Made by a program: the position numbers and the translations under genes. From NCBI RefSeq assembly GCF_001854805.1, contig NZ_MBLO01000230.1:1-64000 (forward strand): DNA of 64,000 bases, given 5' to 3'. Of the stretch, positions 1 to 64,000 are shown piece by piece (position 1 is the first letter of the stretch; every line of letters begins with the position of its first letter). The notes below the pieces were generated by a model that had not been told where the DNA came from, did no database searches, and saw nothing but the letters and a program-made list of their open reading frames with translations. Source of the stretch: Pseudofrankia coriaricola (GTDB lineage Bacteria; Actinomycetota; Actinomycetes; Frankiales; Frankiaceae).

Positions 1-106
1 AGCCCTCCGCGACTGGCCTTCGGCCAGCCTGCCAGCCGCTTTGGGCTGTGTCGCCTTCGGAGCCCTCCGCGACTGGCCTTCGGCCAGCCTGCCAGTCGCT
101 TTGGAT
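1..106. repeat. Two tandem palindromic elements inside the OYE2 reading frame (60-bp period)
   Basis: Copies at 1-47 and 61-106 are nearly identical and 60 bp apart (20 codons). Each has outer arms AGCCC/GGGCT, an internal loop TCC/TTT, an inner stem GCGACTGGC/GCCAGTCGC (one mismatch in the first copy), and a 13-nt loop CTTCGGCCAGCCT. Read on the minus strand, this is the same fold as the elements at 2881 and 5097. The first copy begins at the window edge, so more may lie outside. Confidence 0.85.
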
Positions 107-1978
107 CGCGCGCAGCGCCTTGTAGAGCGAGTCCTCGGCCCGCTGGTGCACCGCGCAGACGACCCAGTCGACGGTCCTCGTCTGGTCGGTCCCGGTGGGG
201 TGGTGCTGCAGGTTGAGCACCACACCCTCGCCGTCCGGCGCCGGCGCCGCGCCCATGGGCACGAGGTCCGTGGCCTGGGTGACGCCGCGCGCCGCCGCCT
301 TCACGTTCCACTGCTCCATGTCGAGGGTGACGCCCAGGTCCTGGCCGACGACCATGCCGTTGGAGATGACCTCGACCCGGCAGCCCCGGTCGGCGAGGAG
401 CTCCGCGACCGACGTCGCCTGGTGGAAGCCCAGCTCGTCGACGACGACCACCGTGCCGGCCGGGACCGCGCGGCCCTCCAGCACGTCACGGACGTCGACG
501 ACCCGCGGGTGCCCGCCGGCCCACCACGGCGCGTTCGGCGCCGCGCCGGTCGCGAGGATCACCGCGTCCGGCTTCTCGGCGAGTAGTAGGTCCGCGTCCA
601 CCTCGGTCGACAGCTTCACGTCGACGCCGACGCGCTGCGCGTGGGCGACGAGGTTGCGGGTGATGTCGAGGAACTCGGCGCGGCTCGGCACGCTCGCCGC
701 GAGCAGCACCTGGCCACCCAGCCGGTCGGACCGCTCGAACAGGGTGACGTGGTGGCCGCGCCCGGCGGCGGTGACGGCGGCCTGCAGCCCGCCCGGCCCG
801 CCGCCGACGACGAACACCCGCCGGCCGCGCCGCCGCGGCGCCGGCAGCGGCACCGCCTCGCGGCCGGTGCGCGGGTTCTCGATGCAGCCGAGCCAGCGGT
901 TCAGACCCATCCGCCCGACGCACTCCTGGTTGCACGACAGGCAGGTGCGGATCTCGGTGGCGTGCCCGGCGCGGGCCTTGGCGACGAAGTCGGCGTCGGC
1001 GATCTGGCCGCGCACGACGCCGATGAGGTCGGCCTGGCCGGCGGCGAGGGCCCGGTCGGCCTGCAGCGGGTCCTTGAACCGGCCGACACCGACGACCGGC
1101 AGCGACACGGCGGCGCGGATCGCGCTCGGGATGAACATCGCGTAGCCCGGCGGCACCTGCATGCTCGCCTCGATCATGTAGAGCGTGGCGGTGGCGACGC
1201 CGATCGAGGTGTTGATGTAGTCGACCTTGCCCTGCGCCTCGACCATCTGGGCGATGGCGACGGCGTCCTCGATCGTCGTCCCGCCCTCGATCAGCTCGTC
1301 GCCGCAGATCCGCACCCCGAGCACCCTGCCCGGGCCGATCGCGGCGCGGACCGCGTCGACGATCTCCAGCAGCAGCCGGGCCCGGTTCGCGAGCGACCCG
1401 CCGTAGGCGTCGGTCCGCTTGTTGGTGGCGGGGGAGAGGAAACCGCGCACGATCGACGAGTGCGAGCACTGCAGCTCGATGCCGTCGAACCCGCCGGCCA
1501 TGCAGTGCTCGGCGACCAGCCCGTAGCCGGCGACGACCTCGCGGATCTCGTGCGGCTCCAGCGCCTTGGGCACCTCGCGGAACAGCGGGTCCGGCACCGG
1601 GCTCGGCGCCCACACCGGCTGGCGGGAGAACATGCTCGACGCCTGGCCGCCGTTGTGGTTGATCTGCGCAAGGATCGGCGTGCCGTGGGCGTGCACCGCC
1701 TCGGTGATCCGCCGGTAGCCGGGGATGACGGCCGGGTTGAAGCCGTGGATCAGCTTCTCGTAGGGCCAGTCGGTCGGGTGGGTCGAGTGCTCCTCGGTGA
1801 TGATGAGCCCGGCGCCGCCGGCCGCGCGGGCGGCGTAGTAGGCGGCGTGCTGCTCGGTCGGCATCCCGTCGGCGGCGTAGTTCGTCAGGTGCGCCGAGAA
1901 CACGACCCGGTTGCGCACCGTCAGCGGCCCGATCCGCAGCGGGCTGAACAGGTACTGGTACCGCCCCGTCGCGCTCAT
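1..1978 (-). CDS. Mycofactocin-system FadH/OYE family oxidoreductase 2 (partial, runs off window start)
   Basis: This is an old-yellow-enzyme type flavoprotein fused to an FAD/NAD(P) domain (2,4-dienoyl-CoA reductase architecture). It probably reduces an unsaturated substrate using FMN, a 4Fe-4S cluster and FAD. The N-terminal TIM barrel begins near residue 5. The cluster cysteines are C346, C349, C353 and C365, and a Rossmann GGGPGG motif lies at 392-397. The barrel wording closely matches what I recall of the mycofactocin-associated OYE_2 subfamily; that subfamily label is from memory. The ATG at 1978 overlaps the TGA of the upstream paralogue (ATGA), implying coupled translation. The protein is still open at the window edge. 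Its C-terminal part, where relatives have a GDC.APR motif, instead carries two copies of a palindromic repeat read in frame (SGWQAGRRPVAEG-like). Confidence 0.82.
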   Translation of the reverse strand, partial: MSATGRYQYLFSPLRIGPLTVRNRVVFSAHLTNYAADGMPTEQHAAYYAARAAGGAGLIITEEHSTHPTDWPYEKLIHGFNPAVIPGYRRITEAVHAHGTPILAQINHNGGQASSMFSRQPVWAPSPVPDPLFREVPKALEPHEIREVVAGYGLVAEHCMAGGFDGIELQCSHSSIVRGFLSPATNKRTDAYGGSLANRARLLLEIVDAVRAAIGPGRVLGVRICGDELIEGGTTIEDAVAIAQMVEAQGKVDYINTSIGVATATLYMIEASMQVPPGYAMFIPSAIRAAVSLPVVGVGRFKDPLQADRALAAGQADLIGVVRGQIADADFVAKARAGHATEIRTCLSCNQECVGRMGLNRWLGCIENPRTGREAVPLPAPRRRGRRVFVVGGGPGGLQAAVTAAGRGHHVTLFERSDRLGGQVLLAASVPSRAEFLDITRNLVAHAQRVGVDVKLSTEVDADLLLAEKPDAVILATGAAPNAPWWAGGHPRVVDVRDVLEGRAVPAGTVVVVDELGFHQATSVAELLADRGCRVEVISNGMVVGQDLGVTLDMEQWNVKAAARGVTQATDLVPMGAAPAPDGEGVVLNLQHHPTGTDQTRTVDWVVCAVHQRAEDSLYKALRAIQSDWQAGRRPVAEGSEGDTAQSGWQAGRRPVAEG

Positions 1979-4197
1979 CGCGCCGCCCCTTCCGTCGTGC
2001 CCCCGGCGCCGACCAGCGCGCGCCGGGGCCTGCCGGTCGTGGTGGTGGCGACCTCCAGGGCGCGGCGGCGGCCCTCGAGGACGGCCTCCAGCACGCCGCG
2101 CGGGGCGACGCAGTCGCCGGCCCGCGGCGTGCCGGGCCGCCGCAGGTAGAGCGCCTCCATCGGGAGGCGGTGGCCGCAGTCGACGAGGACGGCGCAGGGG
2201 ATGGCGCGGCGGGCGCCAGTCCAGATGTCCTCCAGCACCACCCGGCCATCGGCGGCCTCGCGGACCAGCGCGCGCAGCTCGCGGCGGACGCCCGCCTGGG
2301 CGAGGCGGGTGTTGGCCGGGGCGAGGTCGCCCGTGAGCGACAGCAGCGTGCCGGCGACCTGGTCGGGGGCGACCAGCGCGACCTCGCGGCCGGCGCCGGC
2401 CAGCCACTCCGCGATCCCGACGGCCACCGGGCCGCCGACCGGGTCGTGGACGACCACCGGTCCCTCGGGCAGGACGCCCACGCCGCCGTCGAGCAGCGCC
2501 AGCGCCGAGAAGACCGGGACCGTGGCCGCTCCGGGCGGCGCTGGGTAGACCCGGCCCGCCGACACCGAGCCGGTGGCGAGGATGACCGCCTGGCCGGCCG
2601 TCTCGGCGGCGTCCAGGTCGGCGGCGGTGACCGTCTTCTCGAACAGGAACCGCACCCCGAGGCGGGCGCACTCGGCGGCGAGCCAGTCGGTCAGCAGCGC
2701 GAGCCGTTCCCGGCCCGGGCCGACGGCGGCGGTGCGCAGCGCGCCGCCGAGCCGCTCACCCGCTTCGGCCAACGTGACGCTGTGGCCGCGCGACGCCAGC
2801 ACCCGGGCGGCCTCCAGCCCGGCCGGCCCGCCGCCGACGACGAGAACCTCGCGCGGCCGCGGGTCGGTGCCCTCGGCAATGTCATTAGACGGTCTCCGTC
2901 GGCGGGAGGCTTCGCCCATTGTCCCGCCGACTTCGACCGGAGGGTCATTAGACGGTCTCCGTCGGCGGGAGGCTTCGCCCATTGTCCCGCCGACTTCGAC
3001 CGGAGGGTCCTCGGTCTCGTGGCCGCTTCGCGGCTCGCCGACGCAGCTGACGATCGGGTTGCGGTTGTCGCGGACCCGGCAGGCCTGGTTGCACAGCAGG
3101 CAGGGCCGCACCCGCTCCGCGTGCCCGGCGCGGGCCTTGGCGACCAGCTCCGGGTCGGCGATCTGCGCCCGGGTCATCTCGACCAGATCCGCGACGCCGT
3201 CCGCGAGCGCCGCCTCGGCGGCGGCGACGTCGACGACGCTGCCCTGCAGCACGAACGGCACCCGCCCCGCCGCCGCCGTCCGCATCGCCGCGCACAGGTC
3301 GCGGTTGAACGTCGGCTCGGTATGCGACGTCGGCCGGTAGGCGGTCGTCGAGTAGGGCCCGCCGCGCGTCACGACCAGCAGGTCGAGCAGCCCGAGTCCC
3401 GCGAGCGCGTCCACCTGCTCGGCGGCCTGCTCGGGGGTGACCCCGGCCCACGGCGCCAGCTCGTCGCAGCACAGCCGCAGTGAGAGGATCCCGTCCGGGC
3501 CGAGTGCCGCGCGCACCGCGGTGAGGACCTCGCGGGTGAGGCGCAGCCGGTCGGAGCCGTAGCCGTCGCCGCGGTGGTTCGTCAGCCCGGAATGGAACTG
3601 GCGCAGCAGCGCGAGCGGGCCGGCGTCGATCTCGACCCCGGCCAGGCCCGCGGTCGCGGCGAGTTCGGCGGCGGCGGCGAAACCAGCGACGACCGCGTCG
3701 ATCCCGTCCTGCTCCAGCTCGGCCGGGAGCTCCCTGCTGGCCGCGTCGGCGACCGGCGAAGGCGCCCACAGCACCGACTGCGAGTACGCGCTCGAGCCCT
3801 GCCCGCCCGCGTGCCCCAGCCCGGCGAGCACCAGGGTGCCGTGCGGGCGGACCGCCGCGGCGAGCGCTGCCCAGCCGGGGCCGCAGTCGGCGGCGAGCGG
3901 GGCGCGCTCGTAGGGCCAGTCGTCGGCGGTTACGGACGCCGTCTCGGTGACGACGACGCCGGCGCCGCCCGCCGCGCGGCGGGCGTAGTAGGCGACGTGG
4001 CGGTCGGAGATGTCCCGGCGGCGGGCCAGGTTCGTCTCGTGCGGGCCGAACAGGACGCGCGACGGCGCGGTGTGCTCGCGCAGCGTGAACGGCTCCGTGA
4101 GCGCCAGGCTCGCGGACCGTGCCACCGCCCGCGCCGGAGGCGCCACCGAAAGTGGTGCCACGGGCACCCCGTCGGTGTCACCGTCGATCGGGTTCAT
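1975..4197 (-). CDS. Mycofactocin-system FadH/OYE family oxidoreductase 1
   Basis: A 740-residue paralogue of the next gene: FMN-binding barrel, 4Fe-4S cluster (C366, C369, C373, C385) and a C-terminal FAD/NAD(P) domain with GGGPAGLEAA near residue 455. It ends with the family's GDCVAPRG segment. The wording matches the mycofactocin OYE_1 subfamily as I remember it. I chose ATG 4197 because homologous sequence begins shortly after it; an upstream start at 4287 would run across the operator region. Between the cluster and the FAD domain sit two identical 21-residue repeats (about residues 398-439, core GGTMGEASRRRRPSN) encoded by a tandem palindromic DNA element. The insertion lies in an interdomain linker, so activity is plausibly kept. 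It is divergent from mftR and cotranscribed with the following OYE gene. Confidence 0.85.
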   Translation of the reverse strand: MNPIDGDTDGVPVAPLSVAPPARAVARSASLALTEPFTLREHTAPSRVLFGPHETNLARRRDISDRHVAYYARRAAGGAGVVVTETASVTADDWPYERAPLAADCGPGWAALAAAVRPHGTLVLAGLGHAGGQGSSAYSQSVLWAPSPVADAASRELPAELEQDGIDAVVAGFAAAAELAATAGLAGVEIDAGPLALLRQFHSGLTNHRGDGYGSDRLRLTREVLTAVRAALGPDGILSLRLCCDELAPWAGVTPEQAAEQVDALAGLGLLDLLVVTRGGPYSTTAYRPTSHTEPTFNRDLCAAMRTAAAGRVPFVLQGSVVDVAAAEAALADGVADLVEMTRAQIADPELVAKARAGHAERVRPCLLCNQACRVRDNRNPIVSCVGEPRSGHETEDPPVEVGGTMGEASRRRRPSNDPPVEVGGTMGEASRRRRPSNDIAEGTDPRPREVLVVGGGPAGLEAARVLASRGHSVTLAEAGERLGGALRTAAVGPGRERLALLTDWLAAECARLGVRFLFEKTVTAADLDAAETAGQAVILATGSVSAGRVYPAPPGAATVPVFSALALLDGGVGVLPEGPVVVHDPVGGPVAVGIAEWLAGAGREVALVAPDQVAGTLLSLTGDLAPANTRLAQAGVRRELRALVREAADGRVVLEDIWTGARRAIPCAVLVDCGHRLPMEALYLRRPGTPRAGDCVAPRGVLEAVLEGRRRALEVATTTTGRPRRALVGAGGTTEGAAR
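2881..3006. repeat. Two identical 63-bp palindromic elements inside the OYE1 reading frame
   Basis: Units 2881-2943 and 2944-3006 are identical over 63 bp. The inner stem is GTCGGCGGGA/TCCCGCCGAC (2898-2907 and 2922-2931 in unit 1), with outer arms GGTC/GACC and a 14-nt loop. At 63 bp the unit keeps the frame and adds 21 residues per copy to the linker before the FAD domain. Confidence 0.92.
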
Positions 4198-4278
4198 GCT
4201 GTGGCCATACCGTGATGTCCGTCCACATCGCAATGGTTGGTCGCCTCCCGGGACGGGAGGTGACCGCGGCCCGCCCGG

Positions 4279-4299
4279 TTGTGACACCCGATGTCACAA
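4279..4299. promoter_or_regulatory. Perfect palindrome, candidate MftR operator 1
   Basis: TTGTGACA and TGTCACAA form perfect 8-bp arms around the spacer CCCGA, between the divergent OYE and mftR genes. A palindrome of this size and place is typical of TetR-family operators. Assignment to MftR is inferred from position. Confidence 0.65.
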
Positions 4300-4322
4300 C
4301 TTGACGGGTGACAGGAAGCATA

Positions 4323-4339
4323 TTGGCACCCGATGCCAA
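4323..4339. promoter_or_regulatory. Perfect palindrome, candidate MftR operator 2
   Basis: TTGGCA and TGCCAA flank the same 5-bp spacer CCCGA as the palindrome 44 bp upstream. The shared spacer suggests two sites for one regulator. This site covers the ATG at 4333, which argues that the mftR start is the downstream ATG at 4357. Confidence 0.55.
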
Positions 4340-4356
4340 AGGAAAGGGATCGGTCG

Positions 4357-5097
4357 ATGCGTTCCGCGACCCCGGCTCCGCGCGAGCGGCCACACAGCGC
4401 GACAACGGCCGACGCTCGCGGGGGTGGCAAGGCCGGCGGGGACGGCACGGTTCGCGGGGATGACGTGGCTCCTGGGGATGACGCCAGCCGGGGGGATGGG
4501 TCCAGGGTGAGCGGCGGACGGGCCGGGCGCCGGCCGGTGACGAGCGCGGCCGAGCTCGAACGGCACGCTCTGATGATCTTCGAGGAGCGCGGGTTCGACG
4601 CGACCACGGTCGACGACATCGCGGCCGCGGCCGGCATCGGGCGGCGCACATTCTTCCGGTACTACGCGTCGAAGAACGACGTCGCCTGGGGAGAGTTCGA
4701 CGCCCACCTGGAGACGATGCGCGCGGGCCTCGCGGCCACGCCGCCCGACGTGCCCGTGCTCCCGGCGCTGCGCCGGGCGATCCTGGACTTCAACACCTAC
4801 CCGGCCGCCGAGGCGGACTGGCACCGGCGGCGGATGGCGCTCATCCTGCGCACCCCTGCCCTGCAGGCGCACTCCATGTTGCGCTACGCCCGGTGGCGGG
4901 CGGTCGTCGCCGAGTTCGTCGCCGAACGTACCGGGCGCGGCGAGGGCGCGCTCGAGCCGCAGGCCGTGGCCTGGGCCTTCCTCGGCGTTGCGATCGCCGG
5001 CTATGAGGAGTGGCTCGTCCGTGCCCGCGCCGATCTGATCCCTATCCTCGACCGGGCGCTCGGGCTGCTGGTGGACGGTCTCGAGCGCTCGCTGTAG
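4357..5097 (+). CDS. mftR: Mycofactocin-system TetR-family regulator MftR
   Basis: A 246-residue TetR-type repressor. The DNA-binding helix-turn-helix is near residues 80-105 (DDIAAAAGIGRRTFFRYY), and the ligand domain carries signatures I recognise from MftR: NTYPAAE...HRRRM..IL.TP.LQAHSM and WAFLGVAIAGYEEWL. Work on the M. smegmatis homologue links MftR to control of mycofactocin genes and to long-chain acyl-CoA. The ATG at 4357 has an AAGGAAAGGG Shine-Dalgarno 8 bp upstream. A GTG at 4507 is an alternative, because the first 50 residues are low-complexity and not typical of the family. The gene is divergent from the OYE pair and probably represses both directions through the two palindromes between them. 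The biosynthetic genes mftA-F are not in this window. Confidence 0.83.
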   Translation: MRSATPAPRERPHSATTADARGGGKAGGDGTVRGDDVAPGDDASRGDGSRVSGGRAGRRPVTSAAELERHALMIFEERGFDATTVDDIAAAAGIGRRTFFRYYASKNDVAWGEFDAHLETMRAGLAATPPDVPVLPALRRAILDFNTYPAAEADWHRRRMALILRTPALQAHSMLRYARWRAVVAEFVAERTGRGEGALEPQAVAWAFLGVAIAGYEEWLVRARADLIPILDRALGLLVDGLERSL

Positions 5098-5143
5098 GCC
5101 AAAGGGGGCGCGAAAATGGCGAAGCCTCGCGCCCACGGAGGCC
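5097..5143. repeat. Palindromic element at the mftR stop codon
   Basis: Outer arms GGCC (5097-5100 and 5140-5143) and inner stem GGGCGCGA/TCGCGCCC (5106-5113 and 5127-5134) enclose the loop AAATGGCGAAGCC. It starts with the last base of the mftR TAG. It could act as a terminator, but no T-run follows. Confidence 0.78.
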
Positions 5144-5235
5144 GTCAGGCAGCCTCCAGCCCCCGGGCGAGACGGACGCCTCCGCGAGGACCCGCCAGGA
5201 ACGGCCGCCGCCGCGCGGCCGACCGTCACGCGTGG

Positions 5236-5264
5236 TAGACACTTGGCTTCAACGCAGTTACTAA
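5236..5264 (+). promoter_or_regulatory. Possible sigma70-type promoter for the 5310 operon
   Basis: TAGACA (5236-5241) and TACTAA (5259-5264) are separated by 17 bp in a locally AT-richer stretch about 45 bp before the next start codon. The -10 match is weak. Confidence 0.3.
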
Positions 5265-5309
5265 GCGTAGTCGACTGTCGCCGCTGCCTGGGCGGAAAGG
5301 GGAACAACC

Positions 5310-6125
5310 ATGCCGTCGAAGGCGCGAACGACGACCGCCAGCCCTGACGGGAGCAACCCGGCCAGGACCACGCGGACCGCCGCGTCGCCCGCGACGCGTT
5401 CGACGGCCGCGCGTCCGACCGCCACCCGTTCGACCGGCGCGCGTTCGGCGGCAACGCGTTCGGCGGCGGCTCGCCCGGCGGCCCGGGGGACCTCGTCGCG
5501 CGCGGCCGCCGCCAGCACCAGCACGGCCGGCGCGGCAAAGCGGCCCGCGTCGTCGACCGGCCGGGCGACCGTCCGGCGTGGCCGTCAAGCCGCCTCGGAG
5601 GCGAACAGCATGGGCATGGCGGAGCAGACGCCGGTGGCCGAGGACTGGTACCGCCGCGGCGTCATGGACGCGGTCTCGCGTGAGCAGGAGGCGGTCGCCG
5701 CCTCGTTCCGGCTGCCGTTCCTGCGGGTCAACGTCGAGCGGCCCCGCCGCCGCCGCGCCCCCGTGATCGAGCCCGCCGCGATGCGGGAGGAGGCGGACCG
5801 GGCCGGCGCCGAGGGCTGGCGGATCGGCCGCTTCGAGCTGCCCTCGCCGCGCAAGACGGCCTACTACCTGGGGCTCGGCGCGCTGGCCGCGTTCGAGGTG
5901 GTCGAATGGCCGGTCGCGGCCGCGGTCGCGGCGGGCACCTGGGTGGCCCAGCACACCAGGCCGGAGGCACCGGCCGCCGGCACCGCGCCCTGGGAGCTTC
6001 TGCACCGTGGCGGCGGGCACGGCCACGACGAGCACAGCGAGAACGGGCATGCCGGCCCCGCGGCCATGGCCGGCGCCCACACGCACAACGGCCACTCGCG
6101 CCGCCGCACGTCCGCGGGCAGCTGA
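5310..6125 (+). CDS. Hypothetical Ala/Thr/Arg-rich protein with His-rich tail, upstream of P-type ATPase
   Basis: I do not recognise this 271-residue protein. Residues 1-100 are low-complexity (Ala, Thr, Ser, Arg) and partly built from imperfect repeats around ATRS. A charged middle follows, then a hydrophobic stretch near residues 190-215 (YYLGLGALAAFEVVEWPVAA) that could sit in or on the membrane. The tail from about residue 235 has clustered histidines (HRGGGHGHDEH, HTHNGH), suggesting metal binding. The start ATG has a good Shine-Dalgarno, GGAAAGGGG. Its stop is 3 bp before the ATPase gene, so the two are surely cotranscribed. A role as metal-handling partner of the pump is an inference from position and the histidines. 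Confidence 0.7.
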   Translation: MPSKARTTTASPDGSNPARTTRTAASPATRSTAARPTATRSTGARSAATRSAAARPAARGTSSRAAAASTSTAGAAKRPASSTGRATVRRGRQAASEANSMGMAEQTPVAEDWYRRGVMDAVSREQEAVAASFRLPFLRVNVERPRRRRAPVIEPAAMREEADRAGAEGWRIGRFELPSPRKTAYYLGLGALAAFEVVEWPVAAAVAAGTWVAQHTRPEAPAAGTAPWELLHRGGGHGHDEHSENGHAGPAAMAGAHTHNGHSRRRTSAGS

Positions 6126-6128
6126 CGG

Positions 6129-9100
6129 GTGGTCGCCCTGCGCCCGCCCGGGCTTGCGCTGCCTGGGCGCGCTGGCCTCGCGCGGGCGCTGGCCGCTCCC
6201 GCGATCGCGGCGCGCGCGCTGCCCAACCCAGGCCGGGTGGCGCGCGCGCTGCCCCGTCCTGGTCGGGTGGCGGCGGCGTTGCCCAGCCCTGGTCAGGTGG
6301 CGCGCGCGTTGCCGAGCCCTGGTCGGGTGGCGGCGGCGTTGCCGAGCCCTGGTCAGGTGGCGCGCGCGCTGCGGCATGAGCTGGCGCATCCGGACCGTCG
6401 GCCCCGGCGGGTGTGGCACGAGGACGGCGCCGCGCACATCGAGCTGATCGGCGCGGCCCGCACCGGCGGCACGGCGGCGCACGCGGCCGTCCGCGCCGCG
6501 CTGCGCCGGCTCGCCGGCGTCGACTGGGCCGAGGTCGACGAAGGTCTCGGCCAGGTGCTCATCGGGTTCGACGGCGAAGAGATCGAGGTCTCGGAGCTGA
6601 TCGACGCCGTCACCGAGGTCGAACGCGCGCTGCACGCCGAGTCCGGCGGCGGCCAGGGCCCGGCCCGGGCCCCCGAACGTCATCCCGCGGAGACCGACCC
6701 GCTGCTCGCGGAGACCGTCGCGCTCGCCACCGACGCCGCCGCCTTCGGCGTCGCGATGGCCGGACGGCTCGTCCGGCTGCCGGCGGTGCCCCGTGCCGCC
6801 GGCGCGGTCGTCGCGCTCGTGGACGGTCAGCCCCGGGTGCGCGCCGCCCTCGCCGACCGGATCGGGCCGACGGCCTCCGACCTGACGATCGGGCTCGCCA
6901 GCGCCTGGGTCGGCGCGCTCACCCAGCAGCCGGACGTGCTCGCGGTCGCCATGGTCCGCCGGGTCGCGCGGGTCGCCGAGCTGCGCGCCGGCGCGCGGGT
7001 GTTCGACCAGCGGGCCCCTCAGCTGACCGCGGACACCGCGCGGCGGGCCCGACCCGACAGCGACCGCGCCGACGCCGACGAGCCGGCCGCCGTCCGTGCC
7101 GGCGCCTCCCGCGCCGATGGCGGTGGCCGCGCCGGCGCCGCCTGGCGTGACCGGCCGGTGCCGCTGCCGGACGGACCGGTCGAGCTGGCCAGCGCGCGGC
7201 TCGCCGTCGCCGGGCTGGCGCTCGGCGGCGCCGGGCTCCTCGTCGGCCGCTCGCCGCGGCTCGCCGGGGAGCTGATGCTCGCGACGCTGCCGCGCGCGGC
7301 CAGGGCGGGGCGGGACGTGTTCGCCGCGACGGCGGGCCGCCGGCTCGCCGGCCGCGGCATCGTCCCGCTGGACGCCGGGTGCCTGCGCCGCCTCGACCGG
7401 GTCGACACCGTGATGGTGTGCGCGTCGGTGTTGCTGGGTGACAGCGCCCGGGTGCTGTCCGCCACCGACGCCGCGACCTGGAACCGGGTGGAGGCCATGC
7501 TCGGCGGCCTCGACCCCCACCGCGCATTCCGGCCAGGAGACATGGTCGCCCGCGCCGGCGGCGGCCGGCTCGTCGCCGCGCACTACGCCGGCCGCCGCCG
7601 CGCCGCCGACCCCGGCGGGCTGCCGCTGCTGCTGTGGCATGGACAGACCAGCACCCAGGCGCTCGCCGGGGTCACGCTGGACGGCCACGCCGAGGCCGTG
7701 CTGCGGGCCGCGCGCGGCTGCGGCCGGGTCGTACTGACCGAGCACGCCAGCGTCGCCGACGTCGCGGGCCTCGCCGACGTGACCCTGCCCACCGGGCCGC
7801 CCGGCCCGGCCCCCGCGCCGCGGCCGTCCCGGTCGGCGGGCGGCCTCGCCGCCGAGGTCCGGCGGCAGCAGGCCGCGGGCGCCGGGGTGTGCGTCGTGGC
7901 CGACGCCGAGGGCGACGAGGCGCTGCGGGTCGCCGACGTCGGCGTCGGGCTGGCCCGCGCCGGCAGGCGGCCGCCCTGGTCCGCGGACCTGCTGTGCGGC
8001 CCGGAGCTCACCGACGTCTGGCGGGTGCTGCGGCTGCCGCCGTACGCCGCCGCGACGAGCCGCCGAGCCGCCACGCTGTCCGTGTCCGGCTCGGCGCTCG
8101 CGGCGCTCACCACCGTCGTCGACGGGCCGGACGCCCGGCCGACGGGCCTCCGGCTCGCCCTCGTCAGCGGGCCGGTGACCGCCGCGGCGGCGACAGCCAT
8201 GGCCGCCGGGCTCGTCGCGGCCCTGCGCGCGGACCGGGCCACGCCGCCGCCACCAACCCTGCACACCGACTGGCACGCGCTGACGGCCGACACGGCGCTG
8301 CGCCGGCTGCGCGGCGCCGCCGGCGTGGGCGGCGGACCGGCGCGGGCGGCGGCAGCCACCTCGCCGACCGGCGGGTCGTCACCGACCGGCGGGTCCTCCG
8401 CGGCCCGGCGCCGACTGGACGCGGTCGGCGCCCGGCTCGGTGCCGGCCGCGCGCGGGCGCTGGTCGCGAACGGCCAGCTCACCGGGACCGTCACGCGGGC
8501 GGTCGGTGGCCGGATGGCACTCGCCGGCACGGGCGCCAGCCGCTACGTCACCGCGGTCGTCGCGGACCTGACCGACCCGCTCGTGCCCGTGCTGCTCGTC
8601 GGGGCGGCGGCGAGCGCCGTCCTCGGCTCTACGACCGACGCCCTGCTCGTCTCCGCGGTGTCCGTGGCGAACGCGGCGATGAGCGGCGCGCAACGGGCGC
8701 ACGCCGAGGGAGTGCTCGCCAGGCTGATCGACCGGAACGTGCCGATGGCGCGCGTCGTGACCGGCGGCGGCGAGACGGAGACCCGCCGGGCCGACACGCT
8801 GGTGCCCGGCGACGTCATCGAGCTGGGCGCGCACGACATGGTGCCGGCGGACGCGCGCCTGCTGCGGGCCGAGGCGCTTGAGGTGGACGAGGCGACGCTG
8901 ACCGGGGAGTCCCTGCCGGTGACCAAGGGCGTCGAGCCCACCCCGGCCGCCGAGATCGGCGACCGCGACTGCATGGTCTACGAGGGAACGACCGTGCTCG
9001 CCGGCACCGGCCGGGCCGTCGTCGTCGCGACGGGCGAGGCCACCCTCGCGGGCCGGGCCGGCGTCGTGGCCTCGGCCCACACGGCCGGCCCCGTCGGCGT

Positions 9101-11453
9101 GCAGGCCAGGCTCGGTGAGCTGACCCGGCTCGCCCTGCCGGCGACGGGGCTGTCGGGGCTCGCGGTCGCGGCGCTTGGCTCGCTGCGGGGCGCGCCGGCC
9201 AGGTCGGCGCTCAGCTCCGGCGTCGCCGTCGCCGTCGCCGCGGTGCCCGAGGGCCTGCCGCTGGTCGCGACGGTCGCGCAGGTCGCCGCGGCCCGCCGGC
9301 TCGCGAAGCTCGGCGTGCTGGTGCGCTCCTCGCGGGTGGTGGAGGCGCTCGGCCGCGCCGACGTCGTCTGCTTCGACAAGACCGGCACGCTGACCGAGGG
9401 CCGGCTGCTGCTGCGCGCCGCCGCCGTGCCCGACGCGGCCGGCCGGTGGCGGACGGTGCCCGTGCCCGCCCCGGGGACGGACGACGCGACGGACGCGACG
9501 GAGGTGCCGGACGGAACGGCCGTCCGGATGCTGGCGGTGGCGGCCGCGGCCTGCCCGCCGCCGGAGGGCCGGGTGCCGCACGCGACCGACCGGGCCGTGC
9601 TCGACGCGGTCGTCGGGCGGCCCGAGCTGGTGAGGGCGCTGGTGGGCGAGCGGGTGGACGAGAGCCCGTTCGAGACGGCCCGGGGCTACGCGTCCACTCT
9701 CCTGCGCACGGCCGACGGGCCGGTGCTCACCCTCAAGGGCGCGCCCGAGGTGGTGCTCGGCCTCGTCGACCTGGACACGGCCAGGCTCGCGTCGGCCCGG
9801 GCCACCGCCGGCCGGCTCGCCCGCCAGGGCCTGCGGGTGCTCGCGGTGGCCGAGTCGGTCCCGGGGAGCCAGCCGGCCTCCGCCGTCGACCTGAGCTCGC
9901 TTCGCCTGCTGGGGTTCATCGGCATCGCGGACAGCCCGCGCCCGTCCGCCGCGCCGGGGGTGCGCCGCCTCCTGGATGCCGGCCTGCGGGTCGTCGTCGT
10001 CACCGGCGACCATCCCGAGACCGCCTCGGCGATCGCGCGGGAGGTCGGCGTCCCCGGCGCGGAACGAGTGGTCACGGGCGCGCAACTGGACCGGCTCACC
10101 GACGACGGCTACGCCGCGCAGGTCGGCGCCGCCGCCGTGTTCGCCCGCATCTCGCCGGAGCAGAAGGTGCGGCTGGTCACGACCTTGCAGCGGCTGGGGA
10201 AGGTGGTGGTGATGACGGGCGACGGGACGAACGACGCCGCCGCCATCCGGGCCGCCGACGTCGGCGTCGCCGTGCGCGGCCGGGGCACCGCCGCCGCCAC
10301 GGGCGCCGCCGACCTGCTGCTCACGGACGCCGAGGTCACCCGTCTCGCCGACGCCGTGCTGGCGGGCCGCCGGATGTGGCGCTCGGTGACCGATGCGGTG
10401 TCGGTGCTCGTCGGCGGCAACGCCGGGGAGATCGCCTTCACGCTGCTCGGGACGGCGATCGCCGGGGAGGCGCCGCTGCGCCCGCGCCAGTTGCTGCTGG
10501 TCAACCTGCTCACCGACATGGCACCGGCGATGGCGCTCGCCGTGCGCTCGCAGGAGGACCGCGGACGAGGCGACCACGGCGACTCCCGGCCGGCGGACTG
10601 GCCGCGGCCAGCCAGCGGCGCCGGCGTCGGAGTCGGCGCCGGCGCCGGCGCCGACTCCGACGCGGTCGCGGGCCGCTGGCTCAGCGGGCCGCTGCGCCGC
10701 ATGCTGCTGGTCAGAGGCGCGACGACGACCGCCGGCGCGACGGCGGCCTGGCTGATCGGCCGATACACCGGCACGCCGCGGCGCGCGTCGACGATGGGGC
10801 TGCTCGCGCTGGTCACGACCCAGCTCGGCCAGACGCTGATGCTGGCCGGCCGGGACCCGCTGGTGATCACCACCGCGCTCGGGAGCATGTTGGTGCTGGC
10901 GGCGCTGGTCCAGACGCCGTTCCTGTCCCGGCTGTTCGGCTGCCGCCCGGTCGGGCCCGTCGGCTGGTCGGTGGTGCTCGCGTCGGCGACGCTCGCGACG
11001 TCCGCTGCCTGGCTCTACGAGCGTCGTCGTCGTCGCTCGCTCGGCCCGGTCGGCGCCGCCGCTCTCAGCAAGCCTCGCGTGCGCCGTGACGCGTCCGTGA
11101 CGCCCCCGGTCTCCGCCGAGAGCGGCGCGGACGTGGCGCCGACGCCGGTGGGCTCCGCGGGCGGCCGCGGGCCGGGCCCGGCGGCCGCGTCCCGCGACGG
11201 TCGGGCACCGGGTCTCTCACTGACGTTGCCCCCGTTCGGGCGTCCGCTGTTTCCGGGCCGGCCGACCGCGCCGGGGCCCAAGCGGACGCGGCTGCCGGGC
11301 GTCGCCGCCAACGGCGGACCTGGTGCTGGCAGCGGGGCGGTGGCTGGCGGCGGGGCAGTGGCCGGCAGCGGAACGACGGCTGGCGCTGGGCCGGCGGCGG
11401 CCCGTGGCAGAACCGCGAAACCGCCGCCTCAGCGGGTGGCATCGTCGACGTAG
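6129..11453 (+). CDS. Giant cation-transporting P-type ATPase (CtpI-like)
   Basis: A 1774-residue membrane pump with every core P-type motif: actuator TGES (about 925), PEGLP in the helix before the phosphorylation domain (about 1040), phosphorylated Asp in DKTGTLTEG (D1083), KGAPEVVL in the nucleotide domain, and TGDGTND (about 1363). C-terminal membrane helices follow. PEGLP is typical of calcium/divalent P2-type pumps rather than CPC heavy-metal pumps. The size and long degenerate N-terminal half resemble mycobacterial CtpI (about 1630 residues). The N-terminus has 10-residue repeats (27-81) and a fold like a heavy-metal-associated domain without its CxxC. The tail after about 1640 is Gly/Ala/Pro-rich and probably disordered. 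The GTG start lies 3 bp after the upstream gene. The transported ion cannot be told from sequence. Confidence 0.85.
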   Translation: MVALRPPGLALPGRAGLARALAAPAIAARALPNPGRVARALPRPGRVAAALPSPGQVARALPSPGRVAAALPSPGQVARALRHELAHPDRRPRRVWHEDGAAHIELIGAARTGGTAAHAAVRAALRRLAGVDWAEVDEGLGQVLIGFDGEEIEVSELIDAVTEVERALHAESGGGQGPARAPERHPAETDPLLAETVALATDAAAFGVAMAGRLVRLPAVPRAAGAVVALVDGQPRVRAALADRIGPTASDLTIGLASAWVGALTQQPDVLAVAMVRRVARVAELRAGARVFDQRAPQLTADTARRARPDSDRADADEPAAVRAGASRADGGGRAGAAWRDRPVPLPDGPVELASARLAVAGLALGGAGLLVGRSPRLAGELMLATLPRAARAGRDVFAATAGRRLAGRGIVPLDAGCLRRLDRVDTVMVCASVLLGDSARVLSATDAATWNRVEAMLGGLDPHRAFRPGDMVARAGGGRLVAAHYAGRRRAADPGGLPLLLWHGQTSTQALAGVTLDGHAEAVLRAARGCGRVVLTEHASVADVAGLADVTLPTGPPGPAPAPRPSRSAGGLAAEVRRQQAAGAGVCVVADAEGDEALRVADVGVGLARAGRRPPWSADLLCGPELTDVWRVLRLPPYAAATSRRAATLSVSGSALAALTTVVDGPDARPTGLRLALVSGPVTAAAATAMAAGLVAALRADRATPPPPTLHTDWHALTADTALRRLRGAAGVGGGPARAAAATSPTGGSSPTGGSSAARRRLDAVGARLGAGRARALVANGQLTGTVTRAVGGRMALAGTGASRYVTAVVADLTDPLVPVLLVGAAASAVLGSTTDALLVSAVSVANAAMSGAQRAHAEGVLARLIDRNVPMARVVTGGGETETRRADTLVPGDVIELGAHDMVPADARLLRAEALEVDEATLTGESLPVTKGVEPTPAAEIGDRDCMVYEGTTVLAGTGRAVVVATGEATLAGRAGVVASAHTAGPVGVQARLGELTRLALPATGLSGLAVAALGSLRGAPARSALSSGVAVAVAAVPEGLPLVATVAQVAAARRLAKLGVLVRSSRVVEALGRADVVCFDKTGTLTEGRLLLRAAAVPDAAGRWRTVPVPAPGTDDATDATEVPDGTAVRMLAVAAAACPPPEGRVPHATDRAVLDAVVGRPELVRALVGERVDESPFETARGYASTLLRTADGPVLTLKGAPEVVLGLVDLDTARLASARATAGRLARQGLRVLAVAESVPGSQPASAVDLSSLRLLGFIGIADSPRPSAAPGVRRLLDAGLRVVVVTGDHPETASAIAREVGVPGAERVVTGAQLDRLTDDGYAAQVGAAAVFARISPEQKVRLVTTLQRLGKVVVMTGDGTNDAAAIRAADVGVAVRGRGTAAATGAADLLLTDAEVTRLADAVLAGRRMWRSVTDAVSVLVGGNAGEIAFTLLGTAIAGEAPLRPRQLLLVNLLTDMAPAMALAVRSQEDRGRGDHGDSRPADWPRPASGAGVGVGAGAGADSDAVAGRWLSGPLRRMLLVRGATTTAGATAAWLIGRYTGTPRRASTMGLLALVTTQLGQTLMLAGRDPLVITTALGSMLVLAALVQTPFLSRLFGCRPVGPVGWSVVLASATLATSAAWLYERRRRRSLGPVGAAALSKPRVRRDASVTPPVSAESGADVAPTPVGSAGGRGPGPAAASRDGRAPGLSLTLPPFGRPLFPGRPTAPGPKRTRLPGVAANGGPGAGSGAVAGGGAVAGSGTTAGAGPAAARGRTAKPPPQRVASST
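6207..6371 (+). repeat. Five and a half 30-bp tandem repeats in the ATPase N-terminus
   Basis: Units of 30 bp start at 6207, 6237, 6267, 6297 and 6327, plus a partial unit. They encode VA(R/A)ALPxPG(R/Q). Odd and even units alternate (VARAL/VAAAL and PGR/PGQ), giving a higher-order 60-bp period, the mark of stepwise duplication. Confidence 0.85.
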
Positions 11454-11591
11454 CCGAGGTGGTCGGCTGTCCAGCGGCGCAGGGTCCGACAAGAAGGCAG
11501 GGCCCGGCCGCTCAGGATCTGCGAACGGTGGCTGACGAGTCGCCAGGCTGGCGAGTCGTCGGGCCGGTGGGCTGGCGAGCCGGCGGTCGGG

Positions 11592-12392
11592 TCAGCGGGT
11601 GACGGGGCCGATGTAGCTGCCGGGGTAGGCCTCGCGGCGTTGGTCGGCGACGGGGCCGCCCGGCCAGTCGATGCGCACCGGGTCGCGGTCGTCGGGCGGC
11701 GTGACCAGCAGGTAGCGCGCGTCGAAGACCGGCATCGCCTCGGCGGGCGGGGCGTCGCCCGCGGGCGGCGTGGCCTGCGGCGCCGGTGCGGCGAGGTATG
11801 TGAGGACCGCCGCCGCGCCGCCGCCCGGCGGAAGGCGCAGGGAGGCGGGCATGGCGGTCGTGCGGCGCGGCAGGTCGTAGGAGTCGCCCGCGGCGGTGAC
11901 GAGCGTCGCGCCCGGGAACCCGTACATCGCGCAGGTCCGCGGCGTGCCGTTGGTAAAAGTGATCATGAATGCGAGCTGGGTCAGCCCCGGCGCGAGCGTG
12001 GTGACCTGGGTCGGCGTGCCGAGCCGCACCGTCAGGCCCGCGCCGGTGCACCGCGCCGCGCCGGCCGCCCCGGCCGGCCAGGCCGCGCCGTCGACGGTGG
12101 TGCCGTCCGTGGCGGCACCGTCGGTGGTGAACGGCTCACCGGTCGTCTCGGTCTCGGCCACGGTCGACGGCGTCGCGTCGGCGTCGGCGCCGTTGTCGGC
12201 GGGAGTCGTCGCGGCCGGGATCGCGGCCGCCAGCGGTGAGGGCGTCTGCGCCGGGGACGACGGGATGTCGAAGTCGGCGGACGGGTCGGGCTGCGAGCAG
12301 CCGCCCGCCACGCCCAGCGCCAGCGCGGCCGCGCACGCGGCCGTCGCGGCCGTCGCGGCGCGGCGCCGCGTTCGGGCGCTCCGCTGGTCCAT
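11592..12392 (-). CDS. DUF4232-type lipoprotein
   Basis: A 266-residue secreted lipoprotein. It has an Arg-rich start, a hydrophobic segment, and a lipobox ending at C32 (LGVAGGC). A disordered Thr/Ala/Pro linker follows to about residue 105, then a beta-rich domain with C..GL.VRLG and a free cysteine before YGFPG, as in the DUF4232 family of actinobacterial surface proteins. ATG 12392 is supported by the Shine-Dalgarno GGGAG 6 bp away. Function is unknown; such proteins are anchored to the outer face of the membrane. A small GC hairpin (CGCCCC/GGGGCG) lies just upstream at about 12414-12430. Confidence 0.75.
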   Translation of the reverse strand: MDQRSARTRRRAATAATAACAAALALGVAGGCSQPDPSADFDIPSSPAQTPSPLAAAIPAATTPADNGADADATPSTVAETETTGEPFTTDGAATDGTTVDGAAWPAGAAGAARCTGAGLTVRLGTPTQVTTLAPGLTQLAFMITFTNGTPRTCAMYGFPGATLVTAAGDSYDLPRRTTAMPASLRLPPGGGAAAVLTYLAAPAPQATPPAGDAPPAEAMPVFDARYLLVTPPDDRDPVRIDWPGGPVADQRREAYPGSYIGPVTR

Positions 12393-12777
12393 CGTTAGCT
12401 CCCGGTTGTCCCGCCCCTGGACGGGGCGCCTGACCTGGGAGTGTTCGGCCCGACCGGCCGGCTTTCCGCCAGGCGCGGCGCCGTGGTCCGCGTGCGTATG
12501 CGACCGGCCGGCAACACCCGCTCTCGGCCCCTCCGGGCTGATCCGTCCATTAAGGCGCCGTTTTGCCAGAGCGCCGTCACCCCGGATCCGACGCTGGCCC
12601 TGATCTCGCGCCGACGCGACTGCCGGCGGCGCTCTGATCGCTGTCCGCGCCCTTCGGGGGTCGTGGACCGGGCTTGTTGGCGACCGCCTGAGGGCACTGA
12701 CGACGATCAGCGCCCGGCGGGGCGTGTGGAGCCCGCCTACGGTCCGGGCCGGGTCGGGGACCGGGACCGGGACCGGG
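12393..12777. other. Non-coding gap between lipoprotein and TetR genes
   Basis: I see no convincing gene. The stretch holds the lipoprotein promoter region with a short hairpin at about 12414-12430. Next to the TetR stop are tandem GGGACC-type hexamers (about 12751-12778). Confidence 0.5.
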
Positions 12778-13488
12778 TCAGTCCAGGATCCGGCCGAGGC
12801 CGGTCTCGAACTGGTCGGTGAGGTCGGCGTGCAGGTAGGGCGCGGCCCCCGCCAGCTCCGGGTAGCGGGAGCGCGGCGGGTTGACGGTCGGCATCGGCGC
12901 GCCGACCCGGTCCGTCGCGATGTTCTCCGCCAGGTGGCGCGCCTCCACCAGCGCGTGGCCGACGACGAAGAACAGCAGCGTCTGCCAGGTCGCCCCGGCT
13001 TCCGCCTCGGTCCGGCCGGTGGCACGCAGGGCGCCGAGAGCGTGCTCCATCCGGTCCCACCATGAGCCGGCGCCCGGCGGCTGGCGCAGCACCGACGGTG
13101 CGAGGGTCGGGTAGCGCAGCAGCTGGCGGCGCAGCTGGCGCAGGTTCTCCCGCAGGTCCGCCGCCGGGTCGCCGGTCGCGGGCAGCGGCTCCTCGCCGCG
13201 GATCAGCAGGTCGGCGAGCGCGTCGAGCAGTTCGTTCTTGTTCTGGAAATGCCGGTAGATCGCGGTCGGGTCGACGCCGAGCCGCGCGCCGAGGGCGCGC
13301 ATCGACAGGGCGTTCACCCCGCCGATGTCGACGATCTCCCGGGCGCTGTCCAGCAGCACCTGCTGGGACAGCGTCCCGCGCGGCGTCCGCCGCGCGGCCG
13401 CGCTGACCGTCACCCGGCCGCTCGCCGCGCCCGCTCCCGGTTCGTCGGGCCCGGAGTCGTCCGGTTCGAGCTCGTTGTCGTCCGACAT
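12778..13488 (-). CDS. TetR-family transcriptional regulator
   Basis: A 236-residue regulator with an N-terminal helix-turn-helix (MRALGARLGVDPTAIYRHFQNKNELLDAL, about residues 60-90) and a C-terminal ligand domain of the TetR_C type. The first 35 residues are acidic and disordered (DDNELEPDDSGPDEPG). ATG 13488 has an AGGTGG Shine-Dalgarno at good distance; an ATG two codons earlier sits too close to it. No clear target gene: the neighbours are a lipoprotein downstream and a long empty region upstream, so it may act on itself or elsewhere. The ligand is unknown. Confidence 0.82.
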   Translation of the reverse strand: MSDDNELEPDDSGPDEPGAGAASGRVTVSAAARRTPRGTLSQQVLLDSAREIVDIGGVNALSMRALGARLGVDPTAIYRHFQNKNELLDALADLLIRGEEPLPATGDPAADLRENLRQLRRQLLRYPTLAPSVLRQPPGAGSWWDRMEHALGALRATGRTEAEAGATWQTLLFFVVGHALVEARHLAENIATDRVGAPMPTVNPPRSRYPELAGAAPYLHADLTDQFETGLGRILD

Positions 13489-14275
13489 CGCCATCCACCT
13501 CGGTTCCGCCGGCACGCGTCGGCGCGCCGCGATCGCCCATCCGATCACCTGCACTGTAGACAACGCTGTTGACGACGTCCCGGCGGCGCGCGGAAGGATT
13601 TTCGTCAACTGCCGCGAAACGTAAGAGGCGGGCGGAGTCCGGCCGGCCGCCGGTCACTCGAACGTGGCTGTCGAGAATGTCGGGCTGGGCCTGCGCCCGT
13701 GCTCCCGAGATGCTGTCGTCTCGGGTCCCGGTACTCGGGTGAACCGGGGTCTACCAGCGTCGTTGTGGCGATGGTCCGTGAACACCGCTGCCACCCGTCC
13801 GGGATGAGCGCGGTGCGTCGGCGGTTCGCTGGCAACGCTCATCCGGCACGGTTCGGCCGATCGACGTACATCCGGGCGACCGAGGAGGAAGCTGGAAGAC
13901 GGGCGGGGTGGAGTTGGAATGGATCCGCGTCGTCACCGTTGAAGCAGACGAGGCTGAAGAAGCAACCGAGGCCCGACCGGTTACGACCCGACGGCAGAGG
14001 CAATCGACGCGGGTGGACCGGGCGGCGCGGTGCGAGCGGCCGGCACGGTCGGCATGGGCGACCCGCCTGACCTGCCGCGGCGGCGCTCGGTCCGCGCTGT
14101 GGCGGACGTTGCCCCGGCCCCTCGCGGCGACGCGGTGGGTCGGGCTGGCCACGATTTTGCGGGCAAGGCAGGACTATGCCGGCAGGTGCCACCCGCTGGC
14201 AAGCCCGTGACGCGACAATGCGGTGACGGCCGAGGCCGTCGCCCTGGCAGGATCCTGGCCGAAGGAGGTGCGACC
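13489..14275. other. Long intergenic region, no recognisable gene
   Basis: Nearly 790 bp with no reading frame of convincing composition on either strand. The frames that are open encode Arg/Pro-rich sequence typical of GC-rich shadows. It must hold the TetR promoter and the leader of the PAC2 gene. Confidence 0.5.
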
Positions 14276-14380
14276 ATGCGGCACTGTTACTCCTGGAGAG
14301 TGACCATGCCGCGTATGGGCGCCCCCGGAGGGGGTCAACACACCAGTGGGGAGGTCTCGGCCCATGCTCGACCCGAGTGA
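14276..14380 (+). CDS. Possible 34-residue leader peptide overlapping the PAC2 gene
   Basis: An ATG at 14276 follows an ideal Shine-Dalgarno (AAGGAGGT, 14262-14269). The frame runs 34 codons, starts MRHCYSWRVTMPRMG, and ends at a TGA inside the first codons of the next gene in another frame. The overlap would couple translation of the two. I know no homologue; the strong ribosome site is the main evidence. Confidence 0.4.
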   Translation: MRHCYSWRVTMPRMGAPGGGQHTSGEVSAHARPE

Positions 14381-15284
14381 GCTCTACGAGGTCCACGGTG
14401 ACCTGCCCGACTTGGGGCGGCCGGTGATGCTCGAGACGATGACCGGCGTCGTCGACTCCGGCAACGCGATCCGGCTCGCGCACGAGCACCTGCTGACGAC
14501 GCTGGAGCACCAGGTCATAGCGACGTTCGACATCGACCTGCTGCTGGACTATCGGTCTCGGCGTCCGGCGATGACGTTTGTCGAGGACCACTGGGAGCAC
14601 TACGAGGACCCGGTACTGGCCCTCTACATGCTGCGTGACCGCGCCGACACGCCGTTCCTGCTGCTCGCGGGCCCCGAGCCGGACCTGATGTGGAAGCGTT
14701 TCTCAACCGCCGTCCGTGAGCTGACCAGACGGATGAACCTGCACCTGTCCGTCGGCCTTAACGCCATCCCGATGGCCGTGCCCCACACCCGCCCGACCGG
14801 GCTGATCGCGCACGCCACCCGCAAGGACCTGATCGCCGGCTACGAGCCGTGGGTGCGCCAGGTCCAGGTTCCGGGCAGCGCCGGCCACCTGCTGGAGTAC
14901 GAGTTCGGCAGGGAGGGACGCGACGCGATGGGCCTCGCGGCGCTCGTCCCGCACTACCTGAACCAGACGGACTTCCCGCAGGCGACCGAGGTGCTGCTGA
15001 CCTCGGTCTCCAAGGCGACCGGGCTGATGCTGCCCCTGGACGGCCTGCGCTCCGCCGGCGAGGCGGTGCGCGGCGAGGTCGACCAGGAGCTCGCCAAGGG
15101 CGGCGAGATGGCGTCGCTCGTGCATGCGCTGGAGGAGCAGTACGACGCCTACAAGCGCGGCAAGGACAGCGGCGGCCTGCCGACCGTCAACGCCGAGGAC
15201 CTGCCGTCCGCCGACGAGCTCGGCGCCGAGCTGGAGCGCTTCCTGGCCGAACAGTCCGAGACCGACGGCCCGACCTCGCCCTGA
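14364..15284 (+). CDS. PAC2 family protein
   Basis: A 306-residue PAC2-family protein, related to archaeal and eukaryotic proteasome-assembly chaperones; in actinobacteria the role is not settled. Recognisable segments are MTGVVDSGNA near the start, DLLLDYRSRRP.MTF near residue 55, and GP.PDLMWKRF. The C-terminal 60 residues are charged and helical (EEQYDAYKRGKDSGG). The start is ATG 14364, with GGGGAGG about 9 bp upstream, rather than the GTG at 14346. Actinobacteria with proteasomes usually have one or two of these; no proteasome gene is nearby here. Confidence 0.82.
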   Translation: MLDPSELYEVHGDLPDLGRPVMLETMTGVVDSGNAIRLAHEHLLTTLEHQVIATFDIDLLLDYRSRRPAMTFVEDHWEHYEDPVLALYMLRDRADTPFLLLAGPEPDLMWKRFSTAVRELTRRMNLHLSVGLNAIPMAVPHTRPTGLIAHATRKDLIAGYEPWVRQVQVPGSAGHLLEYEFGREGRDAMGLAALVPHYLNQTDFPQATEVLLTSVSKATGLMLPLDGLRSAGEAVRGEVDQELAKGGEMASLVHALEEQYDAYKRGKDSGGLPTVNAEDLPSADELGAELERFLAEQSETDGPTSP

Positions 15285-15288
15285 CGCT

Positions 15289-15376
15289 GGAAACGGTCCT
15301 CCGGGCGCGCGGGTTTCCCCGAGCCCGGCACGGCCACCCCGGAGTTCCCTACGGGCCGGCGGGCCGGACCGTTTCC
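15289..15376. terminator. Long inverted repeat between convergent genes
   Basis: GGAAACGGTCC (15289-15299) and GGACCGTTTCC (15366-15376) are perfect 11-bp arms. They bracket the short region between the PAC2 and LLM genes, which converge. The 66-bp loop is itself GC-rich. A bidirectional terminator is plausible. Confidence 0.45.
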
Positions 15377-15384
15377 TCTCCGTG

Positions 15385-16269
15385 CTAGCGGACGTTTTCG
15401 ATGACCTCGGCGAAGGCGGCGAGCGTCTCGGGCGCCGAGAAGTCGGTGAACCAGGCGTAGGCGCGGTCGACGCCGCGGGCGGCGAGTCCCTCGAAATAGG
15501 CCGTGAGCTCGGTGGGAGTGCCGATGACCAGACCGCCGCCGGCTCCCATCGCGCCGAACCGGCGCTGGGCGAGCACGGTGATCTCGTCGCGCTGGGCCGG
15601 CGAGGCGTCGGCGGGGATGAGGGTGACCAGCTGTTGGACGGAGACGCGGGCCTTGCCAGCGCGGGGGCGCAGCTCGTCGAGCTGGTCCAGCCTGCCGATC
15701 TGGATGTTCCACCAGTCGGCGTACTCGGCGACGAGCGCCAGCGTGCGCGGGCCGGTGCCGCCAATGGTGATCGGGATCGGCCGGGTCGGAACTGGCAGCG
15801 CCATGGCGTCGCGCAGCGTGACGTGCTCACCCTGGTAGTCGGCGCGCTCGCCACTCCAGAGCAGGCGCAGGACGGCGAGTGTCTCGGCCAGCCGCTCGAC
15901 GCGGGTCCGCGGGGTCGCGTCGCCCACTCCGTAGCGCTCGAGCTCGGCTGGCACGGAGCCCCAGCCAATGCCGAGCTCGAAGCGACCGTCGCTGGCGTGG
16001 TCGAGCGTGACGGCCTGCTTCGCGAGCAGGACCGGATGACGGAACATGTCGCACAGCACCAGGTGGCCGACCGTCAGCCGTTCGGTCTTCGCCGCCACCC
16101 AGGTCGCCGCCGTCATCGCCTCGAACATCGATGTACCCGCCGCCATGGGTGGCGCGAGGTGGTCCATCAGCCCGATGCCAGCGAATCCCGCCTGCTCAGC
16201 GTTGCGCGCCCGCTCGACGATCTCGGGCATCGTCATCCGCATCTGCGGCAAGTACAGATGGAATTCCAT
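15385..16269 (-). CDS. LLM-class (F420-dependent) oxidoreductase
   Basis: A 294-residue luciferase-like TIM-barrel enzyme. The actinobacterial branch usually uses coenzyme F420 rather than FMN. Family features: MEFHLYLPQM first strand, GFAGIGLMDHL, HLVLCDMFRHPVLLAKQAVTLD, GRFELGIGWG near residue 110, and TIGGTGPRTL.L.A.YAD.WN. ATG 16269 is preceded by GAGGAGG. The gene points toward the PAC2 gene and is divergent from the epoxide hydrolase. The substrate cannot be predicted. The F420 assignment comes from family knowledge, not from a visible residue. Confidence 0.82.
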   Translation of the reverse strand: MEFHLYLPQMRMTMPEIVERARNAEQAGFAGIGLMDHLAPPMAAGTSMFEAMTAATWVAAKTERLTVGHLVLCDMFRHPVLLAKQAVTLDHASDGRFELGIGWGSVPAELERYGVGDATPRTRVERLAETLAVLRLLWSGERADYQGEHVTLRDAMALPVPTRPIPITIGGTGPRTLALVAEYADWWNIQIGRLDQLDELRPRAGKARVSVQQLVTLIPADASPAQRDEITVLAQRRFGAMGAGGGLVIGTPTELTAYFEGLAARGVDRAYAWFTDFSAPETLAAFAEVIENVR

Positions 16270-16745
16270 CCCGCCTCCTCGGCCGGCCCCGCCCGCCATA
16301 TCCACGCGCCTCGTTGCACATCCGTGCCATACCGGCCGACCTTCGCCTGTCGCCTGTCGGCCCGGAACGCACCAAACCACGGCTCGCCAGGCCCGCGCCA
16401 CCGACCCACCACTGGCCACCGGCCACCGACCCACCACCGATCTGGTGTCGCCCCCGCCAATGTTCGTCCGTCAGCACGCGACTGGTAGATCACCACCACC
16501 GTGTCGCCGTGGTCGTGGATCGGGCCAAATCGCGACCGCGACAACATGCCCGCGGTGATCATGAACCGTCGTGAACCGGGGGACCTTGCTGTCGCGGTAC
16601 TCAGGAAGGGGATGGGCACGGGGCTCGGGTGGCGCAAGGATGCACCTCGTCGAGACCCGGCCAGGTGACCGACCGGCCGCCCAGCCGCGCGCGATTGCGC
16701 CTGTGTCTGGGTATGCAGGGGCTTGAACACGATGAGGTGGGCTGG
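16270..16745. other. Divergent intergenic region
   Basis: No gene seen. It must hold promoters for the LLM oxidoreductase and epoxide hydrolase. One direct repeat, CCACCGACCCACCAC, occurs twice between about 16398 and 16440. Confidence 0.45.
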
Positions 16746-17906
16746 ATGGGTAACGACATCGTGCCGTTCAAGGTCGCGATTCCGGAGGAGGACCTCGCCG
16801 ACCTGCGGCGGCGGCTGACGGCGGCCCGCTGGCCGGAGAAGGAGACGGTGGGCGACTGGAGCCAGGGTGTGCCGCTGGAATGGCTGCGCGACCTGTGCTC
16901 CTACTGGGGCGACGGCTACGACTGGCGGCGCTGCGAGGACCGCCTGAACGCCCACGACCAGTTCGTCACCACGATCGACGGCCTGGACGTCCACTTCCTG
17001 CACGTGCGCTCGCCCAACCCGGACGCGCTGCCGCTGCTGCTCACCCACGGCTGGCCGGGCTCGGTCCTCGAGTTCCTCGACGTGATCGGCCCGCTCACCG
17101 ACCCCGCGGCGCACGGCGGCGACCCGGCAGACGCGTTCCACCTCGTCGTGCCGTCGCTGCCCGGCTATGGCTTCTCCGGCCGTCCGGCCGGCGCCGGCTG
17201 GGGGATACCGCGCATCGCCGCCGCCTGGGCGACGCTGATGGCCCGGCTCGGCTACGACCGGTACGGGGCGCAGGGCGGCGACTGGGGTTCCGCGGTGACG
17301 ATCGGGCTCACCAAGGTGGATCCGGATCACCTCGCCGGCATCCACCTGAACTTCGTGATGACCGGCCCAGGAGGCGACCTCAGCGAGCTGACCGACGAGG
17401 AACAGGACGCCCTCACCGCGATGGCCGAGTTCCTGGAATGGGGCTCCGGTTACTCGGCCCTGCAGTCGACCCGCCCGCAGACGGTCGGCTACGGCCTCGC
17501 GGACTCGCCCGTGGGGCAGTGCGCCTGGATCGCCGAGAAGTTCCACGCCTGGACCGATCACGACGGCGACCCGTACACGGCGCTGAGCCGTGACCAGATG
17601 CTTGATGACATCTCGCTGTACTGGCTGACCGCGACCGCGGCCTCGTCGGCGCGGCTGTACTGGGAGTCGGGGCTGTCACGGCCCAGCCGCGCGTCCGGCC
17701 TGTCCGGCGGCCTCGACGTGCGCGTACCCGCCGGTGTCTCGGTCTTTCCGAGGGAGATCATCCGGCTGTCGCGACGCTGGGTCGAGCACAGCTTCTCCGA
17801 CCTGCGTTTCTACGAGCGGGCCGACCGGGGCGGCCACTTCGCCGCCTACGAGCAGCCCGCCGTCTTCGCCGACCAGGTACGCCGCGCCTTCCGGGCCATC
17901 CGCTGA
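16746..17906 (+). CDS. Epoxide hydrolase (EHN domain plus alpha/beta hydrolase)
   Basis: A 386-residue enzyme that opens epoxides to diols. An N-terminal EHN domain (residues 1-95, IVPFKVAIPEEDLADLRRRL) precedes an alpha/beta hydrolase core. Visible catalytic parts are the oxyanion motif HGWPG (101-105), the nucleophile in GGDWG (D179), and the general base in RGGHFAA (H364). The length fits microsomal-type bacterial epoxide hydrolases. I start at ATG 16746, where family similarity begins; in-frame starts upstream at 16629 and 16713 would add unrelated sequence. It ends 30 bp from the convergent SDR gene. The natural epoxide is unknown. Confidence 0.85.
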   Translation: MGNDIVPFKVAIPEEDLADLRRRLTAARWPEKETVGDWSQGVPLEWLRDLCSYWGDGYDWRRCEDRLNAHDQFVTTIDGLDVHFLHVRSPNPDALPLLLTHGWPGSVLEFLDVIGPLTDPAAHGGDPADAFHLVVPSLPGYGFSGRPAGAGWGIPRIAAAWATLMARLGYDRYGAQGGDWGSAVTIGLTKVDPDHLAGIHLNFVMTGPGGDLSELTDEEQDALTAMAEFLEWGSGYSALQSTRPQTVGYGLADSPVGQCAWIAEKFHAWTDHDGDPYTALSRDQMLDDISLYWLTATAASSARLYWESGLSRPSRASGLSGGLDVRVPAGVSVFPREIIRLSRRWVEHSFSDLRFYERADRGGHFAAYEQPAVFADQVRRAFRAIR

Positions 17907-17936
17907 CCACCAACCAAAGGAGGCCGCCTGGGCGGG

Positions 17937-18776
17937 TCAGGCCTTGGCGGCGGCGCCGGCGTCGACGGGGAGAGGGACGCCGGTGATGTAGCGGGCCTCG
18001 TCGGAGGCGAGGAACAGGACGGCGTTGGCGACGTCGACGGCCTCGATCAGCGGGACCGGCATGAGGTGCAGCTGGCCGAGGACGGCGGCGGCGTCGTCGA
18101 TGGTCGGGTTCGCCAGGTCGGGGCGCAGCATCCGGCACAGCGACTCGTTGTCGACCATCGGAGTGCGGACGTTGCCCGGGTGGACGCTGTTGACCCGGAT
18201 CAACTGGCCGGCGAGCTCGTTGGCCAGCGATCGCATGAGACCGACGAGGCCGTGCTTGGCGGCGACGTAGGCCGCCATCCAGCCCTGGCCCTTCAGGCCG
18301 AGCATCGAGCTGGTCAGGATGATCGAGCCGCCGCGCCCGCCGGCGACCAGGTGCGGGATCGCCACCTTCGCGGTCAGGAAGCAGCCGGTGAGGTCGATGT
18401 CGAGCAGCGTGCGCCAGGCATGCGCGTCGAGCGTCTCCGTCGCGGCGCCGCCGCCGGAGATGCCGGCGTTCGCGACGACGATGTCGAGGCGGCCTAACTC
18501 GGCGACCCCGGAGGCGACGGCGATGCGCTGCGCGTCCTCGTCGCGGACGTCCGCGACGGCGGTGACAATCCGTCGGCCGAGCTTCTCCACCAGCGCCACC
18601 GTCTCCGCCAGATCCTCGGCGGTCGCCATCGGGTAGTCGACGGTGTCGACGTCGGCGCACAGGTCGACGCCGATGATGTCGGCGCCCTCCTGAGCGAGCC
18701 GGACCGCATGCGCCCGCCCCTGCCCCCGTGCCACTCCCGTGATGAACGCGACCTTGCCCTCGACCCGTCCGGCCAT
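17937..18776 (-). CDS. Mycofactocin-coupled SDR family oxidoreductase
   Basis: A 279-residue short-chain dehydrogenase. It has the cofactor motif TGVARGQGR (13-21), NAGIS, catalytic Ser in ILTSSMLG and Tyr/Lys in YVAAK. Hallmarks of the mycofactocin-coupled subfamily are RGQGRAHAVRLAQEGADIIGVDLC and the long segment YPMATAEDLAETVALVEKLGRRI. In that subfamily the nicotinamide is bound very tightly and mycofactocin is thought to re-oxidise it. ATG 18776 follows GGGAGG at 6 bp. Together with mftR and the OYE pair 14 kb away, it supports an active mycofactocin system. The substrate is probably an alcohol. Confidence 0.88.
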   Translation of the reverse strand: MAGRVEGKVAFITGVARGQGRAHAVRLAQEGADIIGVDLCADVDTVDYPMATAEDLAETVALVEKLGRRIVTAVADVRDEDAQRIAVASGVAELGRLDIVVANAGISGGGAATETLDAHAWRTLLDIDLTGCFLTAKVAIPHLVAGGRGGSIILTSSMLGLKGQGWMAAYVAAKHGLVGLMRSLANELAGQLIRVNSVHPGNVRTPMVDNESLCRMLRPDLANPTIDDAAAVLGQLHLMPVPLIEAVDVANAVLFLASDEARYITGVPLPVDAGAAAKA

Positions 18777-18904
18777 GTGAACCTCCCGATGCCCTCGTCT
18801 GGATGTTTGTCGCATCCAGGCGACCGCCGCGCGAGGAGTCAGGCCGAAGGACCTTTCCGCCACTGTGCCCGGTGCCGGGCGCGGAGCGTCCGGCACGGGA
18901 TGTC

Positions 18905-20647
18905 TCAGTCGGTCCAGCCGGTGAGGTCGAGGCCGCGGGCGTGTTCGAGGCGGAAGCCGAACTCGATCCTGCGCTGGGCGGCGGGCTCGAGGTCGACGGT
19001 CCAGGTCAGCTGGCCGAGGTCGGTGCGCTCGCCGACGGTGGGCGAGCTCTGGAAGTCCTTGACGGTGATCCCCTCATGGCGCGAGACCGGGATCTGGTCG
19101 CGGACGGTGGCCTGCGCCCGCCGCGGGGTGTGGTTGGTCAGGGTGATCACGTAGCCGACGTCGGTGCGCCGGAGGTTGCCGACGACCTTGCGGCTGGTGG
19201 CGCGGCTGACCAGCTCGCGCTCCACCAGCAGCCGGTCGTCGACGCCGAGCTGCAGCTCCACCTCGGCGCCCGGCGGCACCAGCTCCACGGCGCTGGTGCC
19301 GACGAAGTCGGCGTCGTGGAAGACCGCGACCGGCCCGGGCAGCAGGGTGTGCGCCGAGGTGTTCGTGACGGTGGCGCGCAGGTAGGCCTCGGGGGCGAGC
19401 TTGGGCACGGTCAGGTAGTCGAGCTGGGCCTCCAGCTCGAGGACGGCGAGGGTGGTACGGTGCGGCCGCCCGTCGGCCGGCACTGCTACTGGCCGGGCCG
19501 GCCGGTAGATCGCCGCGGTTCCCGAGGTGTCGACGGTGGCCACCGCGTGCTCCACAGGCGGCGGGGGCGGGGCCGCGCCCGGGGCCTTCGCCGGCGCCGC
19601 GGCCGCAACGGGCGTCATCTCGGCGGCGGCGTCGAAGGCGGCACCGCCGGCGAAGGCGCCACCCCGCGCGGCCATGGCGAAGGGCATCACCGGCGGGTGG
19701 GCGACGTCGACATACCAGGGGGTGAGCTCGGGCAGGCCGCTGGCGCGGCCCGGCCGGGCGGTCGACAGCTTCAGGTCACCGACTGGCCAGTCCTCGCCGC
19801 TGCGCTGGCGCACCATCCCGAACCAGGTCAGCGTGACCACGCCGCCGACCAGCCGCGCGTCGTACCGCGCCGACCACGACGCGCTGGCGACCAGGTAGGA
19901 GACCTCCAGCTCGACGTCGACCTTGCCGTCGGCGGCACCGGGGCCACCCGTCGGCTCCAGCGCGACGACGACCTGCCTCGTGTCCGGCAGGCGTACGCCG
20001 CGGCGGGCCTCCAGAGCGCGCCGGGTCGCGTCGGTCAGCTTCTGGACGTTCTCCTGCTCGTCGGCGATCGCGCGCAGCCGGGCGTGGATGCCGGCGAGCT
20101 GCGTGGCCAGCGCGCCGCTGGCCTCCGCCAGCCGCCGCTCCTCGCCGCTGGGCGGCGTCGTTCCGCCCTCCGCGGGGCCGCCGCCCCAGGACGGCGCGCC
20201 CCAGCCCCTGGCGAGTGCCGCGGCGCCGTTGCGGGCCGCGACGTCCAGGAACCTGCGGCGGGCCTGCTCGGTCTCCTCGTCGTCGGCCAGCTCGCGGGCC
20301 CGCCGCCGCAGCCGGTCGACCTCGTCCTCCAGCTCCGCCAGCCGCGGGTCCGCGGTCACCGCGCGGGGCTCGACGACGACGTCCACACCGAGCACGCGCA
20401 CCGCGCCGCGCCCGGACACCCGCACCGAGCTCGTGTCCAGCTCCATCGGCAGACTGCCGAGCGTCACCGTGACCTCCGGCGGGCCGCCCCCCGCGTCCTC
20501 GGCGCCGGGCGGCAGCGTGACCGTTCCACGGCGGGTGACCCGGGCCTGCTTCGGGTAGACGACGACCGCCGTGATCGGAGCGTCCAGTATCAGCGTCGTC
20601 GCGCCTGGAGCAACCATGCTGATCACCATAGTGGTGCGGTCCGACAT
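18905..20647 (-). CDS. MuiA-family protein (DUF4140/DUF4139)
   Basis: A 580-residue protein of the mucoidy-inhibitor-A family. The N-terminal DUF4140-like part (residues 20-230) starts TAVVVYPKQARVTRRG and includes a coiled-coil-prone helix (RLAELEDEVDRLRRRARELADDE...). The DUF4139 beta domain follows (YLVASASWSARYDARL) with a Pro/Ala-rich insertion at about 345-385. It ends with GQLTWTVDLEPAAQRRIEFGFRLEH. Biochemical function is unknown. ATG 20647 is taken; ATG 20617 is possible and neither has a strong ribosome site. It lies 14 bp after an esterase lipoprotein gene on the same strand, so they probably form an operon. Confidence 0.83.
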   Translation of the reverse strand: MSDRTTMVISMVAPGATTLILDAPITAVVVYPKQARVTRRGTVTLPPGAEDAGGGPPEVTVTLGSLPMELDTSSVRVSGRGAVRVLGVDVVVEPRAVTADPRLAELEDEVDRLRRRARELADDEETEQARRRFLDVAARNGAAALARGWGAPSWGGGPAEGGTTPPSGEERRLAEASGALATQLAGIHARLRAIADEQENVQKLTDATRRALEARRGVRLPDTRQVVVALEPTGGPGAADGKVDVELEVSYLVASASWSARYDARLVGGVVTLTWFGMVRQRSGEDWPVGDLKLSTARPGRASGLPELTPWYVDVAHPPVMPFAMAARGGAFAGGAAFDAAAEMTPVAAAAPAKAPGAAPPPPPVEHAVATVDTSGTAAIYRPARPVAVPADGRPHRTTLAVLELEAQLDYLTVPKLAPEAYLRATVTNTSAHTLLPGPVAVFHDADFVGTSAVELVPPGAEVELQLGVDDRLLVERELVSRATSRKVVGNLRRTDVGYVITLTNHTPRRAQATVRDQIPVSRHEGITVKDFQSSPTVGERTDLGQLTWTVDLEPAAQRRIEFGFRLEHARGLDLTGWTD

Positions 20648-20661
20648 TTCGGCACGGCCCG

Positions 20662-21666
20662 TTACTGGCGGGGCAGCTCATGACGGGCGAAGAAATCCCA
20701 GATCGCGGCGGTGGCGTCGAGGTCGGCCGCGGGGGCGTCGGCACGCGGGCGGCCCTTGCGGCCACCGGGCCAGGCGTGGCCGCCGCCGTCGACCGTGTCG
20801 AGGACGACCTCGGTGCCGTCGGCGCAGGGCATGTAGGTGGTCCGCGTGACGGCGCCGTCGTGCTGCGCGACGGGGGTTGCCGGGCAGCCGTCGCGCCGGA
20901 CCCAGAACGCGACGGAGTCCGCCACCGACCGGTCTACCCGGCCGCGCTCGGAGGGGAACCGTTCCTCCTGGACGGCGCCGGTACCGCCGTTGTAAGGGAC
21001 GTTCTGGTCGGCGGTGCCGTGGATCGCGAGCAGCGGCACCGGCCGGCTCGGCGTGCAGCCGTCGTAGTCGAGGGCGCCGGACACCGGGGCGATCGCGGCC
21101 AGTCGGTCGGCGAGCGCGCAGCCCAGCCGGTAGGTCATCATCGCCCCGTTGGAGAACCCGGTCACGTACACCCGGCGGGTGTCGAGCGGGTAGTGCGCGG
21201 CGATGTCGTCGAGCATGGCGGCGATGAACCCGACATCGTCGACGCCGTTCTGGGCGGCCTGCCCGCAGCACCAGCCCGCGTTCCACGTCAGCATCCGGTC
21301 CTCGAGCCGCCCGGTCCCGTTCGGGCTCGCGACGAGGAAGCCCTTCTGGTCCGCGAGGTCGAAGAAGCCGGTCTGCCGCTCGATGGCGCCGTTGTTGCCG
21401 CCGCCGCCGTGCAGCTCGACGACGAGCGGCCGTGGCGCCGTCCCGGTGCCCGGGGGGACGTGGATCTCGTAGGAGCGCTTCACCCCGCCGGCCGTCAGCG
21501 TGTGGGTGACCGTCCCCGCGGGCGGCGCGGTCCCCGCCGGCGGCTGGGAGGCGGCGGGTGCCGGCCGGTCCCGCGGCCCGCACGCCGTGAGGGCCACCGC
21601 CCCCGCCAGCGCCACTGCCGCCAGCGCCACCACCGTGAGCGCCCGAGGCGGCCCCGCGCGTCGCAT
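20662..21666 (-). CDS. LpqC-like lipoprotein esterase (PHB-depolymerase family)
   Basis: A 334-residue exported alpha/beta hydrolase. The N-terminus has a hydrophobic segment ending in a lipobox (ALTAC), so it should be a membrane-anchored lipoprotein. The catalytic serine lies in GFSNGAM (S172), with LVVELHGGGGNN as the oxyanion region and GGGHAWPGG holding the histidine. The family includes poly-hydroxybutyrate depolymerases and feruloyl-type esterases, and mycobacterial LpqC. Substrate is unknown; short or aromatic esters are likelier than polymer because no substrate-binding domain is present. ATG 21666 directly precedes the signal sequence. Confidence 0.83.
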   Translation of the reverse strand: MRRAGPPRALTVVALAAVALAGAVALTACGPRDRPAPAASQPPAGTAPPAGTVTHTLTAGGVKRSYEIHVPPGTGTAPRPLVVELHGGGGNNGAIERQTGFFDLADQKGFLVASPNGTGRLEDRMLTWNAGWCCGQAAQNGVDDVGFIAAMLDDIAAHYPLDTRRVYVTGFSNGAMMTYRLGCALADRLAAIAPVSGALDYDGCTPSRPVPLLAIHGTADQNVPYNGGTGAVQEERFPSERGRVDRSVADSVAFWVRRDGCPATPVAQHDGAVTRTTYMPCADGTEVVLDTVDGGGHAWPGGRKGRPRADAPAADLDATAAIWDFFARHELPRQ

Positions 21667-22040
21667 CTGTCCCGTCGCCCCCGTCCGGTCGGCCCTGTCC
21701 TCCTGGCTGGCAGGACCTTCGCAGAGGCCAGCACGCACGCCGTAAGCGGCATGTAAGAAAAATGTCAGCGATGCCAGCTGGCCACGGCCGCCGGCCGCGG
21801 CCTGCCGGCCATCGGGCCGCAGACGCCGCGGCCGGCGGCCGGCCGGGATGCCCGCCGTCCAGGCGGGCGCGAGGTACAGGTGCGGATGCCCCGGATGGCT
21901 CCGTGGCGTGTGTCCCGCGGCGGACAGGAGCATGCTCCACGGGACGACCCGAGGAAGATGTTGTATGGGCAACGAGTTTGCGCACGTGACGTCAGGCGCG
22001 ATGAGGCGGCCGCCGTCCCGAGACGAGCATCGGAGTGACC
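21667..22040. other. Divergent intergenic region with a large GC palindrome
   Basis: No gene seen. The region separates the esterase and VOC genes. It contains a short A-rich stretch (about 21750-21767) and a 15-bp perfect inverted repeat listed separately. Confidence 0.5.
21786..21840. repeat. 15-bp perfect inverted repeat
   Basis: GGCCGCCGGCCGCGG (21786-21800) and CCGCGGCCGGCGGCC (21826-21840) are perfectly complementary across a 25-bp loop. GC-rich DNA makes short palindromes common, but a perfect 15-bp arm pair is notable. Confidence 0.7.
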
Positions 22041-22571
22041 ATGAGCAGCGAACCTTCGGCGACGACGACCATCCCCGCCCCACGCGACCTGTCCGCCCTG
22101 GCGGCGGCGCGGGCGGCGCTGCGTGACAGGTACCTGGTGCCGCCTGAGCAGCGGCCGGCCTCGTCCGCCAGGGGGGTGCACCACACCGCCCTGATCAGCC
22201 GGGATGTCGAGACGACGATCAGGTTCTACCAGGACCTGCTGGAGTTCCCGCTCACCGAGCTGATCGAGAACCGTGACTACCCGGGCTCGTCGCATTTCTT
22301 CTTCGACATCGGCAACGGCAACCTGCTCGCGTTCTTCGACTTCCCCGGGCTCGACCTCGGTCCCTACGCCGAGGTGCTCGGCGGCCTGCACCACGTCGCG
22401 ATCTCGGTCGCCCCGGACCGCTGGGAGCGGCTCGTCGCCAACCTGGCGGAGGCGGGCGTCGAGCACGTCATCCACTCGAAGGTCTCGGTCTACTTCAGCG
22501 ACCCCGACGGCGCCCGCCTGGAGCTGATCGCCGACCCGCTCGGCGCGATGTACGGAACCAAGGTGCTCTGA
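22041..22571 (+). CDS. VOC-family (glyoxalase-like) protein
   Basis: A 176-residue vicinal-oxygen-chelate protein. After about 45 residues of tail, the fold begins GVHHTALISRDVETTIRFYQDLLEFPL, a classic first beta-alpha-beta unit with a metal-ligand histidine. The second half has GGLHHVAISV and DPDGARLELI, again with His and Glu in ligand positions. One polypeptide thus carries a full paired domain. ATG 22041 has GGAG 5 bp upstream; the GTG at 22035 is too close to it. Members include dioxygenases, glyoxalases and resistance proteins, so no specific reaction is assigned. Confidence 0.8.
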   Translation: MSSEPSATTTIPAPRDLSALAAARAALRDRYLVPPEQRPASSARGVHHTALISRDVETTIRFYQDLLEFPLTELIENRDYPGSSHFFFDIGNGNLLAFFDFPGLDLGPYAEVLGGLHHVAISVAPDRWERLVANLAEAGVEHVIHSKVSVYFSDPDGARLELIADPLGAMYGTKVL

Positions 22572-22859
22572 CGTTCCTGGGCCGGTGTGCGCCGGTGACG
22601 AGCGGGCAGGGGGCCAGCCATGGCGGCGCGGCGCGGTAGTTCGCGCGGGCTGGCATCGTTGACGCTGGCGGGGCGTCGCTGGCGGGGGTGCCGCGGGCGG
22701 TGGCGTGGTGGGCGGATGCCCCGCCCGCGCACGGTTTCGACGAAGGCCCCTCGGCCGTGTGCGGCTCCGCCCTGGTGGTGGAATCGAGACTTCGACGGTC
22801 CTGGCTACCAGATCGCCGGGGATCCTTCGTGGAGGCGGGGGCCAGTAGGGAGGCGGGGC

Positions 22860-23396
22860 GTGACCGTGGTGGAACCGGTGCCTGGCGAGGTCGTCACGTT
22901 CCTGGAGATGACCAGCCCGGACCAGCTGCGGGCCGGACGTGCCGTCCCCCGGCTCGCGCTGGCGGCCACGGACGACGAGACGCTGGTCCGGACGACGATC
23001 GTGCGGGTCGGCGCGCCCTACCGCTGGCCGAGCGCCACCTGGTCGGACATTGCCTGGGCCGACTGGTTCGCCGATCCCCGCCGCCAGAGCTTTCTGCTGC
23101 GCGCCGATGGCGACGTCGCTGGCATCCTCGAGACAACGGTCCATCCGCCCTGGGAGGTGGAGATCGTCTCCTTTGGGCTCGTCCCCGAGTACGTCGGCAC
23201 CGGCATCGGCGGTCACGCACTCACGCTCGCCGTCCGCCTCGCCTGGAACCTCGACCATCCGACGCTGAACGGGGCCCAGCGTGTCTGGCTGCATACGTCG
23301 ACCCTCGACCACCCGAACGCCCTCGCCAACTACCGGGCCCGCGGCTTCCGTCCCTACCGCACCCAGACCCGCGGCCACGTCCCGTCATCTGGGTAA
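22860..23396 (+). CDS. GNAT-family N-acetyltransferase
   Basis: A 178-residue acetyltransferase. The acetyl-CoA-binding loop is seen in LVPEYVGTGIGGHALTLAVRLAW (the V.GTGIGG version of Q/RxxGxG/A), and the last strand in HTSTLDHPNALANYRARGFRPYRT. I start at GTG 22860, which follows GGGAGG and precedes the conserved PGEVVTFLEMTSPDQL; the open frame extends further upstream but with unrelated composition. This wording is typical of a small actinobacterial GNAT group with unknown substrate. It converges on the thioredoxin gene. Confidence 0.78.
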   Translation: MTVVEPVPGEVVTFLEMTSPDQLRAGRAVPRLALAATDDETLVRTTIVRVGAPYRWPSATWSDIAWADWFADPRRQSFLLRADGDVAGILETTVHPPWEVEIVSFGLVPEYVGTGIGGHALTLAVRLAWNLDHPTLNGAQRVWLHTSTLDHPNALANYRARGFRPYRTQTRGHVPSSG

Positions 23397-23504
23397 CCCA
23401 GACGACGGCAAAGAACACCCGTGGACGAACCGAGCCCGACCGATGAGGGCCGACCGCCAGACCGTCGGTCGCGCCGACGACCGGCGAACGACCGCGAACG
23501 ACCG

Positions 23505-23903
23505 TCAGTCGCCGAGAAGGCCGTCGACGAGCTTGCGCATCGCGGCACCGGAGCGGGCGCCGACGACCGAGGCGACCTGCTCGCCGCCGTGGAAGACCGT
23601 GAAGGTCGGCATCGCGAGGATGCCGTAGGTGCGGGCGGTCTCGGGCTCCTCGTCGCAGTTCAGGGACACGACGGTGAGCCGGCCGGCGTAGTCCGCGGCG
23701 AGCTTCTCCAGGATGGGAGCCATCATCCGGCAGGGCGGGCACCAGACCGCCCAGAAGTCGACGAGAACGGGGAGTGGGCTCGCCAGCACGACCTCGGCGA
23801 AGGTCGCGTCGGTGACAGCGACGACCGTCCCCGGGGTGGGCGGGTTCGCGACGGTCAGGCCGCCGCCGACGTTGTGGGTCGCGATGCCATGGGTCGATGT
23901 CAT
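23505..23903 (-). CDS. Thioredoxin with WCPPC active site
   Basis: A 132-residue thioredoxin that reduces or exchanges protein disulfides in the cytoplasm. The domain starts near residue 25; the active site is W54-C55-P56-P57-C58 instead of the usual WCGPC. The rest is canonical (VLVDFWA, AMPTFTVFHGGE with the cis-proline). ATG 23903 overlaps the TGA of the MerR gene (ATGA) and has GAGGGA upstream, so the two are translationally coupled. Pro-Pro between the cysteines is less common and tends to shift redox potential; that is family knowledge, not measured here. Confidence 0.88.
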   Translation of the reverse strand: MTSTHGIATHNVGGGLTVANPPTPGTVVAVTDATFAEVVLASPLPVLVDFWAVWCPPCRMMAPILEKLAADYAGRLTVVSLNCDEEPETARTYGILAMPTFTVFHGGEQVASVVGARSGAAMRKLVDGLLGD

Positions 23904-24487
23904 GACAGATTCCCTCTTTTCTCCGAGTAGGTCTTGAGCTGGGACTGGGTCTGCTCGAAGGACAACGCACAGGCCGGCGGCGCGGCTGGGACGGCCACGG
24001 CGCGTATGGCGTCCACGGCGTCCACGGCGTGTGCCATCGGCGGCGCGGCGGGCGCCTCGGGCTCGGGCACGGCCTTGCTGGACAGTGGCGTGCCGGCGCC
24101 GACCGGGCTTGCCGCGCCTGCCGGGCCTGCCGCTCGGCCCGCCAGTTCGTCGGCGAGCTGGCCGGCCAGACCGGCGCGGATCTCGGCGAGCCGGGACACG
24201 CACGCGTCGATCTCGGCGATCTTTCGCCGGTGGACGGCGGCGGCGTCGGGGCAGGCGACGCCGCGGTCGTGCCCGGATCGCAGGCAGTCGACGAACGGGC
24301 GGGTCTCGTCGAGGGTGAAGCCGATGGCGAGCAGTGACCTGATCTCGGCCACCAGCCGCAGGTCATCCTCTTCGTAGTCCCGATATCCGTTCGCCCGGCG
24401 CCGGGCCGCGAGCAGGCCTTCCTGCTCGTAGTGCCGCAGCGCCCGTGGGCTCGTCCCCGCCCGCCGCGCCAGCTCCCCGATCCGCAT
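23900..24487 (-). CDS. MerR-family regulator coupled to thioredoxin
   Basis: A 195-residue MerR-type activator/repressor. The winged helix-turn-helix is at residues 1-70 (MRIGELARRAGTSPRALRHYEQEGLLAARRRANGYRDY), followed by a dimerisation coiled coil near 80-120. Two cysteines lie in the linker between the DNA-binding part and the coil (CLRSGHDRGVAC). The tail is Ala/Pro-rich and ends with a charged segment. The gene overlaps the downstream thioredoxin by 4 bp, so it probably controls its own operon, perhaps in response to redox or electrophile stress. The cysteine pair could be the sensor, but such cysteines are common in this branch. Confidence 0.85.
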   Translation of the reverse strand: MRIGELARRAGTSPRALRHYEQEGLLAARRRANGYRDYEEDDLRLVAEIRSLLAIGFTLDETRPFVDCLRSGHDRGVACPDAAAVHRRKIAEIDACVSRLAEIRAGLAGQLADELAGRAAGPAGAASPVGAGTPLSSKAVPEPEAPAAPPMAHAVDAVDAIRAVAVPAAPPACALSFEQTQSQLKTYSEKRGNLS

Positions 24488-24573
24488 GAACCCGACGCTA
24501 AACCTTGCCGCCGACGTCAACGCCAGCCCGAAACCCTGGGGCGACGCATGCTGGACGGCCCCGCGCTGGGTGG

Positions 24574-25836
24574 TCAGCCGCCGCTGACGGGACCGGTGAC
24601 CGCCTGGGTGACGACGCGGCTGGCTTCACCGGGGCCGAACGTGGGCGGCTTGGGGGAGGTTTCGGGGATGCCCATGCGGACGACGACCGTGTCGGAGCCG
24701 GGGTCAACCTGTACTACCTGGTTGCCGAGGCCGATCGCCCAGAAGATGCCGTCCGGGGCGCCGGGCACGAGCCGGCCATGGGTGGCCGTCTGGTTGCCGA
24801 CCTGGGAGAGGTCGGTCGCGACCAGGGGGTTGCCGATGAGGCCCTCGTGGTTGAGCCACCACAGGTAGCCGTAGGCCGCGTTCAGCTCGGTGGACGACGT
24901 CCCGGTCGCGGCCCGCAGCCAGTCGGCCGAGACGATCTGCTTGCCGTGCCAGACCCCGTGGTCCAGGGCAAGCTGCCCGAAGCGGGCCAGGTCGCGGCAG
25001 GTGGTGTGCAGGCCGGTGTAGGTCCGCGCGTTGCCCGCCCCGTCCGGCGTCATCTTGGTGCTGGTCATGCCGAGCGGGCCGAACAGCCGGTCCTCGGCGA
25101 ACGTGACCGGGTCCTGTCCGGTGGCGCCCTTCAGCACCTGTTGCAGCGTCTGGATCGCGGAGTTGTTGTAGGCCCATACCTGGCCGGGCGGGTTCGCCTG
25201 GTCCAGGCCGACGGCGAACGCGGTCTGGTCGGTCGCCCGGATGAGCTGGCGGTAGTCGACGCCGACGCTCCAGCGCCGCCCCGAGTCGTTGCTGAGCAGG
25301 TCTTGGACGGTGACCGCCTCCGACGGCGTACCGCGCCACGTGGGAATCCACGTCGAGGCGCTCTCGCCGATCTTCAGGTCGCCGTCGTCCTGGGCGATCC
25401 CGACGAGCGTGCTTGTCACGGACTTCGTCGCCGAGAAGACGTCCTGGGTGGTGTCCTTGTTGGTGCCGCGGAAGTACCACTCGCCGGCGATCTTCCCGTC
25501 GCGGACGACGAGGAGGCAGTTCGACTTGCCGGTCTCGGCCGTCTTCGCGATCTCGTCGAGCTTCGCCGGATCGAGCCCGACCGTCGCCGGGGCGACGGTC
25601 TCCCACTCGTCGCCCGGCTGGTGCGGCGGCGCCGAGGCCTGGCCGGACGCGGCCACGCCGGTGGCGGTCGGGCTGGGCGGCTCCGCCGCGCTGGCCGAGC
25701 CGCCGCTGCAGGCGGCCACGCCGAGCAGCGCCGCGGCCGCGAGCACCGCGGCCCCGGCTCCCGCGCGTCGATGCGGGAGCCTCGGTGTGGGGGCGCCGAC
25801 GGGAGAACGGCGGTGGCATGGCTGCTGGCGGCGCAT
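24574..25836 (-). CDS. Beta-lactamase-family serine hydrolase lipoprotein
   Basis: A 420-residue exported serine hydrolase of the class C beta-lactamase/penicillin-binding fold (esterases, peptidases). The signal ends at a lipobox (GVAAC, C43). The SxxK motif is S135-A-T-K138, and the second motif is YNN in WAYNNSAIQTL. Further conserved stretches are FGPLGMTSTKM and GYLWWLNH. ATG 25836 is preceded by GAGG at 7 bp; earlier in-frame starts at 25857-25860 lack one. True beta-lactamase activity is unlikely; a cell-wall or small-ester hydrolase is more typical for this branch. It stands alone between the MerR gene and a small membrane-protein gene. Confidence 0.83.
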   Translation of the reverse strand: MRRQQPCHRRSPVGAPTPRLPHRRAGAGAAVLAAAALLGVAACSGGSASAAEPPSPTATGVAASGQASAPPHQPGDEWETVAPATVGLDPAKLDEIAKTAETGKSNCLLVVRDGKIAGEWYFRGTNKDTTQDVFSATKSVTSTLVGIAQDDGDLKIGESASTWIPTWRGTPSEAVTVQDLLSNDSGRRWSVGVDYRQLIRATDQTAFAVGLDQANPPGQVWAYNNSAIQTLQQVLKGATGQDPVTFAEDRLFGPLGMTSTKMTPDGAGNARTYTGLHTTCRDLARFGQLALDHGVWHGKQIVSADWLRAATGTSSTELNAAYGYLWWLNHEGLIGNPLVATDLSQVGNQTATHGRLVPGAPDGIFWAIGLGNQVVQVDPGSDTVVVRMGIPETSPKPPTFGPGEASRVVTQAVTGPVSGG

Positions 25837-26147
25837 CGGCGACCTCACGGAAGGCATCAACGAGGTGTGCGGCTAGATCGTCGCAAGCCGATGTCAACAT
25901 CAGGTAAGGCCGGCGCGCAACCGACGTAAGCCTCAAAGGCGGTGGAGAGCCTCAAGGCGGTGGAGCCCGCCTGGCCTGGGGGCCGCGTCGCTCGGGACCA
26001 TTGCTCCGGGGAGCCGATGCCTCCCTTTGGTGCCGCGCCGCGCCGCGACGGACGGCGCCGGGCATCAGGACGCCGCCGTCCGTCAGAAAGGGTGGAGAGG
26101 CGCGGTCGCGCAGACCCCGGGGAACGGTCCACTCCCCTGGGAACGAC

Positions 26148-26372
26148 CTAAGAGGCGTCGGGGTGGGCGCGGCGGTGGCCGGCGGCCCGGGTCGAGGCGG
26201 ACGACCCGTTGGGCGACGGCGCGGCGGTGCTCTCGGCGAGCCGGCCGTGCAGCCGTTCGCGGACCTCGTCCGGGGTGTAGGCGCGCCGCGCGCGTTCCTT
26301 GCGGGCCACCATCGCGCCCGTGGTCGCCACTCCCACGACTCCGGCCAGGCCGAGCACTTTCCACCAACGCAT
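26148..26372 (-). CDS. Small membrane-anchored protein, unknown function
   Basis: A 74-residue protein. A single N-terminal membrane helix (MRWWKVLGLAGVVGVATTGAMVA) is followed by a basic stop-transfer stretch (RKERARRAY) and a cytoplasmic-type tail with TPDEVRERLHGRLAE. I recall similar short proteins in actinobacteria, but no function is known. The hydrophobic start plus the amphipathic tail argue for a real gene despite its size. It is divergent from the permuted NlpC/P60 gene. Confidence 0.65.
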   Translation of the reverse strand: MRWWKVLGLAGVVGVATTGAMVARKERARRAYTPDEVRERLHGRLAESTAAPSPNGSSASTRAAGHRRAHPDAS

Positions 26373-26504
26373 ACCTGAAGGCTAGAACCTCGTCCGCCCG
26401 AGCGGCGGCGCCAATCCGCCAGAGACCGCGGCGCGGGCGGAAGAATCATGCGCCTGGGGCATGACCAGCCTGTCCGGACGGGTCCGATAGCGGGTGTGCC
26501 GTCC

Positions 26505-26516
26505 TAGGCTGTGAGC
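26505..26516 (+). promoter_or_regulatory. -10-like box, probable leaderless start
   Basis: TAGGCT (26505-26510) ends 6 nt before the ATG at 26517 and no Shine-Dalgarno is present, as expected for a leaderless mRNA starting at the ATG. No clear -35 box. Confidence 0.35.
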
Positions 26517-27497
26517 ATGTGCGCCATGCCGGTCAGCCTGGACGCCGCCGTGGAGGCGAGCCGTACCGGTGACCTGTGGCTCTTCCGCGGCCGAACCCCC
26601 GCCGACCGGGCCATCCAGACGCTCACGAACAGCCCGGTCAACCACGTCGGGATGGCGCTTGTCCTCGAGGACCTGCCGCCGATGATCTGGCATGCCGAGC
26701 TCGGCAGGTCGCTGACCGACCAGTGGACCGGCGGCCGTCACCGCGGCGTCCAGCTGCACGACCTGCGCGACGCGGTCCACGTATGGGGCCAGCGTTACGG
26801 TCAGCGTGCCTGGCTGCGCCAGCTCGAGCCCGAGGTCTCCCGCGAGGCGGAGGACGCGGCACTGCGGATCATTGCCCGGCTCGACGGCACCCCGTTCCCG
26901 TCGACCGCGCAGCTCGCCGGGCGCTGGCTGCGAGGCCGGCTGCCGACACTCGTCCGGCGCGGGGGAGGTGCCGAGGCCGCCGACGCGCCGGAGGCACTGG
27001 TCTCCGACCCCACCGCCGAGCCCTGGCTCGCGTCCTTCCCCTGGCGCGACGGGTCCGCCGACTCCAGCCGGCTGGCGGCCGGGTCTACCGGCTCGACCGG
27101 CGCGACGGGCGCCAGAGGTTCCGCCGGCGTCGCGCGCCGCGGAGGCTCCGGGGCGTCGCCGGTCGGCGTCGCCGACGGTGACGACGCGCAGCCGGGCCGC
27201 TGGTCACGGCTCCGTGGCCTCGCTACCCGGCGCGGCGCCGCCCGCACGGCGAGCCCTACCGACGGGCCCACGGGCAACGAGACCCACGAGTCCGAGGAGG
27301 GGGAAGAAGGCCGCCCCGCCCTGGAGACCGCGTACTGCGCCGAGGTCGTCGCGATCACCTATCAGGCCATGGGTCTGCTGGCCTCCGGCCGTCGGCCGAG
27401 CTGGTACGACCCGGGCCGGTTCTGGAGCGGCGACGACCTCCCGCTCGCCCTCGGCTTCGCCCTCGGCGCCGAGATCGCCGTCTCCATGCCGGACTGA
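26517..27497 (+). CDS. Permuted NlpC/P60-type (YiiX-like) cysteine hydrolase
   Basis: A 326-residue protein with the circularly permuted papain-like order: an early His segment (SPVNHVGMALVLEDLPPMIWHAELG, about 40-65) and the candidate nucleophile Cys late (TAYCAEVVAITYQAMGLL, about 275). Permuted members act on lipids, peptides or amide bonds. Between the halves, residues about 165-260 are low-complexity (Gly/Ser/Ala/Arg with GSTGSTGATGARGS), probably a disordered insertion. No signal peptide, so it is likely cytoplasmic. Start ATG 26517 is chosen on leaderless geometry; GTG 26511 and ATG 26526 are alternatives. The catalytic assignment is by pattern, so family confidence is moderate. Confidence 0.62.
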   Translation: MCAMPVSLDAAVEASRTGDLWLFRGRTPADRAIQTLTNSPVNHVGMALVLEDLPPMIWHAELGRSLTDQWTGGRHRGVQLHDLRDAVHVWGQRYGQRAWLRQLEPEVSREAEDAALRIIARLDGTPFPSTAQLAGRWLRGRLPTLVRRGGGAEAADAPEALVSDPTAEPWLASFPWRDGSADSSRLAAGSTGSTGATGARGSAGVARRGGSGASPVGVADGDDAQPGRWSRLRGLATRRGAARTASPTDGPTGNETHESEEGEEGRPALETAYCAEVVAITYQAMGLLASGRRPSWYDPGRFWSGDDLPLALGFALGAEIAVSMPD

Positions 27498-27548
27498 CCA
27501 CGGGGACGGGCCGTGGCCAGGCGTCGGGCGGCGTGGTTGGGTGGCGGC

Positions 27549-27794
27549 ATGGATGAGAAGGGCATTTTCACGCAGATCAACGCACTCGTCGCCGAGGAGC
27601 ACGAGCTGCGGACCAAACGGGCGGCCGGGGAGGTCGACCCCGAGACCGAGCTTGAGCGGCTCCGCCACGTCGAGGAGTCCCTGGACCAGTGCTGGGACCT
27701 GCTGCGTCGCCGCGAGGCGCTGCGCAACGCCGGCCTCGACCCCGACGAGGCGAAGTCGGCCCCGGTCGGCCAGGTTGAGGGCTACATCCAGTAG
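27549..27794 (+). CDS. DUF2630 family protein
   Basis: An 81-residue, highly charged helical protein. MDEKGIFTQINALVAEEHELR at the start and LRHVEESLDQCWDLLRRREALRNAG in the middle match the DUF2630 family, small actinobacterial proteins predicted to form a helical hairpin or coiled coil. No function is known. It follows the NlpC/P60-type gene by about 50 bp on the same strand and could share its transcript. Only a weak GGGTGG lies before the ATG. Confidence 0.8.
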   Translation: MDEKGIFTQINALVAEEHELRTKRAAGEVDPETELERLRHVEESLDQCWDLLRRREALRNAGLDPDEAKSAPVGQVEGYIQ

Positions 27795-28194
27795 CGAACG
27801 GCCCGGCGACCAGCCCGGTCGGGCGTCACCCGGTTGGCGCGCGACGGGCGCCACCGTCGCGGGCGCCGTCGCCGGAGGCGCGGCCTCGGCGGTCGTGGCG
27901 TGGGCTGTGGTGGGCGCGGTACGTCCGGCCCTTCTCCAGGTTGAACGCGAGCAGGTAAAGCCGGAGGGGCAACGACCGGGACAGGCTCAGACTCACCCCG
28001 AAAGCTTTCCAGGGCGAACGGCACGCGGCGTGGTCAGTTCGCCGACATCCCGCGGGCCACGGCGTCAAGCCGTGCGGCGGCCCGCGACGCCGCTCCAGCG
28101 ACCGGTAAGCGCAACTCGACCACACCTGGTGACGGCGCCTCAAGCGCAGCACCAACCCGGCCACGTCGTCAGCCCGGCCCCAGCTCTACCACCC
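27795..28194. other. Intergenic region between convergent genes
   Basis: About 400 bp with no credible gene. Nothing structured stood out except general GC richness; it should contain the transcription ends of DUF2630 and the histidine kinase. Confidence 0.45.
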
Positions 28195-29892
28195 TCATAT
28201 GCCAGGACCCGGAACCACGCGGGGAGGGCGCTCAGCGCCCGACACGGGGCGAGCGCGTTCAGCGCCTCGCCCCGGCATGCGGATCGTGAAGGCGGCCCCG
28301 CCCTCGGGGGCGGCAGCCGCGTGGGCGTGCCCGCCGAGCCGGGACGCCAGCCGGGCGACGAGCGCGAGGCCAAGCCCCGTCGAGACCGGCCGTAGCCCGC
28401 GGTAGCGCTCGTAGAGCGCCGAGCGCTCGAACGCGACGGCCAGGTCGTCGTCGGTGAGCCCCGGGCCGCCGTCGCGCACCTCCAGCACCGCGACCGTCGG
28501 CCCGGCGCCCGCGAGCCCGGTACCCGCTGGCCCGGTGCCCGCGAACTCTGCCCGGGCCGCGAGCACGATCGGTGCGCCGGCCGGGACCAGCCGCAGCGCG
28601 TTCTCGGCGAGCCCGTCGAGGATCTGGCGCAGTCGGACCGCGTCCGTCACGGCCACGACCGGCCCACCCGGCACCTCCACCCGCAGCTCGACGCCCACGG
28701 CGGCGCAGCGGCGGCGCCAGACCTCGGCGGCGTCGGTGACGAACCTCGCCAGATCGACGGGTGCGAGGTCGACGCGGAAGTCGTCGGCGTCGAGGCGGGC
28801 GAGGTCGAGCAGGTCCTGGACGAGCCGGTCCAGCCGCAGTGCCTCGTCGAGGATCACCCGGCCGGCGTCCGGGGTCTGCCCCGCCGGGGTGACGCCGTCG
28901 GCGAGCGCCTCGGCGAAGCCGCGGATCGCGGTCAGCGGCGTTCGCAGCTCGTGCGAGACCGAGAGCAGGAACTCCCGCTGGCGTGCCTCGCTGACCGTGA
29001 GCGCGCTGGCGAGCCCGCCGAGCGCGTCCGCCACGTCGGCGATCTCGGCCGGGCCGCCGGACGGCAGAGCGAGCGCCAGGTCGACGTCGCGCCGGCCGTG
29101 CGCCAGCTCGCGCGCGGCCGCGGCCAAGGCCCGCAGTGGCCGGGCCAGCAGGCGGGCCAGCAGCAGGCCGGCGACCGTCGCCACGGCGAGCGCGATCACC
29201 AGCGCCACCAGCAGCCGGCGCGACAGCGCGGACGTCAGCTCCTGGGCCTGCGAGGCGGGCTGGACGAGCACGACCGTCGAGCCGTCGGGCAGTGGCCGGG
29301 TCGCGATGACGACCCGTCGGCCCGCGGTGGTACGCACGACGTCGGTCCGGTGGGTGCCGGCGAGCCGGCGCAGCGTCGCCGCCGGCAGCGCCGGCACCCA
29401 CCGCCCCCCGACGGGGCCCATCGCCGTGCGCACGGCACCGCGCGGGCCGAGGACCAGCAGGCTGACCTGTTGCGACCCGATCGCGCGGGTGACGCCCGCG
29501 CGCAGCTCGGCGGTCGCCTCCGGCTGCTCGTAGAGGGCGACGACGAGGTCGGCCTGCCGGCCGAGTACCCGGCGGGCCTGCCCCTCGCCGACGTCGCCCA
29601 GCTGTCCGAGGAACACCGCCCCGGTGATGATCACCCCGAGTAGTGCGACCAGCGTCGTGGCCAGCGCCGTGCGCCGCCCGAGCCCGCCCCCGCGGCCCGG
29701 CCGGCGACGTGCGCGGCCCACCCGGTTCAGCCTGCCCGGCCGGCTCTCCCTGCCCAGCGGGCGAACCGGGCCCGGCCCGCCCGCCCGTCCCGCCCGTCCC
29801 ACCCGGCTCGTCCTGCCCGGCCGGCGGTGCCCAGACGTGGCGTCAGTCGGCTGGCCGCCGGCCTGCCAGCCGGGTGCCGGCGCGCTAGCCAT
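28195..29892 (-). CDS. Sensor histidine kinase (two-component system)
   Basis: A 565-residue membrane sensor kinase. An Arg/Gly/Pro-rich cytoplasmic start (about 75 residues) leads to a first membrane helix (TALATTLVALLGVIITGAVFL), an extracellular sensor of about 130 residues, a second helix (LLVALVIALAVATVAGLLLARL), HAMP, and the kinase core. The phospho-accepting His is H314 in SVSHELRTPLTAIRGF; N-box LAENALRL, G1 DGGPGL and G2 TGLGLALVARLASRLGG are present. Its ATG overlaps the response regulator stop (ATGGCTAG), so the pair is coupled. The stimulus is unknown; the neighbouring DUF1800/DUF1501 genes are divergent and might be targets. Confidence 0.88.
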   Translation of the reverse strand: MASAPAPGWQAGGQPTDATSGHRRPGRTSRVGRAGRAGGPGPVRPLGRESRPGRLNRVGRARRRPGRGGGLGRRTALATTLVALLGVIITGAVFLGQLGDVGEGQARRVLGRQADLVVALYEQPEATAELRAGVTRAIGSQQVSLLVLGPRGAVRTAMGPVGGRWVPALPAATLRRLAGTHRTDVVRTTAGRRVVIATRPLPDGSTVVLVQPASQAQELTSALSRRLLVALVIALAVATVAGLLLARLLARPLRALAAAARELAHGRRDVDLALALPSGGPAEIADVADALGGLASALTVSEARQREFLLSVSHELRTPLTAIRGFAEALADGVTPAGQTPDAGRVILDEALRLDRLVQDLLDLARLDADDFRVDLAPVDLARFVTDAAEVWRRRCAAVGVELRVEVPGGPVVAVTDAVRLRQILDGLAENALRLVPAGAPIVLAARAEFAGTGPAGTGLAGAGPTVAVLEVRDGGPGLTDDDLAVAFERSALYERYRGLRPVSTGLGLALVARLASRLGGHAHAAAAPEGGAAFTIRMPGRGAERARPVSGAERPPRVVPGPGI

Positions 29893-30736
29893 CGGCGGTG
29901 TAGCCGACGCCGCGGACGGTGCGGATCGGTGAGGCGGCGCCGAGCTTGGCGCGGACCTGGGCGACATGGACGTCGACGGTGCGGGTCCCGGCCGCCGCCT
30001 GGTAGCCCCAGACCTGGGAGAGCAGCCGCTCCCGGGTGAAGACGAGCCCGGGGCGTGTCAGCAGCGCGGCCAGCAGGTCGAACTCGGTCGCGGTCAGCGC
30101 GACAGCCTCCCCGCCGGCGCGTACCAGGCGGCGGTCCAGGTCCATCTCGACGGCTCCCGCGCGCAGCACGCGGCTCGCCGGCCGGTCCGCCTGGGGGCCG
30201 GCCCGGCGCAGCACCGCGCGTAGCCGGGCCACCAGCTCGCGGGGCGAGAACGGCTTGACGAGGTAGTCGTCCGCGCCGAGCTCCAGGCCGAGGATGCGGT
30301 CGACCTCGTCGTCTCGCGCCGTGACGAACAGGACCGGCGTCCAGTCGTCGTCGGCGCGCAGCGCCCGCACCACGTCACGCCCGTCCAGCCCCGGCAGCCG
30401 GATGTCCAGGACGATCGCGACCGGAGCGAGCGCCCGGGCCGCCTCCAGACCGGCTACGCCGTCGTGGCGGACCTCGACGCCGAATCCCTCCCTGGTCAGG
30501 TAGAGCCGGATCAGGTCGCAGATATGCGGCTCGTCCTCGACCACCAGCACGAGCCCCGACGACCGCCGGGCCGCCGCCCCCACCCCCGCCTCCTCCACGG
30601 GCGCCGAGGACCTCGGGGGCGCCGACGACATCGCGGACGTCGAGGATTCGGACGCGGGCGGGGTGGCCGGTGTCGGCTGGATGGCCGGTGTCGACGCCGT
30701 CGGGAGGTTTCCCACCTGCCCAGTCTGGGGCGCCAT
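29885..30736 (-). CDS. OmpR-family response regulator
   Basis: A 283-residue response regulator. A disordered Pro/Ser/Ala-rich leader (about 60 residues) precedes the receiver domain (LVLVVEDEPHICDLIRLYL), with the phosphorylated Asp at D111 (VLDIRLPG) and the switch Lys in DYLVKPFSPREL. The C-terminal winged helix ends AKLGAASPIRTVRGVGYTADG. ATG 30736 has GAGGAG 5 bp upstream; the leader is longer than usual, so a later start cannot be excluded. It is transcribed with the histidine kinase that follows and is divergent from the DUF1800 gene 100 bp away. Confidence 0.88.
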   Translation of the reverse strand: MAPQTGQVGNLPTASTPAIQPTPATPPASESSTSAMSSAPPRSSAPVEEAGVGAAARRSSGLVLVVEDEPHICDLIRLYLTREGFGVEVRHDGVAGLEAARALAPVAIVLDIRLPGLDGRDVVRALRADDDWTPVLFVTARDDEVDRILGLELGADDYLVKPFSPRELVARLRAVLRRAGPQADRPASRVLRAGAVEMDLDRRLVRAGGEAVALTATEFDLLAALLTRPGLVFTRERLLSQVWGYQAAAGTRTVDVHVAQVRAKLGAASPIRTVRGVGYTADG

Positions 30737-30836
30737 GCGCTCCTCGCCGACCCCGGCCGGGTATCGGCCGGATTGTCTTACCGTTCTCGAACATGGCGGC
30801 CACGGCACGCTGACGGTCCGCTGGGACGGTCCGTCC

Positions 30837-32207
30837 ATGGCCACCGCGCGTTCCGATATCGCGTTTCTCTACCGGCGGGCCGGGTTCGGCGCGAGCCCGG
30901 CCCAGCTCGACGCCGTCGTGGCCGGCGGATACGACGCGGCCGTCGACGCCCTGCTCGGCGCCGGCACGCGTGCCGGCGCCGGCCCGGATCCGGAGCCGCC
31001 GCCGACGTTCGCGCCGCTGCCCAAGCTGGCCGACGTCCGGACGGACCCCCAGGCACGGTCGACCTACGCCCAGATGGTGCGTGAGCAGGGGACCGAGCTG
31101 ACCGGCTGGTGGGTGCGCCGGATGGTCGCCACCGCCGACCCGTTCACCGAGAAGCTCACGTTCTTCTGGCACGGGCACTTCGCGACGTCGATCACCAAGG
31201 TGCGCGTGGCGGCGGCGATGCTCGCGCAGAACGAGATCTTCCGGCGTTCCGGGACCGGCCCGTTCGACGCGCTCACTCTCGCGGTCGCCCGGGACCCGGC
31301 GATGCTGGCGTGGCTCGACGCCGGGCAGAACCGCAAGGAGCACCCGAACGAGAACTTCTCCCGGGAGCTGATGGAGCTGTTCACCCTCGGCATCGGCAAC
31401 TACACCGAGATCGACGTCCGGGAGGCGGCGCGGGCCTTCACCGGCTGGCGGGTGGACGCGAGCCGTACCGGCTTCCAACTGGCCGCGAAGCAGCACGACG
31501 ACGGGACGAAGACGGTCCTCGCCAAGACGGGCAACCTCGGCGGTGAGGATGTCATCGCCCTGGTCACCCACCAGCCGGCGTCGGCCCGCTGGGTCTGCTC
31601 CCGGCTGTTCAGCCGGCTCGCCGCCCCCGTCGCGCCCGACGCCAACCCGGCGGCCGACGCGATGCTGGCGGCCTACGGCTCGACGCTCGACGCCGGCGCA
31701 GCCGTGCGCGCCATGCTGCGCTCGCCCGCCTTCCTCGCGAGCCGCGGCAAGCTCGTCGCCCAGCCGGTCGAGTACGTCGTCACGACGCTGCGGGCGCTCG
31801 GCCTGCGGGTCACACCGACAGCCGGCGGCTCGGCGGACGCCTCCACCGGCGCCGCGGCCGGGGCTGGCGGCGGGGCGCTGCCGCAGCGGGCCGTGCTGGC
31901 GGCGCTCGCCGGCCTCGGCCAGGTGCCGTTCCAGCCGCCGAGCGTCGGCGGCTGGCCCGAGAACGCGGCCTGGCTGACGACCGCGTCCACGCAGGTGCGG
32001 ACGAAGTTCGCCACCGCGGCCGCCGCGGCGGCGAACCTGGCCGCGATCGCCGACGAGCCGGCCGCCGGCCGGCCGGACGCCGTCGCCCACCTGCTGTCCC
32101 TCGACGGCTGGACCTCCCGCACCCGCGAGGCGATGTCCGGCGCCGGCGGCAACCCGGCCCGCCTCGTCGCGCTCGCCCTGCTCTCACCCGAGTACCTGAC
32201 CGTCTAG
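30837..32207 (+). CDS. DUF1800 family protein
   Basis: A 456-residue protein of the DUF1800 family. Recognisable parts are IAFLYRRAGFGASPAQLDAVVAGGY at the start, LTFFWHGHFATS near residue 105, NENFSRELMELFTLGIGNYTEIDVREAARAFTGWR, and QVPFQPPSVGGWPENAAWL late. Family members are usually encoded with a DUF1501 protein, as here; function is unknown, though export or surface roles are proposed. I start at ATG 30837, where similarity begins; no obvious Sec signal is seen. A short Ala/Gly-rich insertion lies near residue 335. Confidence 0.82.
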   Translation: MATARSDIAFLYRRAGFGASPAQLDAVVAGGYDAAVDALLGAGTRAGAGPDPEPPPTFAPLPKLADVRTDPQARSTYAQMVREQGTELTGWWVRRMVATADPFTEKLTFFWHGHFATSITKVRVAAAMLAQNEIFRRSGTGPFDALTLAVARDPAMLAWLDAGQNRKEHPNENFSRELMELFTLGIGNYTEIDVREAARAFTGWRVDASRTGFQLAAKQHDDGTKTVLAKTGNLGGEDVIALVTHQPASARWVCSRLFSRLAAPVAPDANPAADAMLAAYGSTLDAGAAVRAMLRSPAFLASRGKLVAQPVEYVVTTLRALGLRVTPTAGGSADASTGAAAGAGGGALPQRAVLAALAGLGQVPFQPPSVGGWPENAAWLTTASTQVRTKFATAAAAAANLAAIADEPAAGRPDAVAHLLSLDGWTSRTREAMSGAGGNPARLVALALLSPEYLTV

Positions 32208-32221
32208 GACACCGCCCCGGA

Positions 32222-32275
32222 AGCCCGGAGGCCCTGGAAGCTCGGAGGCCCTGGAAGTTCGGAGGCCCCGGAAAC
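32222..32275 (+). repeat. Three 18-bp tandem repeats between DUF1800 and DUF1501 genes
   Basis: The unit CGGAGGCCCTGGAAGYT occurs about three times in a row in the 86-bp gap. Each unit carries GGAGG, which could distract ribosomes just before the true site at the DUF1501 start. Confidence 0.6.
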
Positions 32276-32293
32276 CAAGAGGGAGGAGGGCCG

Positions 32294-33670
32294 ATGCCGT
32301 TCGACCGGCGCCGGTTTCTGATCGCGTCCGGGGTGACCGGCGGCCTGGCCGCGGCCACCACCGCCGGGGTCGTGTCCTACCGGGAGCTTCACCACAGCGC
32401 CGCCCAGGAGCCGTTGGCCGGGGGTGGCGTCCTCGTCGTCGTCACCCTCTACGGCGGCAACGACGGGCTGAACATGGTGATCCCCGTCGAGGACCCGGCC
32501 TACCGGGCGGCGCGCGGCGAGCTTGCCTACTCCGCCGAGCAGGCGCTCCCGCTCACCGACGGCTTCGCGCTGCATCCCGCGATGACCGGACTGCGCAAGC
32601 TGTGGGACGACCATCGTCTGGCGATCATCCGCGGTGTCGGCTACCCGAAGCCAGACCACAGCCATTTCCGGTCGATGGCGATCTGGCAGACCGCCTCGCC
32701 GGAGACCGCGTCGACGACCGGATGGCTCGGCCGCTGGCTCGACGCCCAGGCCAAGACCCCCGCGGGCGGCTCGTCGGCACCTGGTGCTTCGTCGGCACCG
32801 GCTGGCTCCTCCTCACCCGGCAGCGCCGCCGCGCTGCGGGTGGTCTCCGTCGGCCCGACGCTCGCGCCGCTGGTCGTAGGCGCGACGACCGCCGCCGCGG
32901 CCGTCCCCACCGGCCCGTTCACGGCGCCCGGCGGCGCGATCGGCCAGGAGCTGCGCCAGCTCTACCGTCCCGACCCGGTGGACGGCCCGCTCGCCGCCCG
33001 GGTCGCGTCCTCCGGCGCCGACCTGTTCACCGTCGCGGGCACGCTCGGCCCTGTGCTCGCGGGCCAGGCCGACCAGGACACGGGCCCGGCCGGTCAGCTC
33101 GACGGCGGCGGGGGTGACGCCACCGCGGCCCCCGCCGCCGGCACCGCCACGTCGCCCCCGGCGTCGGCCACCGTGGCCGCGGCGAAGGCCGGCGAGCTGG
33201 GGGCGCAGCTCGACGTGGTCGCCGCCTGCATCCGCGCCGGCGTGCCGACCAGGGCCTACTCGGTCAACCTCGGCGGCTTCGACACCCACATCATGGAGAA
33301 GGCGACCCAGGCGAAGCTGCTCGGCGAGCTGGACGCCGCGCTCACCCGCTTCCAGGCCGCGATCGTCGGCGACCCGCACGGGACGGCGGTCACGACAGTG
33401 GTCTATTCGGAGTTCGGCCGGCGGGTCGCGGCCAACGCCAACGACGGCACCGACCACGGCACCGCCGCCCCCGTCCTCGTCCTCGGCACGAACGTCCGCG
33501 GCGGCTTCCATGGCGACGCACCGAGCCTGACCAACCTGGACGACGGCGACCTGAGGTTCACCACCGACTTCCGCTCCGTCTACGCCACCCTCCTGGAGCG
33601 TGTCCTCGGAACCGAGGCCGGCGTCGTCCTCGGCTCCCAGGAACACTTCCCCCGCCTCGCCTTCCTCTGA
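32294..33670 (+). CDS. DUF1501 family protein with Tat signal
   Basis: A 458-residue exported protein. The twin-arginine signal is MPFDRRRFLIASGVTGGLAAATTAG. The mature part matches DUF1501 (sulfatase-like fold): VVVTLYGGNDGLNMVIPVEDPAY, DHRLAIIRGVGYPKPDHSHFRSM, VNLGGFDTH, VVYSEFGRRVAANANDGTDHG. Two Ala/Gly/Ser-rich insertions (about 155-175 and 265-295) are likely disordered. A strong Shine-Dalgarno (GAGGGAGGAGGG) precedes the ATG. It forms a conserved pair with the DUF1800 gene. No enzymatic function is established. Confidence 0.85.
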   Translation: MPFDRRRFLIASGVTGGLAAATTAGVVSYRELHHSAAQEPLAGGGVLVVVTLYGGNDGLNMVIPVEDPAYRAARGELAYSAEQALPLTDGFALHPAMTGLRKLWDDHRLAIIRGVGYPKPDHSHFRSMAIWQTASPETASTTGWLGRWLDAQAKTPAGGSSAPGASSAPAGSSSPGSAAALRVVSVGPTLAPLVVGATTAAAAVPTGPFTAPGGAIGQELRQLYRPDPVDGPLAARVASSGADLFTVAGTLGPVLAGQADQDTGPAGQLDGGGGDATAAPAAGTATSPPASATVAAAKAGELGAQLDVVAACIRAGVPTRAYSVNLGGFDTHIMEKATQAKLLGELDAALTRFQAAIVGDPHGTAVTTVVYSEFGRRVAANANDGTDHGTAAPVLVLGTNVRGGFHGDAPSLTNLDDGDLRFTTDFRSVYATLLERVLGTEAGVVLGSQEHFPRLAFL

Positions 33671-34058
33671 CCGATCCCGACGGGACCGGCCTGGGGCCGG
33701 CCCCGTCGACTGATCGCGTACCGGAGTCTCAGACATCTCGACGCCACATCCGGCGCGCCGGCGGCCGGTGTAGCGATGGCCGGCGGGCTGACAGCGGGCC
33801 GGACCGGGGCTGGCGCGGCCTGGGGCGACAGTCGGGGAGGTGACCGTAAATCGGGTGAGCCAGTTCCGGCGCGCGCCATAGGGTGACTGGTGGGCGAGTC
33901 GGCGGGTGAGCCGCCGGGCGGCGGTGGCCGCTGGGACGGTTCGGCCCGTGGGCGGATAAGCCGTCGCCGCGGAGCCGGCGGCGAGCGCTCGTCGGCAGGC
34001 GCGGGGTGGGGCCGGGGCCCATGTTCCTGGGCGCTGGCGTGGTCGGAGGGATGGGCGC
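33671..34058. other. Intergenic region with terminator hairpin
   Basis: No gene seen. It begins with a hairpin at 33679-33707 and leads to the GNAT gene's GGAGGG ribosome site. Confidence 0.45.
33679..33707 (+). terminator. Hairpin after DUF1501 gene
   Basis: GACGGGACCGGCC and GGCCGGCCCCGTC pair with one mismatch around a 3-nt loop, 9 bp after the stop codon. There is no T-run, as is common in GC-rich actinobacteria. Confidence 0.5.
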
Positions 34059-34904
34059 GTGACGGAGCCGACGCGGGTTCTGCCAGAGAAGACCGAGCCG
34101 GAGGCGCCGGCGGCCGACGGCGGTCCGCTGGACAACGTGATCTGGGCGGCGCTGACCGGGCCGCAGGCGGGGTTCGCCGAGCGGGCCGGGCAGGCTGCGC
34201 GGTTCCAGACCGACGTCGCGCCCTTCGCGGCCATGGCCGGCGGGCCGGGGCGGTGGGCCTGGGACGACCTGGCCAGGGTCGTCGGCCCGGGCGGCCCGGC
34301 GGTGCTGTTCTTCGTCGAGGAGGAACCGCCGGCTGGCTGGCGGTCCGTCGACGTGCTCGGCCTCGTCCAGATGGTCGCGACCGACGCGTTCGCCGACGCT
34401 CCCGAGCCCGAGGCACGGCCGCTCGGCCCGGACGACGTGCCCGCGATGCTCGACCTGGTCGGCCGCACCCGCCCCGGCCCTTACCTCCAGCGGACCATCG
34501 AGCTCGGGAGCTACCTCGGCGTCTTCGACGGCGACGCGCTGGTCGCGATGGCGGGGGAGCGGCTGCGGATCCCCGGCATGACCGAGGTCAGCGCAGTGTG
34601 TACCGACCCCGCCTACCAGGGCCATGGCCTCGCGACCCGGCTGATGCGCGCCGTCGCCGTCGGGATCCGCGCCCGCGGTGAGACGCCGTTCCTGCACGCG
34701 GCGGCCACGAACACGACGGCCATCCGCCTCTACGAGCACCTCGGCTTCGAACTGCGCGCCACCACGGTCTTCCGCTTCGTCGAGGCGCCAGGGCTCCTCG
34801 AGCCCCGCCTCCTCGAGCCGGGCATTCCGGAACCTCGCGCCGACGAGCCGGGCGGCTGGGCGGACGACGACGAGCACTTCGTCCGCCCAGGCGAGTGCGG
34901 CTGA
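34059..34904 (+). CDS. GNAT-family N-acetyltransferase
   Basis: A 281-residue protein with a C-terminal acetyltransferase domain: VSAVCTDPAYQGHGLATRLMRAVAVGIRARGETPFLHAAATNTTAIRLYEHLGFELR carries the acetyl-CoA loop QGHGLA and the last helix. The N-terminal 100 residues (FAAMAGGPGRWAWDDLARVVGPGG) resemble the first half of actinobacterial two-part GNATs. GTG 34059 has GGAGGG upstream. The tail is acidic and Pro/Glu-rich with an EPRLLEPGIPEPR near-repeat. The acceptor is unknown. Confidence 0.8.
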   Translation: MTEPTRVLPEKTEPEAPAADGGPLDNVIWAALTGPQAGFAERAGQAARFQTDVAPFAAMAGGPGRWAWDDLARVVGPGGPAVLFFVEEEPPAGWRSVDVLGLVQMVATDAFADAPEPEARPLGPDDVPAMLDLVGRTRPGPYLQRTIELGSYLGVFDGDALVAMAGERLRIPGMTEVSAVCTDPAYQGHGLATRLMRAVAVGIRARGETPFLHAAATNTTAIRLYEHLGFELRATTVFRFVEAPGLLEPRLLEPGIPEPRADEPGGWADDDEHFVRPGECG

Positions 34905-35047
34905 GCCGGGTCCATGGGGGGTCGGGGAGAGGAAGCTACGCGCGGGGTGCGGCGAGCTGCCGGCCATGTCGCGGATTGCGGGAGATGACGGCCCGACCCG
35001 CGAGGTAGCTTGCGGAGGGGACCGGCGGTTCCAAGGAGGTGGTCGCG

Positions 35048-37582
<2,535 letters not shown>

Positions 37583-37957
37583 CCCGCCGAGGCGTCGTGA
37601 TGGCCCCGCGGCCCGCGGTTCCGTCGTGTTCCTCGTATTGCCCGGGTTCGGGACGACTGGCCGGACGTCGGCGCCGCGTCGCGCACCTTGGCCGGACGCG
37701 CGAGCCGCCCATGATCTGGTGGAATCCTCGGAGCTGCCGCTCGGAAAATGTCATCAGGTCATGGAAGTGGCTCTACCAGCATCAGCCGGTCAGACCCCTG
37801 GCGCGCCGGAGCCCGGCCCGCTGCGCGGACCGGACGTGAGATCCGCCGGTTCGGGACGACCGAGGCGGACGCCGACCGGCAGTATGACGGTGATGACAGG
37901 CAGCGGTCCGGCCGCGGAACTCGGCCCGGCCCCGCCGAGAGACGGGAGAACGAAAGC
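37583..37957. other. Intergenic region with a degenerate palindromic element
   Basis: No gene seen. It contains the 37700-37762 element described separately and the upstream region of the FabG-like SDR. Confidence 0.5.
37700..37762. repeat. Degenerate copy of the CATGATCTGGTGG palindrome family
   Basis: CCATGATCTGGTGGAAT and AAAATGTCATCAGGTCATGG are imperfect inverted arms around about 20 bp. The left arm and flanks (GAGCCG..CCATGATCTGGTGG.ATC.TCGG) also match 45777-45806, and the right arm matches AAAATGCCACCAGATCATG at 45758. Confidence 0.6.
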
Positions 37958-38719
37958 ATGACGGAGTCCGCCCAGAAGGTGGCGATCGTGACCGGTGCGG
38001 CCCGTGGCCTGGGTGCCGCGACTGCCCTGCGGCTGGCCGAGGACGGCTACGCCGTCGCCGTGCTGGACCTTGAGGAGCAGGCCACGAAGCCGGTCGTCGA
38101 CCAGATCGTCGCGGCGGGCGGCAAGGCGATCGGCGTCGGCGCGGACGTGAGCAACTCCGCGCAGGTCGAGGCCGGTGTCGCCAAGGTCGTCGCCGAGCTC
38201 GGCCCGCCGACCATCCTCGTCAACAATGCCGGCATCACCCGCGACAACCTCATCTTCAAGATGCCCGAGGCCGAGTGGGACCTCGTCATGGCCGTGCACC
38301 TGCGCGGCGCGTTCCTGATGACGAAGGCCTGCCAGAAGCACATGGTCGACGCCAAGTGGGGCCGGATCGTCAACCTCTCCAGCACGTCGGCGCTCGGTAA
38401 CCGCGGCCAGGTCAACTACTCGGCCGCGAAGGCCGGCATGCAGGGCTTCACCAAGACGGTGGCGATCGAGCTCGGCAAGTTCGGGGTCACCGCCAACGTC
38501 ATCGCCCCTGGACTCATCGAGAGCGAGATGACCCACGCGACCGCCGAGCGCCTCGGCGAGACCTGGGAGGCCTACGAGGCCCGCCGCGCGAGGGAGATCC
38601 CGGTCGCGCGCGTCGGCCAGCCGGCCGACATCGCCCACGCCGTCTCGTTCTTCGTCAGCGAGGGCGCCGGCTTCGTCTCCGGCCAGGTCCTCTACGTGGC
38701 CGGCGGCCCGAAGGCCTGA
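37958..38719 (+). CDS. FabG-like SDR (3-oxoacyl-ACP reductase type)
   Basis: A 253-residue short-chain dehydrogenase/reductase. The cofactor motif is TGAARGLGAATALRLA (11-26), then NNAGITRDN, catalytic Ser in NLSSTSALG, Tyr/Lys in YSAAKAG, and the typical end SGQVLYVAGGPKA. This is the FabG-like pattern; true fatty-acid synthesis FabG usually sits with other fab genes, so a role in secondary or degradative metabolism is as likely. ATG 37958 follows GGGAGAA. A strong hairpin lies 47 bp after the stop. Confidence 0.86.
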   Translation: MTESAQKVAIVTGAARGLGAATALRLAEDGYAVAVLDLEEQATKPVVDQIVAAGGKAIGVGADVSNSAQVEAGVAKVVAELGPPTILVNNAGITRDNLIFKMPEAEWDLVMAVHLRGAFLMTKACQKHMVDAKWGRIVNLSSTSALGNRGQVNYSAAKAGMQGFTKTVAIELGKFGVTANVIAPGLIESEMTHATAERLGETWEAYEARRAREIPVARVGQPADIAHAVSFFVSEGAGFVSGQVLYVAGGPKA

Positions 38720-38766
38720 GCCGCCAGGCCGCACGCTGGACCAACCGGCCTGGCCTCCAGGCTCCT

Positions 38767-38802
38767 GGCCCCGGGCCGACCACGACTCGTCGGTCCGGGG
38801 CC
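38767..38802 (+). terminator. Strong hairpin terminator after the SDR
   Basis: GGCCCCGGGCCGAC and GTCGGTCCGGGGCC pair over 14 bp with one mismatch around an 8-nt loop, followed by TTTCGGTT. Confidence 0.75.
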
Positions 38803-39185
38803 TTTCGGTTACCTGGAGTGGTCGGCCGTGTGCGGCTGAGTCGGCCGCTGCCGGGCCAGCGGAACCGGGTCGGCGTGTTTTTCCTCGGCCGACATCACGC
38901 CCCGGGCCCGTCCCGGGAGTGTCCGTTCGCCGGGGCCCGGTGTCAGCCCCGGACCGTGGCATCTGAGCCTGCCTATAGACACGCCAATCCAACACACATG
39001 CCCACCGGGGGATCGAACTGTGTTGGTTGAGCCTGCCTATGAACAGGCCCAAGTGCCACACATCCGCGCATGGCCGATCTCGGGCCGTGGACGGCCCGGC
39101 GGGAGTCGCCTCGCCGTCTCGCCTGGAGGGAGCGCCTGGGCGCCGGGGTTTGCGGCGGGACCGGGTGGCGAGGCCTGGGGCGGCC

Positions 39186-39197
39186 TACCGTTGGGAC
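39186..39197 (+). promoter_or_regulatory. -10-like box for leaderless gabT
   Basis: TACCGT (39186-39191) ends 6 nt before the ATG and there is no Shine-Dalgarno, consistent with leaderless transcription. Confidence 0.3.
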
Positions 39198-40634
39198 ATG
39201 ACGACGACCGCCGGCCCTTCCGCCCCCATCGGCTCAGCCCCGAATCGGGAAGTGGGCGGATCGGCGCATTCTGGCGACGCTGTCGCGGCCGGAGCGGTTT
39301 CGGCCGGCGGGCCGGGGCTGCCGCAGCGGCGGCAGCTGGTCACCGAGCTGCCGGGGCCGCGGTCGCGGGAGCTGCTGGCGCGCCGTGACGCGGCCGTCGC
39401 GCGGGGTGTGTCGATCGCCCTTCCGGTCTTCGTCACCGCGGCGGGCGGCGGGATCCTGGTCGACGTCGACGGGAACGCGCTGATCGACCTCGGCTCCGGG
39501 ATCGCCGTCACCACCGTCGGCAACAGCGCCCCACGGGTCGTCGACAACGTGATCGCGCAGGTTCAGGCGTTCACCCATACCTGCTTCATGATCACGCCGT
39601 ATGAGGGCTACGTCGCGGTCTGCGAGCAGCTGGCCCGCCTCACCCCGGGCGACCACGACAAGCGCTCGGCGCTGTTCAACTCCGGGGCCGAAGCCGTCGA
39701 GAACGCCGTCAAGATTGCCCGGATCCACACCCGCCGCCAGGCCGTCATCGTCTTCGACCACGCCTACCACGGGCGCACCAACCTGACGATGGCGCTGACC
39801 GCCAAGAACCAGCCCTACAAGAACGGCTTCGGCCCGTTCGCGCCCGAGATCTACCGGGTGCCGCTGTCCTACCCGTTCCGCGACGGCCTGACCGGCCCCG
39901 AGGCCGCCGCCCGCGCGATCGGGATCATCGAGAGCCAGGTCGGCGCCGCCAATGTCGCCGCTGTCCTTATCGAGCCGATCCAGGGCGAGGGCGGGTTTAT
40001 CGTCCCGGCCGAGGGCTTCCTGCTGGCGCTCGCGGACTGGTCGCGCGCTAACGGCGCTGTGTTCGTCGCCGACGAGGTGCAGACCGGTTTCGCCCGCACC
40101 GGCTCGATGTTCGCCTGCGAGCACGAGGGCGTCGTCCCCGACCTCGTCGCCACCGCCAAGGGCATGGCCGGCGGCCTGCCGCTGTCGGCCGTCACCGGCC
40201 GTGTCGAGATCATGGAATCCGCCCACCCCGGCGGCCTCGGCGGCACCTACGGCGGCAACCCGCTGGCGTGCGCCGCCGCCCTCGGCGCCATCGAGACCAT
40301 CGAGCGCGACGGCCTCGTCGACCGGGCCCGCGCGATCGGCGAGCGGGTGCTGCCCCGCCTGCGCACCGTCGCCGGGCGAATCCCGGCCATCGGCGACGTC
40401 CGCGGCCGTGGTGCCATGCTCGCCGTCGAGATCGTCGACCCCGCCACCAGCCAGCCGGACGCCGCCGCCACCGGCCGTGTCGCCCGCCGCTGCCACGAAC
40501 AGGGCGTCGTCGTCCTCACCTGCGGCACCGACGGCAACGTCCTGCGCCTGCTGCCCCCGCTCGCGATCGGCGACGACCTCCTCGACGACGGCATCACCGT
40601 CCTCACCGAGGCCCTCGGCTCCCTTGCCCTCTGA
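39198..40634 (+). CDS. gabT: 4-aminobutyrate transaminase (class III aminotransferase)
   Basis: A 478-residue PLP enzyme that moves the amino group of 4-aminobutyrate to 2-oxoglutarate, giving succinate semialdehyde and glutamate. Class III features: ALFNSGAEAVENAVKIAR, FDHAYHGRTNLTMALT, VLIEPIQGEGGFIVP, VADEVQTGFARTG, and the PLP lysine K321 in TAKGMAGGLPLSA. This wording is characteristic of actinobacterial GabT. The first 45 residues are Ala/Gly-rich and variable. ATG 39198 is placed by leaderless geometry. With pruA at the window end and the glutamate dehydrogenase next door, it belongs to glutamate/GABA metabolism. Confidence 0.88.
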   Translation: MTTTAGPSAPIGSAPNREVGGSAHSGDAVAAGAVSAGGPGLPQRRQLVTELPGPRSRELLARRDAAVARGVSIALPVFVTAAGGGILVDVDGNALIDLGSGIAVTTVGNSAPRVVDNVIAQVQAFTHTCFMITPYEGYVAVCEQLARLTPGDHDKRSALFNSGAEAVENAVKIARIHTRRQAVIVFDHAYHGRTNLTMALTAKNQPYKNGFGPFAPEIYRVPLSYPFRDGLTGPEAAARAIGIIESQVGAANVAAVLIEPIQGEGGFIVPAEGFLLALADWSRANGAVFVADEVQTGFARTGSMFACEHEGVVPDLVATAKGMAGGLPLSAVTGRVEIMESAHPGGLGGTYGGNPLACAAALGAIETIERDGLVDRARAIGERVLPRLRTVAGRIPAIGDVRGRGAMLAVEIVDPATSQPDAAATGRVARRCHEQGVVVLTCGTDGNVLRLLPPLAIGDDLLDDGITVLTEALGSLAL

Positions 40635-40675
40635 CAGCCCCGGGCGGACCCGTGACAGCCCCCGGCGACCTCGGG

Positions 40676-41998
40676 CTAGCGGTTGCGGACGTGGGGCCCC
40701 AGGCCGCTGTCGGTGAACTGGACGCGTTCGACGAGCAGGCGCAGCTCGCGGATGGCGACCGTGGCCGCGGCGACGTCGAGAGGGCCGGTGCCGACCCGCA
40801 GGTCGGTGGGCTGGAAGCCTGCCCGGCGGGCGGAACGGGGGCGGGGCTCACCGGACGGTGGCTCGCCGGCGAGCTCGGCGAGGACGGCGGTGAACGGGCC
40901 CACGGCCTCGGCGCGCTGGACGAGCCAGCGGGAGGTGAGTACCCGCGGACCGTCGGCCAGGTAGGCGTGGGCATCCCCGCCGGTGCTGGTCGGCTCCCGG
41001 GTCCCGGGTGAGATCGGGGCGTCGGCGCGGGCCGCGGCGAGGACGAGCCAGTCGAGGGTCGCCCACAGCTCGGTGAGCCGGGCCCGCAGCGCCGCCTTGG
41101 CGGCAAGCGTCCAGTGCGAGTCGGCGGCGACGTCGACCAGCCGGCCATGCAGGCCGGCGAGGCCGAGCCAGCGGCCGAGTACCACGTGCACCGCGGCGGC
41201 GTCCTCGACGGCCGCCGGCGCCGGCACCGGCGAGGCGACCAGCAGGTCGAGCGCGGTGCCGAGCGCGCCGAGCCCCGAGATCGTCCCGGTCAGGTCCCCG
41301 CCCGCGCCCGCGCCGGTTACGCCGAACGAGGCGGCGAGGTCCGCGGCGGGCCCGCGCAGCCGCTCGGTGACGGCCGTCGTGCCCGCCCGGCCGCGGGCGT
41401 GGCGTAGCAGCCACTCGCTCGCGAGCTCGTGGAACTCGCGGGCCGCGCGGCGGCCGGCCAGCTCGGCCGCCGCTTCCATCGCGTCGCCGCGCCGGTCGAG
41501 TGCCGCCCACAGCCCGTCGAGGCCGAACAGCACGGCCGCCGCCGCGTACGCGCGGGCGGCGTCGGCGCTGGTCACGCCGGTCTGCTCCTCGAGCCGGAAG
41601 ACGAAGCCGGGCCCCAGCCGGTTGACCAGCTCGTTCGCCAGCCGGGTCGCGATGATCTCGCGGACCAGCGGGTGCGCGCTGATCCGCCCCGCGAAGCGCT
41701 CCCGCACCGCGGGCGGGAAGTAGTGCTGGGCGACCAGGTCGAGCGCGGGCGTGTCCGGCAGCGTCGAATCCAGCAGCTCCTGACGCACGAGTATCTTCGC
41801 CTTGGCCTGCAGCACGGCGAGCTCCGGGCGGGTGAGCCCGGAACGCGCCCCCCGCAGCTCCTCCAGCCGGACCTCCGACGGCAGGTGGTCCAGCGACCGG
41901 ACCAGGCCGGAGCGGACCTCCAGATTGCGCAGCAGCCGGATGTGGCGGTCCAGGAAGTACGGCGCGTAGGTCGCCGCCAGGCTCACCGCGACCGCCTG
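40676..41998 (-). CDS. NAD-glutamate dehydrogenase, C-terminal segment after an in-frame stop
   Basis: These 441 codons directly continue the preceding gene in the same frame after a TAG at 41999-42001. The first possible start is GTG 41986 (VSLAATYAPYFLDRHIRLLRNLE). The content matches the helical C-terminal domain of large bacterial NAD-glutamate dehydrogenases: GLTRPELAVLQAKAKI, REIIATRLANELVNRLGPGFVFRLEEQTG. The translation stays well conserved right up to the stop. Either the TAG is read through, or the two halves are made separately, or this is a recent nonsense mutation or sequencing error. No independent ribosome site is obvious before GTG 41986. Confidence 0.8.
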   Translation of the reverse strand, partial: QAVAVSLAATYAPYFLDRHIRLLRNLEVRSGLVRSLDHLPSEVRLEELRGARSGLTRPELAVLQAKAKILVRQELLDSTLPDTPALDLVAQHYFPPAVRERFAGRISAHPLVREIIATRLANELVNRLGPGFVFRLEEQTGVTSADAARAYAAAAVLFGLDGLWAALDRRGDAMEAAAELAGRRAAREFHELASEWLLRHARGRAGTTAVTERLRGPAADLAASFGVTGAGAGGDLTGTISGLGALGTALDLLVASPVPAPAAVEDAAAVHVVLGRWLGLAGLHGRLVDVAADSHWTLAAKAALRARLTELWATLDWLVLAAARADAPISPGTREPTSTGGDAHAYLADGPRVLTSRWLVQRAEAVGPFTAVLAELAGEPPSGEPRPRSARRAGFQPTDLRVGTGPLDVAAATVAIRELRLLVERVQFTDSGLGPHVRNR

Positions 41999-42001
41999 CT
42001 A
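41999..42001 (-). other. In-frame TAG separating the two parts of NAD-glutamate dehydrogenase
   Basis: The minus strand reads ...GAC AGC GCC TAG CAG GCG GTC GCG GTG AGC..., with homologous protein on both sides in one frame. The following CAG resembles the start of known leaky contexts (UAG CAR), but readthrough is not shown. Confidence 0.85.
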
Positions 42002-44287
42002 GGCGCTGTCGTCGAGGACGGCGGTGGCGACGTCGTCCGTGAGCGAGCGCAGCAGCTCGTCGCGGCCCTCGCGGGTCAGCTCACCCTCGTCGACGGCGCC
42101 GGCGAGAAGGATCTTCAGGTTGACCTCGCGGTCGGACGTGTCGACACCGGCGGAGTTGTCGAGGAAGTCGGTGTTGATCTTTCCTCCGAGGTGGGCGAGC
42201 TCGACGCGGGCGGCCTGGGTGACGCCGAGGTTGCCGCCCTCGACGACGACCCGGGCGCGCAGCTCGTCGGCGTCGACGCGGACCGCGTCGTTCGCGTGGT
42301 CGGCGGCGTCGTCGTGGCTCTCGGTGCTGGCCTTGACGTAGGTACCGATGCCGCCGTTGTAGAGCAGGTCGACGGGAGCGCGCAGCAGCGCCTGGATCAG
42401 CTCGACCGGCGACATCCCGACGCTGTCGCTGTCGCCGTCGCCGGTGTCGGTGTCGGTGTCGGTGTCGACCGAGGCGCCGTCGCTGGCGGGGGCGGCCGCG
42501 GGGGGGAGGCCGAGAACCTCTCGGGCCCTGGCCGAGAGCTCGACGCTGCGGGCGTCGCGACGGAAGACCCCGCCGCCGGTTGAGAGGATCTTGGGGTCGT
42601 AGTCCGCCCACGACGAGCCGGGCAGGTCGTAGAGCCGCTGCCGCTCGGCGAACGAGGCCGCCGGGTCGGGATCCGGGTCGAGGAAGACGTGCCGGTGGTC
42701 GAAGGCGCCGATCAGACGCATCGAGCGTGACCGCAGCATCCCGTTGCCGAAGACGTCGCCCGACATGTCGCCGATACCGACGACCGTGAAGGGATCGCGG
42801 TCGGCGTCGACGCCGAGCTCGCGCAGGTGCTGGCGGGCCGACTCCCAGGCACCCCGGGCGGTGATCCCCATCGCCTTGTGGTCATAGCCGGCCGACCCGC
42901 CGGAGGCGAACGCGTCGCCCAGCCAGTAGCCGTACTCGGCGGCGATCTCGTTGGCCAGGTCGGAGAAGGTGGCGGTGCCCTTGTCGGCCGCCACGACCAG
43001 GTACGTGTCCGGATCGTCGTAGCAGACGGTGCGCTCCGGGCCGACCGGCTTGCCGCCGGCCAGGTTGTCGGTGACGTCCAGCAGGGCCGAGACGAACGTC
43101 CGGTACGCGGCCCGCACCCTGTCCTGGCTCGGACGCCCGCCTCCCGCCCCGGTACCGGCCCCGCTCGCGTCGCCGGTACCAGCCCCGGCCCCGGCCCCAG
43201 CACCGCCATGGACACCGGCGGCCAGGGTCGGCTCGTGCAGGACGAAGGCGCCCTTGGCACCGTCGGGGACGATGACGACGTTCTTGGTGACCTGCGCGCG
43301 GTAGAGGCCGTGCACCTCGGTGCGGTAGTCCTCGGGCCGGTCGGAGAACCGCAGGCCGCCACGGGCCACCCGCCCGCCGCGCATGTGCACGCCCTCGACG
43401 GTCGGCGAGGTCACGAACACCTCGACCCAGGGGCGCGGCGCTGGCAGAAACCCGAGCCGGGACGAGGCGATCTTCAGTGCCAACGCCGGCTTCGGCCGCC
43501 CGGCCACGTCGCGCTGGTAGTGGTTGGTACGGATCACCGCGGCGAGCACGTCGCGCAGCCCGCGCAGGATCCTGTCCTCGTCGAGACTGGCGACGGCGGC
43601 GAGCAGCGCCTCCAGCCTGGCGGACGCCCGCGCGGCACCGGCCGCCCGGTTGTCCGGGCCGCGGCGGTCCGGGCGGTCCGGGCGGTCCGGGCCGGCGTGG
43701 TCCGGGTCGAAGCGGGCCCGGAAGTAGTCGAGCAGCCCGTGGGCGAACGCGGGGTTCGCCAGCACTGTCCGCGCGGCGTAGCCGTGCGACAGGCCGACGC
43801 CGGTCTGGTGCAGGAACCGCCAGGCCGCCCGGATGACGTTCACCTCGCGCCACGGGACCCCCGCGCTCAGCGCCAGCCGGGTGAACCCGTCCAGCTCAGC
43901 CTGCCCCGTCCACACCGCGGCGAACAGCTGCCCCAACGCCGCCCGTACCGCCGCGTCCGCGGACACTGTGCCCGACGGCTCCGGCAGCCGCAGCAGGTAC
44001 TCGTCCCGCTCGGATGTCCTGGACCCGTCGGAGACGGCCGGCGGCCGGTCGTGGTCGACGACCTCGACGCCGAGGCGGGTGAACACGTCGACGACGGCCG
44101 CGAGCGGTGGCCGTCCCGTCGCCACCGGCCAGGTCAGCGCGCACCGCGTCGTCCCGCCGGCGCCGTCGCTGAACGTCATCTCAGGGGCGGCGGCCGCCGG
44201 CGCGCCGGACGGCCCCACCACCCGTGCCTGACCACCGTTTCCTGCCCCCGCCTCGGGGCCGTCCGTCCCCGCGCCACCTGCACTCAC
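41999..44287 (-). CDS. gdh: NAD-glutamate dehydrogenase, catalytic part, N-terminally short
   Basis: A 762-residue product with the catalytic domain of the 180-kDa bacterial NAD-glutamate dehydrogenase family, which deaminates glutamate to 2-oxoglutarate. Conserved blocks are LALKIASSRLGFLPAPRPWVEVFV, RVARGGLRFSDRPEDYRTEVHGLYRAQVTKN, GIGDMSGDVFGNGMLRS, and DLLYNGGIGTYVKAS. Normal members have about 1600 residues; this frame begins only at the region before the catalytic domain, so roughly 450-600 N-terminal residues are absent and nothing matching them lies upstream. It ends at a TAG, after which the C-terminal domain continues in frame. Repeats (DTDTDTDT, GAGAGAGTG) sit in linkers. It is probably decaying, or a short variant relying on readthrough. 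Confidence 0.78.
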   Translation of the reverse strand: MSAGGAGTDGPEAGAGNGGQARVVGPSGAPAAAAPEMTFSDGAGGTTRCALTWPVATGRPPLAAVVDVFTRLGVEVVDHDRPPAVSDGSRTSERDEYLLRLPEPSGTVSADAAVRAALGQLFAAVWTGQAELDGFTRLALSAGVPWREVNVIRAAWRFLHQTGVGLSHGYAARTVLANPAFAHGLLDYFRARFDPDHAGPDRPDRPDRRGPDNRAAGAARASARLEALLAAVASLDEDRILRGLRDVLAAVIRTNHYQRDVAGRPKPALALKIASSRLGFLPAPRPWVEVFVTSPTVEGVHMRGGRVARGGLRFSDRPEDYRTEVHGLYRAQVTKNVVIVPDGAKGAFVLHEPTLAAGVHGGAGAGAGAGTGDASGAGTGAGGGRPSQDRVRAAYRTFVSALLDVTDNLAGGKPVGPERTVCYDDPDTYLVVAADKGTATFSDLANEIAAEYGYWLGDAFASGGSAGYDHKAMGITARGAWESARQHLRELGVDADRDPFTVVGIGDMSGDVFGNGMLRSRSMRLIGAFDHRHVFLDPDPDPAASFAERQRLYDLPGSSWADYDPKILSTGGGVFRRDARSVELSARAREVLGLPPAAAPASDGASVDTDTDTDTGDGDSDSVGMSPVELIQALLRAPVDLLYNGGIGTYVKASTESHDDAADHANDAVRVDADELRARVVVEGGNLGVTQAARVELAHLGGKINTDFLDNSAGVDTSDREVNLKILLAGAVDEGELTREGRDELLRSLTDDVATAVLDDSA

Positions 44288-44679
44288 GGCCTCACCGGCT
44301 TCTCCATAGTCCTGACGGCCCTGCCCGGACGACCCGGTCCGAGCGCCCGGTCCCGAGCGCCGAGTTCCGGGGACCGGTCCCGAGGGCTCGGTCCCGACGG
44401 CCCGATATCGCGTCGGTGGTTGTCCACGTCCTACCTGACGCTAGAACTCGCGCCGAGATCGTGTCGTCCTGACAGGGTGGCCAGCCACATGTGCGGTGAC
44501 GCCCGGGCGACAGGTCGGGACTTGCGTAGCCATCGCCGGACACGCGCGGTCTGAAGTAGCCTCCTGCCACCGGGGCCGCACCCAGTGCCACGGCGAAACA
44601 GTGTGCATGCCGTCCCGCGGGCCTTGAGCGGCACGTGACTGCGGCGAGCGGCCGGCTCATGCCAGGAACAGGGGCAGCA
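44288..44679. other. Divergent intergenic region
   Basis: No gene seen and no trace of the missing N-terminal domain of the glutamate dehydrogenase. Tandem CGGTCCCGAG-like motifs occur around 44335-44400. Confidence 0.45.
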
Positions 44680-45603
44680 ATGGACCAGCCCAGCTTCACC
44701 AGGTCAGCGGGTACAGGCTCCGACGCGGTCCGGAAGGCCCGGGTACGCCTCACCGGGCTCGACGTGGACCTCTTCCGCCACCCGCTCGACCGGCAGGCCA
44801 CCAACAACCTCAAGAGGGTCCCGGGGTTCGACAAGGCGGTCGCGAGGTTCATCGAGTGGGGCGTCGAACGGATCGAGTACGTCGAGCACACCGCGTCGGG
44901 CGTGCGCGTCGGGCCCCGGCAGCTGCCCCGCGTCCATGGCCTGCTGCGCGAGGCCTGCGCGGTCCTCGACATCCGCGAGCCCGAGCTCTACGTCCGCCAG
45001 GGGCCCCCGAACGCCTACACATCGGGGCACAACCACCCCTACATCGTGCTGTTCACCGAGCTGATCGACCTCATGTCCGAGGACGAGCTCCTCGGCGTCC
45101 TCAGCCACGAGGCCGGGCACATCAAGTGCGGCCACGTTCTCTACAAGACGATGGCGCGGGTGTTCGGTGGCGCGGCGACCGCGGGGATGCGGCGCGTGAA
45201 CCCGATGACGGTCGCCGTCGGGCTGGGTATCGGCGCGGCGCTGAAGAGCTGGGACCGCGCGTCGGAGTTCACCGCCGACCGCGCCGCGATGCTGGCCACC
45301 CAGGACCTCGACGCCTGCGTCGGGATGATGATGAAGCTCGCCGGTGGCGTCCGGTCCGACGAGATGAGCACAGCCGCGTTCCTCGAACAGGCCCAGCATC
45401 TGGACGTCCTCGCGGCCGAGAGCAAGATCTCCCGGCTCCACCGTTTCCAGCTGCGCGTCGGCAGCGGCCATCCGCTCGTCGTCGAGCGTGCCCGCCGCTT
45501 CCAGGAGTGGATCGCCAGCGGCGAGCCCGGTGACATCGTCGCCCGGTACGCGGCGGCCACCGTCCCCGCCCAGCCCACCACCGGTCCTGACGGCCGGTAC
45601 TAG
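44680..45603 (+). CDS. M48-family metallopeptidase
   Basis: A 307-residue zinc protease. The zinc motif HEAGH is at 143-147, with the third ligand Glu in SEFTADRAAML. YTSGHNHPYIVLFTELIDLMSEDEL is the usual segment before the active site. Unlike HtpX, it has no obvious long membrane helices before the motif; a moderately hydrophobic stretch (MTVAVGLGIGAALKSW) follows it. ATG 44680 is preceded by GGGGCAGC; GTG 44635 and ATG 44659 are alternatives. The substrates of these short actinobacterial M48 proteins are unknown. Confidence 0.82.
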   Translation: MDQPSFTRSAGTGSDAVRKARVRLTGLDVDLFRHPLDRQATNNLKRVPGFDKAVARFIEWGVERIEYVEHTASGVRVGPRQLPRVHGLLREACAVLDIREPELYVRQGPPNAYTSGHNHPYIVLFTELIDLMSEDELLGVLSHEAGHIKCGHVLYKTMARVFGGAATAGMRRVNPMTVAVGLGIGAALKSWDRASEFTADRAAMLATQDLDACVGMMMKLAGGVRSDEMSTAAFLEQAQHLDVLAAESKISRLHRFQLRVGSGHPLVVERARRFQEWIASGEPGDIVARYAAATVPAQPTTGPDGRY

Positions 45604-46013
45604 CGATCAGGACCAGCCTGGGCCGGCCACGTAGGGCGAGGGAAGATCGCTGGTGGCTGGTGGCTGGTAGCTGGTAGCGCTGGTGGCGGGCGACGCTGGT
45701 GGCGGGTGGTGCTGGAGGCCGGCGGTGATCTGGTGGCATTTTGGAGCCAGGACCCCGAAAATGCCACCAGATCATGAGCCGGGCCATGATCTGGTGGGAT
45801 CGTCGGTGCCGCCCCGCTCACCGGTAACGACTTTTCCCTCGGGCAGCTTCTCGCTCGTCGTCCGTGGCCGCGTGCGGCGGTACGGCGGGTGCGCCTGGGC
45901 CGGTGCCATCGCCCTGACGGGCGCCCGCGCGGAGCGACCTCACCGGCCGGGCGAGCGGGATGGGCCGGCGGGATGGGCGAGTATGGCCGCATGCGACGCG
46001 CGGGGCGACACCG
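45604..46013. other. Intergenic region with repeats and a long palindrome
   Basis: No gene seen. It starts with GCTGGTGGC/GCTGGTAG-type short tandem repeats (about 45648-45712) and then holds the 17-bp-arm palindrome at 45726-45774. Confidence 0.55.
45726..45774. repeat. Perfect 17-bp-arm palindrome with a third half-arm
   Basis: TGATCTGGTGGCATTTT (45726-45742) and AAAATGCCACCAGATCA (45758-45774) pair perfectly across a 15-nt loop. GATCATG at 45771 then pairs with CATGATC at 45785-45791, and TGATCTGGTGG recurs at 45787-45797. So three arms can form alternative hairpins. A degenerate relative lies at 37700. Confidence 0.85.
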
Positions 46014-46496
46014 ATGACCATGACCGGGCTGCCCCCGGAGGGGCGGGTGCTGGCCCGGGCGGTCACGGCCGTGGTCGACGCGGCGGGGCGGCGCGACGCG
46101 GCCGCGTTGCGGGCGGCGTGCAACCAGCTGCGGACCTGTGACGAGGCGGTGGCACGGGAGGTGCTGCACCGGCTGACGCTGAGGCTGGTCGAGCGGGCCT
46201 ACCCCGACGGTGTCGACGCCGACGACATCCGCGGGCTGTTCGACGAGGTCGTCCGCCGCGCGTCGCCCTGGCTGACGGGCGTCGAGCCATATGCGGTCGT
46301 CGTCGTGCTCGCCGGCGCGCTGTCCATCCACCCGCCGGACGACGCGCCGAAGCCGAGCCTCGACCCGGACGCCCTGCCGATCGCCTGCGCCCTCGTCGTC
46401 GATTACCTGCTCGTCCGCCTGGGTTCCCGACTGCCCGCCGAGCTGGCACACGCCTTCGACGAGCTGCGCACCGCCCAGACAAACGAGATGCCCTGA
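46014..46496 (+). CDS. Hypothetical protein
   Basis: I do not recognise this 160-residue, mostly helical protein (starts MTMTGLPPEGRVLARAVTAVVDAAGRRD). It is acidic, has ordinary codon use, and shows regular amphipathic helices (CNQLRTCDEAVAREVLHRLTLRLVERAYPDGVDADDIRGLFDEVVRRA) and no membrane segment or signal. Third-position GC and the absence of low-complexity sequence support a real gene. ATG 46014 is chosen, with GGGG upstream; ATG 46020 and an upstream GTG/ATG are possible. It precedes the PPOX/F420 gene on the same strand by 157 bp. Confidence 0.62.
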   Translation: MTMTGLPPEGRVLARAVTAVVDAAGRRDAAALRAACNQLRTCDEAVAREVLHRLTLRLVERAYPDGVDADDIRGLFDEVVRRASPWLTGVEPYAVVVVLAGALSIHPPDDAPKPSLDPDALPIACALVVDYLLVRLGSRLPAELAHAFDELRTAQTNEMP

Positions 46497-46652
46497 GAGC
46501 TGGGAGAGGGTTCTGGGCGCCGGATGCCTCCGCCGCCCCGCGCCCCGCCGCGCACTGTTCGCCCGGCACCCGGAGCGGACGATCGTCACCTGGGTAGTCG
46601 GGGAACGACGGGTCCTCCGTGGAGCCGGGCGGGGTCCGGCAAGACTGGGAAG

Positions 46653-47054
46653 ATGGCTGACACTCTTGCCGTCCCGGAGACGCACCGAGATCTGTTCACG
46701 AGCTCCACGTTCATGCTCAGCACGCTGAACGCGGACGGCTCAATCCAGACGACGGCGATCTGGGGCCTGGTGGGCGAGGACGGTGTCGTGCGGACCTCGC
46801 TGTCGAAGAACCGCCACAAGTACAAGAACCTGACGGCGCGCCCGACGGCCACCATCTTCGCGATCTCCCCGTCGAACCCGCATCACACGGCGGAGATCCG
46901 CGCGAAGGCGATCATCGAGGATGACACGGACAAGTCCTTCCTGGTCACCATGCTCGCCACCTACGGCAGGACGCTGGAGCAGTTCGGCGCCCCTGGCCTC
47001 GAGCCCCGCGTCGCCGTGACCTTCCGGCCGACCCGCGTCGTCGTCCTCGGCTGA
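46653..47054 (+). CDS. PPOX-class F420-dependent oxidoreductase
   Basis: A 133-residue split-barrel flavin/deazaflavin reductase family protein. The start LAVPETHRDLFTSSTFMLSTLNADGSIQTTAIWGLVGEDGVVRTSLSKNRHKYKNL matches the short actinobacterial F420-binding group, close to Rv1155-type proteins. The members use F420H2 to reduce unknown substrates or to store the cofactor. ATG 46653 follows AAGACT by 6 nt with little ribosome site, possibly leaderless. It stands alone between a hypothetical gene and the serpin gene. Confidence 0.82.
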   Translation: MADTLAVPETHRDLFTSSTFMLSTLNADGSIQTTAIWGLVGEDGVVRTSLSKNRHKYKNLTARPTATIFAISPSNPHHTAEIRAKAIIEDDTDKSFLVTMLATYGRTLEQFGAPGLEPRVAVTFRPTRVVVLG

Positions 47055-47154
47055 GCCGCTCGCCCCGCCACGCACCGGCCACCTTCACCGCCCTCGCGGG
47101 TAGGACGTCGCGGAAGGGAACCAGGGCGGCCGGGGGTGCGTCGGAGGGGGCGTG

Positions 47155-48483
47155 ATGCGGCGACGTGAGTTACTGCGAGCGGCCGTCCTGGGTACGGCGG
47201 GCCTGGGAGCGGGCGCCCTGGTCGGCGGGTGCGGCGACGCGGCGGGCCCGGGGGATCGCGGCGGGAACGGTGGCGGCGCGGCGGTGGCGGCGCAGAACGT
47301 CGCCCGCGCCACGGCGGACACGGGCGCGCTCGCCGGCGCCGCCACCGCGGTCCGGGGGCTCAGCGGCGACCTGTACCGGCGGATGGCGGCGGCGAACGCC
47401 GGAAACCTGGTGTGCTCGCCGTACTCGGTGGCGGTCGCGCTCGGGATGACCCGCGCCGGCGCCGCCGGCCGCACCGCCTCCGAGATGGACGCGGTGCTGC
47501 ACGCCTCCGCGCTGGGGAGCGGGCCCGACGCGTTGCCGGCTGGGCTGAACGCGCTGACGCTGGCGGTGGAGAGCCGGGCCGGCAAGCGGACGCTGGCAGA
47601 CGGGTCGACGATCGAGATTCTCGTCGACGTGGCGAACTCGTTGTGGGGCCAGCGGCAGACGCCCTGGGAGGCGCCGTTCCTGGAGACCCTGGCGCGCTAC
47701 TACGGGGCGGGCATGCGGACCATCGACTTCGGGGCGGACGCGGCGGGCGCGACGAGGGCGATCAACGACTGGACCGCGAAGCAGACCCACGACCGGATCC
47801 CCACGCTGCTCTCGCCCACCGATCTGGACGCCTCCACCCGGCTGGTGCTGGTCAATGCGCTGTACCTGCGCGCCCCATGGCAGATCCCGTTCGGGGACGC
47901 GCGGCCGGCGCCGTTCACCCGTCCCGACGGCTCGGCCGTCCAGGCGCGGCTGATGAGCCTGACCCTGGCCCAGGCCGGGTACGCGACCGGGCCGGGCTGG
48001 CGGGCCGTCGACATCCCCTACGCCGGCGGCGAGCTGGCCATGGCGGTCGTGCTGCCGGACCCGGGCCGACTCGACGCGATCGAGGCCGCGCTCGACGAGA
48101 CGGCGCTACGTGGCCTGCTCACCGGTTTCCAGCCGACCGCGGTGGAGCTGGAGCTGCCGCGCTGGACGTTTCGCACCCACGCCGGCCTCGGCGACCCGCT
48201 GGCGGCGCTCGGCATGCCGACCGCCTTCGGCGGCGACGCCGACTTCAGCGGGATGACGCGGGCCGAGAAGCTGCACATCGACAAGGTGGTGCACGAGGCG
48301 TTCATCGCGGTCGACGAGCAGGGCACCGAGGCCGCGGCCGCGACCGCCGTGGCCATGGCGGTGTCGGCGATCCTGACCGAGGTCCGGCTGACGGTCGACC
48401 GCCCGTTCCTGTTCGTCGTCCACGACCGGGCGACGGCCACCCCGCTGTTCGTCGGCCGCGTCGTCGACCCGACCGCCGCCTGA
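47155..48483 (+). CDS. Serpin with Tat-lipoprotein signal
   Basis: A 442-residue serine-protease-inhibitor-fold protein. The N-terminus MRRRELLRAAVLGTAGLG is a twin-arginine signal ending in a lipobox (VGGC), so it should be tethered outside the membrane. Serpin hallmarks: NLVCSPYSVAVALGM, LVLVNALYLRAPWQIPF, IDKVVHEAFIAVDEQGTEAAAATA (hinge, G390-T391-E392), and the final strands FLFVVHD..T.TPLFVGRVVDPT. The small, flexible hinge residues indicate an inhibitory serpin. Counting from the hinge, the scissile bond would fall around Val-Ser-Ala (about 403-405), suggesting an elastase- or subtilisin-like target; this is approximate. ATG 47155 follows GGAGGGGG. Serpins are patchy in bacteria. Confidence 0.87.
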   Translation: MRRRELLRAAVLGTAGLGAGALVGGCGDAAGPGDRGGNGGGAAVAAQNVARATADTGALAGAATAVRGLSGDLYRRMAAANAGNLVCSPYSVAVALGMTRAGAAGRTASEMDAVLHASALGSGPDALPAGLNALTLAVESRAGKRTLADGSTIEILVDVANSLWGQRQTPWEAPFLETLARYYGAGMRTIDFGADAAGATRAINDWTAKQTHDRIPTLLSPTDLDASTRLVLVNALYLRAPWQIPFGDARPAPFTRPDGSAVQARLMSLTLAQAGYATGPGWRAVDIPYAGGELAMAVVLPDPGRLDAIEAALDETALRGLLTGFQPTAVELELPRWTFRTHAGLGDPLAALGMPTAFGGDADFSGMTRAEKLHIDKVVHEAFIAVDEQGTEAAAATAVAMAVSAILTEVRLTVDRPFLFVVHDRATATPLFVGRVVDPTAA

Positions 48484-48686
48484 CCCGCGCCGCCACCGTG
48501 GCCGGCGCCCGGCTGGCCTCAGGAAGTTAGCGATGCCGAAATTTCGTCCTGACGAGGCTGTCATGACGGCTGGCCAGAGTGTTCGCCAGGTCAACATGCG
48601 AGGAGAGGGGTGTGGCCGCCCCGGATGATCCGTGCGTCTGGCCGGCCGCCGGCTCCCCGGGCAACGCTTTCGCGTCTGGAGGCATC

Positions 48687-49460
48687 ATGACCAGGATCTT
48701 CGCCGACCTGCGGGCTCCCGAGATCGCGGACCTGTCGCCGGGGGCGGTGGCCGTCCTGCCGATCGGGTCGGTGGAGCAGCACGGGCCGCACCTGCCGCTG
48801 TCGACGGACCTGGTCGTCGCCGACACGCTCGCGCGCGACGTGGTCGCGGCCCACGGAGACGAGATCGACCTGCTGCTGCTGCCGACGCTGGCCTACAGCA
48901 AGTCCAACGAGCACGCCTGGTCGGCGGGGACGATGTGGCTGTCGGCTACGACGGTGCTGGCGACGCTCGACGACCTGGGCCGCTGCCTCGCGACGACGCC
49001 CGTCGAGCGGCTGGTGTTCCTCAACGGCCACGGCGGCAACAGCGCGCTGTTGCAGGTCGCGAGCCGCGACATCCGGCTCGCGCACGGGCTGCGGACCTTC
49101 GTCATGCACCCATCGCTGCCGCCGGATCACGGCGGGACGGCGCCCGCGTCCGAGCTGGGCATGGGCATCCACGCCGGGATCGAGGAGACGTCGCTGATGC
49201 TGCACCTGCGCCCGGACCTCGTCCGGATGGACCTCGCCGAGCGCAGCGTGCCCGAGCACCTGGCCGGGTTCGAGCGGGTCGGCTGGGGCCGCCCGGTCTC
49301 ATTCGGCTGGCTGTCCGACGACTTCGGGACGAACGGCACGCTCGGCGACCCGGTCGGCGCCACCGCCGAGCACGGCAAGGAGCGCTACGAGGCGATGGTC
49401 GAGACCGCGTCCGCGTCGCTGCGCGAGATCGCCCGCTTCGACCCGAGGCACGCCCGGTGA
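48687..49460 (+). CDS. Creatininase-family amidohydrolase
   Basis: A 257-residue metal-dependent amidohydrolase of the creatininase family. Visible metal-site motifs: GSVEQHGPHLPLSTD (E30, H32), NGHGGN, and HAGIEETS. The family includes creatininases, formamide hydrolases of cofactor pathways, and the mycofactocin peptidase MftE. The tail is longer than MftE and no other mycofactocin biosynthetic gene is adjacent, so I do not call it mftE. ATG 48687 has TGGAGG 5 bp upstream. Its stop overlaps the next gene's GTG (GTGA), so it is co-translated with a phytoene-desaturase-like oxidoreductase. Confidence 0.83.
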   Translation: MTRIFADLRAPEIADLSPGAVAVLPIGSVEQHGPHLPLSTDLVVADTLARDVVAAHGDEIDLLLLPTLAYSKSNEHAWSAGTMWLSATTVLATLDDLGRCLATTPVERLVFLNGHGGNSALLQVASRDIRLAHGLRTFVMHPSLPPDHGGTAPASELGMGIHAGIEETSLMLHLRPDLVRMDLAERSVPEHLAGFERVGWGRPVSFGWLSDDFGTNGTLGDPVGATAEHGKERYEAMVETASASLREIARFDPRHAR

Positions 49461-51157
49461 CGGCCGGCCTGTCCACGGCGGCCCAGCCGCTGGCCGGGCC
49501 CGCCTCGGACGAGCTACCGGCGCACGCCGACGTCGTCGTCATCGGCGGCGGGCACAACGGGCTGGCGTGCGCGGCGTACCTGGCGCGCGCCGGCCAGTCC
49601 GTCGTCGTCCTTGAGGCGCGGGAGACGGCTGGCGGGTGCGCGTCGACGGTCGACGCGGTCGGTGCCCGCGTCAACATCTGCAACTGCGACCACACGATGA
49701 TCCGCGCCAGCGGCATCGTCGAGGAGCTCGACCTCGCCTCGTACGGCCTGCGCTACCTGGACGTCGATCCGCTGGTCATCGGCGTCGGCTGGGCCGACGA
49801 GCCGGTGTTCGTCCAGTGGCGCTCGATCGAGCGCACCGTCGACGGGCTCGCCCGCATCGGCCCGGCCGTCGCCGCCGCCTACCGGCGCTACCTGGAGGTC
49901 GCGATCCCGGCGGCGAAGCTGGTGCTGGCCGTGCAGTGCGGCCGGCCGACGACGCCGTCGATCGTCGCCACCGTCGTCGCGAAGCAGAGGCTGCGCGGCT
50001 CCCGGGTGCTGCTGGACTGGCCGCGGCGAAGCCTGGTCGACGTGCTCACGTCGTTCGGCCTGCCGCCGTGGATGATCGCCTCGACGCACACCGTCGGCCC
50101 TGCGGTGTGGGGGCTCGGGCCGGACGCGCCCGGCAGCGGGCTCGGGGCGCTGGGGCTCGCGATCCGCCACCTCGTCGGCGTGGGCCGGCCGGTGGGCGGC
50201 AGCGGCGCGGTGCCGGCGGCGCTGGAGGCCTGTGCGCGGGCGCACGGCGGCCGGATCGTCACCGGGGCGCGGGTGTCCGGGGTGGACATCGTGTCGGGGC
50301 GGGCCCGGGCCGTGCGGCTCGGTGACGGGCGGCGGATCACCGCCGGGGCCGTCGTCAACGCCACCGACCCGCACACCCTGCTCGTCGACTGGCTCGCCGG
50401 CGTGCCGGCCGCGCGGGGCCTGCGGAAACGCTGGGTGGAAAGGCCCGCGGCCGACGGCTACGAGTCGAAGGTGGACGCGGTCGTCACCGCCCCGCCGACG
50501 CCGCGCGCCGTGCTGGAGCTGCCCGAGGATGTGCTGCCGGCCGCGCTGCGCCACGTGCCGACGACGGTCGTGAGCCCGACGTCCGAGCAGCAGGTCGCGG
50601 CCGCGGCGGCGCTGCGGGCCGGCCTGGTCAGCGATCCGCCGATGTTCTTCCTCAACACCCCGTCCGTCCTGGACGAGACCATGCGGCCCTCGCCGGCCGA
50701 AGGGCGGGGGGTGATGGCGGAGCCTCCCGCGGCGGGAGGCCCCACACGCGACGCGGGCGTGCACGTCCTGAGCCTTGAGGTGCTGTGGACGCCGTGGGCG
50801 CTGCGCGGCGGCTGGGGCGACCCGGCGCTGCCGTGGGGCTGGCTGGAGCGGTTCGCCTCGATCTGCGGCGACGGGCCGGGCGTGCTCGCGTCGGTGCGCG
50901 ACTGGCGGGCGATGACCCCGCCCGACTACGAGCGTGAGTTCTTCCTGCGCCGCGGCTACGTCCCGTCCTTCCCCGACGGGGTCATGGCGGCCCTGCTGGG
51001 CCGCCATCGCGAGCTGTCCCGCTACCGCACGCCGATCGCCGGCCTCTACCTGACGGGCGGGGCCACCTTCCCCGGGGCCGGTGTCTGGGGCGCCTCCGGC
51101 CGCAACGCCGCGGCGACGGTCCTGGCCTCGGCCGGCCGCACCAGGCTGCCGCTGTAG
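49457..51157 (+). CDS. FAD-dependent oxidoreductase, phytoene-desaturase-like
   Basis: A 566-residue flavoprotein of the CrtI-like NAD(P)/FAD family. FAD-binding motif: VVVIGGGHNGLACAAYLARAG (26-46), then VLEARETAGGCAS and the end TGGATFPGAGVWGASGRNAA. True carotenoid desaturases sit with crt genes; none is here, so it acts on another hydrophobic or polyene-like substrate. A palindromic DNA element (50695-50741) is read in frame near residues 413-430 (PAEGRGVMAEPPAAGG), between blocks that are contiguous in relatives (FLNTPSVLDETM..., then HVLSLEVLWTPW). The gene is coupled to the creatininase gene upstream. Confidence 0.83.
   Translation: MTAGLSTAAQPLAGPASDELPAHADVVVIGGGHNGLACAAYLARAGQSVVVLEARETAGGCASTVDAVGARVNICNCDHTMIRASGIVEELDLASYGLRYLDVDPLVIGVGWADEPVFVQWRSIERTVDGLARIGPAVAAAYRRYLEVAIPAAKLVLAVQCGRPTTPSIVATVVAKQRLRGSRVLLDWPRRSLVDVLTSFGLPPWMIASTHTVGPAVWGLGPDAPGSGLGALGLAIRHLVGVGRPVGGSGAVPAALEACARAHGGRIVTGARVSGVDIVSGRARAVRLGDGRRITAGAVVNATDPHTLLVDWLAGVPAARGLRKRWVERPAADGYESKVDAVVTAPPTPRAVLELPEDVLPAALRHVPTTVVSPTSEQQVAAAAALRAGLVSDPPMFFLNTPSVLDETMRPSPAEGRGVMAEPPAAGGPTRDAGVHVLSLEVLWTPWALRGGWGDPALPWGWLERFASICGDGPGVLASVRDWRAMTPPDYEREFFLRRGYVPSFPDGVMAALLGRHRELSRYRTPIAGLYLTGGATFPGAGVWGASGRNAAATVLASAGRTRLPL
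50695..50741. repeat. Palindromic element inside the phytoene-desaturase-like gene
   Basis: Outer arms GGCC/GGCC, GAA and GGGA internal-loop bases, inner stem GCGGG/CCCGC, and loop core TGATGGCGGAGCC. It is the plus-strand, more degenerate relative of the 5097 element, with the ATGGCG in the same reading frame as in OYE1 and the ANTAR gene. Confidence 0.6.
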
Positions 51158-51198
51158 CCGGAGAGGTCACGAGGTCCACACACAGGACCGGCGCGGTC

Positions 51199-52125
51199 TC
51201 AGCTGAGCAGGGCGCCGGACGTGTGCTCGTCGACGGGGAGGTCTCCGGCCGTCGTCGCGGTGACCTCGATCGACTGGAGGGTGACGATGCCCCCCAGAAT
51301 GTCGGCGAAGGCGGCGTCGGCGGCATCCCGGCCGGTCGCGATGCGCACCAGGCTCGCCCGCGGGACCTTGCGGGTGGCGTCGTAGACCCGCCAGACGCCG
51401 TCGATCCAGGCCTCGAAGACCGCGTGGAAGTCCATCGGGGTCAGCCCGGGCGCGTAGACGGCGGCGAAGCGGGCCGGGATCAGGAGCGCCCGGCAGAGCG
51501 TGATGCCCAGGTGGGCGAAGTCGCGGCAGACGCCCTGCCCGGTGAGCAGCGTGTCCTCGGCGGAGTCGTGGACGGCGCTGGAGCCGGGTACGTAGCCGAT
51601 GCGGTGATGGATCCAGGCGGCGATGGCGTCGACCCGGGGCCGCCCTGGCGGCAGGCCGCCGAACTCGGCGACCGCGAAACCGACGACGTGATCTGACGGG
51701 CAGTAGCGGCTCGGCCAGAGGTAGGTCAGTTGTTCCATGGTGAGTCCGCCGGCGTCGGCGAGGCCGGGGGATATGTCCTTGTGGGCGACCGTATCCCCGC
51801 CGGGGGAGGCCGCGGGGGCCGCGGGCGCCTGCTCGAGTTCCGCCCAGTACGACACGGACAGGAGGCCCCGGGGGGCATGAAGCAGGTGTATCCGGCCGCC
51901 GTGCGGGGCGGTGAGTTCAGTCGGCTCGACGAGGGGTGCCTCACCCGTTGTCGTGGTGGCCAGCCGTTCGACGAGTACCCGGGGTCCTCGGGCGGCGGCG
52001 ATCGACAACGCGATGTCCGCGGGCTCCTCGACGTCGAACGCGAGCTCGGCGCTGACCACCCGGCCCCGGCCGGCGGCGGCTCGCGGGGGTGGAGTCCCGT
52101 CGGGGACTTCCGTCTTCGTCGTCAC
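51199..52125 (-). CDS. Transglutaminase-like superfamily protein
   Basis: A 308-residue protein with a transglutaminase-like cysteine-protease core: Cys in LTGQGVCRDFAHLGITLCRA, His in MDFHAVFEAWIDGVW, and Asp in YDATRK. A beta-rich N-terminal domain (to about residue 130) precedes it, as in actinobacterial members often encoded near proteasome or peptide-ligase genes. No signal peptide, so cytoplasmic. GTG 52125 is chosen with GGTGAGG 8 bp upstream; the frame is open further but that sequence is Arg/Pro-rich. The reaction is unknown, probably peptide or amide hydrolysis. Confidence 0.8.
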   Translation of the reverse strand: MTTKTEVPDGTPPPRAAAGRGRVVSAELAFDVEEPADIALSIAAARGPRVLVERLATTTTGEAPLVEPTELTAPHGGRIHLLHAPRGLLSVSYWAELEQAPAAPAASPGGDTVAHKDISPGLADAGGLTMEQLTYLWPSRYCPSDHVVGFAVAEFGGLPPGRPRVDAIAAWIHHRIGYVPGSSAVHDSAEDTLLTGQGVCRDFAHLGITLCRALLIPARFAAVYAPGLTPMDFHAVFEAWIDGVWRVYDATRKVPRASLVRIATGRDAADAAFADILGGIVTLQSIEVTATTAGDLPVDEHTSGALLS

Positions 52126-52223
52126 GCCGGCCGCCTCACCCCGGCGGCGACCTCCGCCGGACGCCCACCGCCGGCAGGGCGCCGACCACCGCGTCGGGAT
52201 CCGCGATCCCGGCCCACTGATGA

Positions 52224-52253
52224 TTGTGCCAGGTCCACTATTTGTGCCAGGTC
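52224..52253. promoter_or_regulatory. Direct repeat upstream of the desaturase gene
   Basis: TTGTGCCAGGTC occurs at 52224-52235 and 52242-52253, an 18-bp period, in the divergent region between the transglutaminase and desaturase genes. It could be a tandem operator. Confidence 0.4.
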
Positions 52254-52390
52254 GGTAGACCCGGGCGGCTGGCCGGACCGCCGCCCGGTAGGCTGCTCGA
52301 AAGCGACTGAGTACTCGTCCCGGTCTGGTCCGAACGCCTGTTCTGGGTTCCAACTCGCTGATTCCGTAGGGTCGGCTGAGAAGGATGACC

Positions 52391-53467
52391 ATGACCGTTA
52401 ATGCCATGGCCGCGTCTAAAATTCCGGATTTGGCCCAGTCTGACGACAGCTCGCCGGTACCGGCCGGCCGTCTCGACTACGTCGAGCTGTCCCAGCGCGT
52501 AAAGCGCGCTGGACTGATGAACCGCCGCCCTGGTCGCTACGCCCTCATGATCCTGGCGAACTGGGCGCTGCTCGGCGGCGGCTGGCTGTTCTTCGCCTGG
52601 CTGGGAAACTCGTGGTGGCAGCTGTTCACCGCGGCGTTCCTGGCGGTGATGTTCACCCAGGTGGCGTTTCTCGGGCACGACGCGGGCCACCGGCAGATCT
52701 TCGCCGGCCGGCGGTCCAACAAGGCCGTGGGCCTCCTGCACGGAAACCTGCTGGTCGGGCTGAGCTTCGGCTGGTGGATGGACAAGCACGGCCGGCACCA
52801 TGCGCACCCGAACACCGTGGGTCGCGACCCCGACGTTGGCAGTGGTGCGTTCGTGTTCTCGCCGGACGAGGCCCACGACCGCCGCGGCATCCTGCGCTGG
52901 ATGACCCGCCACCAGGCATACCTGTTCTTCCCGGTCGTGCTGCTCGAGGGCCTGAACCTGCACGTGGCCAGCATCCGCGAGCTGGCGGCGCGGCGGAACC
53001 GGGGCGCGGTCACCGAGGCGGCGCTGCTCGCGGCCCACACCATCGCCTACTTCGGCACGATCTTCCTCGTCCTGTCGCCGCTGAAGGCCCTGGTCTTCAT
53101 CGCGGCCCACCAGGCGCTGTTCGGCCTGTACATGGGCTGCGCGTTCGCCCCGAACCACACGGGCATGCAGATCTTCTCCAAGACCGGCACCGACTTCCTG
53201 CAGCGGCAGGTCCTCTCCTCGCGCAACATCCGCGGCGGCCGGATCACCGACATCTTCTACGGCGGGCTGAACCGCCAGATCGAGCACCACCTGTTCCCGA
53301 TGCTGCCGAGGCCGAACCTGCGACGGACACAGGCGATCGTGAAGGAGTTCTGCGACACGCACGGCATCAGCTACCGGGAGAGCAGCCCCCTGGGCTCGTA
53401 CCGGGAGATTCTCGCCCACCTGCACGCCGTCGGCGAGCCGCTGCGGCGTCGTCCCGCCCAGGCGTGA
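52391..53467 (+). CDS. Fatty acid desaturase
   Basis: A 358-residue membrane di-iron desaturase that puts a double bond into acyl chains. The three histidine boxes are intact: HDAGH (96-100), HGRHH (133-137) and QIEHH (297-301). Hydrophobic pairs of helices precede and separate them (YALMILANWALLGGGWLFFAWL; LLAAHTIAYFGTIFLVLSPL). QIEHHLFP places it in the front-end/acyl-lipid group. ATG 52391 sits 6 bp after GAGAAGG; ATG 52385 is directly against it. An electron donor (ferredoxin or rubredoxin) is not encoded nearby. Confidence 0.88.
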   Translation: MTVNAMAASKIPDLAQSDDSSPVPAGRLDYVELSQRVKRAGLMNRRPGRYALMILANWALLGGGWLFFAWLGNSWWQLFTAAFLAVMFTQVAFLGHDAGHRQIFAGRRSNKAVGLLHGNLLVGLSFGWWMDKHGRHHAHPNTVGRDPDVGSGAFVFSPDEAHDRRGILRWMTRHQAYLFFPVVLLEGLNLHVASIRELAARRNRGAVTEAALLAAHTIAYFGTIFLVLSPLKALVFIAAHQALFGLYMGCAFAPNHTGMQIFSKTGTDFLQRQVLSSRNIRGGRITDIFYGGLNRQIEHHLFPMLPRPNLRRTQAIVKEFCDTHGISYRESSPLGSYREILAHLHAVGEPLRRRPAQA

Positions 53468-53645
53468 ACAGCCAGAGCCGGGGCTGCCGGACCGCGGGCG
53501 CGGGCAGCCCGGCTCGCCCGACCGAGCGGCCGGGGAGCGCCCACGTAACCCGAGCCGGGCGCGCGGCACGCCGCGGGCCTCGCGGGCGGGCCAATCCCTG
53601 ACAGGCCCGCGCGCGGCCTCGGACGACGCCGGCCCAGGCCCAGGC

Positions 53646-54479
53646 TTGGACCGGCTGTGCGTCCGCGTCGCGTCGGTCCTGCACGTCGACGGCGCGGCGA
53701 TCTCGGTGACGTCCGGCGCCATCGGCCGGGGAGCGCGCGGCGCGAGCGACGCGGCGGCCGGCCGGCTCGACGATCTTCAGCTCGCCCTCGATGAGGGCCC
53801 CTGCCACGACGCCGCCGAGGACGGCGGCCCGGTGCTCGTGGGGGATCTGGCCGGGCCGGCGGGGCAGCGTTGGGGGCGGTTCACGCCCACGACGCTGGCC
53901 GCCGGGTACCGGGCGGTCTTCGCCTTCCCGCTGCGGATCGGTGCGATCGAGTTGGGGACGCTGTTCCTCGTCCGGGCCAGCCCCGGCGGGCTGGACGGCG
54001 GCGCCCTGGCGGACGCGCTGGTCGTCGCGGACACCGTCGCCCTGATCCTGCTCGACCCGCCGGCCGGCAGCCCACCCGGCGACGCGACAGGCGACCCGGC
54101 CGAAGGACGCGCGATCATGGCGGCGCCTGGCGCGCCTGGAGGCGGCTTGGACGACAGCGCGGCCGAAGGGCGCGCGATCATGGCGGCGCCTGGCGCGTCC
54201 GAATGTGACCTGGACGACATCACGGGCGACCTCGCGGGCGGTCCTGAGGACGATCTGGCGGGCGAGGCCGCGGCCCGGCTGCGGGCGCGGGCCGCCTCGC
54301 TGTACCGGCCCGAAATCCACCAGGCTACCGGGATGGTCATGGCCCAGCTCGGCGTGAGCGCGCAGGAGGCCCTGGTGCGGCTGCGCGCGCTCGCCCGTGC
54401 CCGGGGTCAGATAGCCGACGAGACCGCCCGCGACATTGTTGCCCGCCGGCTGCGGCTCGGCGGAGACCTGCCCCGATGA
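53646..54479 (+). CDS. GAF-ANTAR domain regulator (with repeated linker)
   Basis: A 277-residue protein: GAF-like sensor (residues 1-140, LDRLCVRVASVLHVDGAAISV ... ALDEGPCHDA) and a C-terminal ANTAR RNA-binding domain (IHQATGMVMAQLGVSAQEALVRLRALARARG). ANTAR proteins bind paired RNA hairpins and prevent termination. Between the domains, about residues 150-187, lie two copies of AEGRAIMAAPGA encoded by palindromic elements. Start: TTG 53646 is the only usable codon in the open frame, so the N-terminus is uncertain and could lie further upstream. A second GAF-ANTAR gene follows 51 bp later. Confidence 0.78.
   Translation: MDRLCVRVASVLHVDGAAISVTSGAIGRGARGASDAAAGRLDDLQLALDEGPCHDAAEDGGPVLVGDLAGPAGQRWGRFTPTTLAAGYRAVFAFPLRIGAIELGTLFLVRASPGGLDGGALADALVVADTVALILLDPPAGSPPGDATGDPAEGRAIMAAPGAPGGGLDDSAAEGRAIMAAPGASECDLDDITGDLAGGPEDDLAGEAAARLRARAASLYRPEIHQATGMVMAQLGVSAQEALVRLRALARARGQIADETARDIVARRLRLGGDLPR
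54098..54204. repeat. Two palindromic elements in the ANTAR-gene linker
   Basis: Copies at 54098-54143 and 54161-54204 share GGCCGAAGGRCGCGCGATCATGGCGGCGCCTGGCGCG. Outer GGCC, internal GAA/GGA, inner stem (G)CGCGC/GCGCG and loop GATCATGGCGGCGCCT give the same architecture as the other elements. The 66-bp offset between core repeats keeps the frame and adds 22 residues. Confidence 0.72.
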
Positions 54480-54530
54480 TGGGGGCAGGGAGGGACGGTC
54501 CCCCCGTTGGTGAGGCGTGCGGAGGCAGCG

Positions 54531-55253
54531 GTGTGCCGGGAACGGGAGCTGAGCGAGGCGTTCGTGGGCCTCGCCGACAGCTTGGTCGCCGACTATGACG
54601 CGGCGGACCTGCTACACCGGTTGGCTGACCACTGCGTAGCGCTCCTCGGCGTGGCCGCGGCCGGCCTGCTGCTGTCCGACCAGCGCGGGAGGCTGCAGGT
54701 GGTGGCCGCGTCGTCGGAGGCGAGCCGCCTGCTGGGGCTCTTGCAGCTTGAGCACGACGAAGGGCCTGGCCTGGACTGCTATCGGACCGGCATGACGGTC
54801 ACGGTTCCCGACATCGACCTGGCGGCCCTGCGGTGGCCGGTCTTCGCGGCCGAGACCCGCTCCGCCGGCTACCGCGGCGTGCACGTGCTGCCGATGCGGC
54901 TGCGCGACGACGTGGTCGGGACGCTCAGCCTCTTCGGGGCCCGGCCCGGCCCGCTCGAGGACACCGAGGCCCGTGTCGCCCAGGCGCTCGCCGACGTGGC
55001 CACGATCGCCATCCTGCAGGAGCGCGCGATCCGTCACCACGAGCTGCTGGCCGAGCAGCTGCAGCACGCCCTGACCAGCAGGATCATGATCGAGCAGGCC
55101 AAGGGAGTCCTCGCCGAACGCGGCGGCCTCGACATGGACCAGGCGTTCGCCCGGCTGCGCCGGTACGCCCGCGACACCAACACCCGCCTCACCGACCTGG
55201 CCCGCGGCATCGTCGAGGGAACGCTCGACAGCAGCCGGGTGCTCGGTGCCTAG
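54531..55253 (+). CDS. GAF-ANTAR domain regulator
   Basis: A 240-residue transcription antiterminator-type regulator. The GAF domain (LADSLVADYDAADLLHRLADHCVALLGVAAAGLLL ... LEHDEGPGLDCYRTG) is followed by an ANTAR domain (QHALTSRIMIEQAKGVLAERGGLDMDQAFARLRRYARDTN). GTG 54531 is chosen because GGAGG lies 5 bp upstream and homologues begin here with RERELSEAFV; TTG 54507 would add a short unrelated start. It lies just downstream of another GAF-ANTAR gene, probably in one transcript. Two such proteins could respond to different signals while binding similar RNA. No repeat insertion here, unlike its neighbour. Confidence 0.88.
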   Translation: MCRERELSEAFVGLADSLVADYDAADLLHRLADHCVALLGVAAAGLLLSDQRGRLQVVAASSEASRLLGLLQLEHDEGPGLDCYRTGMTVTVPDIDLAALRWPVFAAETRSAGYRGVHVLPMRLRDDVVGTLSLFGARPGPLEDTEARVAQALADVATIAILQERAIRHHELLAEQLQHALTSRIMIEQAKGVLAERGGLDMDQAFARLRRYARDTNTRLTDLARGIVEGTLDSSRVLGA

Positions 55254-55264
55254 CCGGCCCGGCA

Positions 55265-55293
55265 GCCGCCGCCCTGAGCACGCGGGCGGCGGC
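55265..55293. terminator. Perfect 10-bp hairpin between convergent genes
   Basis: GCCGCCGCCC and GGGCGGCGGC pair perfectly around a 9-nt loop, between the ANTAR gene and the convergent FAD-linked oxidase gene. Likely a bidirectional terminator. Confidence 0.65.
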
Positions 55294-55324
55294 ACCGGCG
55301 GCCGGCCGTGGGGAGCCCAGGAGG

Positions 55325-56689
55325 CTACGGAGCGGGGAGCTTCCCGGGGTTGAGCAGGCCGTCGGGGTCGAAGCGGGCGGCGGCCTCACGGATCATGTCG
55401 ACGCGGTTCTTCAGCACCCAGGTGTGCGGGTCGTTGACGAAGACCTCGACCTCGGCGAGGCGGGCCATCCGGTCGTAGAGGGTGTCGGCGTCGTCGAAGC
55501 GCAGGAACAGCATGCCGGCCCAGAACCGGCCGCCGCCCTCCAGGTCGGCGAAGCCCTCCAGGTGGATGAGGGTGTCCGGCGCGATGGCTGCCACCTCGGC
55601 GCGGCGCCGGGTGAGCCCTGGACCGCCGCACTGAAGGTGGGTGAGCTCGGGGCGCAGCTTGCGGACCCGGTAGGTGGTGTGGTTGTACGACAGCGATGTG
55701 ACCAGGGCCGGGCCCTTCGGCCGGACCGCGTCGACCCGGCCGCCGTGGCGTTCGACGATCGCGGTCGCCGCCGGGACGCTCTCCTCGGTGACGATGCCGC
55801 GCACCGACAGCCGGTCGGCCGGCATCGCCGGGTCGGCCGGGCGGTAGGTGGCGACGACGCCCGCCTCGTCGAGGGAGAGCAGCCTGGGCGTCGGCTCCAG
55901 GCCGAACAGGTCCTCGCCGGCGGCGACGGCGCCGTCGAGTTCGGGGAACGAGGCGAACAGCGCGGTCCAGCGCCGCGCCGGGCGCAGCGCCACCGTCGCC
56001 GTCGCGATGACGCCGCTGACGCCGAAGGCGTGCGACTGGGCCATGTTGTCCGGGTAGGGCACGTCCACCGGGGTGGCGTCGTCGGTACACGGCACGACCC
56101 GCAGCGAGCGGATGTAGCCGTCCCAGACGGCGCCGTTCGCGATCGAACCGGTACCGCCGGCGCCGCCGGCGATGAACCCGCCGATCGTGGAGCCCACGGT
56201 CGACGGCATGATGGCCAGCTCCTGGCCGGTCGCCAGCGCCGCCTTCTCCATGAGGACGAAGGACGCGCCCGCCTCGGCGGTGATCCAGCCGTCCTCGACG
56301 GCGAGCACCTTCGTCGCCCGGGACGTGTCGAGGACCAGCCCGCCGAACAGCGGGATGCCCTGGCCGTAGTTGCCCGTGCCCTGCCCGCGCACGGTGACCG
56401 GCACCCGGTGGCGGTGCGCGGCGCCGACGGCCACGGCGATGCCCTCGGCGTCGGGCGGGCGGACCACGACGTCGGCGACGCCGCCGGGCAGCATCGGGCG
56501 CAGGACGGGGCTCATGTGCGCCCAGTCCGTCGACGCGGTCAGCCGGGCCGCCTCGTCGCGGGACACCGCGTCCTCGCCGAGCAGCTGGCTCAGCTCGAAG
56601 GTCAGGTTGTTCAGCGCTTCTGGGTCGACCGGGGTCACCTCGGGCAGCGTGGCCCGTTTGAACACCGGCATGGCGACAGGTTCCGCCAT
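55325..56689 (-). CDS. FAD-linked oxidase (PCMH-type FAD-binding)
   Basis: A 454-residue flavoenzyme of the glycolate oxidase/vanillyl-alcohol oxidase fold. The FAD-binding part includes VVVRPPDAEGIAVAVGAAHRHRVPVTVRGQGTGNYGQG, GGLVLDTSRATKVLAVEDGWITAEAGA, and PSTVGSTIGGFIAGGAGGTGSIANGAVWDGYI. The C-terminus ends ARFDPDGLLNPGKL, typical of D-lactate/glycolate-like dehydrogenases. ATG 56689 has GGAGG at 6 bp; ATG 56695 abuts it. It is the last gene of a minus-strand cluster with an ABC importer and an amidohydrolase, so it probably oxidises a breakdown product of the imported compound. Confidence 0.83.
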   Translation of the reverse strand: MAEPVAMPVFKRATLPEVTPVDPEALNNLTFELSQLLGEDAVSRDEAARLTASTDWAHMSPVLRPMLPGGVADVVVRPPDAEGIAVAVGAAHRHRVPVTVRGQGTGNYGQGIPLFGGLVLDTSRATKVLAVEDGWITAEAGASFVLMEKAALATGQELAIMPSTVGSTIGGFIAGGAGGTGSIANGAVWDGYIRSLRVVPCTDDATPVDVPYPDNMAQSHAFGVSGVIATATVALRPARRWTALFASFPELDGAVAAGEDLFGLEPTPRLLSLDEAGVVATYRPADPAMPADRLSVRGIVTEESVPAATAIVERHGGRVDAVRPKGPALVTSLSYNHTTYRVRKLRPELTHLQCGGPGLTRRRAEVAAIAPDTLIHLEGFADLEGGGRFWAGMLFLRFDDADTLYDRMARLAEVEVFVNDPHTWVLKNRVDMIREAAARFDPDGLLNPGKLPAP

Positions 56690-56841
56690 GAACATCCTCC
56701 GTCATCGGGAACGACGGATCCCGGTGGCCGCCCGCCGGGCGGAGGCCACCGGGACCCGCGTTCGTCAGCTGTACCTAGCGCGCCTGTATCCGCGCGCCCC
56801 CGGCCTCGTGGACGCCCACGAGGCCGGCGGGCGTCAGGAGG

Positions 56842-58032
56842 TCAGGAGGTCAGGCTGATCTTGGTGTCGAGGAACTCGTCGGTGTAGAGGTCCGACGGCT
56901 TGAGCCCGTCCTTGATCGGCTTGTTCTGCTGGGCGTAGATCGGGGAGAGGATGCCGATCAGGGTCTGGGTGCGGGCGTCGTCGAAGTCGCCGAGGGTCGG
57001 GGTCTTGCCGTTGCCGATGATGCCGAGCTCGGCCATGGTCTTGACCGCGTAGTCCGCGACGCCCTGGGTGTAGACCCAGCCGTTGTTGTACTTCGTGACC
57101 GCGTCCAGGATGACCTTGTTGGCCGTGGCCGGGTCGGCGATGAAGTCGACGATCGCCTGCTGCATGATCGGGATCAGCTTGGTGAGGCAGGGCTTGAGGG
57201 CGTCGAGCTTGTCCGCCCGCACGCCGATCTCCTGCTGGTAGAAGTCGAAGCCCGCGTCGGCGACCAGCTGGTACTTCAGCGGCTTGCCCCAGGAACGGAC
57301 CTCGTTCTCCCAGGTGTAGGGCTCGGAGGTCGCGAAGCCCTGGACGGCGTACTCGCCACCGGAGGCGACGAAGTTCGTCGGGGTGCCGTCGTAGCTGCCG
57401 TCGATCTGGCTCTTCTTCAGGATGCCCTGGCCGGTGAAGTAGTCCATGTACGCGGCGCCCTCGAAGTAGAGCACCTTGGTGTCGGTCTTGCCGATGTCGG
57501 CGATCGTCTTGAAGTCCGGGTGCTTCTCCGGCGACCAGCCGATCTCCTGCGGGCTCTTCTCGAGGCCGGCGAGCAGCGCGACGGTCGGGTGGTCCTTCGA
57601 GGTCTGGATCTGCTCGTCGGTGCTGATGTAGCCGATCGTGATGTTGGGGTCGGCGTACAGCTGCGACGTGACCGTCTGGAAACCGATCGCCGGGCCGCCG
57701 GCACGGATCTCCAGCTTGACGCCGGTGTCCACGCCGCCGTGCGCGACGAGCTCACTGGTGACCGACTTCTTGCCGGTGTTGAACGACGGGTTAGGGCCGA
57801 GCAGCTGGTACTGCCCGCCGTGCTCCGACTCGGGGTTCCAGTCGGACTGCAGGACGATGGTGCTCGGGCAGCCGGCCGCCTTCAGGTCGTACTGGGCCGG
57901 CACCGCGCCGCCCGCGGACGCAGACGGCGCGGGGCTCGTCGTGTCGTCGCCGCCACAGGCGGCGGCGACCAGGGCGAGCGCGACCGCCGCGGCGGTGGCC
58001 GCGACGAGCCTGGTCGGGCGTGGTCTGGTCAA
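56842..58032 (-). CDS. ABC transporter substrate-binding lipoprotein (NMT1/THI5-like)
   Basis: A 396-residue extracytoplasmic solute-binding protein. The signal ends in a lipobox (LVAAAC, C26), so it is membrane-anchored. The body resembles nitrate/taurine/pyrimidine-type binding proteins (NMT1/THI5 family): TIVLQSDWNPESEHGGQYQLLG, VKLEIRAGGPAIGFQTVTSQLYADPNITIGYISTDE, FVASGGEYAVQGFATSEPYTWENEV. I take TTG 58032 as start because GGGGGAG lies 8 bp upstream and the signal begins there. It follows the permease gene by 290 bp. The ligand is unknown; the amidohydrolase partner suggests a nitrogen heterocycle. Confidence 0.83.
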   Translation of the reverse strand: MTRPRPTRLVAATAAAVALALVAAACGGDDTTSPAPSASAGGAVPAQYDLKAAGCPSTIVLQSDWNPESEHGGQYQLLGPNPSFNTGKKSVTSELVAHGGVDTGVKLEIRAGGPAIGFQTVTSQLYADPNITIGYISTDEQIQTSKDHPTVALLAGLEKSPQEIGWSPEKHPDFKTIADIGKTDTKVLYFEGAAYMDYFTGQGILKKSQIDGSYDGTPTNFVASGGEYAVQGFATSEPYTWENEVRSWGKPLKYQLVADAGFDFYQQEIGVRADKLDALKPCLTKLIPIMQQAIVDFIADPATANKVILDAVTKYNNGWVYTQGVADYAVKTMAELGIIGNGKTPTLGDFDDARTQTLIGILSPIYAQQNKPIKDGLKPSDLYTDEFLDTKISLTS

Positions 58033-58322
58033 CGGAGTCTCCCCCTGGTTTCTCGGGTGGCGTGCACCCGACGGCATCGATGGATATGAACCGTGCCGCG
58101 GTGGCGCGGCTGGCGTGACGCGGTGACGCGGGTGGTGCGGCGGAGCGGGTGGAACGGCAGTGGGCGGAGCGGTGGTGCGGACTACGGCGGGACGGACAGC
58201 GGGAGGCGAGTGCGAAAGCGGCGCCGCGGCGCACAAACTCGGGAGGGAGCGTTCACGGCGCCGCTGCCGACCTTGTGCCTTGGGGCCGCCGCCTCGGGCG
58301 TGACGGAGGCGTGACGGAAGGA

Positions 58323-59222
58323 TCAGCCTCGCTTCGCCTGGTACCAGCGGCCGACGACGCGGCGCGACAGCCAGCCGAAGAAGACGAAGACGGCGATGCC
58401 GAGCAGGCTCGCCACCAGCGTCGTCGCCCACAGCCGCTCGCCCTCGAGCCGCGAGCTGTAGACGGACAGGTTGGTGCCGAGCCCGGCGTTGCCCTGCTTG
58501 AAGAAGAACTCCCCGACGATCGCGCCGATGACCGACAGCCCCGCGGCGACCCGGAAACCGGAGAACATCGCCGGCAGTGCGGCCGGCAGCTGCAGCTTCC
58601 ACAGCCTGGTGAGCCGGCCGGTGTGGTGCAGGGTGAACAGCTCGTGCATGCCCCTGTCGACCGACTGCAGGCCGAACAGCGTGTTCGAGACGATCGGGAA
58701 GAACGCGATGATGACGCAGACGATCGTCCGGCTGGTGAGCGCGAACCCGAAGAAGAAGCTCAGCACCGGGGTGAGCGCGAGGATCGGCACGGTCTGCAGG
58801 ACGACCGCCCACGGGTAGAGCGAGCTCTCGATCCACTGCGCCTGGCTCATGAGCACCGCGGCGAGCACCCCGAGGACCATCGAGATCGCCAGTCCGATGA
58901 AGGTGACGATGACGGTGTAACGCAGCGCCTCAAGAATGACCTTGAAGTTCGACCAGTCGAGGAAGCCGACCCGGATCACGTCGTGCGGCAGCGGAAGCAT
59001 GAACCGCTGCTGCTTGGTCAGCGTGAGCCCCGAGACCAGGTACCAGCCGCCGACGAACAGGGCGAACACGCAGAACGGCAGCAGGAACTTGTTGAAGAGC
59101 GTCCCGCGCGACCGCGCCCACCAACCACCGGGAGCGCGGGGGGCCACCGGCGGCGCGACCACCTCGCCCGGCGCCGGCCCGACGGCGGGGGTTGCCGCCG
59201 TGGAGTCAACGTCAACCGTCAT
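58323..59222 (-). CDS. ABC transporter permease (SsuC/TauC-like)
   Basis: A 299-residue inner-membrane permease with about six helices: FLLPFCVFALFVGGWYLVSG, ALRYTVIVTFIGLAISMVLGVLAAVLM, WAVVLQTVPILALTPVLSFFFGFAL, IVCVIIAFFPIVSNTLFG, and two more near the C-terminus. The EAA-type loop that contacts the ATPase is in LQLPAALPAMFSGFRVAAGLSVIGAIVGEF. Residues 1-35 are Pro/Val-rich and cytoplasmic. ATG 59222 is chosen; GTG 59231 would overlap the ATPase stop as GTGA. It belongs to the nitrate/sulfonate/taurine class of importers. Confidence 0.86.
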   Translation of the reverse strand: MTVDVDSTAATPAVGPAPGEVVAPPVAPRAPGGWWARSRGTLFNKFLLPFCVFALFVGGWYLVSGLTLTKQQRFMLPLPHDVIRVGFLDWSNFKVILEALRYTVIVTFIGLAISMVLGVLAAVLMSQAQWIESSLYPWAVVLQTVPILALTPVLSFFFGFALTSRTIVCVIIAFFPIVSNTLFGLQSVDRGMHELFTLHHTGRLTRLWKLQLPAALPAMFSGFRVAAGLSVIGAIVGEFFFKQGNAGLGTNLSVYSSRLEGERLWATTLVASLLGIAVFVFFGWLSRRVVGRWYQAKRG

Positions 59223-59227
59223 GATCG

Positions 59228-59986
59228 TCACACGTCCCTGAGGTATTGGGAGACCTCGCCGCACAGCGCGGCGAACTCGGCGCTGTAGCGGATCTCCGGT
59301 GCGCGCGGGTAGTCGAACGGGACGGCCACCTCGGCCTTCACCCGGCCCGGCCGGCCACTCATCACCAGCACCCGCCCGGACAGGAAAACGGCTTCCTGCA
59401 CCGAGTGAGTGATGAACAGCGCCGCGAACCGGCTCTGGATGAACATGCGCAGCAGCTCGTCGTTGAGCCGCTCCCGGGTGATCTCGTCGAGCGCCCCGAA
59501 CGGCTCGTCGAACAGGAACACGTCCGGGGCCAGCACCATCGACCGGGCCAGCGACACGCGCATTCGCATGCCGCCAGACAGCTCCTGCGGCAGGTGCTTC
59601 TCGAAACCGGTGAGGCCGACCAGGTCGATCGCGTCGCGGACCCGCCGGTCGCGCTCCTTCTTGTCCATGCGCTCGAGCTCGGCGAGCAGCCGGACGTTGT
59701 CCCAGACAGTGCGCCAGGGCAGCAGGGTGGCGTCCTGGAAGACGTAGCCGACGGACTTTGAATGGACGTCGACCTCGCCGTCGCTCGCCTTGTCCAGGCC
59801 GCTGGCGATCCGCAGCAACGTGCTCTTCCCGCAGCCCGACGGGCCGACGACCGTGACGAACTCGCCGGGCGCGACCGCCAGGTCGGCGCCGGTGAGCGCG
59901 ACCGTGCCGTCCTTGAACTTCTTGCTGACGCCGGAGAAGCGCAGCGCCGCGGTCGTCGCGGGCGGGGGTTCGGTTGTCATCGTCAT
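59228..59986 (-). CDS. ABC transporter ATP-binding protein
   Basis: A 252-residue ATPase subunit of the nitrate/sulfonate/taurine type. Walker [10 protein letters not shown], signature LSGGM, Walker B VFLFDEP and the switch His in [11 protein letters not shown] are all present. Q-loop: [19 protein letters not shown]. It powers the permease gene that follows it by 5 bp. The ATG at 59986 lies 3 bp after the amidohydrolase stop; ATG 59980 is an alternative. The tight packing shows one transcript for amidohydrolase, ATPase and permease. Confidence 0.9.
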
Positions 59987-59989
59987 CGG

Positions 59990-61315
59990 CTAGGCCTTCG
60001 GTTGGAAGGGGGTGGACGAACCCGTCGACCATGCGGACGCGGCGGAGACGGGCGACGCCCCCGGCGGGGCGGCGAGCTCGGAACGCACCACGGTGCGGGC
60101 GACGACCCGGCCGTCGCGCCACACGGTCCGCTCGGCGCCGGCGATGCCGAGGGCGTCGAGCACGTCGGTCGCGGGCATCGCGACCAGGTCGGCGGGCGCG
60201 CCGGGCGTCAGCGTCACCGCCGGCAGGCCCATCGCCGCCCGCGGCGCCGCGGTCACCGTGTCCAGCGCCTCGATCGGGTCGAGATGGCCACAGGTGATCA
60301 TGAGCGCCGCGACCTCCAGCGCGTCGCCGCGGCCGACGAGGTGGAACGGGTCGCGCAGGTTGTCGCCGCCGGCGGCGACCGTCGCCCCGGCGCGCAGCAG
60401 CGGCCCGACGGCGGTCAGCCCCCTCGGGGTCGCGACCGGGTGGTCGCGGCCCTGCAGGAACAGGTTCGTCTGCGGCAGCGCGACGACGGCGATGCCGGCC
60501 TCGGCGACCCGCTCCGAGATCTCCCGCTGGGTCTCGATCGGCTGCATCGACAGGCTGACGCAGTGGCTCGCCGTCACGCCGTGCGGGAATCCGGTGCGCA
60601 GGACCAGGTCGGCCATGGTCCGCAGGCTCAGCGCGGCCGGGTTGAGCGTCTCGTCGGTGTGCAGGTCCATCGGCTTGCCCGCCTCGCCGGCGGCGTCCAG
60701 GCAGGCGGCGACGGCCCGGTCCGGGTCGTCCTCCATGTGCGGGCAGCCGCCGGCGACGTCCGCGCCGATCTTGAGGGCCTCGCGCAGCAACGGGCCGGCG
60801 GCGTCGTTGACCAGCGCCACCAGCTGCAGGTCGATGACACCGCGCCAGCGCTCCCGGACCTCGATCATCGCCTCCAGGCCCGACAGGCCCACGTCGGAGA
60901 GCACGTTGACGTGGGAGCGGATGTGGGTGGTGCCGTAGGCGAGGTGGATGCGCAGCGCCGCCTCGGCCCGGGTGATGATGTCCGCGGGCGTGGTCAGCTC
61001 GCGCAGCAGTTCCATCGCGGCGATGGCGCCGGCGAGGTCGCCGGTGAGGTTGGGCCCGAGCGAGGCGGTGAGCGCCTTGTCCAGGTGCGCGTGCGGCTCG
61101 ACGAACGACGGGAGCAGCACCTGGCCCGACAGGTCGACGTCGTCCGGGCCGAGCCCGCCGGCCGTCGCGGCAGCGTCCGCCGAGGTGCCGGTCGTGCCGG
61201 CGCCGGCCGTCCCGGCGGGCAGCACCTGCCCGATCACCCCGTCCGCGATCTCGACGTCGACGATGTCACCCGTCGCCGTCATCGCCGAGCGCAGCCAGCT
61301 CATGCCCACCGCCAT
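59990..61315 (-). CDS. Cytosine-deaminase-like amidohydrolase
   Basis: A 441-residue amidohydrolase-superfamily enzyme. Metal-site motifs: FVEPHAHLDKALTASLG, PMDLHTDETLNP, TASHCVSLSMQP, and the Asp in GGDNLRDPFHLVG. The layout (HAHLDK, HTDE, SHC, DN.RDPF) is that of the cytosine deaminase/N-isopropylammelide-type branch, which deaminates or hydrolyses pyrimidines, triazines and related rings. A Gly/Thr/Ala-rich loop (TAGAGTTGTSADAAATAG) interrupts the small beta domain. ATG 61315 is used; ATG 61303 is possible. Directly followed by the ABC ATPase, so it probably acts on the imported compound. Confidence 0.82.
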   Translation of the reverse strand: MAVGMSWLRSAMTATGDIVDVEIADGVIGQVLPAGTAGAGTTGTSADAAATAGGLGPDDVDLSGQVLLPSFVEPHAHLDKALTASLGPNLTGDLAGAIAAMELLRELTTPADIITRAEAALRIHLAYGTTHIRSHVNVLSDVGLSGLEAMIEVRERWRGVIDLQLVALVNDAAGPLLREALKIGADVAGGCPHMEDDPDRAVAACLDAAGEAGKPMDLHTDETLNPAALSLRTMADLVLRTGFPHGVTASHCVSLSMQPIETQREISERVAEAGIAVVALPQTNLFLQGRDHPVATPRGLTAVGPLLRAGATVAAGGDNLRDPFHLVGRGDALEVAALMITCGHLDPIEALDTVTAAPRAAMGLPAVTLTPGAPADLVAMPATDVLDALGIAGAERTVWRDGRVVARTVVRSELAAPPGASPVSAASAWSTGSSTPFQPKA

Positions 61316-61466
61316 CCGCCCACAACGCCTCCCAGCTCGCCGGCGCAGGCGACCGCCCGCCTGACCGGCCCCGTCCGCGCCGCCCGCCCTCTGTACACGG
61401 TCTGCCCCTTGCGCGTGACTCGTCCGATGCGGGCGGTTCGCGCCCCGTGTCCCATGGTGAACCGTC

Positions 61467-62756
61467 TCATGACGGCCCGGCTCCCGTGCCAGCGGCTGCC
61501 CGGCGTCGCCCCCGGCGGCCGGGCGGCGCGGCGACGCCGAGCACCCGCCTGGCGATCTCGGCCATCGCCGTGGCGAGCGCCGCCTCCTGGCCGGGTGGGG
61601 CGCCGCCGGAGAGGTTCACTCCGTCGACGCCGGGGATCTCCAGCATCCGCTCGGCGAGCTCGGTGCACTCCGCGATCCCGGCAGCCTCGATCTCGGCCGC
61701 CTCCACCGCCGTGACGGCCGCGATTCCCGTGCCCGCGGCACCCGCGGCGCCGTTGGCCGGTGGCGCCCACGCGTCGCCAGTGATCCGCTCCAGGTAGCCG
61801 GGCGGTAGCCGGGCGCCCGCGAACGAGGCGATCACCGCCGCCGACGCCGCGCTCGTGACGACCGGGACACAGATGAGCACCAGCCCCGTGAAGCCGGCCG
61901 CGCGCAGCTCACCGACCGCGTCCGCGACCGGCCCCGGCCCGCCGCAGTGGTCGACGAACACCGCGTCCGCGCCCGCGTCGATCTTGGCGAGCAGCCGGGG
62001 GAGCCGCCGCTCCGCCGGGGGCGCGGCGGGGGCGTGCGCGACCGAGCACAGCGGCCCGCCGGAGCGCGCCGCCGCGGCGGCGGCAAGCTCCACGACGCCG
62101 ACGGAGTCCAGGTCGAAGACCCCCGCGGCGTCCGCCCGGTGGCCGAGCGCGGTGTGGTCGCCGGTGACGCAGTGCAGCGCGACAGCGCCTGCGTCGGCGC
62201 AGGCCGCGATCTCGCCCTCGATCGCGACCTGGTTGCGGTCCCGGCAGTTGATCCCGGCCCAGGCGGGGACGCCTTCCTCGGCGAGCAGCCGGGCCCGGTA
62301 GGAGGGCGGGAACTGGACCCGCGCGCCGCCGTGGTCGCCGAGCAGGCAGGCGTCGGCCGTGCCGGCGAGCGCCGCCGCGCTCGCGCGCAGGCTGGCGGCG
62401 GACAGCGGCGCGGCGGGCAGGTCGGCGACGATCACCGGCCGGGTGGCGGCCGCGGCCAGGAACTCGGCGACCCGCGGAGGTCGGCCGGCGGGAGAGCCCG
62501 GCGAGTCCCGGCGGCTGGCGGCCGGGACCTGCCCGGCGGGCCCAGCGGGCGCGGCGGGCGCGGCGGCGTAGGGCCAGCCGGCGGGGTCGACCTCGAGGAA
62601 GGCGCAGGTCCCGAACCCGGGAACCTCGCAGGACCCGTCCGTGTCGACCCCGGCGCAGGGGCCGTGCGTCATCGTCTTCGGACACCGGGCAGTGGCGGCG
62701 CGCCAGCGACCGCCGGTGAAGTCCCCGATGTCGACCACGCCAACACTGTCCAGCAC
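61467..62756 (-). CDS. Methylenetetrahydrofolate-reductase-like protein with N-terminal MTHFR_C-type cysteine motif
   Basis: A 429-residue protein. Near the start, TARCPKTMTHGPCAGVDTDGSCEVPGFGTCAFL matches the small cysteine-rich domain usually found at the C-terminus of some MTHFR-related proteins. A barrel resembling MetF follows: VIVADLPAAPLSAASLRASAAAL, VPAWAGINCRDRNQVAIEGEIAACADAGAVALHCVTGDH, DAVFVDHCGG, GLVLICVPVVTSA, and a final GVDGVNLSGGAPPGQE. It may transfer or reduce one-carbon units on tetrahydrofolate during breakdown of a methylated substrate. Start GTG 62756; later GTG codons nearby are possible. Substitutions such as GPCAG for GPCGG may not matter. Confidence 0.68.
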   Translation of the reverse strand: MLDSVGVVDIGDFTGGRWRAATARCPKTMTHGPCAGVDTDGSCEVPGFGTCAFLEVDPAGWPYAAAPAAPAGPAGQVPAASRRDSPGSPAGRPPRVAEFLAAAATRPVIVADLPAAPLSAASLRASAAALAGTADACLLGDHGGARVQFPPSYRARLLAEEGVPAWAGINCRDRNQVAIEGEIAACADAGAVALHCVTGDHTALGHRADAAGVFDLDSVGVVELAAAAAARSGGPLCSVAHAPAAPPAERRLPRLLAKIDAGADAVFVDHCGGPGPVADAVGELRAAGFTGLVLICVPVVTSAASAAVIASFAGARLPPGYLERITGDAWAPPANGAAGAAGTGIAAVTAVEAAEIEAAGIAECTELAERMLEIPGVDGVNLSGGAPPGQEAALATAMAEIARRVLGVAAPPGRRGRRRAAAGTGAGPS

Positions 62757-62786
62757 CGCTGGCCGCGTTCGGTTGCGAGACGATCA

Positions 62787-62815
62787 ATTCTAAGTTTCAA
62801 GCTTCCAAATTGACC
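62787..62815 (-). promoter_or_regulatory. AT-rich promoter-like island upstream of the MTHFR-like operon
   Basis: This is the most AT-rich stretch nearby. On the minus strand it carries TAGAAT (62792-62787) as a good -10 box. TCAATT/AATTGA inverted arms flank about 18 bp, which could be an operator. Confidence 0.4.
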
Positions 62816-62851
62816 TATCTCACCCCGCCGACCATCGCCAACCCGGCCGCT

Positions 62852-64000
62852 TCAGGAGGGGTAGTGGTGGTTGGTCGGTGGGCGGAGATTCTCCTTGATG
62901 GCGCGCGGACTGGTCCAGCGCAGGAGGTTCAGCGCCGAGCCGGCCTTGTCGTCGGTGCCGGAGGCGCGGGCGCCCCCGAAGGGCTGCTGGCCGACGACCG
63001 CGCCGGTTGGCTTGTCGTTGACGTAGAAGTTGCCCGCCGCGAACCGCAGCGCGTCGAGGGCCGCCGCCGCCGCGGCCCGGTCCTGGGCGATGACCGCGCC
63101 GGTCAGCGCGTAGCGCGACGCGTCGGGGTCGGCGATCCCGACGAGGACCCGGTCGTAGTCGGCGTCGGCGAAGACGTGGACGGCGAGCAGCGGGCCGAAG
63201 TACTCGGTGGCGAACGCCTCGTCCGCGGGGTCGGTGCCGAGGACGATCGTCGGGCGGACGAACCAGCCGCGGCTGTCGTCCGCCAGCCCGCCGGCGACGA
63301 TCGTCAGCGAGTCGACCCGCCGGGCCCGGTTGATCGCCGCCGTCACCCGGGCGTAGGCGCGGGCGTCGATGAGCGCGCCGCAGAACACCGCGGGGTCGGT
63401 GACATCCCCGGTCATGAGCGTCTCGGTCTCGCCGACGAGGCCGTCGCGCATCCGCCGCCACACCGACTCGGGGACGTACGCCCTGGACGCGGCGCTGCAC
63501 TTCTGGCCCTGGTACTCGAACGCGCCGCGCAGCAGCGCCGCGCGCAGCACGTCCGGGTCGGCCGACGGGTGGGCGAGGACGAAGTCCTTCCCGCCGGTCT
63601 CGCCGACCAGGCGCGGGTAGCCGCGGTAGTGGGCGATGTTCTCGCCGACCTGGCGCCACAGGTGCTGGAAGGTCCGCGTCGAGCCGGTGAAGTGGATGCC
63701 GGCGAGGTCCGGGTCGGTGAGCGCCACGGCGGAGACGTCGGCACCGTCGCCGGGCAGCATCGAGATCACCCCGGGTGGCAGGCCCGCCTCCGCCAGCAGC
63801 CCCATCAGGAAGTGCGCGGCGAGCTGCTGGGTGGGGGAGGGCTTCCACAGGACGACATTGCCCATCAGGGCGGGCGCGGTCGGCAGGTTGCCGGCGATCG
63901 AGGTGAAGTTGAACGGTGTGATCGCGTAGACGAATCCCTCCAGGGGGCGGTGGTCCGCCCGGTTCCACACCCCGGCGCCCGACGCCGGCTGGTCGGCGAG
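62852..64000 (-). CDS. pruA: L-glutamate gamma-semialdehyde dehydrogenase (partial, runs off window end)
   Basis: The C-terminal 382 residues or so of the second proline-degradation enzyme, which oxidises pyrroline-5-carboxylate/glutamate semialdehyde to glutamate with NAD. Strong family blocks: WNR.DHRPLEGFVYAITPFNFTSIAGNLPTAPALMGN, HFTGSTRTFQHLW, GETGGKDFVLAHPSAD, catalytic Cys in EYQGQKCSAASR, NFYVNDKPTGAVVGQQPFGGARASGTDDKAG, and the end SPRAIKENLRPPTNHHYPS. The frame is open to the window edge (LADQPASGAGVWN), so the N-terminal NAD part lies outside. It lies 95 bp upstream of the MTHFR-like gene. Confidence 0.93.
   Translation of the reverse strand, partial: LADQPASGAGVWNRADHRPLEGFVYAITPFNFTSIAGNLPTAPALMGNVVLWKPSPTQQLAAHFLMGLLAEAGLPPGVISMLPGDGADVSAVALTDPDLAGIHFTGSTRTFQHLWRQVGENIAHYRGYPRLVGETGGKDFVLAHPSADPDVLRAALLRGAFEYQGQKCSAASRAYVPESVWRRMRDGLVGETETLMTGDVTDPAVFCGALIDARAYARVTAAINRARRVDSLTIVAGGLADDSRGWFVRPTIVLGTDPADEAFATEYFGPLLAVHVFADADYDRVLVGIADPDASRYALTGAVIAQDRAAAAAALDALRFAAGNFYVNDKPTGAVVGQQPFGGARASGTDDKAGSALNLLRWTSPRAIKENLRPPTNHHYPS

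Follow-up and report, generated by a model that had tools for sequence, protein, structure and literature searches.

The large NAD-glutamate dehydrogenase (GDH) of Mycobacterium smegmatis has been modelled with a catalytic domain at residues 702–1220 and a C-terminal domain at residues 1221–1594, and its subunit contacts are made via ACT*2, ACT*3 and the C-terminal domain (excerpts of PMC8175468). The large GDH of the genus Pseudofrankia is like L-GDH115 (e.g., Nocardia farcinica A0A0H5NTF9), a likeness by domain content that follows the naming in the same excerpts: the catalytic and C-terminal domains lie in one long frame across the genus, with little of the N-terminal ACT/PAS region known from the 180 kDa type. 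Unlike in L-GDH115, a TAG codon interrupts this frame in Frankia (Pseudofrankia) sp. strain BMG5.36, a soil actinobacterium, and only there among the eight genomes examined. This strain bears the window, the whole 64,000-nucleotide stretch of DNA that was analyzed. The interruption probably arose recently, by a nonsense substitution specific to this lineage, in the one large GDH gene that was found in BMG5.36.

The minus-strand GDH frame, running from GTG 44287 to TAG 40676, comprises 1,203 codons and is open except for the TAG at 42001..41999 (Table 1). No second stop or frameshift was found in this frame, and X814 of P0001 is the one odd codon when the frame is read through. Compared with the M. 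smegmatis GDH (7a1d), the upstream part matched chain positions 547–1207 (E value, 1.5e-177) and the downstream part positions 1221–1412 (E value, 1.7e-29). According to Pfam analysis, GDH_HM3 and Bac_GDH_CD lie upstream of the premature TAG and GDH_C lies downstream; position 487 of the 497 in the Bac_GDH_CD model is reached before the TAG, and GDH_C starts 52 residues past it. The third-position GC content downstream of the TAG is 0.95. An earlier note on this DNA had claimed that a single in-frame TAG splits a conserved NAD-glutamate dehydrogenase, with both sides in the same frame and conserved and with no other lesion. All of this was borne out: both sides match 7a1d, the read-through protein and the seven congener proteins align along their length, and the premature TAG is the only stop before 40678..40676. 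The lengthwise alignment with seven congeners excludes chance as the cause of the matched open parts.

Table 1. Features of the interrupted large GDH gene of BMG5.36, in window coordinates
Feature	Position	Strand	Remark
Premature in-frame TAG	41999..42001	-	Glutamine codon in 7/7 congeneric genomes
Upstream open part (762 codons from a GTG start), encoding helical motif 3 and the catalytic domain of the large NAD-glutamate dehydrogenase	42002..44287	-	
GDH_HM3 (PF21078)	43703..43900	-	Pfam, residues 130–195
Downstream open part, 440 codons, same frame as upstream: C-terminal domain	40679..41998	-	
GDH_C (PF21074)	40871..41842	-	Pfam, residues 53–376 of downstream part
Normal end of the gene, TAG	40676..40678	-	
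GTG, codon 5 past the premature TAG, with modest SD-like stretch; possible reinitiation site	41984..41986	-	

Homology of the BMG5.36 GDH begins only at position 547 of 7a1d. A deletion of the N-terminus as a further lesion was considered and rejected: the start region is comparable between BMG5.36 and its relatives, and the N-terminal part of the 180 kDa enzyme is absent from the congener proteins too. The genus has therefore probably inherited the short form from its ancestor. The domain set of L-GDH115, Bac_GDH_CD, HM3 and GDH_C, is complete in the protein of the congener G004; the same three domains are present in BMG5.36, where the TAG interrupts their frame.

If the TAG acts as a stop, translation would end after residue 762. 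The product would keep all of the catalytic domain except its last residues and would lack the C-terminal domain. The deposited 7a1d chain has 1,611 residues, of which about 17 are likely an N-terminal tag. Allowing for this tag, the TAG would fall near native residue 1191, approximately 30 residues before the border between the catalytic and C-terminal domains given in the excerpts of PMC8175468. Since the C-terminal domain is used in subunit contacts according to those excerpts, the truncated chain would miss a contact domain and would probably lack stability or activity.

The position was compared with seven congeneric genomes (G001–G007), which include Pseudofrankia asymbiotica NRRL B-16386 (G001), Frankia nepalensis CN7 (G003), Frankia sp. 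AgB1.9 (G006) and the MAG HOG45C (G007). The large GDH gene is present in all eight genomes of the genus, BMG5.36 included. Identity to the G004 protein, the first row of the alignment, was 86% for the window protein and 74–86% for the other six. The earlier note had proposed comparing this codon in sister strains; the TAG column proved to be a sense codon, for glutamine, in all seven congeners. A wider contig scan gave 67 loci, of which 54 covered the column (four of them being congeners already among the seven), and none of the 54 carried a stop. At this column, loci outside the genus have widely differing residues (A, Q, D, L, S, R, V, E, F and T); at the next position, 52 of the 54 rows have glutamine.

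It is known that readthrough motifs of one type have the form UAG-CAR-YYA. The six bases past the premature TAG are CAGGCG, and the earlier note had likened UAG-CAG to the start of known readthrough contexts. The CAG right after the TAG is the ordinary codon of the gene, identical in all seven congeners, and therefore no special readthrough signal. Folding of one 171-base stretch at the TAG gave no special structure (z = -0.46; 67 of 200 shuffles folded as well or better). Thus, neither a conserved stop (0/7 congeners, 0/54 loci) nor a stimulatory context or structure of the kind that goes with programmed readthrough was found here. A suppressor tRNA, which the note had suggested looking for, was not found either: a CUA anticodon occurs in none of the 69 tRNA genes of the genome (69 Rfam matches, all read by ARAGORN), a survey in which degenerate tRNAs below the cut-off, or tRNAs in unassembled sequence, could be missed. 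TAG terminates 28 of the 133 coding-like ORFs on two contigs, C230 and C259 (TGA, 90; TAA, 15). When the premature TAG is left out, it still accounts for 27 of 132 ORF ends, including the end of this very gene. Past that end, further TAG codons follow in frame at 40249, 39871, 39853, 39817, 39766 and 39610, before a TGA. Amber suppression would therefore lack its CUA tRNA, its avoidance of TAG as a terminator and, in the sampled sequence of the two contigs, any other accepted TAG-split gene. Programmed readthrough or genome-wide TAG suppression can draw on the shared frame and the conservation on both sides, but in view of these results both are extremely unlikely. The results likewise argue against a reassignment of TAG.

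A cluster of 21 tRNA genes within approximately 3 kb, including Gln(CTG) and no suppressor, lies elsewhere in the genome (L050, G000:C11, 2197–5145, plus strand). Large parts of it occur together in G001, G004 and G003, among the matches listed. As most of the array also occurs in three congeners whose codon at the TAG column is a sense codon, it was rejected as a cause of the TAG. Positions 2654–2772 of L050, within the array, hold a dispersed repeat of approximately 118 bases that is present in dozens of full or partial copies in BMG5.36 and its relatives; no copy was found in the window at an E value of 1e-5.

A real TAG could leave function in place in two ways: a near-cognate tRNA-Gln(CUG) may misread it at a low level, or a C-terminal chain may be produced by reinitiation at GTG 41986 and assemble with the first chain. 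The site lies just before the border between the catalytic and C-terminal domains, and the column varies freely outside the genus; the protein would thus probably accept an inserted residue there. The genome has two tRNA-Gln(CTG) genes, and misreading of UAG by a glutamine tRNA has been reported (excerpt of PMC5289835). The GTG is the fifth codon past the TAG and comes with a modest SD-like stretch. The duplex energy of this stretch, scored against a typed anti-SD tail, is the third best of 39 in-frame starts and is equalled at 7.4% of positions. The insertion of glutamine at UAG was reportedly also the subject of a 2003 paper on E. coli. Against these points, the GTG is kept in six of the seven congeners, whose frame is intact, and it is therefore no adaptive response to the TAG; two other in-frame starts have a better SD-like score, and the fold at the TAG is ordinary. 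Persisting function is thus considered unlikely. A more elaborate version, in which a two-polypeptide GDH or a minor glutamine read-through product makes the stop a dosage or assembly switch at the domain border, is very doubtful.

The main rival to a recent nonsense mutation is a wrong base in the draft assembly, in which case the gene would be intact in the organism. The BMG5.36 assembly, MBLO00000000, is an Illumina draft of 11,203,906 bases in 280 contigs with a mean depth of 28.0×, the lowest of the three strains reported (PMC5391423). A single false base at such a depth would also agree with a gene that otherwise looks intact and with constraint that continues downstream. A survey for other broken genes was performed by comparing C230, the contig that carries the window, with four relatives, whose coding-like ORFs matched 58,898 of its 75,570 bases, and C259 with two relatives (162,716 of 269,860 bases matched). 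No other premature stop or TAG-split gene was accepted in these 221,614 matched bases. Five stops were flagged on C230. Of these, only the premature TAG was picked up through all four relatives, and only there was third-position GC of the coding type both before and after the stop. The other flagged stops, four on C230 and 15 on C259, failed the composition test with one exception. This was the TAG at C259 166543, whose GC by codon position (0.45/0.63/0.90) resembles that of a gene read in antisense, and it was discarded on inspection. Six possible frameshifts were flagged, at C230 4237 and at C259 30373, 35829, 88138, 181928 and 203776; these aside, the assembly does not appear error-rich. 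Moreover, consensus errors are rare at 28×. An assembly error is therefore held to be possible but rather improbable.

The constraint on the downstream half was examined with codon changes polarized by the outgroup G003. The BMG5.36 branch carries seven nonsynonymous and 16 synonymous changes after the TAG, compared to 10 and 27 before it; the two sisters together carry 10 and 29 after the column and 28 and 44 before. A simple Poisson bound limits any relaxed period to at most about 0.22–0.23 of the BMG5.36 branch. Pairwise dN/dS values involving BMG5.36 were 0.363 and 0.300 after the TAG versus 0.217 and 0.224 before, and the values for sister versus sister were 0.247 after versus 0.271 before. 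Maximum likelihood protein branch lengths gave a double ratio of 2.0 (bootstrap, 1.02–3.70; 3 of 100 replicates at or below 1), and two of 100 column permutations were as high. The post/pre branch ratio of the intact G006 was 2.01 versus 1.85 for BMG5.36, and the other intact branches ranged from 0.81 to 1.47. When lineage-specific residues were counted without polarization, BMG5.36 had 28 after the TAG and the sisters had 15 and 11 (Fisher p = 0.02), with 26, 29 and 30, respectively, before it. Of the 28 residues, 13 are derived, eight match the outgroup G003 and thus reflect change on the sister stem, and seven show a third state. The downstream half thus showed no clear decay, as the polarized codon counts showed no difference and the branch ratios were borderline. 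As far as these comparisons tell, constraint on the downstream half persists, and any sign of relaxation is weak at best. This pattern fits a recent mutation, and it also fits an assembly error. After a nonsense substitution, the time elapsed would have been too short for the downstream half to lose its gene-like appearance.

It is generally known that strain-specific nonsense mutations and young pseudogenes occur in draft genomes, and the GDH gene of BMG5.36 resembles these in having a single lesion where relatives have a sense codon and in showing no visible loss of constraint as yet. Nothing found sets it apart from them. The earlier note had weighed a recent nonsense mutation against programmed readthrough, suppression and a base error. 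The recent mutation is the best supported of the four, whereas readthrough and suppression are not supported, given the sense codon in 7/7 congeners, the lack of a CUA anticodon among the 69 tRNA genes and the normal use of TAG as a terminator.

A search of the genome for a second large GDH gave a single match and nothing further at an E value of 0.001. A small GDH (50 kDa type) was matched by an open frame of 472 amino acids on C276 with the domains PF00208 and PF02812, and glutamate synthase by an open frame of 1,526 amino acids without stops. Since both genes are present, it can be expected from the gene content that glutamate is probably still made. A nonsense substitution would remove the C-terminal domain of the large GDH, and this loss would be affordable because glutamate synthase and the small GDH remain. 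For the small GDH (L070, G000:C276:65095–65796), the best NCBIfam models were those of haloarchaeal GdhB and archaeal GdhA, below their cut-offs. The scores are lowered because the scanned stretch did not include the start of the protein. That the gene stems from an old transfer is a guess. The opposite-strand neighbours of the large GDH gene are an M48 peptidase (44635–45603, plus strand) and a class-III aminotransferase (39027–40634, plus strand).

The finding has little reach past the annotation of this gene. It illustrates how tRNA genes, relatives and terminator usage help to tell a lone in-frame TAG from recoding. BMG5.36 is a probable natural knock-out of the large GDH, which may make it convenient for comparisons in work on the nitrogen metabolism of non-infective Pseudofrankia.
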